Below, in pieces: positions 1 to 40,533 of a DNA stretch of 40,533 nt. Position 1 is the stretch's first letter. The number at the start of each line of letters is the position of its first letter. Both the position numbers and the translations under genes were made by a program. Source of the DNA: Lysobacter sp. GTDB lineage: Bacteria > Pseudomonadota > Gammaproteobacteria > Xanthomonadales > Xanthomonadaceae. The stretch is from NCBI GenBank assembly GCA_008015835.1, contig SSGH01000052.1:1-40533 (forward strand), written 5' to 3'. The notes beneath the pieces were generated by a model that was not told the DNA's origin, searched no databases, and was given only the letters and a program-made list of their open reading frames with translations.

Positions 1-253
1 CCCGCGAGGGGCGCGACGGCGCTGTGTATGGTGCCGAGGTCGAGGGGGTCAGTTTCAATCCACGCGCCCGCGAGGGGCGCGACCCGAGAATCGTACGTAA
101 GCGTAAGGAGCAACGTACGGTTTCAATCCACGCGCCCGCGAGGGGCGCGACCTTCTCGCGACGAGCGCCTTGCTCTTCTTTTCGATGTTTCAATCCACGC
201 GCCCGCGAGGGGCGCGACGAGCGGAGTGTTGACGCCGCCGTTGTTGAAAACGT

Positions 254-285
254 GTTTCAATCCACACGCCCCCGAGGCCCGCGAC
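254..285 (-). repeat. Degenerate internal CRISPR repeat with a broken stem
   Basis: This repeat unit differs from the array consensus at four positions (plus-strand repeat positions 13, 19, 25 and 26). In crRNA orientation two of the changes turn C-G pairs of the stem into G-G mismatches and one turns G-C into G-T, so the hairpin recognised by Cas5c is probably lost. The neighbouring unit at 320-351 has one change (T to A at position 8), which is in the 5' handle region of the crRNA. Perfect repeats continue on the leader-distal side, so this is not the array terminus. Confidence 0.9.
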
Positions 286-319
286 ATCTAACCACATGAA
301 ACGAGAGTCTGCGGCAAAA

Positions 320-351
320 GTTTCAAACCACGCGCCCGCGAGGGGCGCGAC
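320..351 (-). repeat. CRISPR repeat with one substitution in the handle region
   Basis: The unit reads GTTTCAAACC where the other repeats read GTTTCAATCC on the plus strand. In crRNA orientation this changes the GATTGAAAC end that becomes the 5' handle. It directly neighbours the degenerate repeat at 254-285, so two variant repeats flank the spacer at 286-319. Confidence 0.9.
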
Positions 352-3300
352 GCAGCATAATGACCCCACAACAGCCGTCAAACGGTTTCAATCCACGCGC
401 CCGCGAGGGGCGCGACCTTGTTTAGTGGTTCAAGCCTTGATACATGCGAAGGTTTCAATCCACGCGCCCGCGAGGGGCGCGACGCCGATCCGCCGAGCAG
501 GTGGCGCGGATGCAAAGGTTTCAATCCACGCGCCCGCGAGGGGCGCGACCAACCAGGCATCGCTGCGGGAGTACTACGCCGAACAGTTTCAATCCACGCG
601 CCCGCGAGGGGCGCGACCCGATGCTGCCGTCGTTGCCCAGCTCCGCGATGCGGTTTCAATCCACGCGCCCGCGAGGGGCGCGACCAAGCGCTGCGTCGTC
701 TTGAACATCGTCATGAGAATGTTTCAATCCACGCGCCCGCGAGGGGCGCGACCCCCGCTTGACCGTCAGCCGGATACGCTGCCTCAAAGTTTCAATCCAC
801 GCGCCCGCGAGGGGCGCGACCGCACGACGAGGCGCCCAGCGCGCACGTCAGCGAGTTTCAATCCACGCGCCCGCGAGGGGCGCGACAGCTTGACGTTGCC
901 GCTCGAATCCATCATCCCGAGGTGTTTCAATCCACGCGCCCGCGAGGGGCGCGACCCCGATCGTGTTGGAGCGTCGGAAGGACATTGCGGAGTTTCAATC
1001 CACGCGCCCGCGAGGGGCGCGACCGAAAAGGCGAAAGAGCAAGTCGATGAATTGCTCTTGTTTCAATCCACGCGCCCGCGAGGGGCGCGACCTTGAGTTT
1101 CTTGACCCGGATAGGCTTTCTAACCCGTTTCAATCCACGCGCCCGCGAGGGGCGCGACCGCTTCTCGCGACGAGCGCCTTGCTCTTCTTTTCGATGTTTC
1201 AATCCACGCGCCCGCGAGGGGCGCGACCAGGAACTCGAAACCGATCTTGTTTATGGCGATGGTGTTTCAATCCACGCGCCCGCGAGGGGCGCGACGAATC
1301 AGGCCGAACGACGCCGCGAACGCTGCGATGTTTCAATCCACGCGCCCGCGAGGGGCGCGACTCGCCGGAGCAACAAAGGACATAGGTCACCAGAAAAGTT
1401 TCAATCCACGCGCCCGCGAGGGGCGCGACCCCACTCTTCGGAAATGGGGGCGGCGCTGGTGTGGTTTCAATCCACGCGCCCGCGAGGGGCGCGACCTGAA
1501 CCATGCGGACAGGTTGCCGTCGATCTTATGCAGTTTCAATCCACGCGCCCGCGAGGGGCGCGACCTTGCGCACCGCCAAAGCCGAGACCGGCGAGGATGT
1601 TTCAATCCACGCGCCCGCGAGGGGCGCGACCGCCCGAGGGTGCGGTGATTTGTCGTCATTGCGCGGTTTCAATCCACGCGCCCGCGAGGGGCGCGACCCA
1701 CCGGTTTTTTTCGAGGTGCCCTTCATGGGCTTGTTTCAATCCACGCGCCCGCGAGGGGCGCGACCAGACAAAAAAACAGAGGGCCGCGAGGGCGAGCGCG
1801 TTTCAATCCACGCGCCCGCGAGGGGCGCGACTGCGCGTTAGCCGTTAGTTGCTCCCGTTTTGACTAGTTTCAATCCACGCGCCCGCGAGGGGCGCGACGT
1901 CAAACCACGTCGCCCCTTCATCGGTCGACATTTGTTTCAATCCACGCGCCCGCGAGGGGCGCGACACGATATGGCGCGCGACGCGCTGCGCGAAGTCGGG
2001 GTTTCAATCCACGCGCCCGCGAGGGGCGCGACATATTGCCGACAAAATGCTGCAGCCTCTCGGCGTCGTTTCAATCCACGCGCCCGCGAGGGGCGCGACC
2101 GCGGTGACTTACCGCCACCGCTCCCGGTGTTGCAGTTTCAATCCACGCGCCCGCGAGGGGCGCGACGTCGATACCGGTGCAACGCGCGACAACATCGTCA
2201 TGTTTCAATCCACGCGCCCGCGAGGGGCGCGACCCGCACGTCGACCCAGGTCAGCGTCGCGCGCAACTCCGTTTCAATCCACGCGCCCGCGAGGGGCGCG
2301 ACGCGGACCTTGTCGATCAGCGGGCCGTAAGCCGATTGGTTTCAATCCACGCGCCCGCGAGGGGCGCGACCCGATGCAGCCCAAGCCGAAACCGGCCGAA
2401 CAGGTGTTTCAATCCACGCGCCCGCGAGGGGCGCGACCACGGGCACGCCGAGCGAGGGCGGTTACACCGTATCGTTTCAATCCACGCGCCCGCGAGGGGC
2501 GCGACCCCATCGGCAACCGCGGCCGGCGGCATCCCAGCCGTTTCAATCCACGCGCCCGCGAGGGGCGCGACGCGATGGCGCAGGGCTTGGCAGGGTGCGG
2601 CGTCCGTTTCAATCCACGCGCCCGCGAGGGGCGCGACCATCGCCGCGGCTAAGGCTATTCGAGAAGAAATAGAGTTTCAATCCACGCGCCCGCGAGGGGC
2701 GCGACGATATTTGAGCGAGCAGCTTTTTCGTGCTGGGAAGGTTTCAATCCACGCGCCCGCGAGGGGCGCGACGTGCCGGAGGGTGCCGGCCGGGGCTCAC
2801 CACGGCGTTTCAATCCACGCGCCCGCGAGGGGCGCGACCGCGGTGTCGCAGGGCTGGAAGATGACCGGCGCGGTGTTTCAATCCACGCGCCCGCGAGGGG
2901 CGCGACGGAGGTGATGCAGATTGGAACGCCCGTACAATTGGTTTCAATCCACGCGCCCGCGAGGGGCGCGACTCTAACGGAGCAGCCACCATGGCCACCC
3001 CCCAAGTGTTTCAATCCACGCGCCCGCGAGGGGCGCGACCCAACGACAACGAGTGTTCGTCTACGTGAAGCATGGGTTTCAATCCACGCGCCCGCGAGGG
3101 GCGCGACTGCGTACGACCGTCACGCGCGGCGGGATTGAAAAGTTTCAATCCACGCGCCCGCGAGGGGCGCGACTCGGCATCTATTTACTCGGCGCGTCGG
3201 TCGCGGTGTTTCAATCCACGCGCCCGCGAGGGGCGCGACCCCGTTGTAGTGGCCGGCCGCGATCAGCGGCGAGGTTTCAATCCACGCGCCCGCGAGGGGC

Positions 3301-3974
3301 GCGACCAAGACCGGCTCGCTGCTGAATGGGTTCTTTCGCGGTTTCAATCCACGCGCCCGCGAGGGGCGCGACCCCACGTTCTACGACGCGCTGCGCGACG
3401 AACCGCGGGTTTCAATCCACGCGCCCGCGAGGGGCGCGACGACGGCCGACTACGTTACGGTTTGGCGTACAAGGTTTCAATCCACGCGCCCGCGAGGGGC
3501 GCGACGGAAAATTGGGGTCCACAACGACGCGCAGCATGTGTTTCAATCCACGCGCCCGCGAGGGGCGCGACCCCGTAAGCGCAAACGCCTATGCGGATGT
3601 TCAACGGTTTCAATCCACGCGCCCGCGAGGGGCGCGACGACCACCGCCCCGCCCTCGGCGGGCTTGGGCTTACGTTTCAATCCACGCGCCCGCGAGGGGC
3701 GCGACCTTTTTTCGCAAGCAGTGCCGTCTCGACTGCATCTTGTTTCAATCCACGCGCCCGCGAGGGGCGCGACTGCGCCGGCCCAAGTTTGTCGTACGCC
3801 TTCCCCTGTTTCAATCCACGCGCCCGCGAGGGGCGCGACGACCATTCTGTCTGGCTCTCGCAGTGATCGAACGAGTTTCAATCCACGCGCCCGCGAGGGG
3901 CGCGACCCGGGCGGGCATGAGTTCGATAAAACCCTGCAGATGGTTTCAATCCACGCGCCCGCGAGGGGCGCGAC

Positions 3975-4152
3975 CCCCGTCATGGTAAAGGCTTGCGCCA
4001 CAAGGAAGAATCCGTCGACTTCCGCGAACCTCGCGCGCGGGGAGGCATCACGCCATGGAGGCGAAGCCTTCAGGCATTTCGTGCCAGATGAATCAATCAC
4101 TTGGTGATGCGCGAACCTGTCGGGAAACGGCCGGACGCTTCGGGTTCGCGGG
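3975..4152 (-). promoter_or_regulatory. CRISPR leader between cas2 and the array
   Basis: This 178-bp non-coding stretch lies between the cas2 stop codon and the first, leader-proximal repeat. That is where the I-C leader with the array promoter and spacer-integration signals is expected. It is more mixed in composition than the array and includes the small inverted repeat TCACcaaGTGA near 4098-4108. I could not pick a convincing -35/-10 pair. The base next to the first repeat is G in crRNA orientation, which is also the commonest last base of the spacers. Confidence 0.75.
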
Positions 4153-4443
4153 TCAGTAGACGAGAGGCGCGGAGAAGTCCGTGGCCGGCTTGGCGCCGAC
4201 ATGCTCGATCTTGCCGCGCCAGTTGGCGCCGAGGAAGTAGAACCGCAGACTGTCCTGGGTTGGATCGATCAGGTCGCACAGGCGCTGTCGCAGAAGGGTC
4301 CACTGCGCCGGATTCACTTCGATCTCGAACACCGAGTATTGCACGCGCTGCCCTAAATCCCGGCATGCCTTGGCGACGCGACGCAAACGGGCCTTGCCGC
4401 CATCGTCGATCGTGCTCACGTCGTAGCTCACCAATACCAGCAT
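4153..4443 (-). CDS. cas2: CRISPR-associated endonuclease/integration subunit Cas2
   Basis: This 96-residue protein is of normal Cas2 length. It opens with the ferredoxin-like first strand MLVLVSYDVST, with the conserved Asp at residue 8, and has the central QYSVFEIEV strand typical of Cas2 of I-C loci. In the family, Cas2 dimers bridge two Cas1 dimers in the spacer-integration complex. It is the last cas gene before the leader, 32 bp after cas1. The ATG at 4443 gives the family N-terminus. Confidence 0.97.
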   Translation of the reverse strand: MLVLVSYDVSTIDDGGKARLRRVAKACRDLGQRVQYSVFEIEVNPAQWTLLRQRLCDLIDPTQDSLRFYFLGANWRGKIEHVGAKPATDFSAPLVY

Positions 4444-4475
4444 GGAGCATCCCCCGATTCAGTGCGGTGCGTTGT

Positions 4476-5510
4476 TCACTTCCAGAGGAAAGGCGGATAG
4501 CCGTCCAGATCGCCACGGAGGTGGCGGGCGAGCAACTGCGCCTGGAGGTAGGGCAACAGGCCGATCGGCACCTTCTCGCCAATGAACGGGTGGCCAAGTT
4601 CTTCGCGCTTGCGCTCCTGGTACGCGACAAGCACGGTCTTCCGGGCATCGTCGCTCAGCAGCACTGCGCCGTTGTCCATCGTGCGGAAGTCGCGAGCGGA
4701 AAGCTGTTTGCGATTCACGAGCGACAAGGCCAGTCGTTCCCCGAGCAGCGGCCGGAATTCTTCGGCCAGATCGAGAGCAAGGCTCGGTCGTCCCGGCCGG
4801 TCCCGATGCAGGAAACCGACGGCCGGGTCCAGTCCGACGGTTTCCAGTGCGCTGCGGCAGTCATGGGTCAACAGCGTGTAGAGGAAGGACAGCAGCGCAT
4901 TGAACGCATCGCGAGGCGGCCGTCGATTGCGGCCGGAGAAGCGCATTTCCGGCTGGTCCGCGGCGATCAACTGGTCGAACACCGAGAAATAGGCCTGTGC
5001 CGCCTCGCCTTCCAGGCCACGGAGGATGTCGACATCCGTGACCGACATCAGCCGTTGCGGAATGCGCTTCAATCGTTTCAGCGCATGCCGGAAGGCGATC
5101 GCATCCGGCAGGCGATCGCCGCGGTCGCGCCAGCCACGGGCAAGCACAGCGCGCTGGTTGTGGATCTTGCCGGCCAGGAGATTGCGCACAATCGGCGCGC
5201 AGCCCGGAGCATCCTCGCTGCGGCGGTACTGCGCCCGGCGCAGCAGGACATTGCCGGACACCGGTCCTTCGACACGGGCGTAGAAGCGGCCGTTCGGCGT
5301 CAGGTAGGTGACGGTGATGCCTGCCTCCATGCAGAAGCCGAGCAACTGCGGCGACACGCCGATCCGGCCGAAGCAGACCAGGCCTTCCAGCAGGTGCGCG
5401 GGAATGCGGGCGCGTTCCTGCTGATCGACTTCCATGACGACATTGGCGCCATCCTTGCGCAGCCAGGCGCCTTCGGTGGTCGCGTACAGCGTGTTGAGCT
5501 GTTTGCGCAT
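4476..5510 (-). CDS. cas1: CRISPR-associated integrase Cas1 (I-C type)
   Basis: This 344-residue protein is of full Cas1 length and inserts new spacers at the leader-repeat junction. The metal-binding residues expected of Cas1 are visible: Glu167 in GLEGEAAQAYF, His235 in GFLHRDRPG, and the acidic pair Asp247/Glu250 in LALDLAEEF. The beta-rich N-terminal dimerisation domain spans roughly residues 1-90. The ATG at 5510 is 1 bp after the cas4 stop, indicating tight coupling with Cas4, which selects PAM-flanked prespacers in I-C systems. No damage is seen, so adaptation is probably functional. Confidence 0.98.
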   Translation of the reverse strand: MRKQLNTLYATTEGAWLRKDGANVVMEVDQQERARIPAHLLEGLVCFGRIGVSPQLLGFCMEAGITVTYLTPNGRFYARVEGPVSGNVLLRRAQYRRSEDAPGCAPIVRNLLAGKIHNQRAVLARGWRDRGDRLPDAIAFRHALKRLKRIPQRLMSVTDVDILRGLEGEAAQAYFSVFDQLIAADQPEMRFSGRNRRPPRDAFNALLSFLYTLLTHDCRSALETVGLDPAVGFLHRDRPGRPSLALDLAEEFRPLLGERLALSLVNRKQLSARDFRTMDNGAVLLSDDARKTVLVAYQERKREELGHPFIGEKVPIGLLPYLQAQLLARHLRGDLDGYPPFLWK

Positions 5511-5511
5511 C

Positions 5512-6138
5512 TCATCCCTCCAATTGCGTCCGCAACCAGGCGTCGACGCTCTCGCCCTGCGCCAGCCATCGCGGTTGGCACAGGTCGATCAGCGAGCAGG
5601 CGTCGCAGCGCTTCGATTCGTACGTCGCGTGCGGGGTCCGACCCGACGCGAGCATCGTCTGGACGTCGCGCACGGTCTCCTCGGTCAGCGCGCGCAGGGC
5701 CGCATCGAACACGACCTCCTTGCGCCGACGTGTCTTGCCGTAGAACAGCGCGCCAGCGGGAACGTCCGTGCCGAGCATGTCCTCCAGGCACAGCGCCTGC
5801 GCGCAGAGCTGGATCTCGTCGGCGCGATGCGGCTTGGGCTGCCCGCGCTTGTACTCGACGGGGAAGGCGCGTTCTCCCCCGCCCTCGCGATGGAACTCGA
5901 CCGCATCGGCCACGCCGACGAGCCGCAATCCGCGATGCGACAACGGCATCGCGGTGACCGTGCGGACGCCACGCCGGCGTTCGGCCATCGGCTGGTCGGT
6001 TCGCGCATGCAGCAGCCGGCCCTCGGCCGTCTCGCGGCTTTCGGCCCAGGCGCGCTCCAGATGGATCAACGCGCACTGCCGGGGGCAATACACGTAGTGC
6101 TGGAGCGCGGAAATGGGAATGCCGTCGTCGTCCTCCAT
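5512..6138 (-). CDS. cas4: CRISPR-associated RecB-family exonuclease Cas4
   Basis: This 208-residue protein carries the Cas4 signature: an N-terminal YCPRQC motif (Cys18, Cys22) and a C-terminal CDACSLIDLC motif (Cys178, Cys181, Cys187) for the iron-sulfur cluster. The RecB nuclease residues are Asp79 in GVADAV, Glu95 and Lys97 in PVEYKRG, and Gln110. In I-C systems Cas4 joins Cas1-Cas2 to trim prespacers and define the PAM side. A strong GGAGGAGG ribosome-binding site precedes the ATG at 6138, and the gap from cas7 is 32 bp. Confidence 0.97.
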   Translation of the reverse strand: MEDDDGIPISALQHYVYCPRQCALIHLERAWAESRETAEGRLLHARTDQPMAERRRGVRTVTAMPLSHRGLRLVGVADAVEFHREGGGERAFPVEYKRGQPKPHRADEIQLCAQALCLEDMLGTDVPAGALFYGKTRRRKEVVFDAALRALTEETVRDVQTMLASGRTPHATYESKRCDACSLIDLCQPRWLAQGESVDAWLRTQLEG

Positions 6139-6170
6139 TCCGCGCCCTCCTCCTTCAGTCGACCCTGCGG

Positions 6171-7036
6171 TCAGAGGATCTCGACGATCTCGACCCCGGC
6201 CTGCAATCCCTCGCGATCAATCCCGACGACATAGTCGGAGAAGCTGCGCGCGGGCGCGCTGTCGTCGCCGTTGCGCTTCACCGTCACCCGCTCGAACAGC
6301 GTGTGCGCCGGCGCATTGCCCATCGGATGCTCATGTTTGAAGACGATCAGACGACGCGCCGCCATCTCGCCGCGGGCGGCGGAGCGATCATGCTCGAACA
6401 GATTGATCAGCGAGCGCCACAGCAGCGCGAGGTCGTCTTCGGAGAAGCCCGACCGCTCGGCCAGCTTGGCGGACACGAAGCCATGCGCACGGTAGAGCCC
6501 GTACGGCAGGATGTGCTTACGACCCATCGTGCGTTCCTTCTCCAGATCCTTCTCGTTGGTGACGGCAACGCGGGTGATCGACACTTCCAGCGGCACGACC
6601 GGCTCGACCGAGGTCGCGAACGCCAACTGGACCGGGCCACGCACCTGGCCGGCGTTCACTTCGGTGGTCATCACCGCGCCGAACGTCCGCACGTCGAAGA
6701 AGTTGGCGCACATCCAGACGGTCAGTTCGCGGGCCTTGGCCTCGTCCTTCGGCAGCTTCTTCGCCTCGTGCTCGATCGACAGCGCGGCATAGGCCTGCTT
6801 GTGCTGGTTGTTGAGGATCGACCGTTCCTGCATGTAGATCGCGAACCCCGGCGCTCCCTCTTTTTCCAGCGCCACGTAGTTGCGGATCTTGCGCTTGAGC
6901 GCGACATCGGTGACGAGGCCGCGATTGGTCTCGGGGTCGAGCCGCGGCAGGTTGCCCGCGTCTGGGTCGCCGTTGGGATTGCCGTTGGCGACGTCGAACA
7001 GGTAAACGAATTCGTAGCGGTTCTGGATCGCGGTCA

Positions 7037-7040
<4 letters not shown>
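6171..7040 (-). CDS. cas7: Cascade backbone protein Cas7 (Csd2 type)
   Basis: This 289-residue protein has the Csd2/Csh2 opening RYEFVYLFDVANGNPNGDPDAG and the internal RTFGAV and GPVQLAFATSVEPV motifs of I-C Cas7. Several copies of Cas7 coat the crRNA spacer in Cascade and produce the periodic kinks of the guide-target helix. The first ATG at 7040 overlaps the cas8c stop codon as ATGA. A second in-frame ATG follows at 7037. Confidence 0.97.
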
Positions 7041-9578
<2,538 letters not shown>

Positions 9579-9580
9579 CT

Positions 9581-9651
9581 CAGCACCTCAAGCGCCCTGC
9601 GGGGGACACTCGCATTGTTTCTATCCACGCACCACCTGATTCGGATGCGAC
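9581..9651 (-). ncRNA. Candidate crRNA-like regulatory RNA: one degenerate CRISPR repeat plus pseudo-spacer
   Basis: The 35-bp pseudo-repeat at 9617-9651 ends GTGGATAGAAAC on the minus strand, one base different from the array repeat end GTGGATTGAAAC, and starts with the same GTCGC. Its middle has diverged, yet a hairpin remains: CGCA pairs with TGCG, which includes an A-T pair where the array repeat has G-C, and then CC pairs with GG across a bulged T. The pseudo-spacer (from 9616 leftward) begins AATGCGAGTGTCCCCC and matches two tandem TTC-flanked sites at 9922-9996. This is the architecture of CreA/CreR RNAs known from other CRISPR-Cas loci. Expression and processing are not shown. No clear promoter of its own is visible, so it may be read through from 9886-9914. 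Confidence 0.72.
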
Positions 9652-9688
9652 TGTGAAGTCAATTGCGCCTAGCACTTCGATGTTTTAG

Positions 9689-9730
9689 GGTTTACCCCGC
9701 GCAACGTGATCAGGTTGCGCGGGGTAAACC
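9689..9730. repeat. Perfect 17-bp inverted repeat in the cas3-cas5 gap
   Basis: GGTTTACCCCGCGCAAC and its exact reverse complement flank the 8-nt loop GTGATCAG. It lies between the mini-ORFs and the pseudo-repeat. No T-tract follows on either strand. It could stabilise or end a short transcript made from the upstream promoter, or be a protein-binding palindrome. The stop codon of the 28-codon ORF falls in the loop. Confidence 0.85.
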
Positions 9731-9796
9731 GCGAGCACTCATCTTGTCGTCAGATGCATGCAAGGCAAATTGAGTCCTCCTCTGATAGCGCTTCAT
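9710..9796 (-). CDS. Candidate 28-residue mini-ORF with tandem rare Arg codons
   Basis: An ATG at 9796 opens a 28-codon frame beginning MKRYQRR and ending SARGLPRAT. Codons 6 and 7 are consecutive AGG AGG arginine codons, rare in a GC-rich CGN-preferring genome. A weak AGG lies about 8 nt upstream. The frame ends inside the loop of the 17-bp hairpin. Known CreT toxins are tiny ORFs that exhaust rare tRNAs, so this is one of two possible toxin frames here. I do not recognise a family, and the ORF is short enough to be chance. Confidence 0.3.
   Translation of the reverse strand: MKRYQRRTQFALHASDDKMSARGLPRAT
9739..9768 (-). CDS. Candidate 9-codon mini-ORF behind a consensus Shine-Dalgarno
   Basis: A perfect AGGAGG (9776-9781) is followed after 7 nt by TTG at 9768, opening the frame MPCMHLTTR, which ends in the rare codon AGA followed directly by TGA. 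That TGA overlaps an ATG that would continue into MSARGLPRAT. A strong ribosome-binding site in front of a nearly codon-free frame is how CreT-type toxins are built in other CRISPR loci. The alternative reading is that AGGAGG is simply the two Arg codons of the 28-codon ORF. Confidence 0.35.
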   Translation of the reverse strand: MPCMHLTTR

Positions 9797-9838
9797 TGCT
9801 ACCTATGCCGCCCTCGACCCGAAGGCGCTGATTGCCCC

Positions 9839-9873
9839 GAAGGCCTCAAGCGATGCAGACGCTTGGGGCCTTC
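9839..9873. repeat. 14-bp inverted repeat near the 5' end of the predicted gap transcript
   Basis: GAAGGCCTCAAGCG and CGCTTGGGGCCTTC form a 14-bp stem with one G-T pair and a 7-nt loop. On the minus strand it begins close to the predicted start of the 9886-9914 promoter, so it would be a 5' hairpin of that RNA. On the plus strand it is followed by ACTTTT, but no plus-strand gene ends here. Confidence 0.6.
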
Positions 9874-9885
9874 ACTTTTGGCGGC

Positions 9886-9914
9886 ACCGTATCGCAAGCG
9901 CCGCTAGAGGTCAA
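9886..9914 (-). promoter_or_regulatory. Candidate sigma-70 promoter next to the tandem guide-matching sites
   Basis: On the minus strand TTGACC (9914-9909) and TACGGT (9891-9886) are spaced by 17 bp. The start would be near 9879, giving a leader of about 370 nt before cas5c that contains the mini-ORFs and the crRNA-like element. The nearer matching site ends 8 bp upstream of the -35. A Cascade bound there would be well placed to block or modulate this promoter. Confidence 0.5.
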
Positions 9915-9921
9915 TAGATAG

Positions 9922-9959
9922 CACGACAAGGTTACCCTTCGGGTAACATTAGCATTGAA
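9922..9959 (-). promoter_or_regulatory. Guide-matching site 2 (TTC-flanked pseudo-protospacer)
   Basis: TTC at 9959-9957 is followed by AATGCTAATGTTACCCGAAG and then GGG. The 22 bases 9956-9935 match the pseudo-spacer at 17 positions, with mismatches at 6, 8, 12, 13 and 18. The site is also an inverted repeat (GTTACCC/GGGTAAC) and is a 37-bp tandem copy of the site at 9959-9996. It sits just upstream of the candidate promoter. Confidence 0.65.
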
Positions 9960-9996
9960 CACCAATTGTGACCCTTCGGGCCACAATTGCATTGAA
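9959..9996 (-). promoter_or_regulatory. Guide-matching site 1 (TTC-flanked pseudo-protospacer) after the cas3 stop
   Basis: TTC at 9996-9994 directly follows the cas3 TAA and is followed by AATGCAATTGTGGCCCGAAG and then GGG. The 22 bases 9993-9972 match the pseudo-spacer at 17 positions, with mismatches at the same five places as site 2 (6, 8, 12, 13, 18). It contains an 8-bp inverted repeat (CAATTGTG/CACAATTG), so it could also act as a weak cas3 transcript end. Confidence 0.65.
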
Positions 9997-12276
9997 TTAG
10001 AAAATGCAGTCTTGGGGCGGAATCTCGGTAGCATCTTCCCAACGCACCCCGAACCTCGGGTCGTAATACGCCGGCAGCATCAGGCGGAGGAATTGCTCGT
10101 CGCCGAAGCGTTCCGGGCGGACGGCCTGCACGGCGCCGTATCGCTTCAGGTCGGCCAGGGCGGGCTCGGGCAACTGCACCAGATAGGGCTGGAGCACACG
10201 GGAGATGGCGCCGACGCGACGCTGGGGATCGCCCGCTTCCAGCGCTGCCAGCGCTTCGTGCGCAATCGCATCCGGAACGACACGTCCATCGGCCGTCACC
10301 GCGAACGGAACGATCACCGGCTTCAGCGGGCTGTCGATCATCCGGAAGCCGGCCGCGAGGGTCTCGAACGGCAGATTGTCGTGTCGGCAATCCTTCACCA
10401 GCGCCAGCAATCCCTTCTGGTCCAGCCCGTTGTCGCCCTTCTGCCAGTACATCTCCTGGAAGTAGGCCCGCACGGCATCAAGGCCGAGCAGATCCTGCCC
10501 GTGGTGGCGGGCGGTGGTGCGGTAGGCCTGGGCATAACGGGCCAGTTCGTGCGGCGGTGCGTGTTCCGACGAGGAAAACACGAGCACCTCGCTGTCCTCG
10601 ACCGGGCGGCGCCCTTCGCGATTGCAGCGCCCGGCCGCCTGCGCGATCGCATCAAGGCCCGCCTCCGCGCGCAGCACGCACGGGAAATCCACGTCCACGC
10701 CGGCCTCGATCAGCGAGGTCGACACGACCCGACAGGGTTCGCCCTCGCGCAGGCGGCGGCGCACGTCGGCCAGCACCGCACTGCGATGACGCGCATGCAT
10801 CAGCGTGCTCAGGTGCACGGCGCCCGCGCAATCGGCGATCCGTTCGTAAAGCGCGCGGGCATGCCGGCGCGAGTTGACGATGCACAGGATCTGCGGGCGT
10901 TCACGCAACCGCTGCGCCAGGTCGGCGTCGTCACACGGCCCGATGTCGCGAACCCGGACGCGCTGCAACCGGCGATACAGCGCAGGCGGGTCGACGACCA
11001 GCTCGCGCACCCCGTCGAGCCCGTCTACGAAGCCGTCCTCGCGACACAACGCCGGCTGGGTCGCGGTGCACAGCACGACGCTGGTGCGATAGTTGAGTGC
11101 GAGTTCGTCGATGGCCGCCACGCAGGGCCGCAGCAGCGCAGGTGGCAGCATCTGCGCCTCGTCCAGCACGACGACGCTGCCGGCGATGGCGTGCAGCTTG
11201 CGGCAGCGCGACGGCCGGTCGGCGAACAGACTCTCGAAGAACTGCACGGCCGTGGTGACGACGATCGGCGCGTCCCAGTTCTCCATCGCGCGGCGCAGTT
11301 TATCCTGCGCTTCCGGCGCTTTCCCGGGATCGTCGGCCAGCGCGCTGTGGTGTTCGAGCACCGCGGCTTCGCCCAGATCCGCGAAGGCCCGGCGGAAGAC
11401 CGCCGCATTTTGTTCGATGATGCTGGTGAAGGGGATCACGTAGATGACGCGCCGCAATCCGTGCGCGATGGCATGGTCGAGCGCGAAGGCCATGGAGGCG
11501 AGCGTCTTGCCGCCGCCGGTCGGCACGGTCAACGAGAACAGTCCCGGTGCGCGCGCGGCGCCGGCACGGACCTCACCCAACACCTCCTGACGCAATCGGT
11601 GCACCTCGCCGCCCCCGCCGCCCGCCAGTTGCGCGAGGCAGGCATCCAGTCGATCACGCAATGCGTCGAGGGAAGGCGGCGCATCCTGCCGAAACGGCCG
11701 GCCATCGATGCGGCGGTAGAACGCATCGGTATCGAGGTAATCGGCATCGACCAGCGCCGAGAATAGCATGCGGACAAGGAACGCCAACTGGAAGCCGGCG
11801 CGCTGCGGCACCGGCTTGAGGCGCATCGTGGCAGCAACCAGCGCCTCTTCGGACGGCAAACGCAGTTCGCTGCGCCAGTCGTCGAGCAGCGGCGGGAGCG
11901 CCTTCACCAGTCGATCTGCGAGCGACGTGCGCCGCCCCTCCCCATTGCGGCCATTGGCCAACCCGGCGTGATGGCCGGCAATGGCATAGGCGAGCAGGTG
12001 CATCACCGGCGCTATCCGCGGATAGCGGGCGATGATCTCACGCGCACCGTGCGTCGCGTGGTCGAGCTTCGGCGCCTTCCCCTCCAGCCGCGCCTGGAAA
12101 CCATCCGTATACTTGCCCAGATCGTGCAGCAGGCCCGCGGCTTCGGCCAACGCACCCACACCGAATACATCCGCCGCTGTGCGCGCCCGCGCTCCAACGC
12201 CGATCAAATGTTCATCAAGCGGCTGCCAGTCCTGCTTGTCATGTCGATCCGTGGAATGCGCATAGCACCTTTGCAT
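9997..12276 (-). CDS. cas3: CRISPR-associated helicase-nuclease Cas3
   Basis: This 759-residue Cas3 has an N-terminal HD nuclease domain and a C-terminal SF2 helicase. The HD residues are visible as His23, HD51-52 in LLHDLGKY, His73/His76 in DHATHG, and His102-103. Walker A VPTGGGKT is near residues 249-257 and the DExH-type box VVLDEAQ is near 370. Cas3 is recruited to R-loops by Cascade and degrades the target. The ATG at 12276 has AGGGG 6 nt upstream and gives the family N-terminus; the frame is open 21 bp further upstream. It is followed by the 489-bp element-rich gap rather than directly by cas5c, so cas3 and the Cascade genes may be regulated separately. Confidence 0.97.
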   Translation of the reverse strand: MQRCYAHSTDRHDKQDWQPLDEHLIGVGARARTAADVFGVGALAEAAGLLHDLGKYTDGFQARLEGKAPKLDHATHGAREIIARYPRIAPVMHLLAYAIAGHHAGLANGRNGEGRRTSLADRLVKALPPLLDDWRSELRLPSEEALVAATMRLKPVPQRAGFQLAFLVRMLFSALVDADYLDTDAFYRRIDGRPFRQDAPPSLDALRDRLDACLAQLAGGGGGEVHRLRQEVLGEVRAGAARAPGLFSLTVPTGGGKTLASMAFALDHAIAHGLRRVIYVIPFTSIIEQNAAVFRRAFADLGEAAVLEHHSALADDPGKAPEAQDKLRRAMENWDAPIVVTTAVQFFESLFADRPSRCRKLHAIAGSVVVLDEAQMLPPALLRPCVAAIDELALNYRTSVVLCTATQPALCREDGFVDGLDGVRELVVDPPALYRRLQRVRVRDIGPCDDADLAQRLRERPQILCIVNSRRHARALYERIADCAGAVHLSTLMHARHRSAVLADVRRRLREGEPCRVVSTSLIEAGVDVDFPCVLRAEAGLDAIAQAAGRCNREGRRPVEDSEVLVFSSSEHAPPHELARYAQAYRTTARHHGQDLLGLDAVRAYFQEMYWQKGDNGLDQKGLLALVKDCRHDNLPFETLAAGFRMIDSPLKPVIVPFAVTADGRVVPDAIAHEALAALEAGDPQRRVGAISRVLQPYLVQLPEPALADLKRYGAVQAVRPERFGDEQFLRLMLPAYYDPRFGVRWEDATEIPPQDCIF

Positions 12277-12303
12277 GCAATCCCCTGATGTCGGCAACCA
12301 ACC

Positions 12304-12352
12304 ATCGCACCGTGCGATAAGACAAGCCTATATGACTGCACACTTTAGTCAA
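12304..12352 (-). promoter_or_regulatory. Candidate cas3 promoter with an adjacent palindrome
   Basis: On the minus strand TTGACT (12352-12347) is followed after 16 bp by TAGGCT (12330-12325). Downstream, at 12304-12318, is the inverted repeat ATCGCAC-C-GTGCGAT, which would overlap the start region and could be an operator or 5' hairpin. The -35 is good but the -10 is weak. Confidence 0.4.
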
Positions 12353-13533
12353 ATTCAATCTCACGAGATGAGACAGGTCAATTTATTTTGCCTCTCAATT
12401 CAATCGACCTATCACATCGTTAGCTATCGCTTCCACCCGCTCCAAAGCGTCAGAGTCAAACTCAAACTACGCAATGCCTGCTCACGCGCTTAATTAATGA
12501 TATCGGCATTTCCGCAGCAAAGTCGCCTTCATTGCATATCGACCGCAGCACACATCGCTTATGAATGCAGTTTTCATCCCACTTCCCGATTAAGCGTTGC
12601 TGAAATCGAAAAGAATTTCAGGGCCAGTTCGTTTTTCTCATGGAATAGTCACGTCAAAGTTCCAAGCGACCGATCAATATGCGGGACTCCCAGACATATC
12701 GTGGAAGCCACTTACTGCTCAGATATCAGGGTTTTTCGCATTCTTGCGGCTGCACGGCAGAAAGAGCGCAAGAATGGAACCGGCAGACCGGGGGAGCCGA
12801 TGTCCGCAAGCGGCCCTGAGACGACTGCGGACGCCGTCGCCAGGCGCCGATACCGTTCTGAGGGAGGCGCATTCAAACCCCTCTGGCCCAATCTGGCCAT
12901 TGCGTTCATCTTCGCGACGACCATCCGTCCTCGTCGCCGATGGCGCTCGCGTTCGATCCCTTTCGATTCAACGACTTGCCGGCGCGTTTCGTCGTGCCGC
13001 GCTTTTCGGGCACTCGCGTTGCCGCCGCGCTCTGGCGCATCTCTCCCTTTTGTCTTGCCTGCGCGTCAGCGTGCGTCCGAACTGCGTCACCACGATGCCG
13101 TGTACCGCAGTCGGGATCGCATCGACGCCGTGTTCGGAAGGCACCAGACGCGCCCCGATCGCCACGGCAGTCGGTGCCTCGCGCGGTTCGGGGCGATTCG
13201 CGCAGCGAATCGAATATCTCCGCCTCTCTATCTCTCTCTTCAAGAGATACAGACAAAAAGGAACGACGGACCGATAGGCGCAGCTTGCAGCATGGCGTAC
13301 GCACGGGGCGCGCGCAAACCTGCCCGCAGCGCGACGTCCGCGATGGTCTTCTATGATCCAAAATAGCATCGACGCTCGACCGCGCAACGCGTCCATTGCG
13401 CGAAAGCGCCTCACCGCATCACCGCGATCCGCGATGCGATCCACCTCACACAGGGCTGTTTGACGCACCCCGCAGGCGGCGCGTGCGGGGGCGTCGCTGC
13501 CCCACGTTTCCAGAAATAGACCACCGTATGGGT
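12353..13533. other. Long stretch without a convincing gene between cas3 and the primase cassette
   Basis: About 1.2 kb in which no frame shows a recognisable protein, a good start site or consistent codon use. The part near cas3 (about 12340-12720) is clearly more AT-rich than its surroundings, including CTTAATTAATGATATC near 12490, while the rest returns to high GC. Long open frames on both strands here are Arg/Ser-rich and look like by-products of GC content. The region may be a decayed part of the island or hold unrecognised RNAs. Confidence 0.6.
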
Positions 13534-13667
13534 TGCGAATTCTGCGAATTCTGCGAATCGGCGCCGACAACGTGTCTCGCGAGGTCTCAAGCGATCCCAG
13601 AGCGCGATCGAATCCCCCGTTTCGCGGATGCGAATCGGCGCGAACCGCTGCGATTCGCTGCGAATCG
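13534..13667. repeat. Cluster of TGCGAAT repeats (iteron-like) beside the primase gene
   Basis: TGCGAAT occurs at 13534, 13543 and 13552 as three directly adjacent 9-bp units, and again at 13629 and 13659. TGCGATTCG lies between them at 13649, and several shorter CGCGAACCG variants occur nearby. The cluster ends 16 bp before the stop codon of the Toprim-DUF3987 gene. Direct repeats next to a primase in an integrative element suggest an origin or initiator-binding region, but no initiator gene is seen. Confidence 0.55.
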
Positions 13668-13682
13668 TCGCCGCGAACCGCC

Positions 13683-15806
13683 TCAGCTTGCCAAGACCTC
13701 CGTCCGCAATCGCCACACACGCCCGCGCGGCTTGCCGTCCAGCACCGAACCGCTGGCCATCCGCTCGACCCAACCGGCCGACTCCAGCAACGTCATTGCC
13801 GCCAGGAACGCCTCGCGCGTGCGCAGCGCGCTCGGCCCGCGACGGAGCGCATCCGCGGAGTAGAGGTATTCGCGCCCGGTCTGTCGGCACCACCCGATGA
13901 GGGCATCCGCATCCTTGATGCGTTCCGGCACGTGGGCGGTGCCGACGATGCGCGCCGCTTCGTGGAGGTGATAGTTCACCAGCGCGCTCGCGCGTTCGAG
14001 CGTCTCGCGCTCGATAATCTCCGCGTGCGCATCGTCGATCAACGTCAACACGCCGGCGATGCGCAACGCTTGCGAGGCCGCCTTACCGGCCCACGCCTTC
14101 ACATCGACGAAGCGCACCGCCATCTGCGCTTCGATCCCATCCGCCAGATCGATCCAGGCGTTCTTGGCCTGCGGGGTCAACGTCAGTACCCGCGGACTCA
14201 GTTCGTTGCGCGCGCCCGTGCGCAGCGCCGCCGGCAGGCCCAGACGCGCGTGCATGCACTGCCAATACGCGTGTAGGGCCGGATCGGCGGCCAAGTCCTC
14301 CGACACATACCGCCGGGTGCCGATGGTCGAATCCGGCCACGCCAACAGGCAACGCGCCAGGAAGCCTTGCCGCACCAGCAGATCGTCGGACAACACGCGC
14401 TCGGCGATCACCGGCTGCACCATGACGTGCATCGCCAATCGACGGCCGTAGCACTTGGCCACGCCTTCGCCGGCCCGCACGCGCGAGAACTCCCCGCAAT
14501 CCCACAGGCGCGAGAGGCCCGCCGCCGACTTCGCGCGGTTATCGCGCCCCATTGCGTGCCCGTTGAGGAAGTCGCCGGCATCGTCGTTGAACAAGCCGAT
14601 GCTGGGCCGACCACGCTGGTAGACGCGATGGAGTCCTTCCAGCGTCGGTTCGCCCAGCAGCAGCCAGGGGTCCAACGGCCGTTGCGGCGGTGCGCCGAGC
14701 GCTTTGCGTGCGGCTCGTATCTCCGCGGCGTCGCCTTTGCTCTCAATCTTGCGCACAGCGGCCTTGTAGACGCTCGCCTCAGCCTCGTAAGCGGCGGACT
14801 CGGTGCGGTGATCGTCGGCGAGGGCGCGCTCCCGCTCCCGGTGCGCCCGCAGCGACGCCGCATCGGTCGCGCTCTTACGCTCGCCGGAATCGCCGATGGA
14901 GACGCACCACAGGCTCAACGGTTCGCGCCTGCCATCGATCTCCACATCGGCGAGCGATTGCACGGCCAGACTGGCCGCGGAGAGCAGCGATTGCCCGCAC
15001 AGCGCGTCAGGCGATTGGACGACCTCCCGAATTCGCCTCGCCGCGCCTCCCAACACGCTCCCCAGGGCGTGCAAGGGGTACGCGGCGGCGCGCAGCGGTG
15101 GCCGGTAGAGCGGTTCCGGGGCGACAGGGACACGCTTGGGGGGCGCCGGCCTCTGCGGTATGACGGCGGCGTCGCCCAGGTGCGGGGCCGGCAGGCGCGG
15201 CAAGGCGTCCAGTTCGGCCGCGCCCGCCTCGGGATGGGCCTCGAACCAATCGATCACGTCGCCGCTTTCGGGCACTCCCAAGGCGGCGACATCGATCCAC
15301 GCGATCGACGCCGCGCCGCAAGCCTGCAGCGCACGCGTCACGTCTCGCGCGTAGCCCAATCCTGCCGTGTCGTAATCGCGGAACACCACCGCATCGCGCC
15401 CCTGCGCGTGACTCCAATCGACGCCCCGCGCCGAGGTCGCGCTTCCGCTGGTCGTGGCGATCACGCCGCGCGCGAGCAACGCATCGACCTTGTTCTCGCC
15501 TTCGACGTAGTAGATCGGGCCTCGGCTCGCGAGCAGTTCGGGGAGGCGGTAGACGGGCTTCATCCCCGCCGGGAACGCCGGCTCACCCGGAAGAAAACGC
15601 GTGCCGTCCCAGTGCATCGCCGGAATGTGCTTCTTACCGTTCGGGTGCTTCATCCGCACGCGCCAGAACAGAATCTCGCCGTCGGCAGCGCAGTAGGCGT
15701 ACACCGCTTGCAGAAGGAAGCCTTGTCGCAAGCGCGCGACGCCTAGGCGTCGCGCAGCCTGCTCCGGCGTCTCGCGGCGCGGCGATGCGGTCGTGTCGGC
15801 GCTCAT
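13683..15806 (-). CDS. Toprim-DUF3987 primase/helicase-like protein of a mobile element
   Basis: This 707-residue protein has an N-terminal Toprim domain: IYYVEGENKVDAL with Glu102, and FRDYDTAG with Asp144 and Asp146. A DUF3987 (YfjI-like) region follows from about residue 250, carrying the P-loop-like IGDSGERKS, the GEPTLEGL and GLFNDDAGDFLNGH blocks, and a C-terminal winged-helix-like end. Such proteins act in replication of P4-like and other integrative elements. The ATG at 15806 overlaps the stop of the upstream CHC2 gene (ATGA), so zinc-binding and Toprim parts of a primase are encoded as two coupled proteins. The frame is open for about 400 bp further upstream, but that sequence is the CHC2 gene in another frame. 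Confidence 0.85.
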   Translation of the reverse strand: MSADTTASPRRETPEQAARRLGVARLRQGFLLQAVYAYCAADGEILFWRVRMKHPNGKKHIPAMHWDGTRFLPGEPAFPAGMKPVYRLPELLASRGPIYYVEGENKVDALLARGVIATTSGSATSARGVDWSHAQGRDAVVFRDYDTAGLGYARDVTRALQACGAASIAWIDVAALGVPESGDVIDWFEAHPEAGAAELDALPRLPAPHLGDAAVIPQRPAPPKRVPVAPEPLYRPPLRAAAYPLHALGSVLGGAARRIREVVQSPDALCGQSLLSAASLAVQSLADVEIDGRREPLSLWCVSIGDSGERKSATDAASLRAHRERERALADDHRTESAAYEAEASVYKAAVRKIESKGDAAEIRAARKALGAPPQRPLDPWLLLGEPTLEGLHRVYQRGRPSIGLFNDDAGDFLNGHAMGRDNRAKSAAGLSRLWDCGEFSRVRAGEGVAKCYGRRLAMHVMVQPVIAERVLSDDLLVRQGFLARCLLAWPDSTIGTRRYVSEDLAADPALHAYWQCMHARLGLPAALRTGARNELSPRVLTLTPQAKNAWIDLADGIEAQMAVRFVDVKAWAGKAASQALRIAGVLTLIDDAHAEIIERETLERASALVNYHLHEAARIVGTAHVPERIKDADALIGWCRQTGREYLYSADALRRGPSALRTREAFLAAMTLLESAGWVERMASGSVLDGKPRGRVWRLRTEVLAS

Positions 15807-16156
15807 CGGGCGTTCTCCACCAAATCGCGGACGGCATCGACGAACGGCAGAGTCGTCAATCGCATATGGAAGGCGATCAGATCGCCCCTCCCGCAGCCGG
15901 CGAAGCAGACCCAGCCGCCTCGGGGGTGATCGAGCTGCACCGAGAGCGACGGATGGTGATCCTCGTGAAACGGGCACAGCCCTTGCGCCCAACCGTCGCG
16001 ACGGAGCGCGCCCAGGCTCGGGATGCGCTGGCGGTAGTACGCCTCCGGCGCCGGCAAACGCTGACGCCAGCGTGCCGGCAAGCGCTTTGGCGCGTTCCGC
16101 AGAGCGATCGGACGTGGGGGGCGCACCGTACCGGAATCGTGCGCGGAGGGCGTCAT
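15803..16156 (-). CDS. CHC2 zinc-finger primase subunit, free-standing
   Basis: This 117-residue protein contains a CHC2 zinc finger of the DnaG type: CPFHEDHHPSLSV (Cys61, His64) and GWVCFAGCGRGD (Cys84, Cys88), followed by the helix DLIAFHMRL. There is no Toprim domain; that is supplied by the next gene. The ATG at 16156 overlaps the stop of the AlpA gene, and its own stop overlaps the Toprim gene, giving two ATGA junctions and a tightly coupled three-gene operon. The zinc finger is expected to bind template DNA during priming. Confidence 0.85.
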   Translation of the reverse strand: MTPSAHDSGTVRPPRPIALRNAPKRLPARWRQRLPAPEAYYRQRIPSLGALRRDGWAQGLCPFHEDHHPSLSVQLDHPRGGWVCFAGCGRGDLIAFHMRLTTLPFVDAVRDLVENAR

Positions 16157-16383
16157 GCCGCCCCCTTCGCGCCGCGCGCGGCGATGCGTTCGGCGATCCA
16201 CGCATCGATCTCGTGCTTGCTCCAGGCGCTGGCGCGCAGTCCCAGCTTGATCGGCGCGGGGAACTCGCCCAGCGCGATACGGCGGTATATCTCAGAACGC
16301 GACAACCCGGTGCGGCCGCGGACTTGCGGCAAACGTTCGAGGATCAGGTCGCCCGGTGCGGACGAGGAGAGGGAGGTCGGCAT
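16153..16383 (-). CDS. AlpA-family helix-turn-helix regulator
   Basis: This 76-residue protein has the AlpA/MerR-like DNA-binding layout: LERLPQVRGRTGLSRSEIYRRI, then GEFPAPIKLG and the WSKHEIDAWIAERIAAR end. AlpA proteins are small regulators or excisionase-like proteins typical of P4-like prophages and genomic islands, often the first gene of their replication cassettes. It starts the operon with the split primase. No integrase gene is visible nearby. Confidence 0.88.
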   Translation of the reverse strand: MPTSLSSSAPGDLILERLPQVRGRTGLSRSEIYRRIALGEFPAPIKLGLRASAWSKHEIDAWIAERIAARGAKGAA

Positions 16384-16404
16384 CGCATGGTCTCTCTGTC
16401 ATGG

Positions 16405-16442
16405 GCTTGCGTCGGTCGATGCAAGCCGCTGCGAGATGCAGC
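16405..16442. promoter_or_regulatory. Paired inverted repeats upstream of the AlpA operon
   Basis: GCTTGC and GCAAGC (16405-16410 and 16421-16426), followed by GCTGC and GCAGC (16428-16442), lie 22-59 bp upstream of the AlpA start in the 128-bp gap to the next gene. They are candidate operator sites for the AlpA protein. No clear -35/-10 pair was found. Confidence 0.35.
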
Positions 16443-16511
16443 GATGTCCGATTGTTCACACGACCGGACCCGAGTCACGGTCGAAAATGCCGGTCGGTTT
16501 CGGTGGATTTC

Positions 16512-17303
16512 TTACCCCTGTGAGGCGCTCGCTTCCTCGGTGCTTGCGCGCGCGTCCGCGGCCGCCCGCTCGCGACGAACCCGGCGCACGATCCGCAGTA
16601 CTTCATGCAACTCCGAGGGAACATCGATGCCCGCCCCCTGCAGAATCGACTGCGCGATTTCGCCAGCCTCGCGCTGCTTGAATGACGTGATCGCATGGAA
16701 ATTCGCCAGATCGCACAGATCGGCGAGCAAGGCGTCTCGATGCCATACCGGCGGGCGTCCGGGTTTCGGTCGAAATTCCTCGTCCAGCCGGAGGTAGACG
16801 GCATTCACGTCGCGCAGGATTTGATCCAGGTCGTGCGCACGCGCCAACAGGGCATCGGCGTGCCGCGCATACGGCGTCTGCTCCGGCGTGAGTTGCTGAA
16901 GCAACGCTTTGGCCTGCGGAGGAAAGTGGATGATGTGCATGAACGCTTGATGGACTGCTTCCCGCGCCGCCTCGACTTGCGCGAGGACCGCGCTTGCAGC
17001 GAGTAGTCCATGGAGGGTCTCGTCGCAATAGCGATATGCGTCGAGCACTCTTCCCAGCGCGGGTTGAAAGCGAGGCAGATCGAGTTTTGCCGCAAGCGCC
17101 TTCGGAATAGCGCCCACCACCTCCGGCGACCATTCCCGACGCTGCGCGGTTGTCGCTCCGTATTGCCACAAACGACCGCCCTCCCGATTCTTGGGAAACG
17201 GCGGCCAATCCTCGTCGCGATGCCAAGAGACCTCGAACGAGGCTCGAAGATCATCATCGGCATCAGAACCGGAAGCGGTCGAAGAATTCATACCCGCAGC
17301 CAT
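16512..17303 (-). CDS. Hypothetical protein of the island, beside AlpA
   Basis: The protein is 263 residues if translation starts at the ATG at 17303, or 259 from the ATG at 17291. The frame is open to 17432, but that extension runs through a terminator hairpin, so a later start is preferred; neither has a strong ribosome-binding site. The product is soluble and mostly helical, with the segment VSWHRDEDWPPFPKNREGG near the N-terminus, a long helical middle, the segment RPKPGRPPVWHRD, and a charged Ala/Arg-rich tail. I recognise no domain. Its place beside AlpA and the split primase suggests a mobile-element gene. Confidence 0.7.
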   Translation of the reverse strand: MAAGMNSSTASGSDADDDLRASFEVSWHRDEDWPPFPKNREGGRLWQYGATTAQRREWSPEVVGAIPKALAAKLDLPRFQPALGRVLDAYRYCDETLHGLLAASAVLAQVEAAREAVHQAFMHIIHFPPQAKALLQQLTPEQTPYARHADALLARAHDLDQILRDVNAVYLRLDEEFRPKPGRPPVWHRDALLADLCDLANFHAITSFKQREAGEIAQSILQGAGIDVPSELHEVLRIVRRVRRERAAADARASTEEASASQG

Positions 17304-17390
17304 CACGGCTTGGACAGTAGACAAACGGGAGCGTGCGCGCCCATCACATCGCATTGCGGAGGCGGAATGCAATACGCATCGAGCAAAAAA

Positions 17391-17424
17391 CATAAAAGCC
17401 CACATTTGCATGTGGGCTTTTATG
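17391..17424. terminator. Bidirectional terminator between the island and tRNA-Asp
   Basis: CATAAAAGCCCACA and TGTGGGCTTTTATG form a perfect 14-bp stem with the 6-nt loop TTTGCA. A/T runs at the stem base allow termination on either strand. It insulates the tRNA-Val/tRNA-Asp transcript from the island genes. Confidence 0.85.
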
Positions 17425-17473
17425 TGGGGCAAGATCAGATATTTTCTATATCTTACTGATTTTGCTGAATGAA

Positions 17474-17550
17474 TGGCGGAGTGGACGGGACTCGAACCCG
17501 CGACCTCCGGCGTGACAGGCCAGCATTCTAACCGACTGAACTACCACTCC
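17474..17550 (-). tRNA. tRNA-Asp (GTC)
   Basis: A 77-nt cloverleaf with acceptor stem GGAGTGG/CCACTCC, G73, encoded CCA, anticodon loop CCTGTCACG and T-arm GGTTCGAGTCC. Its 3' end faces the CRISPR/primase block, which is the usual orientation for an island integrated at a tRNA 3' end. I saw no second copy of the tRNA 3' end inside the window, so the far attachment site, if any, is to the left. Confidence 0.97.
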
Positions 17551-17663
17551 GCGCTGAAACTTGCGGACCGAGCCTTGTGGACTCGATCCATTCGACCGAT
17601 TTCGGTACCGGCCCGAAGGCCGCGTAGTGTACCCGAAACCGATCGCCCGATAAGGCTTCTCCC

Positions 17664-17738
17664 TGGTGGGTGCTGAGGGGTTCGAACCCCCGACCCTCTC
17701 CGTGTAAAGGAGACGCTCTACCGCTGAGCTAAGCACCC
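17664..17738 (-). tRNA. tRNA-Val (TAC)
   Basis: A 75-nt cloverleaf with acceptor GGGTGCT/AGCACCC, A73, encoded CCA, anticodon TAC in CTTTACA and T-loop GTTCGAACC. It sits between hupB and tRNA-Asp and is probably co-transcribed with tRNA-Asp. Confidence 0.97.
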
Positions 17739-17754
17739 CTGCGGGATGAGCCGC

Positions 17755-18027
17755 TTAGTTTACGGCATCCTTCAGTGCTTTGCCAGCCTTGAAGGTCGGA
17801 TTGTTGGCGGCCGGGATATGGATCTCTTCGCGGGTCTTCGGGTTACGGCCCACGCGCGCGGCGCGAGTGCGGACCACGAAGCTGCCGAAACCGACGACGC
17901 TGACGCTGTCGCCTTTCTTCAGGGCCTGCGTGATGGCGGCGACGGTCGCATCCAGCGCGCGCGCGGCATCGGCTTTCGAAATGGAGGCGCCTTCGGCGAT
18001 CGCGTCGACCAACTCGGCTTTGTTCAT
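17755..18027 (-). CDS. hupB: DNA-binding protein HU-beta
   Basis: This 90-residue protein opens with [21 protein letters not shown] and has the HU DNA-binding arm [34 protein letters not shown] with the conserved NP tip. HU is a nucleoid architectural protein that bends DNA non-specifically. It is directly downstream of lon with a 258-bp gap, the usual gammaproteobacterial order, and just upstream of tRNA-Val. Confidence 0.98.
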
Positions 18028-18285
18028 TGGGGAACTCCGGATAGGGGGAAAGAAGAGCGGCAGCGTTCGACTCTCGTCGTGCGCGCTGGCGCGATGCGAA
18101 CGTCTGCACGCGAATCGTGCGCGACGCGGAACGTGCGTGGGCCGACTTTATACCAGCGCGAAACCGAGGGCGCAAGGAAATCGGGTCGGAAAAACCGCAA
18201 AAAACGCGACGAAAACGCGAGCGTTCATGCGCGAAGCGAACGCATCGCGCGATGCGAGCGATGCGCCGCGAAACGAAGCTGTCCG

Positions 18286-20805
18286 TCAATGTTTCACTTC
18301 ATCGAAAGCCTGCGGCGACGTCGATGCCGACGACGTCTCCGTTTCGATCGCGTCGGTTTCGCGTTTCGATTCCGCATTCGGCGGAGCGATCGGACGTTCC
18401 AACGCGAGGTCGAGCACTTCGTCGATCCAGCTCACCGGCACGATCTTCATTTTCTGCGTGACGGTTTTCGGCAAATCGGTCAGATCCTTGCGATTTTCCT
18501 CGGGAATCAGCACGGTGCGAATGCCGCCGCGCAGCGCCGCGAGCAGTTTTTCCTTCAAGCCGCCGATCGCGGTGACTTTGCCGCGCAGCGTGATCTCGCC
18601 GGTCATCGCCACATCGGCGCGCACCGGCACTTTGGTCAGCGCCGATACCAACGCGGTCGTCATCGCGATGCCCGCGCTCGGGCCGTCTTTCGGCGTCGCG
18701 CCGTCCGGCACGTGCAGATGCACGTCGAGCTTCTGCAGAAAGTCGACATCGATGCCGAGACGTTCGGTGCGCGCGCGCACGACCGACAGCGCGGCCGATG
18801 CGGATTCCTTCATCACGTCGCCGAGCTGACCGGTCAGGATCAATTGCCCCTTGCCCGGCATCAGCGTCGACTCGATCTGCAGCAGATCGCCGCCGACTTC
18901 GGTCCACGCCAAACCGGTGACCATGCCGACTTCGTTGTCTTTCTCGGCGCGGCCGAAATCGAAGCGACGCACGCCGAGGTATTTCTCGAGATTCTTCGAA
19001 TCCACGGACACCGACACGATCGCCTTCGCGCCCTTCGAAGCCTTCGCGACTTTCGCGCTCTTCGACGCGGCGGCTTTAGCGGGTTTCGCCGCCTTTTTCG
19101 TCGTCTGCTGCGGACCAGCCAACGCGATTTCCTTCACCACCTTGCGGCAAATCTTCGAGATTTCGCGCTCGAGATTGCGCACGCCGGATTCGCGCGTATA
19201 GAAACGCACGATGTCGCGGATCGCGGTTTCGGCGATCGACAGTTCCGACTCCTTCAAACCGTTCGCTTTCAACTGCTTCGGCAGCAGGTAACGCGTCGCG
19301 ATGTTGAGCTTCTCCTCTTCCGTGTAACCCGGAATACGAATGACCTCCATGCGATCGAGCAACGGGCCGGGAATGTTCAGCGAATTGGAGGTCGCGACGA
19401 ACATCACCTCCGACAGATCGAGATCGACCTCGAGGTAATGGTCGTTGAACGCGCTGTTCTGTTCGGGATCCAACACTTCCAGCAGCGCCGCCGACGGGTC
19501 GCCGCGGAAATCCATCGACATCTTGTCAATTTCGTCGAGCACGAACAGCGGGTTCTTGCTCGCGACTTTATTCAAATTCTGCACGATGCGGCCCGGCATC
19601 GAACCGACGTAGGTGCGTCGATGCCCGCGGATTTCCGCCTCGTCGCGCACGCCGCCCAACGACATGCGCACGAACTTACGGTTCGTGGCCTTCGCGATGC
19701 TCTGCCCCAGCGAGGTTTTGCCCACGCCCGGCGGGCCGACCAAGCACAGAATCGCGCCCTTCATCTGCTTCACGCGGGTTTGCACCGCGAGGTATTCGAG
19801 GATGCGTTCTTTGACTTTCTCCAGGCCGTAATGATCGGCGTCGAGCGTGTCCTGCGCGAGTTTGAGGTCTTTACGCACCTTGGTGCGCTTCTTCCACGGC
19901 ACGCCCAGCAGCCAGTCGAGATAATTGCGCACCACCGCCGCTTCCGCGGACATCGGCGACATCTGCTTGAGCTTGTTGAGCTCGGCTTTCGCCTTGGTTT
20001 CCACCGGCTTGGGCATGCCCGCTTCGGCGATCTTGCGGGTGATCTCGTCGATATCGTTCGGCGCGTCGTCGAGCTCGCCCAGTTCCTTCTGGATCGCCTT
20101 CATCTGCTCGTTGAGATAGTACTCGCGCTGGCTTTTTTCCATCTGCGATTTCACGCGGCCGCGGATGCGTTTCTCCAACTGCTGCACGTCGATCTCGCCG
20201 TCGATCAAACCGACCAGCAATTCGAGGCGCTCGGCGACGTCGGCCGCTTCCAGCAGACGCTGTTTCTCCTGCAGACGCACGCTCAAATGCGCGGCGATGT
20301 GATCCGCGAGGCGGCTGGGCTCGTCGATGCCCGACAGCGTCTGCATCAATTCCGGCGGGATCTTGCGATTGGTCTTGATGTACTGCTCGAACAGGCCCAT
20401 CAACGAACGCACGATCGCATCGACTTCGCGAGCTTCGTGCTGCTGTGCGACTTCGACGATTTGCGCGCGCCCGGTCAAGGCGCCGTCGTCGTCGCGAACC
20501 TCGCTCACGCGCACGCGCGAAAGCCCTTCGACCAGCACTTTGATGGTGCCGTCGGGCAATTTCAGCAATTGCAGCACCTGCGCCAACGCGCCGATCTCGT
20601 ACAGATCGCCGGCGCTGGGATCGTCGGTTTCGGGCGATTTCTGCGCGACCAACAAGATGCGTTTATCGGCGTCCATCGCGCGATCGAGCGCCTTGATCGA
20701 CTTCTCGCGGCCGACGAACAGCGGGATGACCATGCTCGGGAACACCACCACATCGCGTAGCGGCAGAACCGGCAGTTCGAAGGTATCGCTGGCGGCGCTG
20801 GTCAT
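18286..20805 (-). CDS. lon: ATP-dependent protease Lon
   Basis: This 839-residue protein has an N-terminal substrate-binding LON domain ([23 protein letters not shown]), an AAA+ module with Walker [10 protein letters not shown] and Walker [10 protein letters not shown], and a C-terminal serine-lysine protease domain with the catalytic Ser in [11 protein letters not shown] and Lys in [10 protein letters not shown]. It degrades misfolded and regulatory proteins. It is longer than typical Lon because a Lys/Ala-rich stretch ([20 protein letters not shown] and on, about residues 560-595) separates the AAA+ and protease domains. The start at 20805 ([12 protein letters not shown]) fits the family; upstream codons are not Lon-like. 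A heat-shock-type promoter lies 47-75 bp upstream of the start. Confidence 0.98.
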
Positions 20806-20851
20806 GTCGTCTGCCTCGTCTCGAAAGCCCGTGGGGAGGGCGTTGCTGCGG

Positions 20852-20880
20852 TTATGGGGCCTGCGGGCGGCGGATGCAAG
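20852..20880 (-). promoter_or_regulatory. Candidate sigma-32 heat-shock promoter of lon
   Basis: On the minus strand CTTGCAT (20880-20874) and CCCCATAA (20859-20852) are separated by 14 bp. This is close to the sigma-32 consensus CTTGAAA-N14-CCCCATnT. Its position, ending 47 bp before the lon ATG, fits the heat-shock control known for lon in relatives. Confidence 0.72.
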
Positions 20881-20957
20881 CGGAAAATGCGCGCGTCCGT
20901 CGACGGGCATGGACGACACGGATCGATCGAGGGCCGCGCAGCGCCCCCCTGAAACGA

Positions 20958-20990
20958 CGACGGCGGCCTGCTCGCGCAGCGCCGCCGTCG
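20958..20990 (-). terminator. Hairpin terminator after clpX
   Basis: CGACGGCGGC and GCCGCCGTCG form a perfect 10-bp stem around a 13-nt loop, 23 bp after the clpX stop. Only TTTC follows on the minus strand, so termination may be partial. Confidence 0.55.
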
Positions 20991-21012
20991 CATGTATCGC
21001 CGAGATCGAGAA

Positions 21013-22293
21013 TCAGTCGCCGGAGGCGACCTTGCTCGGCGGGGTTTGATAGATCATGTACGGCTCGGACTTGTGTTCGATCACCGATTCGTCGACCACC
21101 ACCTTGCTGACGTTCTCCAGCGACGGCAGGTCGTACATCGTGTCGAGCAGCACCGATTCCACGATGGTGCGCAGGCCGCGGGCGCCGGTTTTGCGCTTGA
21201 GCGCCTTACGCGCGATCGCCGACAGCGCGTCCTGACGGAATTCGAGTTCGACGCCTTCCATTTCGAACAGCTTCTTGAACTGCTTGCTGATCGCGTTCTT
21301 GGGCTCGGTCAGAATCTTGATCAACGCGGCTTCGTCGAGCTCTTCCAGGGTCGCGACGACCGGCAAGCGGCCGACGAACTCCGGAATCAAACCGAACTTG
21401 ATCAAATCCTCGGGCTCGACATCGAACAGCAGTTTGCTCAGGTCGGCCTTGCGCTCGGTGCTCTTGATCTTGGCGCCGAAACCAATCCCGCCGGCCTCGG
21501 TGCTGCGCTGCTGCACGATCTTGTCCAAACCGGCGAACGCGCCGCCGACGATGAACAGGATATTGCGGGTATCGACCTGCAGGAATTCTTGCTGCGGATG
21601 CTTGCGCCCGCCCTGCGGCGGCACGCTTGCGACGGTGCCTTCGATCAACTTCAGCAGCGCCTGCTGCACGCCCTCGCCCGACACGTCTCGGGTGATCGAC
21701 GGGTTCTCGCTCTTGCGCGAGATCTTGTCGATTTCGTCGATATAGACGATGCCCTGCTGCGCTTTCTCGACGTCGTAGTCGCACTTCTGCAGCAGTTTTT
21801 GGATGATGTTTTCCACGTCCTCGCCGACGTAACCGGCTTCGGTGAGCGTGGTGGCGTCGGCGATGGTGAACGGCACGTTGAGCAAACGGGCCAGCGTTTC
21901 GGCCAACAGCGTCTTGCCCGAGCCGGTCGGGCCGATGAGCAAGATGTTCGACTTGGCGAGCTCGATGTCGTCGTTCTTCTGACGGCTTTCGATGCGTTTG
22001 TAATGGTTGTAGACCGCTACCGCCAGGGTCTTCTTGGCGCGCGATTGGCCGATCACGTACTGATCGAGCACTTCGAGGATCTCACGCGGCTTCGGCAGGT
22101 GGCTGCGGGTCGCCTGCGCCTTCTCTTCGAGTTCTTCGCGAATGATGTCGTTGCACAGCTCGACGCATTCGTCGCAAATGAACACGCTGGGGCCCGCGAT
22201 CAGTTTGCGGACCTCGTGTTGGCTTTTCCCGCAAAACGAGCAATAGAGGATCTTGTTGCTATCGCCGCTGCGGCCTTGCCGGTCGTCGCTCAT
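21013..22293 (-). CDS. clpX: ATP-dependent Clp protease ATP-binding subunit ClpX
   Basis: This 426-residue protein is of standard length. It has an N-terminal C4 zinc-binding domain (CSFCGK at residues 19-24 and CDEC), a AAA+ module with Walker [13 protein letters not shown] and Walker [11 protein letters not shown], the pore loop GYVGED and the ClpP-docking IGF loop (AGGIGFGAK). ClpX unfolds tagged substrates and feeds them to ClpP. It is 128 bp downstream of clpP in the same direction, in the tig-clpP-clpX-lon order. Confidence 0.99.
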
Positions 22294-22421
22294 GCTGCTG
22301 TCGTTTCTGCGCTTCGTGGGTATCGGGAGAATAGCATCCGCATCCCAGGCCGCAAGCGGATCGCGGCCCGGAAATGCATTTCCATTCGGATCAAAGGGTT
22401 AGAACGTCCGCTGGAAGGCCG

Positions 22422-23048
22422 TCAGACCGACTGGATCGAATCTTCGGGGCGACGTTCGAGCACGTGGTCGACCAATCCGTAGTCGCGGGAGGCTTCCGCG
22501 CTCTTGAAGTTGTCGCGCTCGGTGTCGCGGGCGATGGTGTCGATGGCCTGGCCGGTGTGCTTGGACAGAATCTCGTTCAGGCGCTGCTTCATGCCCAAGA
22601 TTTCGCGGGCATGGATGTCGATATCGGTCGCCTGGCCCTGGAAGCCACCCAGCGGCTGGTGGATCATCACCCGCGAATTCGGCAGCGCATAGCGCTTGCC
22701 CTTCGCGCCGGACGCGAGCAGCAGGGCGCCCATGCTGGCGGCCTGGCCGACGCAAATCGTGCTGACGTCCGGCTTGATGAACTGCATGGTGTCGTAGATC
22801 GCCATGCCCGAGGTGACGATGCCGCCCGGCGAATTAATGTACAGACTGATGTCTTTTTCCGGATTTTCCGCTTCCAGGAACAGCAATTGGGCGACGATCA
22901 CGTTCGCCATGTAATCGTCGATGCCGCCGACGAGGAAGATCACGCGCTCTTTGAGCAGGCGCGAGTAGATGTCGTAGGCCCGTTCGCCGCGGCTGGTCTG
23001 TTCGACCACCATCGGGACGAGGTTCAAGGCTTTGAGGTCGTGGCTCAT
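22422..23048 (-). CDS. clpP: ATP-dependent Clp protease proteolytic subunit ClpP
   Basis: This 208-residue serine protease has the catalytic triad in place: Ser in [11 protein letters not shown], His in [10 protein letters not shown] and Asp in [14 protein letters not shown]. ClpP forms double heptamers docked by ClpX. The start at 23048 ([27 protein letters not shown] is split here: [13 protein letters not shown] then [10 protein letters not shown]) fits the family, and the longer open frame upstream overlaps tig only in shadow. It follows tig by 68 bp. Confidence 0.99.
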
Positions 23049-23116
23049 GCGGGCATCCGGTCGGGCGTGAGGGGGTTCCGGGGCCCGCGGGCAGGCCGCG
23101 AGCCGCGCGATCCGCC

Positions 23117-24421
23117 TTATTGCGGCGTGATCGCTTCCTGGAACGACAGCGTCTGCTCGGTGTGCTGGGCGCGCTCGGCGATCCAATCGATCACCTGCTC
23201 TTCCATCACGCGGTTCTGCAGACCGGCCATCAGATTGCGGTCGTTGCGGTACAAATCAATGACCTGCTGCGGTTCTTCGTAGGTCGAGGCGATCAAACGC
23301 AGCGTTTCGTTCAAGCGGCGCGGGTCGAGCGACAGGGCGTTGCGGCGAGCGGTTTCGCCGACCAGCAGCGCGACCAGCACGCGCTTGCGCGCCGGCTCGA
23401 TGAAATCCAGATACGCCTCGGCCGGCGGCTCGACCTGACGGCCTTGGCGGCGGGCCTGCTCGACGGTCTGCGCCAACAGGGCGCGGGCTTCGTTGTCGAC
23501 CAAGCGCGGCGGCATTTCGACGTGCGCGTAGGCGGCGACCAACTGCTCGCCCACTTCGCGACGCAGGCGATTCATCAGCGCGCCCTTGAGCTCGCGCTCG
23601 AGGTTATTGCGGATTTCGACCCGGAACTGGGCCATATCGCCCGACTTCACGCCGAAGCTCTTGATGAATTCGGCGTCGACCTCGGGCATCACCGACTCGG
23701 AAATGCCCTCGACCTTCAGATTGACCTCGGCCGACTTGCCGGCGAGCTGCGGCACCCGCCAATCGGCCGGGAACTGCACGTTCAGGGACTTTTCTTCTCC
23801 GGCGCTCATGCCGACGAGGCCGTTCTCGATCTCAGAGAACATCGCGCCGGAACCGATCAGGGTGACGCCGCGCTCGGCGCCTTCGGCCGGCATGCGCACG
23901 CCGTCGACCACCGACCAGGTTTCCACGTCGACCGCATCGTTGGCCTGGGCCGGACGATTGACCAGGGTCCAGCTACGGCGCTGCAGGCGCAGATTCTCGA
24001 TCATGCGATCGATATCGGCCTCGGTCACGTCGGCGACGTGGCGCACGACCTGCAGCTTGGCGACATCGATCTCGCCGAAATCGGGCATCACCTCGAAGGT
24101 GGCCACGTAGGCCAATTCGCCCTCGCCGCCATCGTTCGCAGGCTCGATGCGCGGCTGGCCGGCGATGCGCAGCTCGTTCTCGCGCACGGCTTGGTCGAAG
24201 CCCTGGCTCAGCAGCTCGTCCAGCACTTCGCTGCGCACTTGCGAACCGTAGCGCTGTTCGATCACCTTGGCCGGCACTTTGCCGGGACGGAAGCCCTTCA
24301 TATGGGCGGTGCGGGCGATTTCGCGGAGACGGCCGCCGATTTGGCTCTCGACCCGCTCGGTCGGCACGCGCAGGGTCACGCGGCGTTCGAGGTTACCCAA
24401 GGTTTCGACTGACACTTGCAT
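23117..24421 (-). CDS. tig: Trigger factor, ribosome-associated chaperone
   Basis: This 434-residue protein starts [20 protein letters not shown] and contains the ribosome-binding signature [17 protein letters not shown], a central FKBP-like prolyl isomerase domain (about residues 150-245) and the long helical C-terminal chaperone arms. It binds nascent chains at the ribosome exit. It begins the tig-clpP-clpX-lon-hupB cluster, and the tRNA cluster lies about 260 bp upstream. Confidence 0.99.
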
Positions 24422-24678
24422 TGCTGACGACTCCTGCGGCCTCGCGCGCGGCGGCGGCCGATGAACGTGGTGGACGGTGCGGGCCGGAGGCCTCGAAAGC
24501 CGGGAGGACGCACGACGGCGACCAACCAGCGGAACGGACTAGTTTCGCCGATTCCCGCCCCGGCCGCTAGGTTTCGAGGGCTCAGGTCTCGGAAATACGG
24601 CGTCGGACATAGGGCATCGATCCCTCGCGCGATCGACCCTCCGACCGACGGCGTCGGCATGAGACGACCCGAGACATC

Positions 24679-24760
24679 TGCGAGAGGGGGGACTCGAACC
24701 CCCACACCTTGCGGCGACAGAACCTAAATCTGTTGCGTCTACCAATTTCGCCACTCTCGC
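24679..24760 (-). tRNA. tRNA-Leu (TAG)
   Basis: An 82-nt class II tRNA with acceptor GCGAGAG/CTCTCGC, anticodon TAG in TTTAGGT and a long variable arm (CGCCGCAAGGTG). CCA is not encoded: the sequence after A73 is GATG. It is the last tRNA of the Pro-Arg-His-Lys-Leu cluster, just upstream of tig. Confidence 0.96.
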
Positions 24761-24906
24761 TTGGCGATCATTTTAGGCGCTGTGCGCGATCGACGATAGC
24801 GGCGCGGGCGGCGCCGGGTTCGGGCGGACGAAAGTCGACGCAGACGGCGCGTCCGCGCGCGACGCGAAGAACGCCCGGGACACGAAGCGACGAAGAAAGT
24901 ACCGGA

Positions 24907-24936
24907 AAGAAAAACGCCCGGCTTTCGCCAGGCGTT
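24907..24936 (-). terminator. Intrinsic terminator after tRNA-Lys
   Basis: On the minus strand AAACGCC-TGGCGAAAGCCG-GGCGTTT forms a stem capped by GAAA and is followed by TTCTTT. It lies about 9 bp after the tRNA-Lys CCA. tRNA-Leu further downstream therefore probably has its own promoter or relies on read-through. Confidence 0.8.
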
Positions 24937-24944
24937 TCGGTGAA

Positions 24945-25020
24945 TGGTGGGCCGTCAAGGATTCGAACCTTGGACCTATTGATTAAGAGTCAACTGCTCT
25001 ACCAACTGAGCTAACGGCCC
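24945..25020 (-). tRNA. tRNA-Lys (CTT)
   Basis: A 76-nt cloverleaf with acceptor GGGCCGT/ACGGCCC, A73, encoded CCA and anticodon CTT in CTCTTAA. A 10-bp perfect palindrome (CGCGCAGTCT-AGC-AGACTGCGCG, 25025-25047) lies between it and tRNA-His and may be a processing structure. Confidence 0.96.
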
Positions 25021-25052
25021 GAAGCGCGCAGTCTAGCAGACTGCGCGAATTT

Positions 25053-25130
25053 TGGGGTGGCTGAGGGGACTCGAACCCCCGACAACTGGAATCACAATCC
25101 AGTACTCTAACCAACTGAGCTACAGCCACC
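25053..25130 (-). tRNA. tRNA-His (GTG)
   Basis: A 78-nt tRNA including the extra 5' G(-1) at 25130, acceptor GTGGCTG/CAGCCAC, C73, encoded CCA and anticodon GTG in TTGTGAT. Its first 21 nt and 60 bp of upstream flank are duplicated at 25243-25323. Confidence 0.97.
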
Positions 25131-25190
25131 ATTGAAACTTGTGCGAGCGATTCCATCCGTGGAGCCCTGCCGCTCGGCATCCTGCCTCGC
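25110..25190. repeat. 81-bp direct repeat, copy 1 (5' part of tRNA-His and its upstream flank)
   Basis: The 81 bp from 25110 recur without mismatch at 25243-25323, offset 133 bp. This copy includes the D-arm half of the intact tRNA-His. The 52 bp between the copies carry a 10-bp hairpin (25204-25226) flanked by the 8-bp direct repeat CTCATTCG. Confidence 0.95.
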
Positions 25191-25203
25191 CCTCATTCGC
25201 TGC

Positions 25204-25226
25204 GCGACAGCCCACCGGGCTGTCGC
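25204..25226. repeat. 10-bp inverted repeat within the duplicated tRNA-His flank
   Basis: GCGACAGCCC and GGGCTGTCGC with a 3-nt loop, flanked on both sides by CTCATTCG (25192-25199 and 25235-25242). The layout resembles a small REP-like or MITE-like palindromic unit, but no known family is recognised. Confidence 0.7.
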
Positions 25227-25242
25227 AGGCGCAGCTCATTCG

Positions 25243-25263
25243 ACCAACTGAGCTACAGCCACC
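25243..25263 (-). pseudogene. tRNA-His 5' fragment
   Basis: This 21-nt piece is identical to the 5' end of tRNA-His (acceptor strand and D-stem start) and ends abruptly at the CTCATTCG repeat. It lacks anticodon and T arms, so it is non-functional. It is part of the 81-bp direct repeat copy at 25243-25323. Confidence 0.85.
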
Positions 25264-25323
25264 ATTGAAACTTGTGCGAGCGATTCCATCCGTGGAGCCC
25301 TGCCGCTCGGCATCCTGCCTCGC
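25243..25323. repeat. 81-bp direct repeat, copy 2
   Basis: Identical to 25110-25190. It carries the tRNA-His 5' fragment and the same upstream flank, so any promoter or processing signal for tRNA-His in that flank exists twice. tRNA-Arg lies 54 bp to the right. Confidence 0.95.
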
Positions 25324-25376
25324 ATCACCGCATGAAGCGCGACTCCAGCTCGAAACCGCGGCGCCCGAGACTCGAA

Positions 25377-25453
25377 TGGCGCGCCCGGCAGGACTCGAAC
25401 CTGCAACCACCGGCTTAGAAGGCCGGTGCTCTATCCGGTTGAGCTACGGGCGC
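25377..25453 (-). tRNA. tRNA-Arg (TCT)
   Basis: A 77-nt cloverleaf with acceptor GCGCCCG/CGGGCGC, G73, encoded CCA and anticodon TCT in CTTCTAA. It decodes AGA, the rare Arg codon present in one of the candidate mini-ORFs near cas5c. Confidence 0.97.
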
Positions 25454-25497
25454 ACAAGCGCATGATAGCGGGCCGGAGCGGCATTGGCCGGAAGGTT

Positions 25498-25574
25498 TGG
25501 TCGGGGTAGAGGGATTCGAACCCCCGACATCCTGCTCCCAAAGCAGGCGCGCTACCAGACTGCGCTATACCCCG
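25498..25574 (-). tRNA. tRNA-Pro (TGG)
   Basis: A 77-nt cloverleaf with acceptor CGGGGTA/TACCCCG, A73, encoded CCA and anticodon TGG in TTTGGGA. It is the first tRNA of the minus-strand cluster, divergent from the gene at 25760. Confidence 0.97.
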
Positions 25575-25759
25575 CTGTCGAACCGCTTCTGCCGGAGCGG
25601 TCGCCGCCGGTTGGAACGATCCGGCGGCGAACGAGCTCGCTATTGTGGTAATCGAGCCGCGAGCTGTCAACGGAGTTCGGTCACGGCCGCGACGAAGGTC
25701 GAATTCGCGCGCGAAAGCGGTATGCTCTCGCCACACAGACCACCTCCTCGGAGATCGTT

Positions 25760-26521
25760 ATGCGCAGCGGTAACCCCGTGCTTAAGGAAAGCACCTTCCT
25801 CGACATCGGCAGCGGCGCCGTCGTCACCCGCGACGGCCAGTCGATGACCCTGAACGGCACCGTCAACAAGACCGGCTTCCTGCTGCTGTTGTCCGTGCTC
25901 ACCGCTGCCTTCGCGTGGTCGAAGACGATGACCGAGACCGGCGAAGTGGCGCCGGGCGCCATGGTGTACCTCTGGGGCGGCGCGATCGGCGGCCTGGTCC
26001 TGTCCCTGGTCACCGTGTTCAAGAAATCGTGGTCTCCCGTGACCGCGCCGCTGTACGCCCTGGTCGAGGGCTTCTTCCTCGGCTCGATCTCGGCCATCTA
26101 CAACGCTCGTTTCGAGGGCATCGTGCTACAGGCGGTCATGCTGACCTTCGGCATCATGTTCGCCCTGCTCTTCGCCTACCGCTCCGGCCTGATCAAGGCC
26201 ACCGAGAACTTCAAGCTCGGCGTGGCCGCCGCCACCGGCGGCATCTGCCTGATCTATCTGGCCACGTTGGCGCTGGGCCTGTTCGGGATCCAGATTCCCT
26301 ACATCCACGAATCCGGCCTGATCGGCATCGGCTTCAGTCTGTTCGTGGTGGTGATCGCCTCGCTGAACTTGGTGCTGGATTTCGATTTCATCGAAAGCGG
26401 CGTCGCAGCCGGCGCACCGAAGTACATGGAGTGGTACGGCGCCTTCGGTCTAATGGTCACGCTGGTGTGGCTGTATCTGGAATTGCTGCGCCTGCTGGCG
26501 AAGCTTCAGTCGCGCGATTGA
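25760..26521 (+). CDS. Bax inhibitor-1/YccA family membrane protein
   Basis: This 253-residue integral membrane protein has a soluble N-terminus of about 35 residues (NPVLKESTF) followed by seven hydrophobic segments beginning TGFLLLLSVLTAAFAW. The family-typical acidic and aromatic residues are present near ALVEGFFLGSISAIYNARFEGIVLQA, and the last segments are VWLYLELLRLLAKL. It belongs to the BaxI_1/YbhL-like group, whose members are thought to influence calcium or ion balance; the bacterial role is unclear. A GGAG ribosome-binding site lies upstream of the ATG at 25760. It is a single-gene unit ending in a strong terminator. Confidence 0.9.
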   Translation: MRSGNPVLKESTFLDIGSGAVVTRDGQSMTLNGTVNKTGFLLLLSVLTAAFAWSKTMTETGEVAPGAMVYLWGGAIGGLVLSLVTVFKKSWSPVTAPLYALVEGFFLGSISAIYNARFEGIVLQAVMLTFGIMFALLFAYRSGLIKATENFKLGVAAATGGICLIYLATLALGLFGIQIPYIHESGLIGIGFSLFVVVIASLNLVLDFDFIESGVAAGAPKYMEWYGAFGLMVTLVWLYLELLRLLAKLQSRD

Positions 26522-26569
26522 ACGAATTGTCCGACTCGCGTCGACGGATACGCGAGATCCGCAAACGAA

Positions 26570-26597
26570 ACGGGGCGCCATCGGCGCCCCGTTTTTT
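26570..26597 (+). terminator. Intrinsic terminator after the Bax inhibitor-1 family gene
   Basis: ACGGGGCGCC-ATC-GGCGCCCCGT is a perfect 10-bp stem followed by a T run, 48 bp after the stop codon. It separates this gene from the convergent icd gene. Confidence 0.93.
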
Positions 26598-26665
26598 GCA
26601 TCGAGAACGGTTTGGATCGATTGCGGCCTAGCCGGCGGACGATCAGCGCATTCGGCGCGTATCGC

Positions 26666-27673
26666 TCACAACCGACTGGCGATCGCCTGCGCGAACGACA
26701 TCGTCGTGCCGGTGCCGCCCAAATCCGGCGTCAACGCATCTTTCGCTTCCAGCGTCGCGACGATCGCGTCGCGCAGGCGGTTGGCGTTGTCCGGCTGACC
26801 GACGTGATCGAGCATCTGGCCGACGCCCAGCAGCAGCGCGCAGGGGTTGGCGATACCCTTGCCGGCGATATCCGGCGCGGAACCGTGGACGGCCTCGAAA
26901 ATCGCTGCCTCGGTGCCGATATTCGCGCCCGGCGCCAGCCCTAGGCCGCCGACCAAGCCTGCGCACAGGTCGGAAATGATGTCGCCGAACAGATTGGTGG
27001 TGACGATGATGTCGAACTGCTCCGGCTTCATCACCAACTGCATGCAGCAGTTGTCGACGATCAGTTCGTTGCACTGGATGTCCGGGTACTGCGCGGCCAC
27101 TTCGCGCGCCACTTTCAGGAACAGGCCCGAGGTGGATTTGAGGATATTGGCCTTGTGCACCACGGTGACTTTCTTGCGGCCGGTCGCGCGCGCCAAATCG
27201 AAGGCGTAACGCACGATGCGCTCGGAACCGCGGCGGGTCACTTTCTGCGTCAACACAGCGGTTTCGCCGTCGGGCGACAACTGCTGGCCTTCGCCGATGT
27301 ACGCGCCTTCGGTGTTTTCGCGCACGGTGATCAGATCGACCCCGCTGGGGAAGCGCGATTTGGTGTTCGGGAACGACTTGGCCGGACGCACGTTCGCGTA
27401 CAGGTCGAAGCGCTTGCGCAATTCCACGTTGATCGAGCTGAAGCCCTCGCCCACCGGCGTGGTCAGCGGGCTTTTCAGCGCGACGCGGTTGCGGCGGATT
27501 GAATCGAGCGTGGCCTGCGGCAACAATTCGCCGTGTTTTTCGAGGGCGACGAGGCCGGCGTCGGCCTCTTCGTAGGTCAAGCCGGTCTTGAGCGCGTCGA
27601 GAACGTACAGCGCGGCGTCCATGATTTCGGGGCCGATGCCATCGCCGCGAATGACGGTGATCGTTTGGGTCAT
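26666..27673 (-). CDS. icd: Isocitrate dehydrogenase, NAD-dependent type
   Basis: This 335-residue protein belongs to the short isocitrate/isopropylmalate dehydrogenase family: MTQTITVIRGDGIGPEIM at the start, RENTEGAYIGEGQ with substrate-binding residues, KANILKSTSGLF, the metal-binding DIISDLCAGLVGGLGLAPGANIG and the cofactor loop EAVHGSAPDIAGKGIANP. The length and the DIAGKGIANP context fit the homodimeric NAD-type enzyme of Xanthomonadaceae rather than the 416-residue E. coli NADP enzyme. It oxidatively decarboxylates isocitrate in the TCA cycle. The frame runs on upstream of the ATG at 27673, but those residues are Arg-rich and not IDH-like. Confidence 0.93.
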   Translation of the reverse strand: MTQTITVIRGDGIGPEIMDAALYVLDALKTGLTYEEADAGLVALEKHGELLPQATLDSIRRNRVALKSPLTTPVGEGFSSINVELRKRFDLYANVRPAKSFPNTKSRFPSGVDLITVRENTEGAYIGEGQQLSPDGETAVLTQKVTRRGSERIVRYAFDLARATGRKKVTVVHKANILKSTSGLFLKVAREVAAQYPDIQCNELIVDNCCMQLVMKPEQFDIIVTTNLFGDIISDLCAGLVGGLGLAPGANIGTEAAIFEAVHGSAPDIAGKGIANPCALLLGVGQMLDHVGQPDNANRLRDAIVATLEAKDALTPDLGGTGTTMSFAQAIASRL

Positions 27674-27993
27674 GAGTCGTGTCCGGAGCGGCGCGTCGCG
27701 GGCGACGAGCCGAAAAATCGGGAAGGTCGGGAGATCGAAGCGAGAAATCCCTCGGGATAACGGGGCTCGCGACCGACGAATTATGCCGCAAGCCGGCGCG
27801 GCTTGCCCGAACGGCCGTTCAGACCTTGGTCGAAGCGACGCCGCCGCAGACCGAAAAGGGCGCGATTCGAGGGGATCGGACGCGTATTCCGCAAGCGTCG
27901 CGATGGGCCCGGCGGGGCACGTTCGACGGCCGCGCGATCTTCGTTCGCGCGTCGCGATCGCCACCGCGCTCGCGAGTTCCGCGAGCGCGGGGC
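27674..27993. other. 320-bp gap between icd and the CMD-family gene
   Basis: No gene is visible. It contains the icd upstream region and, at 27964-27990, a perfect 11-bp inverted repeat (CCGCGCTCGCG and CGCGAGCGCGG, 5-nt loop) placed 3 bp after the stop of the CMD-family gene. The hairpin has no T-tract but may help end that transcript. Confidence 0.6.
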
Positions 27994-28398
27994 TCAGCCG
28001 TGATCGTGCCCCGGCGCAGCGGCGACGGCCGCCTCGCCCTGCTCCAAGCGATCGAGGAAATCCACGGCGCGCCGCAAATGCGGGATCACGATCGACCCGC
28101 CGACGACCAAGCCGATCGAGAAGGCCTCGAACATCTCGTTGCGATCGACGCCCGCCTCCTTGCACTGGGCGACGTGGTAGCTGATGCAGTCGTCGCAGCG
28201 CAGCACCAACGACGCGACCAACCCCAGCAATTCCTTGGTTTTTACGTCGAGCGCGCCGGCCTGATAGGTTTGGGTATCGAGCGCGAAGAACCGGCGCACG
28301 ACTTGGTTGGGCTCGGCGAGGATGCGTTCGTTCATCCGTTTGCGGAACGCAGTGAATTCGGCGACGCGGTCGCGTTCGGCTTCGGAATCGTGGCTCAT
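27994..28398 (-). CDS. Carboxymuconolactone decarboxylase/AhpD-like protein
   Basis: This 134-residue all-helical protein carries the CxxC motif of the AhpD-like group, RCDDCISYHVAQC (Cys68, Cys71, His75), within the KTKELLGLVASLVLRCDDCISYHV consensus. Such proteins act as small thiol peroxidase partners or in redox defence; the exact substrate is unknown. The tail ends in a His-rich GHDHG that may bind metal. It is 40 bp downstream of the glutaredoxin gene on the same strand, suggesting a small thiol-redox operon. Confidence 0.88.
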   Translation of the reverse strand: MSHDSEAERDRVAEFTAFRKRMNERILAEPNQVVRRFFALDTQTYQAGALDVKTKELLGLVASLVLRCDDCISYHVAQCKEAGVDRNEMFEAFSIGLVVGGSIVIPHLRRAVDFLDRLEQGEAAVAAAPGHDHG

Positions 28399-28435
28399 CG
28401 GGGTATCCGGTGTCGGTCGTGTGAGAAGCGGCGGC

Positions 28436-28741
28436 TCAGCCCGCCAGCAGCGGTTCGAACTTACCTGCGCGATGAAGCGCCATCATGTCGTCGAAACCGC
28501 CGACGTGAACATCGCCGACGAAAATTTGCGGCACGCTGGTGCGTTTCGCGCGTTCGATCATGCGCTCGCGTTCGGCGGGGTCGGTGTCGATACGGATTTC
28601 CGTCCAGCTCAAGCCTTTGCTTTTCAGGAAGGTCTTCGCCGCCACGCAGTACGGGCAAATCAGCGTGGTGTAGAGCGTGATCGGCGCCGTCGCGGCCGCT
28701 TGGGGCTGGGCCGGCGCGCCATCGGCGGTGGGGTCGTGCAT
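28436..28741 (-). CDS. grxC: Glutaredoxin 3
   Basis: This 101-residue dithiol glutaredoxin has the active site CPYC (residues 29-32), the glutathione-binding TSVPQIFVGDVHVGGFDD block and a normal thioredoxin fold length. An 18-residue Ala/Gln/Pro-rich N-terminal extension precedes the core. It reduces protein and glutathione mixed disulfides. The ATG at 28741 has a GGAG ribosome-binding site; longer frames upstream overlap the divergent protease promoter and are not used. Confidence 0.95.
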   Translation of the reverse strand: MHDPTADGAPAQPQAAATAPITLYTTLICPYCVAAKTFLKSKGLSWTEIRIDTDPAERERMIERAKRTSVPQIFVGDVHVGGFDDMMALHRAGKFEPLLAG

Positions 28742-29050
28742 TGCGGGCTCCCGACGCCGAAGCGTCTGACATGATCGATGAGCCGCGATGATGGGGGCGC
28801 GCCTGCGACGTTTCCACCCCGCCGATGCAATGCTGCGACCCATGGAGGCGCGCACCGTTTCGTCGCGTGTCGTTTCGGGGCGCGCCGTTTCGACGGTCGC
28901 ACGCCCGCGGAACTCCACCGCGACGACCGGGTCGGAACGGGAGCGCATCGTCGCGAACCCGCCCCTGTTCACCCCCGGCTCGGGCGAGAATCGCCACACT
29001 GCGCGTCGGTTCCGCCGCCGCGGCGCCCCACCCCACGTATCGGACCGCTC
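28742..29050. promoter_or_regulatory. Divergent intergenic region between grxC and the M48 protease gene
   Basis: A 309-bp stretch without a supported gene that must contain both promoters. I could not choose clear -35/-10 elements in this GC-rich sequence. Open frames through it are high-GC by-products. Confidence 0.5.
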
Positions 29051-30679
29051 ATGCCCCGTCTTTCGCTTCGCCCGCCGATGCCCGTTCCGTCGATCCGCGT
29101 CGCGTCGCTGACCGCCGCGCTCGCGCTGACGGTCGCGGCGCTGTCCGCTCCCGCGCAGGAAAACCGCCTGCCGGATATCGGGTCCTCCGCGGCCGAGCTG
29201 CTCGCGCCAGTCAAGCAGGCCGAATACGGCCGCATGATGCTCAGCCAGTTGCGGTACTACGACTACACCATCGAAGACCCGCTGATCGACGGCTGGCTGC
29301 AGTCGGTCGGCAGCCGGCTCGCGGCCGCGAGCGACAAACCGGACCAACCTTTCACGTTTTTCATGCTGAAGGACCGCCAGTTCAATGCGTTCGCGACGCT
29401 CGGCGGCTACATCGGCACCAACGCCGGCCTGGTGTTGGCCGCCGAAAGCGAGGACGAAGTCGCCAGCGTGCTGGCCCACGAGGTTTCGCACGTCACCCAA
29501 TCGCATGTGCTGCGCAGCGTCGAGCGCGCGCAGAAAGACAGCGTGCCGATTCTGCTGGCGATGCTCGGCGCGATCGCGATCGCGCAGTCATCCAGCGGTA
29601 ATTCCTCCGACGATGCGAGCATGGCGGCGCTGGCGTCGGCGCAAGCGCTGGCGGCGCAGCGCCAAATCGATTACACCCGCGACAACGAGGCCGAAGCCGA
29701 TCGCATCGGCATCCGCACCCTGAGCCGCAGCGGTTACGCCCCCGATGCGATGGTCAGCATGTTCGCGCGGATGCAAACGCTGTCTCGCGTGAATCAGGGC
29801 GGCGAACGCGAACGCACGCCGGATTATCTGCGCACCCACCCCGTGACCACGCTGCGCATCAGCGACGTGAAACAACGCGTGGACGGCCTCAAGCGCGAAA
29901 CGCCGGTGTTCGCCGGCACCGACGCCACTGGCGAGAACCCGCTACTGCCGTCGCATCTGCGCATCGGCGGCGAGCCGAACGCGAGCGGCGCGCGGGACGG
30001 CCGCGAATTCGGTTGGGCGCGCGAACGCATCCGCGCGATCAGCGCGAATACGCCCGAAGCGGCGATCCGCGAGTACGAGCGCGAACGCGCGCGCGGCCCG
30101 CTCGACGAAGCCCAGCGCTACGGCCTGGCCGTCGCCCGGCAGCGTCATGGCCAGTACGCGGCGGCGATCAAGGAACTGCAGCCGTTGTTGGCGAAATACC
30201 CGGACGACCCGTGGTTGGTGCTGGGCATGGCCGAAGCCGAGGCGCGCTCCGGCAAAGCCGAAGCGGCGGATGCCCGGCTGGAAGCGCTGCTGCAGCGCAT
30301 GCCCGAGCATCGCCCCACGGCCCTCGGTTATGCGCAATTGCTGGCCGAGCGCGATACCCGCACCGCGGGTCTGCGCGCGCAAGCGGTGCTGCGCCCGCTG
30401 CTGAATCGGTCGAAAGACGACCCGGTGTTCCAGAAAACCTTCGCCCGCGCCAGCGAAGTCGCGGGCGATGCGATCCGCGCCGGCGAAGCGTATGCAGAAG
30501 CCGAATATCTGAACGGCCGCCCCGAACGCGCCCTGATGCAGCTCAACACCCTGCTGAAACGCGAAGACCTGGACTACTACGCCCGCGCCCGCATCGAGGC
30601 GCGCATCGCCGCGATCACCCCGACCGTGCTGGAACTCCATCGCCAAGGCGTACGCGACGACGAGCTGAAAAGGCGCTGA
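29051..30679 (+). CDS. bepA: Periplasmic M48 metalloprotease with TPR repeats (BepA/YfgC-like)
   Basis: This 542-residue protein has a signal peptide (ASLTAALALTVAALSAPAQ, cleavage near residue 36) and an M48 zinc protease domain with HEVSH at residues 143-147 and the third ligand region DNEAEADRIG near 211-220. From about residue 330 it has an Ala-rich TPR region (AQRYGLAVARQRHGQYAAAIKE). BepA proteins act in outer-membrane protein and LPS-transport assembly and quality control. The ATG at 29051 was chosen because it gives the signal peptide; a second ATG nine codons on is also possible. Confidence 0.9.
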   Translation: MPRLSLRPPMPVPSIRVASLTAALALTVAALSAPAQENRLPDIGSSAAELLAPVKQAEYGRMMLSQLRYYDYTIEDPLIDGWLQSVGSRLAAASDKPDQPFTFFMLKDRQFNAFATLGGYIGTNAGLVLAAESEDEVASVLAHEVSHVTQSHVLRSVERAQKDSVPILLAMLGAIAIAQSSSGNSSDDASMAALASAQALAAQRQIDYTRDNEAEADRIGIRTLSRSGYAPDAMVSMFARMQTLSRVNQGGERERTPDYLRTHPVTTLRISDVKQRVDGLKRETPVFAGTDATGENPLLPSHLRIGGEPNASGARDGREFGWARERIRAISANTPEAAIREYERERARGPLDEAQRYGLAVARQRHGQYAAAIKELQPLLAKYPDDPWLVLGMAEAEARSGKAEAADARLEALLQRMPEHRPTALGYAQLLAERDTRTAGLRAQAVLRPLLNRSKDDPVFQKTFARASEVAGDAIRAGEAYAEAEYLNGRPERALMQLNTLLKREDLDYYARARIEARIAAITPTVLELHRQGVRDDELKRR

Positions 30680-30750
30680 CGGGCCGCAGCAGGCGCCATC
30701 GCATAGAAGCGATCGAGCCTTAGCGCTCGTCGCATGGACTGGGGTTCGGC

Positions 30751-30782
30751 TTGACACCGACGCATCGTCGCATCACGATGCG
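30751..30782 (+). promoter_or_regulatory. Promoter and operator of the VapBC-type operon
   Basis: TTGACA (30751-30756) and CACGAT (30774-30779) are spaced by 17 bp, placing the start close to the ATG at 30786, so the mRNA may be leaderless. The inverted repeat CGCATCGT/ACGATGCG (30761-30768 and 30775-30782) overlaps the promoter and is a likely operator for the ribbon-helix-helix antitoxin. Confidence 0.6.
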
Positions 30783-30785
30783 ATT

Positions 30786-31037
30786 ATGCGCACCACAATC
30801 GACCTCCCCGACGACTTGCATCGGATCGTGACCAGCCTGTCCCGGCATACCGGGCGCAGCTTGGGTCAGACCGTGGCGGAATTGTTGCGACGCGGCCTAG
30901 CGGCGTCGGAGCCGGCGAATCGGGTCGCCGAGGCGCCGGCGGTTTACAGCCTGCATCCGCAAACCGGTCTGCCCTTGGTGTCGTCGAAGCAACCGATCAC
31001 CGAAGACGACGTCCGCGCACTGGACGACGAGCCGTGA
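30786..31037 (+). CDS. Ribbon-helix-helix antitoxin (VapB/CopG type)
   Basis: This 83-residue protein begins MRTTIDLPDDLHRIVTSLSRHTGRSLGQTVAELLRRGL, a ribbon-helix-helix DNA-binding fold, followed by a flexible tail (TGLPLVSSKQPITEDDVRALDDE) typical of antitoxins that wrap a PIN toxin. It overlaps the toxin gene by 4 bp (GTGA). It should bind the palindrome overlapping its own promoter. It lies between bepA and phoB on the backbone, with no other mobile-element marks. Confidence 0.9.
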   Translation: MRTTIDLPDDLHRIVTSLSRHTGRSLGQTVAELLRRGLAASEPANRVAEAPAVYSLHPQTGLPLVSSKQPITEDDVRALDDEP

Positions 31038-31450
31038 CGGATCGGGGCACCACTTATCTGCTCGACGGCAACGTCTTGGTGGCGTTGATCGACCGCGCGC
31101 ATGTGCATCATCCGGCCGCGACGCGCTGGTTCGCGGCCCACGACGGCGGCTTCGCTACTTGCCCGATCACGCAGGGCACGTTGATGCGTCTGCTGCTGCG
31201 TTTCGGCGCAGTCGAGGACGCGGCCGGCGCGGTGGCGGTGCTGCAACAGCTCTGCCTGCACCCGCGCCACGCATTCTGGCCCGACGACCTCGGCTATACC
31301 GATATCGCATGGACCGGCGTGCTGGGGCATCGCCAAGTGACCGACGCCTACCTCGCGGCATTGGCGAAACACCGCAGCGGCCGGTTGGCGACGTTCGACA
31401 AGGGCCTCGCCGCGCTGCATCCGCAGGTCGCGGACGCCATCGAAGGCTGA
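31034..31450 (+). CDS. PIN-domain ribonuclease toxin (VapC type)
   Basis: This 138-residue PIN protein has conserved acidic residues Asp11 (YLLDGNVLVAL), Asp104 (VTDAYLAALA) and Asp122 (ATFDKGL), and the TCPITQGTLMRLL segment of the group resembling mycobacterial VapCs. The position usually held by a second Glu is Gln47. It should cleave RNA when the antitoxin is degraded. The start is GTG at 31034, overlapping the antitoxin stop. Confidence 0.9.
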   Translation: MTDRGTTYLLDGNVLVALIDRAHVHHPAATRWFAAHDGGFATCPITQGTLMRLLLRFGAVEDAAGAVAVLQQLCLHPRHAFWPDDLGYTDIAWTGVLGHRQVTDAYLAALAKHRSGRLATFDKGLAALHPQVADAIEG

Positions 31451-31586
31451 ATCAGGCCCGATCCTCGACGTCCGACCCAAGCGGAATCGAGGTTGCGCCG
31501 CGGCATCGGCGACAGCGAACCGTCGTCGAAGCTCCGACGAAGTTCGATTGTGGACCTCGCCCGCCGTTGCCGACGCGGTCATCGTT

Positions 31587-31604
31587 CGGTCATAAAAATG
31601 TCGT
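31587..31604 (+). promoter_or_regulatory. Pho box upstream of phoB
   Basis: CGGTCATAAAAATGTCGT matches the PhoB consensus CTGTCATAAATCTGTCAT at 14 of 18 positions, with the two half-sites 11 bp apart. It lies 46 bp before the phoB ATG, indicating autoregulation of phoBR. Confidence 0.85.
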
Positions 31605-31649
31605 CTACTCTCGGCGTCACGGACCGTTTCCGGCCGAGCCCCCCGCCCT

Positions 31650-32339
31650 ATGCAAAAGCACATCCTGATCGTCGACGACGAACCCGCGATCCGCGAGATG
31701 GTCGCGTTCGCCCTGCGCAAGGGCGAATACGCCCCGGTCCATGCCGGGGACGCGATGGAAGCGCAGGCGGCGATCGCCGACCGCGTGCCGGACCTGATCC
31801 TGCTCGACTGGATGCTCCCCGGCACCAGCGGCCTGGAGCTGGCGCGACGCTGGCGCCGCGACAGCCTGACCCGCGACATCCCGATCATCATGCTCACCGC
31901 GCGCGGCGAAGAGAACGACCGCGTCGGCGGTTTGGAGGCCGGGGTCGACGACTACGTGGTCAAGCCCTTTTCGGCGCGCGAACTGCTGGCGCGGATCCGC
32001 GCGGTGCTGCGCCGCTCGCGCGACGACGACGAAGACGGCAGCGTCCAGGTCGGTACGCTGCGCATCGACGGCGCCTCGCATCGCGTGTTCGCGGGCGACC
32101 AGCAAATCCAGATCGGTCCCACCGAGTATCGCTTGCTGCATTTCTTCATGACCCACGCCGACCGGGTCTACACCCGCACGCAAGTGCTCGACCACGTCTG
32201 GGGCGGCAACGTGTACGTGGAGGAGCGCACCGTGGACGTGCATATCCGACGCTTGCGCAAAGCCCTGGAGCCGGCGGGCTTGGAAGCCATGGTGCAGACC
32301 GTGCGCGGCGCCGGTTATCGCTTCTCGGCCACGCTCTGA
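31650..32339 (+). CDS. phoB: Phosphate regulon response regulator PhoB
   Basis: This 229-residue OmpR-family regulator has a receiver domain with acidic pocket Asp9/Asp10 and phosphoacceptor Asp53 (LILLDWMLPG), followed by a winged-helix DNA-binding domain (YRLLHFFMTHADRVYTRTQVL, VEERTVDVHIRRLRKAL). PhoB activates phosphate-starvation genes. A Pho box lies upstream. phoR follows after 91 bp. Confidence 0.97.
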   Translation: MQKHILIVDDEPAIREMVAFALRKGEYAPVHAGDAMEAQAAIADRVPDLILLDWMLPGTSGLELARRWRRDSLTRDIPIIMLTARGEENDRVGGLEAGVDDYVVKPFSARELLARIRAVLRRSRDDDEDGSVQVGTLRIDGASHRVFAGDQQIQIGPTEYRLLHFFMTHADRVYTRTQVLDHVWGGNVYVEERTVDVHIRRLRKALEPAGLEAMVQTVRGAGYRFSATL

Positions 32340-32430
32340 GCCCGCCGCGACCGATCCCCGGCCTTCGTCGGCCGCCGCCGACGGCCGCGGCGATTGGATC
32401 ATCGTCGCGGGAATTGCATAGACTCCGCCG

Positions 32431-33780
32431 ATGACGCACGACACCCGAACCGCATGGCGCAAAACCCTGGCCCAGCTCGCGCTGGCGATGGGCGCCGCGC
32501 TCGCGCTCGGTTTCGCGATGGATCGACTCTGGCCGGCGCTCGCCATCGCCGCGGTCGCGATCTTGCTCTGGCATTACTGGAAACTGCGGCAAGTGCTGTC
32601 GCGGCTGACCGCGCGGCAGCGCGTCGCCCCGCCCGACGGCGGCGGCATTTGGAACGTGCTCGACCGCCTGCTCTATCGCAGCCAGGACGAATTGCGCGGA
32701 CGCAACCGCCGCTTGGTCGAAATGCTCCGCGCCTATCGCGCCATCGCCACCGCCCTGCCCGACGGCGTGGTGTTGGTCGATCGCAACAGCCAGCGTATCC
32801 AATGGTTCAACGAAGCGGCGACGGCGCTGCTGGGTCTGCAGCATCCGCGCGATCACGGCGCGCCGCTCGGCGAGCGCCTGCAGCCGCTGCCGATCGCGCA
32901 TTGGCTGAGCGGCGGTCGTTACGCCGAGCCCTTGCTCGATGTCGCCTCGCCCGCGCGCCTAGAGCTGCGACTGAGCTTGCGCCTGATTCCCTATTCCGAG
33001 GAACTGTGGCTGTTGGTCGCGCGCGACGTGAGCAAACTGATGCGCTTGGAACAGATGCGCCGCGATTTCGTGGCTAACGTCTCGCACGAATTGCGCACGC
33101 CGCTGACCGTCGTCCACGGCTATCTGGATATGCTCGACCCCGCCGAACAGCCGGAATGGGCGCCGATGCTGACCGAAATGCAGCGCCAATCGCAGCGCAT
33201 GACGCAGTTGGTCGAAGACTTGCTCACGCTGTCGCGCCTAGAAGCGCAGGACGCGTTGCCGGAAGAGCATGTAGCGATGGCGCCGCTCCTCACGACGCTG
33301 GAACGCGAAGCGCGCGCATTGAGCAAGCAGCGTCACACGGTGTCGATCGAAGACACAGCCGGCGTCGATTTGTGGGGGTCGGTGAAGGAATTGCATAGCG
33401 CCTTCTCCAACCTGGTGAGCAACGCGATTCGCTACACCCCCGCGGGCGGCCGCATCGCGATCCGCTTCGAGCGCGACGCCGACGACGGCGCGACGCTGTC
33501 GGTGGAGGACACCGGCTACGGCATTCCCGCCTCGCATCTGCCGCGCATCACCGAACGCTTCTACCGCGTCTCCACCAGCCGCTCCCGCGAAAGCGGCGGC
33601 ACCGGGCTGGGCCTGTCGATCGTCAAACACGTGCTGAACCTGCATCAGGCGCGGCTCGACATCGACAGCGAAGTGGGCCGCGGCAGCCGTTTTTCCTGCC
33701 ATTTCGGACGCGAACGCGTCCGCAGCCGAACGCTGGACGATTTCGAGGCCGCCCACGCCGTCGATTCGCGCCGCCCCTAG
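32431..33780 (+). CDS. phoR: Phosphate regulon sensor kinase PhoR
   Basis: This 449-residue kinase has two N-terminal membrane segments (LAQLALAMGAALALGFAM and WPALAIAAVAILLWHYW), a PAS-like domain (about 100-200), the H-box NVSHELRTPLTV with His219, and an HATPase domain with N-box LVSNAIRYTPAGG and G-boxes DTGYGIP and GGTGLGLSIV. The short loop between the membrane segments fits PhoR, which senses through the Pst-PhoU system. It follows phoB and ends 10 bp before ppk1. Confidence 0.96.
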   Translation: MTHDTRTAWRKTLAQLALAMGAALALGFAMDRLWPALAIAAVAILLWHYWKLRQVLSRLTARQRVAPPDGGGIWNVLDRLLYRSQDELRGRNRRLVEMLRAYRAIATALPDGVVLVDRNSQRIQWFNEAATALLGLQHPRDHGAPLGERLQPLPIAHWLSGGRYAEPLLDVASPARLELRLSLRLIPYSEELWLLVARDVSKLMRLEQMRRDFVANVSHELRTPLTVVHGYLDMLDPAEQPEWAPMLTEMQRQSQRMTQLVEDLLTLSRLEAQDALPEEHVAMAPLLTTLEREARALSKQRHTVSIEDTAGVDLWGSVKELHSAFSNLVSNAIRYTPAGGRIAIRFERDADDGATLSVEDTGYGIPASHLPRITERFYRVSTSRSRESGGTGLGLSIVKHVLNLHQARLDIDSEVGRGSRFSCHFGRERVRSRTLDDFEAAHAVDSRRP

Positions 33781-33790
33781 AGCCTTCCGC

Positions 33791-35923
33791 ATGACCGATA
33801 AACGCCGCTCCGCCGCCAATTCGAACGTACGCCCATCCGCAGGCGGCCCTGCCGAGCGTGCGCGCGACGACGACGCGCTGCGCGACGCCTCGCTGTATCT
33901 CAACCGCGAACTGTCGCAGCTCGATTTCAACTTCCGCGTGCTGGCGCAGGCGCAGGATCCCGCGGTACCGTTGCTGGAGCGCCTGCGCTACCTGTGCATC
34001 TCCTGCACCAACCTCGACGAATTTTTCGAAATCCGCGCCGCGACCGTGCGCCAAGCCCAGGAATTCGGCGTGCCGCCCGCGGCGGACGGCATTCCGCATC
34101 CGCTGCTGCTCAAACATATCCACCAGCGCGCGGCGCAGTTGGTGGAAGCGCAGTACGACTGCTGGAACGACGTGCTGCGTCCCGCGCTCAGCGACGCCGG
34201 CGTGCGCGTGCTGCATCGTCAGCACTGGACCGCGCGGCATATCCGCTGGCTGCGCGCGTATTTCCGCGACGAAATCATGCCGGTGCTGTCGCCGTTGGGG
34301 CTCGACCCTTCGCATCCGTTCCCGAAGATTCTCAATAAGTCGCTGAACATCGTGGTGGTGTTGAAAGGCAAAGACGCCTTCGGTCGCACCGGCCATATGG
34401 CCATCGTGCGCGCGCCGCGCTCGCTGTCGCGCATCATTCAATTGCCGCAGAAAGTCTCCGGCGGCGAACACGATTTCGTGTTCCTGTCCGCCGTGCTGTC
34501 AGCGTTCGTCGAGGAATTGTTCCCGGGCATGGAAGTCAAGGGCGCGTATCAGTTCCGCGTGACCCGCAATTCCGAATTGATCGTCGACGAAGAGGAAGTC
34601 GAGAACCTCGCGCTCGCGCTGCGCGACGAACTGGCCGGGCGCGGCTATCTGCGCGCCATGCGCCTGGAGATCGCCTCCGATTGCCCGAAGCCGATCGTGC
34701 GCACGCTGCTGGAGAATTTCGAGCTGCCGGAAAACGCGGTCTATCGCATCAAAGGCCCGGTCAATCTCAATCGCGCCGCGCAAATCTACGACATGGTGCA
34801 GCGCCCGGAGCTGAAATTCCCGCCGTACCATCCGCGCCAATTGCCCGAGGTCGAAACCATTTTCGACACGGTCGCCGCGGGCGATGTGCTGCTGCATCAT
34901 CCGTTCGACGCGTTCACGCCGGTGCTCGAGTTGATCAAGCAGGCCGCCGAAGACCCGAACGTGCTGGCGATCAAGCAAACGCTGTATCGCGCCGGCAAGG
35001 ACTCGCCGATCGTCGAGCATCTGATTCAAGCCGCGCGCAACGGCAAGGACGTGACCGTGGTGATCGAGCTGCGCGCGCGTTTCGACGAAGAAGCGAATCT
35101 GCGCTTCGCCGACCGTCTGCAGGAAGCCGGCGTGCAGGTGGTGTACGGCGTGGTCGGTTACAAGACGCACGCGAAAATGCTGCTGATCGTGCGTCGCGAA
35201 GGCCGAAAACTGCGCCGCTACACGCATCTGAGCACCGGCAACTATCACGCCGGCACCGCGCGCGCTTACACCGACTGCGGCTTGATCACGGCCGATCCGG
35301 ATATCGGCGAGGACGTGCATCTGATCTTCCAGCAATTGTCGGGGCTCGCCCCCGCGATCAAGCTCAAACGCTTACTGCAGTCGCCGTTCACGCTGCACCC
35401 GGGCGTGATCGCGCGGATCGAGCGCGAAGCCGATCGCGCACGCCGAGGAAAACCCGCGCGCATCGTCGCGAAGATGAACGCCTTGAACGAGCCGCAGGTG
35501 ATTCGCGCGCTGTACGCCGCCTCGCAGGCGGGCGTGCGGATCGATCTGATCGTGCGCGGCGCCTGCACGCTGCGTCCGGGCATGCCCGGCATTTCAGAGA
35601 ACATCCGCGTGCGCTCGATCGTCGGGCGTTTCCTCGAACACAGCCGCGTGTGGTGGTTCGCGAACGACGGCGCGCCCGAACTGTTGTGCTCCAGCGCGGA
35701 TTGGCTGGAACGCAATCTGCTGCGGCGGGTCGAAACCGGCTTTCCGATCCTCGACCCCGCGCTGGCGGAGCGCATCAAGGACGAAGTGCTGGACAACTAC
35801 CTTGCCGACAACACCAGCGCGTGGGAATTGCTGCCGGACGGCCGCTACGTCCGCGTACAGCCCGAAGACGACGCGATGCCGCATTCGGCGCAGTCCACGC
35901 TGCTCGCGAAACTCTGCGGTTGA
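33791..35923 (+). CDS. ppk1: Polyphosphate kinase 1
   Basis: This 710-residue enzyme begins the conserved core at LYLNRELSQLDFNFRVLAQA and has the PPK1 landmarks IKQTLYRAGKDSPI, RFDEEANLRFADRL and GYKTHAKMLLI with the autophosphorylated His460, followed by HLSTGNYHAGTARAYTD. It reversibly polymerises ATP gamma-phosphate into polyphosphate. It is 10 bp after phoR, so it is probably co-transcribed with phoBR and induced by phosphate starvation. Confidence 0.98.
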   Translation: MTDKRRSAANSNVRPSAGGPAERARDDDALRDASLYLNRELSQLDFNFRVLAQAQDPAVPLLERLRYLCISCTNLDEFFEIRAATVRQAQEFGVPPAADGIPHPLLLKHIHQRAAQLVEAQYDCWNDVLRPALSDAGVRVLHRQHWTARHIRWLRAYFRDEIMPVLSPLGLDPSHPFPKILNKSLNIVVVLKGKDAFGRTGHMAIVRAPRSLSRIIQLPQKVSGGEHDFVFLSAVLSAFVEELFPGMEVKGAYQFRVTRNSELIVDEEEVENLALALRDELAGRGYLRAMRLEIASDCPKPIVRTLLENFELPENAVYRIKGPVNLNRAAQIYDMVQRPELKFPPYHPRQLPEVETIFDTVAAGDVLLHHPFDAFTPVLELIKQAAEDPNVLAIKQTLYRAGKDSPIVEHLIQAARNGKDVTVVIELRARFDEEANLRFADRLQEAGVQVVYGVVGYKTHAKMLLIVRREGRKLRRYTHLSTGNYHAGTARAYTDCGLITADPDIGEDVHLIFQQLSGLAPAIKLKRLLQSPFTLHPGVIARIEREADRARRGKPARIVAKMNALNEPQVIRALYAASQAGVRIDLIVRGACTLRPGMPGISENIRVRSIVGRFLEHSRVWWFANDGAPELLCSSADWLERNLLRRVETGFPILDPALAERIKDEVLDNYLADNTSAWELLPDGRYVRVQPEDDAMPHSAQSTLLAKLCG

Positions 35924-36068
35924 CGCAAGGACGTCGCCGAGGCGCGGGACGCGGAGCCGCTCGCGCGCGAAGATTCGCCGAACGCGTCGCGCGGTAGGCT
36001 CGCGCCGGGGCTTCTGGTAGTCTGCGCGCTGCCGCGCCGCCCCACTCCGTCACGGAGCCTCCGCCCCC

Positions 36069-37583
36069 ATGCCCAACACTTCGACGCCCCTGCAGGAAGG
36101 CGAATCGATCGCTGCGATCGATCTGGGCTCGAACAGTTTCCACATGGTGGTCGCGCGCATGGTGCTGGGGCAGTTGCGCATCATCGATCGCCTGCGCGAA
36201 ACGGTGCGTTTAGCCGAAGGCTTGGACGGCCAAGGCGGCTTGAGCGACGCCGCGCGACGCCGCGCCCTGGATTGTCTCTCTCGATTCGGCGAACGCATCC
36301 GCGACCTGCCGCCGCATCGCGTACGCGCGATCGCCACGAACACCGTGCGCGCGCTGCGCGAACCTCGCGCCTTTCTCGCCGCGGGCGAAGCGGCGCTCGG
36401 TCACGCCATCGAAGTGGTGTCCGGCCGCGAAGAAGCGCGTTTGATCTATCATGGCGTCGCGCATGCGCAGCCGCCGAAACCGATGCAGCGCCGCTTGGTG
36501 ATCGACATCGGCGGCGGCTCCACCGAATGCATCATCGGTTCCGGGTTCGACACGATCGAACGCGAAAGCCTGCAAGTCGGCTGCGTCGCCAGCACCCGGC
36601 GCTTCTTCGCGAACGGCAAGCTGTCGAAAAAGCGTTGGAAAGAAGCGCTGAGCGAAATCGAAGCGGAATTCCAGCAATTCGCCGGCCTGTACCGCACGCT
36701 CGGCTGGCAAGAGGCGATCGGCTCGTCCGGCACCAACAAGGCGATCGGCGATATCTGCGCCGCGATGAAGCTCACCAAGGGCGCCGTCACCGACGAAGCG
36801 CTGCCCGTGGTGCGCGACCGGCTCTTGAATTTCGATCGCATCGACGAGATCGATCTGCCCGGCCTATCCGAAGACCGCAGGCCGATCATCGCCGGCGGCG
36901 TGTTGGTGCTGGAAGCGGCGTTCGAAACCCTGGGCCTCAAGCGCATGATGGTGAGCAAGGCCGCCATGCGCGAAGGCGTGCTGCACGACATGCTGGGCCG
37001 CGGCGGCGCCGACGACCCGCGCGAGAATTCGGTCGACGCGCTGATGCAGCGCTACGGCATCGACCGCGCGCAAGCCGCGCGCGTGGAAGCGACCGCGATG
37101 CGCCTGTTCGAACGCGTGGCCGACCGTTGGAACCTCGGCGCCGACGAGCAATTGATGCTCGGCTGGGCCGCGCGTCTGCACGAACTCGGCCTCGCCATCG
37201 CGCACAGCCAGTATCACGTTCACGGCGCCTATGTGATCGAGCACTCCGACATCGCCGGTTTCACGCGCCAAGAACAACTATTCCTCGCCGCGCTGGTGCG
37301 CAACCACCGCCGCAACGTGTCGAACAAATCCTTGGATGCCCTGCCCGACCGCTTGCTCGCCGGCGCGAAGCGTACCGCCGCGCTATTGCGCATCGCGGTG
37401 CTGCTGCATCGCTCGCACGAAGCCGAGTCGATTCCGCAGCTCGACGTGCGGGTGGCCGGTAATGCGATGAGCCTGTCTCTACCGAACGCGTGGCTCGACG
37501 CGCGGCCGCTGCTGCGCACCGATCTGGAGCACGAGCCCGAAGGCATCGCCGGGCTCGGGATCGAGCTGACGCTCGACCGCTGA
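36069..37583 (+). CDS. ppx: Exopolyphosphatase / GppA-type phosphatase
   Basis: This 504-residue protein of the Ppx/GppA family has the actin-like ATPase-fold motifs AAIDLGSNSFHMVV (residues 16-29) and LVIDIGGGSTECIIG, the substrate segment GSSGTNKAI, and a C-terminal HD-like helical domain (WAARLHELGLAIAHSQYHVHGAY). It removes terminal phosphate from polyphosphate or pppGpp. It follows ppk1 by 145 bp; no Pho box was seen in that gap, so its control may differ. Confidence 0.96.
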   Translation: MPNTSTPLQEGESIAAIDLGSNSFHMVVARMVLGQLRIIDRLRETVRLAEGLDGQGGLSDAARRRALDCLSRFGERIRDLPPHRVRAIATNTVRALREPRAFLAAGEAALGHAIEVVSGREEARLIYHGVAHAQPPKPMQRRLVIDIGGGSTECIIGSGFDTIERESLQVGCVASTRRFFANGKLSKKRWKEALSEIEAEFQQFAGLYRTLGWQEAIGSSGTNKAIGDICAAMKLTKGAVTDEALPVVRDRLLNFDRIDEIDLPGLSEDRRPIIAGGVLVLEAAFETLGLKRMMVSKAAMREGVLHDMLGRGGADDPRENSVDALMQRYGIDRAQAARVEATAMRLFERVADRWNLGADEQLMLGWAARLHELGLAIAHSQYHVHGAYVIEHSDIAGFTRQEQLFLAALVRNHRRNVSNKSLDALPDRLLAGAKRTAALLRIAVLLHRSHEAESIPQLDVRVAGNAMSLSLPNAWLDARPLLRTDLEHEPEGIAGLGIELTLDR

Positions 37584-37649
37584 TCCCCGACAAGAAACGC
37601 AAGACGCGACGCGCGCCGCCGCCGACCTTCGCGCGGCCTCGATGACGCG

Positions 37650-37677
37650 CGTCACACGACCGTCACCGCGCAGTCAT
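37650..37677 (+). promoter_or_regulatory. Pho-box-like array with three half-sites before the glycosyltransferase
   Basis: CGTCAC at 37650, CGTCAC at 37661 and AGTCAT at 37672 are direct repeats with exact 11-bp spacing, the spacing of PhoB half-sites (core TGTCA). The array ends 48 bp before the ATG at 37725, similar to the Pho box before phoB. The spacers between the cores are GC-rich rather than AT-rich, which lowers the match. Confidence 0.6.
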
Positions 37678-37724
37678 TCCCATTTCACCGCGCACGTTCA
37701 GTCTTCGCGAAACCGGAGACCGAC

Positions 37725-38891
37725 ATGCGCTACGCCATCGTCACCGAGACCTATCCGCCGGAAATCAACGGCGTCGCGCTGACCGTGCAAAGTCTCGAAC
37801 ATGGATTGCTCGACCGCGGCCACGACGTGCGTGTGATTCGACCGCGGCAGCAGCGGGATCGAGCCCAAGAACACCGCGAGCATTTGATGCCGAGCCTGCC
37901 GTTGCCGCGCTATCCGGGCCTGCGTTTCGGGCTGCCGATGGCGAAACGACTCGAATCCCTTTGGAGAACCCAGCGCCCGGACGCGATTTATGTGGCCACG
38001 GAAGGCCCCTTGGGATGGGCGGCGTTGCGCGCCGCGCGCAGGCTGGGCATCGCGACCGCCAGCGGCTTCCACACCCGCTTCGACGCGTACATGCGCGACT
38101 ATGGCGTCGCGTTCCTGCAGGGCGCGGCGCTGCGCTGGATGCGGCATTTCCATCATCTGGCCGACGCGACGCTGGTGCCGACCGAAGAGCTTCGCGAATT
38201 CCTGAGCGCCAACGGTTTCGCGCACATCGTGCGATTGGCGCGCGCGGTCGATACCGAGTTATTCCGCCCCGAGCGGCGAGAGGCCGCGTTGCGCGCGGAA
38301 TGGGGCTTGAGCGAACGCGACATGGCGGTGATCCATCTCGGCCGGATCGCGCCGGAGAAGAATCTCGATCTCGCGATCCGCAGTTTCCGCGCGATTCGCG
38401 CGCGGCACCCGAGCGCGCGTTTCGTGTGGGTCGGCGACGGACCGGAACGCGCGCGAATCGCGCACGAGAACCCGGACTTCGTCTTTTGCGGCGTCCAGCG
38501 CGGCGAAGCCCTCGCCCGCCACTTCGCCTCCGCCGATCTGTTCTTGTTTCCGAGCCTGTCGGAAACTTACGGCAACGTCACGTTGGAAGCCTTGGCCAGC
38601 GGCGTGCCGACGGTCGCCTACGACTACGGCGCCGCGCGCGAACGGCTGCGCTCCGGCGAGAACGGCGTCGCCATCGCCGCATCGGGCGATCCGCGCATCG
38701 ACGACGCCGCATTCGTCGATGCGGCGATGAGCGTCGCCGACGACACGCGGCTGCGCGCGCGCATGCGCACCGCCGCGCGCGCCTCGGTGCTCGCGTTGAC
38801 GCCGTCGCGCGTCGCCGCCGACTTCGACCGCATTCTTTCCACGCTCGGACACGAGAAACGCGCTCATGAACGTTACGCCTCTGCAGCATAG
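37725..38891 (+). CDS. GT4-family glycosyltransferase, probably lipid-modifying
   Basis: This 388-residue GT-B enzyme has the N-terminal TYPPEINGVALTV loop, the middle GFHTRFDAYMRDYG segment, HLGRIAPEKNLDLAI at the start of the nucleotide-sugar domain and the ETYGNVTLEALASG retaining-transferase motif. It resembles bacterial enzymes that glycosylate diacylglycerol or phosphatidylinositol-type lipids. It overlaps the downstream PAP2 phosphatase gene by 26 bp and is preceded by a Pho-box-like array, which together suggest phosphate-free glycolipid synthesis during starvation. The acceptor is not provable from sequence. Confidence 0.85.
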   Translation: MRYAIVTETYPPEINGVALTVQSLEHGLLDRGHDVRVIRPRQQRDRAQEHREHLMPSLPLPRYPGLRFGLPMAKRLESLWRTQRPDAIYVATEGPLGWAALRAARRLGIATASGFHTRFDAYMRDYGVAFLQGAALRWMRHFHHLADATLVPTEELREFLSANGFAHIVRLARAVDTELFRPERREAALRAEWGLSERDMAVIHLGRIAPEKNLDLAIRSFRAIRARHPSARFVWVGDGPERARIAHENPDFVFCGVQRGEALARHFASADLFLFPSLSETYGNVTLEALASGVPTVAYDYGAARERLRSGENGVAIAASGDPRIDDAAFVDAAMSVADDTRLRARMRTAARASVLALTPSRVAADFDRILSTLGHEKRAHERYASAA

Positions 38892-39417
38892 GCTGCGCGC
38901 CAACGACGCCGACTGGTGCCTGCGCGCGAATGCGCTGTGCGCGAGCGACGCGGTGCGACGCTACTTCTCGCTGGTCAGCAAACTCGGCGACGGGCCGTTG
39001 TGGTATGCGCTGATCTTCGCGCCGGTGGCGCTGCGCGGCGCGGACGGTCTGCCGGCCACCCTGCATCTGGCCGCGATCGGGGCGTTCGCGGTTCTGCTCT
39101 ATAAAGCGCTCAAACGCTGGACGCGGCGGCCGCGCCCCTGCGCATCGGACATCCGCATCCGCGCGTGGGTCGCGCCATTGGACGAATTCAGTTTTCCGTC
39201 CGGGCATACGCTGCATGCGGTGGCCTTCAGCGTCGTCGCTATCGCGTACGCGCCGATGGCCGCGTGGATACTCGCGCCGTTCGCGCTGAGCGTCGCCGCT
39301 TCGCGCGTGATCTTGGGCCTGCACTATCCCAGCGATGTGCTCGCGGCGACCGGCATCGGCGCGGCGCTCGCGTTCGGTTCGTTCTGGGTGCGCGATCTTC
39401 TGCTCGCGGCGTTCTGA
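38866..39417 (+). CDS. PAP2-family membrane phosphatase
   Basis: This 183-residue membrane protein has the three PAP2 phosphatase motifs: KRWTRRPRP, FPSGHT and SRVILGLHYPSDVLAA. It has about five hydrophobic segments. Likely substrates are phosphatidic acid, phosphatidylglycerophosphate or undecaprenyl diphosphate. Its start lies inside the glycosyltransferase gene, so the two are translationally linked; diacylglycerol made here could feed that enzyme. It ends 97 bp before the convergent hydrolase gene. Confidence 0.88.
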   Translation: MNVTPLQHRLRANDADWCLRANALCASDAVRRYFSLVSKLGDGPLWYALIFAPVALRGADGLPATLHLAAIGAFAVLLYKALKRWTRRPRPCASDIRIRAWVAPLDEFSFPSGHTLHAVAFSVVAIAYAPMAAWILAPFALSVAASRVILGLHYPSDVLAATGIGAALAFGSFWVRDLLLAAF

Positions 39418-39514
39418 GCGACGACGGAGACGCGCGCTTCGGCGAAATGTCGTCGGATTTCCGCAGAAATCCCGCCGAAATCGGCCCGCTCCCGCATCGC
39501 TCCGCCGATCGGGA

Positions 39515-40420
39515 CTACCAGCGTTCGAGCCGCGCGCGCGCGATCGCGGGCGCCGCTTGCTCGCGCCAATCGCGATCGTTCGCGACTTGCGCTTCGGCGC
39601 GGCTGGCGTCGAGCCGTTCGATATCGATCTCGGCGCAGGTCCAAACGCCCTCGATTTCGCCGACGCCCGCCGACGACGCCAGCACGCCGTCGGCCGGAAA
39701 ACCGACATCCATCGGCGCGTAGAGCGTCGCTTCGCCGGTGTTGGCGTCGAGCGCCGGGTTCGACGGTGCCTCGCCCGCGGTGACCGCCTGCGCGACGAAG
39801 CAGCGATTCTCCAACGCGCGCGCGAGGCAACCCACGCGCACCCGCGTTTCGCCCGCGGGGGTGTCGGTGCAACTGGGCACCAGCAGCGCGCGCGCGCCGG
39901 CTTCGCACTGCGCGCGCACCGGCAGCGGGAATTCGATGTCGTAGCAGATCGCGATGCCCACGCGCAGGCCGTCGAGATCGAACACCTTCAACGCGTCGCC
40001 GCCGTCGATGACGCCGGTCTTTTTCTCGAAACCGGTGAGCCGCAATTTGTCCTGCCAGCCGTAGCGACCATCCGGCGCGAACAGATCGGCGCGATTGCGG
40101 TAACGCTTGCGATGACGTCCGTCGCCGACATCCAACAAGAACGTGCCGGCGACCAGCCACAGTCCGGTGTCGCGGGCGAGCCCGGCGAACAGATCCAGCC
40201 ACGCGGGGCGCAGCGCCTGCAGCGCGTCGAGCGAGGCGTGCAGATCGCCGCCGATTTCCGGCGAGAAGGTCGACGCGAGTTCCAGCGACAGATATTCCGG
40301 CAACACCGCGACATGCGCGCCGGCATTCGCGGCATCGGTCAGCGTACGCCGTTGATGCTCGGCGAAATCGTCGAAATGCGGCGGCGCGCCGATGGGGTAT
40401 TTCGCGACGGCGATTTTCAT
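39515..40420 (-). CDS. Carbon-nitrogen hydrolase (nitrilase superfamily)
   Basis: This 301-residue protein has the Glu-Lys-Cys triad of the nitrilase superfamily: Glu42 in LPEYLSLE, Lys125 in WQDKLRLTGFE and Cys159 in AICYDIEFP. It most resembles amidase-type members; in related organisms this domain is found next to or fused with a GNAT acetyltransferase. The substrate is unknown. The ATG at 40420 overlaps the stop codon of the upstream gene as ATGA, so the two are coupled. Confidence 0.9.
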   Translation of the reverse strand: MKIAVAKYPIGAPPHFDDFAEHQRRTLTDAANAGAHVAVLPEYLSLELASTFSPEIGGDLHASLDALQALRPAWLDLFAGLARDTGLWLVAGTFLLDVGDGRHRKRYRNRADLFAPDGRYGWQDKLRLTGFEKKTGVIDGGDALKVFDLDGLRVGIAICYDIEFPLPVRAQCEAGARALLVPSCTDTPAGETRVRVGCLARALENRCFVAQAVTAGEAPSNPALDANTGEATLYAPMDVGFPADGVLASSAGVGEIEGVWTCAEIDIERLDASRAEAQVANDRDWREQAAPAIARARLERW

Positions 40421-40533
40421 GCGGTCCGCTCCTCGCGCAGCGAGCGCGTCCAAAACGTCAACGCGTGCGAGATGTCGCCGCGATCGATTTCGTTCCACTC
40501 CAGATGCACGGTCATGCCTTCGCGGCGCGCGTA
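40417..40533 (-). CDS. 3' end of an upstream gene, function not identified
   Basis: The last 38 codons of a frame entering from the right edge read GMTVHLEWNEIDRGDISHALTF in the middle (split as GMTVHLEWNEID and RGDISHALTF) and end LREERTA before a TGA at 40417-40419. It overlaps the hydrolase start by 4 bp. By analogy with GNAT-nitrilase pairs it might be an acetyltransferase, but the visible part is too short to support that. Confidence 0.6.
   Translation of the reverse strand, partial: YARREGMTVHLEWNEIDRGDISHALTFWTRSLREERTA

What the first reader, a model, noticed from the sequence alone, without database searches (positions are those of the whole stretch)
9922..9996. Pseudo-spacer matches two tandem TTC-flanked sites, with mismatches at Cascade's flipped-out positions
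Two 37-bp tandem units follow the cas3 stop. Each starts TTC, the usual I-C PAM, then matches the pseudo-spacer at 17 of the first 22 bases (AATGC, A at 7, TGT at 9-11, CCCG at 14-17, AGGG at 19-22). Both sites mismatch at the same places: 6, 8, 12, 13 and 18. Positions 6, 12 and 18 are those flipped out of the guide-target helix by Cas7, so only 8 and 13 weaken pairing, and matching stops after 22. The pseudo-spacer itself is preceded by the repeat handle and not by TTC. This is what a guide designed for binding without cleavage would look like.
Basis: partly seen in the sequence, partly recalled or inferred. Interest (0 to 1): 0.95.

Follow-up and report, generated by a model that had tools for sequence, protein, structure and literature searches.

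The report
CRISPR guide aimed at own locus
A bacterium's CRISPR immune system carries a degenerate one-unit guide that matches, only partially, two docking sites in its own gene cluster; it most likely parks the CRISPR complex there to keep a tiny built-in toxin RNA switched off, a known strategy seen here in a CRISPR type where we found no report of it.

Summary
A degenerate I-C repeat (9617-9651) is followed by a pseudo-spacer matching two TTC-flanked 37-bp tandem sites just after the cas3 stop: 17/22 bases each, 17/19 when every sixth base is skipped. Chance is unlikely within the gap; genome-wide, only the two sites and the guide fit the pattern at <=3 mismatches. It is not unique. Of 101 distinct I-C cas5c loci, 38 have a cas3-cas5 gap of 200 bp or more; 27 of these carry such a guide/target pair, and none was found in 62 gapless loci. 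The match is locked to handle end, PAM and 6-nt phase (21 loci against 8-10 in other phases). So the guide-for-binding reading holds, but the class is known: CreA/CreR crRNA-like regulators. Between sites and guide lie a weak promoter-like pair, a hairpin, AGAGGAGG and a nine-codon ORF ending ACA-AGA-stop; similar mini-ORFs in four relatives end in AGA-AGA, AGG-AGA or AGA-AUA. Best explanation: a type I-C CreTA module, Cascade held on tandem operators to silence a tRNA-trapping toxin RNA. Repression and toxicity are inferred, untested. Autorepression of cas5-8-7 (CreR) is the main rival.

The parts
9997..12297 (-). cas3 (HD nuclease + helicase, 766 aa); its stop directly abuts site 1
   Evidence: TIGR01596, TIGR01587; coordinates
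9960..9996 (-). tandem unit 1: PAM TTC (9996-9994) + target site 1 (22-base match 9993-9972); also a 12-nt-arm inverted repeat
9923..9959 (-). tandem unit 2: PAM TTC (9959-9957) + target site 2 (22-base match 9956-9935); also a 10-nt-arm inverted repeat
9886..9914 (-). putative creT promoter TTGACC-17-TACGGT, -35 beginning 45 nt from the first base of PAM 2 (weak by itself)
   Evidence: score 7.5, shuffle median 6.2, 95th percentile 9.6; similar spacing in some relatives; not found by the stricter scan
9839..9873 (-). 14-nt-arm hairpin near the putative 5' end of creT RNA
   Evidence: (I3)
9739..9768 (-). candidate creT mini-ORF TTG CCT TGC ATG CAT CTG ACG ACA AGA TGA, preceded by AGAGGAGG (9776-9783)
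   Evidence: similar mini-ORFs in L011, L028, L062, L049
9689..9730 (-). strong hairpin (21-nt arms, 95% complementary) between creT and creA; possible 3' end of creT; no T-run follows on this strand
   Evidence: no terminator-like site on this strand
9617..9651 (-). degenerate CRISPR repeat (psi-R) of creA; keeps GTCGC...GCGTGGAT-GAAAC and a hairpin at the place of the native one
   Evidence: alignment and fold against the native 32-nt repeat
9583..9616 (-). pseudo-spacer (psi-S) of creA, 34 nt assumed; first 22 nt match both sites
9549..9578 (-). 13-bp perfect hairpin after the pseudo-spacer, where a second repeat might have been
   Evidence: (I2)
8833..9507 (-). cas5c (Cas5d), presumed crRNA/CreA processing nuclease; first Cascade gene after the gap
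   Evidence: TIGR01876
1..3974 (-). type I-C CRISPR array (native repeat GTCGCGCCCCTCGCGGGCGCGTGGATTGAAAC, spacers mostly 34-36 nt)

Best explanation
The cas3-cas5 gap holds a type I-C CreTA-type module. creA (psi-repeat 9651-9617, pseudo-spacer, hairpin end) makes a crRNA-like RNA that Cas5d should cut and Cas5-Cas8c-Cas7 should load (inferred). With sequence matches at 1-5, 7, 9-11, 14-17 and 19-22 (shown), Cascade binds (inferred) two tandem TTC-flanked operators 37 bp apart (3-bp PAM + 34 bp, within the native spacer range), just 5' of a promoter-like -35/-10 (promoter inferred). Pairing over about 22 bases is too short for Cas3-driven destruction (inferred from a published I-C length requirement), so binding represses transcription of a small RNA, creT. 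CreT has a hairpin, a strong Shine-Dalgarno and a nine-codon ORF ending in two rare codons before the stop. If Cascade is lost or inhibited, CreT would be made and trap scarce tRNA and initiating ribosomes, stopping growth, so the cell is addicted to its Cascade (toxicity inferred by analogy).
For: Match, PAM, two sites. Comparative, 38 distinct gapped loci (first run with one duplicate): 21 pass with TTC; 8-10 pass in the other five phases and 13 without skipping; 0-1 with the guide start moved by 1-6 nt; TTT 4, the 16 other PAMs tried 0-1; shuffled guides mean 0 of 50 runs (0.02); permuted handles mean 0.28, max 6. Same criteria in the 500 nt before cas5 of 62 gapless loci: 0. Two further pairs with creA on the opposite strand, L068 and L101. 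Position profile over 24 pairs: 5 = 23, 6 = 3, 7 = 21, 11 = 24, 12 = 7, 13 = 17, 17 = 19, 18 = 9. Guides fit their own target: of 552 cross pairs 5 score 8 or more, involving three couples of related loci. creT: mini-ORFs after a strong SD end AGA AGA GCT TGA (L011), AGA AGA GCA TGA (L062), AGG AGA TCC TAA (L049), AGA ATA TAG (L028), ACA AGA TGA (window). SD-preceded mini-ORFs with tandem AGA/AGG: 3 of 37 gaps on the cas strand (1 on the other strand, L080), shuffles mean 0.14, max 2; coding control 0 of 102 (37 and 102 include one duplicate; the test was made after seeing these ORFs). AGA is 3 and ACA 5 of about 8,100 codons of 15 window ORFs, the two rarest; 0 and 1 of 980 in cas3+cas5. Precedents: H. 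hispanica CreT uses two AGA codons; in H. hubeiense the seed 1-5 and 7-11 with a TTC PAM is what repression needs and 6 and 12 are free (PMC8501985, introduction, one results section and passages).
Against: No RNA or protein data. The window's promoter is weak and not better than shuffled sequence. The mini-ORF begins with TTG, has one AGA, and ACA is not an Arg codon; the tandem AGA/AGG signature proper is in relatives only. In a cruder codon count AGA was ninth rarest, and the 15 ORFs of the finer count were picked by length. The sites lie upstream of, not over, the -35. Position 8, inside the 7-11 seed, is mismatched. The hairpin after creT lacks a T-run, so transcription may continue into creA and cas5. 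The two same-genus relatives with cas5c (of 10 other genomes of the genus) give no help: L027 has a 28-bp gap and L026 another ORF there. Of five loci fetched after the criteria were fixed, two were gapped and neither passed (L119 best 3, L122 6.5). 11 of 38 gapped loci have no counted pair. A looser scan (any [N]TC or TT[N] PAM, handle 8 of 12, score 8 or more) also hits 7 gapless loci, at about the rate its null allows.
Confidence: 0.66

Rival explanations
1. CreR-type autoregulation: the CreA-like RNA directs Cascade to the promoter region that drives cas5-cas8c-cas7-cas4-cas1, so Cascade represses its own genes and crRNA demand or anti-CRISPRs relieve it; the mini-ORF is incidental.
For: The promoter-like element points towards cas5, and no terminator-like site was found on that strand between it and cas5. 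A CreR class is described for I-B, I-E and V-A (PMC13131331, one passage; PMC12737573, passages).
Against: About 270 nt with SD and mini-ORF separate sites and guide, with similar mini-ORFs in four relatives. In 14 of 26 distinct loci examined (15 of 27 rows) an ORF in that stretch is instead small and hydrophobic. No site lies upstream of cas3 or elsewhere in the genome.
Confidence: 0.2
2. The sites are functional as inverted repeats (3' hairpins of cas3 mRNA, or a dyad operator for a protein), and the pseudo-spacer resembles them because it was copied from one; no guiding takes place.
For: Both units are inverted repeats, with a T-A against G-C difference between the units at the pair 12/24; the fold of unit 1 is strong, z -3.7. 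In L016, L049 and L062 similarity of guide and target runs on to 28-38 nt with 1-nt indels.
Against: Target hairpins are not general: 3 of 24 with z < -1.5. A copy without guiding explains neither the TTC, the handle register, nor the 6-nt phase.
Confidence: 0.07
3. Chance similarity between a decayed array remnant and a palindromic repeat.
For: CCCG.AGGG is palindromic; 4 of 1,500 shuffles match some TTC site of the whole window as well.
Against: Gap-restricted shuffles 1 and 0 of 20,000; recurrence in 27 of 38 gapped loci.
Confidence: 0.02

Closest known systems
CreTA (CRISPR-regulated toxin-antitoxin RNA pair; type VIII TA), Haloarcula hispanica and Halobacterium hubeiense I-B
   Same: Degenerate repeat + pseudo-spacer; PAM-flanked partial target; seed 1-5 and 7-11 with 6 and 12 free; a single repeat in creA as in H. 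hispanica; SD + mini-ORF with rare codons side by side (PMC8501985, passages and sections).
   Different: Type I-C, which has no Cas6; module between cas3 and cas5; two tandem operators; match to 22; bacterial; rare codons at the end of a nine-codon ORF rather than right after the start; creA followed by a hairpin without T-run, whereas H. hispanica creA ends in a T-rich terminator.
Acinetobacter I-F CreTA (PMC10097628, passages and one section)
   Same: Sits in a roughly 400-bp cas3-csy1 intergenic region; SD-preceded 33-bp mini-ORF; target flanked by the subtype PAM.
   Different: Two repeats flank the pseudo-spacer there; creT is divergent from creA; different toxin mechanism; I-F.
Citrobacter rodentium I-E CreTA (PMC12055562, passages)
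   Same: 495-bp cas3-casA gap, psi-R/psi-S, target overlapping the UP element upstream of the -35, as for the window's sites.
   Different: Translated 96-bp toxin ORF without rare codons; creA on the opposite strand; I-E.
CreR (cas-regulating RNA)
   Same: crRNA-like guide with partial match near the cas genes.
   Different: Targets a cas promoter and is generally not coupled to a toxin (PMC12737573, passages); here a putative toxin gene lies between.

Membership tests
CreTA | ectopic, degenerate CRISPR repeat(s) next to a pseudo-spacer, linked to cas genes | tested here: met
CreTA | pseudo-spacer partly matches a PAM-flanked site, seed matched, every sixth position free | tested here: met
   but the window also mismatches at 8, within the 7-11 seed
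CreTA | target lies at the promoter of a toxin gene | tested here: inconclusive
   promoter-like pair downstream of site 2, not better than shuffles in the window; above the 95th percentile of shuffles in 7 of 24 loci (L016, L045, L047, L049, L051, L071, L113)
CreTA | creT RNA: strong SD, start codon, tandem rare codons, stem-loop | tested here: inconclusive
   SD and hairpins present; UUG start; ACA-AGA in place of AGA-AGA
CreTA | CreT is toxic when Cascade is absent | not testable with these tools
   needs expression experiments
CreTA | CreA is processed and bound by Cascade and represses creT | not testable with these tools
   needs RNA sequencing or a reporter
CreR | guide matches the promoter of the cas operon | tested here: inconclusive
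   sites are about 450-490 bp upstream of cas5 with a mini-ORF between; nothing upstream of cas3
type I-C CRISPR-Cas | Cas3, Cas5c, Cas8c, Cas7 (Csd2), Cas4, Cas1 with I-C models where such exist | tested here: met
   (cas2 not tested)

The most novel reading that the evidence does not exclude
A Cas6-less (Cas5d-based) type I-C lineage of CreTA in which two operators spaced one Cascade length apart give a graded or cooperative switch, and in which the trap has moved from AGA-AGA to ACA-AGA, draining two scarce tRNAs (Thr and Arg) at once. The I-C cas3-cas5 gap is a cassette site where one guide scheme has been fitted to unrelated toxins: tRNA-trap RNAs, small membrane peptides and HicA-like proteins.
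Probability: 0.3. Interest if true: 0.78.

Novelty: new variant of a known kind. Interest (0 to 1): 0.62.

Why it matters
It would extend CRISPR addiction to type I-C, a Cas6-free subtype, and make the fate of I-C Cascade mutants and of anti-CRISPR infections predictable. The 24 natural guide/target pairs form an evolutionary readout of what Cascade needs to bind without cutting: seed, PAM (TTC, sometimes TTT) and free positions 6, 12 and 18. They give ready designs for testing binding-only guides. The shared gap position also gives a simple way to find such modules.

Tried and rejected
Chance match: rejected. Dispersed REP-like repeat: rejected, the 81-bp site region has one copy in the genome. 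Known RNA family: at gathering thresholds Rfam gives only tRNAs in the window. General rule that targets are hairpins: not supported, 3 of 24. Toxin as a longer protein in the window: the longest sense ORF listed between site 1 and the guide has 39 codons and no SD; not pursued. DNA similarity of the gap in plasmids: none. Cas5c on plasmids (11 records) and phages (1 record) was found but its gaps were not analysed. Last loci fetched, tested with the fixed criteria: 5, of which 2 gapped and 0 passing.

Rows dropped or not counted: L022 and L023 (short contig and partial match) were never entered; L024 and L025 were fetched and not analysed on their own; 7 duplicates removed; one more (L082, the same contig as L017) slipped through and is in the counts, removed (101 distinct loci, 100 classed by gap, L093 unclassed). 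L018 and L082 were left out of the 24-pair profile as near-copies of L017; L068 and L101 were not in it. L009 and L028 look like pairs with a 1-nt indel by eye and were not counted. 14 of the 62 gapless loci are held as stretches under 6 kb. The handle consensus is taken from this array's repeat and from general knowledge, then tested by the offset control.

Full report
What is there. The window is a type I-C CRISPR-Cas locus read on the minus strand: cas3, then a 489-bp gap, cas5c, cas8c, cas7, cas4, cas1 and a long array. The gap holds, in order: two 37-bp tandem TTC sites, a promoter-like pair, a hairpin, AGAGGAGG with a nine-codon ORF, a strong hairpin, a degenerate repeat, the pseudo-spacer and a last hairpin before cas5. 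The degenerate repeat keeps GTCGC at its start, GCGTGGAT and GAAAC at its end, and a hairpin at the place of the native one with partly different stem bases.

The match. Both sites match the pseudo-spacer at the same 17 of 22 positions; three of the five mismatches are at 6, 12 and 18. Shuffled pseudo-spacers reach this against the gap's TTC sites in 1 of 20,000 trials, and in 0 of 20,000 when every sixth position is ignored. Against every TTC site of the window 4 of 1,500 shuffles do as well, so that wider test alone is not strong. The genome-wide pattern search with up to 3 mismatches finds only the two sites and the guide, and the site region has no second copy in the genome. The two units differ at four of the first 22 target positions, all of them guide-mismatched.

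Relatives. Without duplicates 101 loci remained and 100 could be classed: 62 with a cas3-cas5 gap under 200 bp and 38 with a larger one. In the 38, any 12-mer like GTGGATTGAAAC (8 or more of 12) was taken as a handle and the next 34 bases as a guide. The guide was compared with TTC sites of the gap, skipping every sixth base. 21 loci scored 9.5 or more. Skipping another residue class gave 8-10, skipping none 13. Moving the guide start by 1-6 nt gave 0 or 1. TTT gave 4; the 16 other PAMs tried gave 0 or 1. Shuffled guides gave 0 in 50 runs. With one duplicate still in, the same run gave 22, and permuted handles a mean of 0.28, at most 6. The same criteria give 0 of 62 in the 500 nt before cas5 of gapless loci. 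A wider scan over whole loci and both strands (handle 10 of 12, score 10, target within 1 kb) found no pair in gapless loci and two more in gapped ones, L068 and L101, with the guide on the other strand. This makes 27 of 38, L017 and L018 being close relatives. A looser scan that accepted other PAMs also hit 7 gapless loci with scores of 8-11; its shuffled null gives 42 of 3,000 guides at 8 or more. In the last five loci fetched, two were gapped and none passed.

Position profile. In 24 pairs, bases 1-5 match in 23-24, base 6 in 3, bases 7-11 in 20-24, base 12 in 7, base 18 in 9. Sixth positions were not scored, so their low values are not an effect of selection; the high values elsewhere partly are. 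Guides fit their own target: of 552 cross pairs only 5 score 8 or more, all between L071/L113, L079/L080 or L015/L013. Within one genus, L013 and L015 differ in guide and target alike at base 15 (T/T against G/G). Bases 18-36 are more alike within pairs than between (permutation p 0.0008), and in L016, L049 and L062 the likeness runs on past 1-nt indels. This suggests that guide and target began as copies and that full pairing was then broken (inference).

What is regulated. In six of the eight loci with a plus-strand target the best promoter-like pair begins 37-58 nt from the first PAM base (L011 37, L049 43, window site 2 45, L062 47, L047 49, L016 58); in L050 and L086 it does not. For minus-strand targets it overlaps the target in 12 of 16. 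It beats the 95th percentile of shuffles in 7 of 24 loci, not in the window. In Citrobacter rodentium I-E the target also overlaps the UP element (PMC12055562, passages). Cascade of the Xanthomonas albilineans I-C system was assayed by repression of a reporter with a TTC target in its promoter (PMC10810201, passages).

The toxin candidate. In 14 of 26 distinct loci (15 of 27 rows) an ORF after the target has a hydrophobic stretch (mean hydropathy 1.4 or more over 17 residues; no null was run). Nine such peptides align loosely. Five of these and the one of L071 were searched in Pfam: none reached a family's cut-off (two sub-threshold hits at E 0.075 and 0.099). The window belongs to another group. 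After AGGAGG, L011, L062, L049, L028 and the window have mini-ORFs of 9-11 codons ending AGA AGA GCT stop, AGA AGA GCA stop, AGG AGA TCC stop, AGA ATA stop and ACA AGA stop. AGA and ACA are the two rarest codons in 15 window ORFs chosen by length and occur 0 and 1 times in the 980 codons of cas3 and cas5; a cruder count that took in spurious frames ranked AGA ninth. Tandem AGA/AGG mini-ORFs with an SD occur in 3 of 37 gaps on the cas strand and in 1 on the other, against a shuffle mean of 0.14; I had seen the three before making this test. The Haloarcula CreT has two AGA codons, and the H. hubeiense one two AUA codons; strong SD, start codon and stem-loop matter (PMC8501985, abstract, introduction and passages). 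This is why I read the window as CreTA, with an RNA toxin that traps scarce tRNA. The UUG start and single AGA weaken the case for the window's own copy, which could be a degraded toxin.

Why it would not cut. In Xanthomonas oryzae I-C, TTC is the PAM and at least 27 matched bases are needed for killing (PMC8406640, abstract and passages). In H. hubeiense the ten seed bases 1-5 and 7-11 are needed, while 6 and 12 can change freely (PMC8501985 section). The same X. oryzae study made deletions of individual cas genes; I did not check whether that strain has a module, so this is a possible point against addiction in general.

Novelty. CreTA is described in I-B, I-F and I-E (papers above); CreR in I-B, I-E and V-A (PMC13131331, passage). 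The only held paper with both 'CreTA' and 'type I-C' is that review, and 'I-C' gives no hit in the main texts of PMC8501985 and PMC10097628. The original 2021 Science paper is not held; the 2023 CreR paper appears only as a reference in three reviews. Earlier mention of I-C there cannot be excluded. PMC10097628 says earlier creTA genes all surround cas6; type I-C has none (general knowledge). I therefore call it a new variant of a known kind. Only the window, 1 of 24, has a second strong site; L103 has a weak one.

Unexplained. Each site is a clean inverted repeat, with a T-A against G-C difference between the units at 12/24. Only 3 of 24 targets fold with z below -1.5. They may serve as the 3' end of cas3 mRNA.

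Noticed in passing
L013, L015, L009, L039, L041, L058, L060, L051, L050 (gap upstream of cas5): Small hydrophobic ORFs of 47-68 codons before the psi-repeat, several ending in SPWLG-like motifs: candidate membrane-peptide toxins under CreA control; the five of these searched in Pfam reach no family cut-off.
   Followed up: partly
L091, L072 and L045, cas3-cas5 gap: HicA-like ORFs in the gap (that of L091 is Pfam HicA_toxin, E 3.3e-17; the other two by eye). L072 and L045 also have a guide/target pair, so CreA may guard a HicA-type toxin in some loci; in L045 the HicA-like ORF lies upstream of the target.
   Followed up: partly
L103, gap: DUF2188 ORF in the cas3-cas5 gap beside a guide/target pair.
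   Followed up: no
L026 and L029, gap: In a same-genus relative and a Nevskiales genome the gap holds a different, shared ORF (GIY-YIG-like by eye; the L029 copy has no Pfam hit at E 0.1) and no guide; in L027 the gap is 28 bp.
   Followed up: partly
L068, L101, gap: psi-repeat and guide on the strand opposite to cas5, with a TTC target in the same locus.
   Followed up: no
L016, L049, L062; by eye also L009 and L028: Guide and target stay alike beyond the seed but in a register shifted by 1 nt, as if an indel stopped the R-loop.
   Followed up: partly
window 9928-9950 and 9963-9989: Both target sites are inverted repeats with a matched difference between the units; role unknown.
   Followed up: partly
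window 265-285: One array repeat is degenerate (CACGCCCCCGAGGCCCGCGAC in place of CGCGCCCGCGAGGGGCGCGAC).
   Followed up: no
window 17477-17738 and 24679-25574: Seven tRNA genes on the minus strand in two clusters.
   Followed up: no
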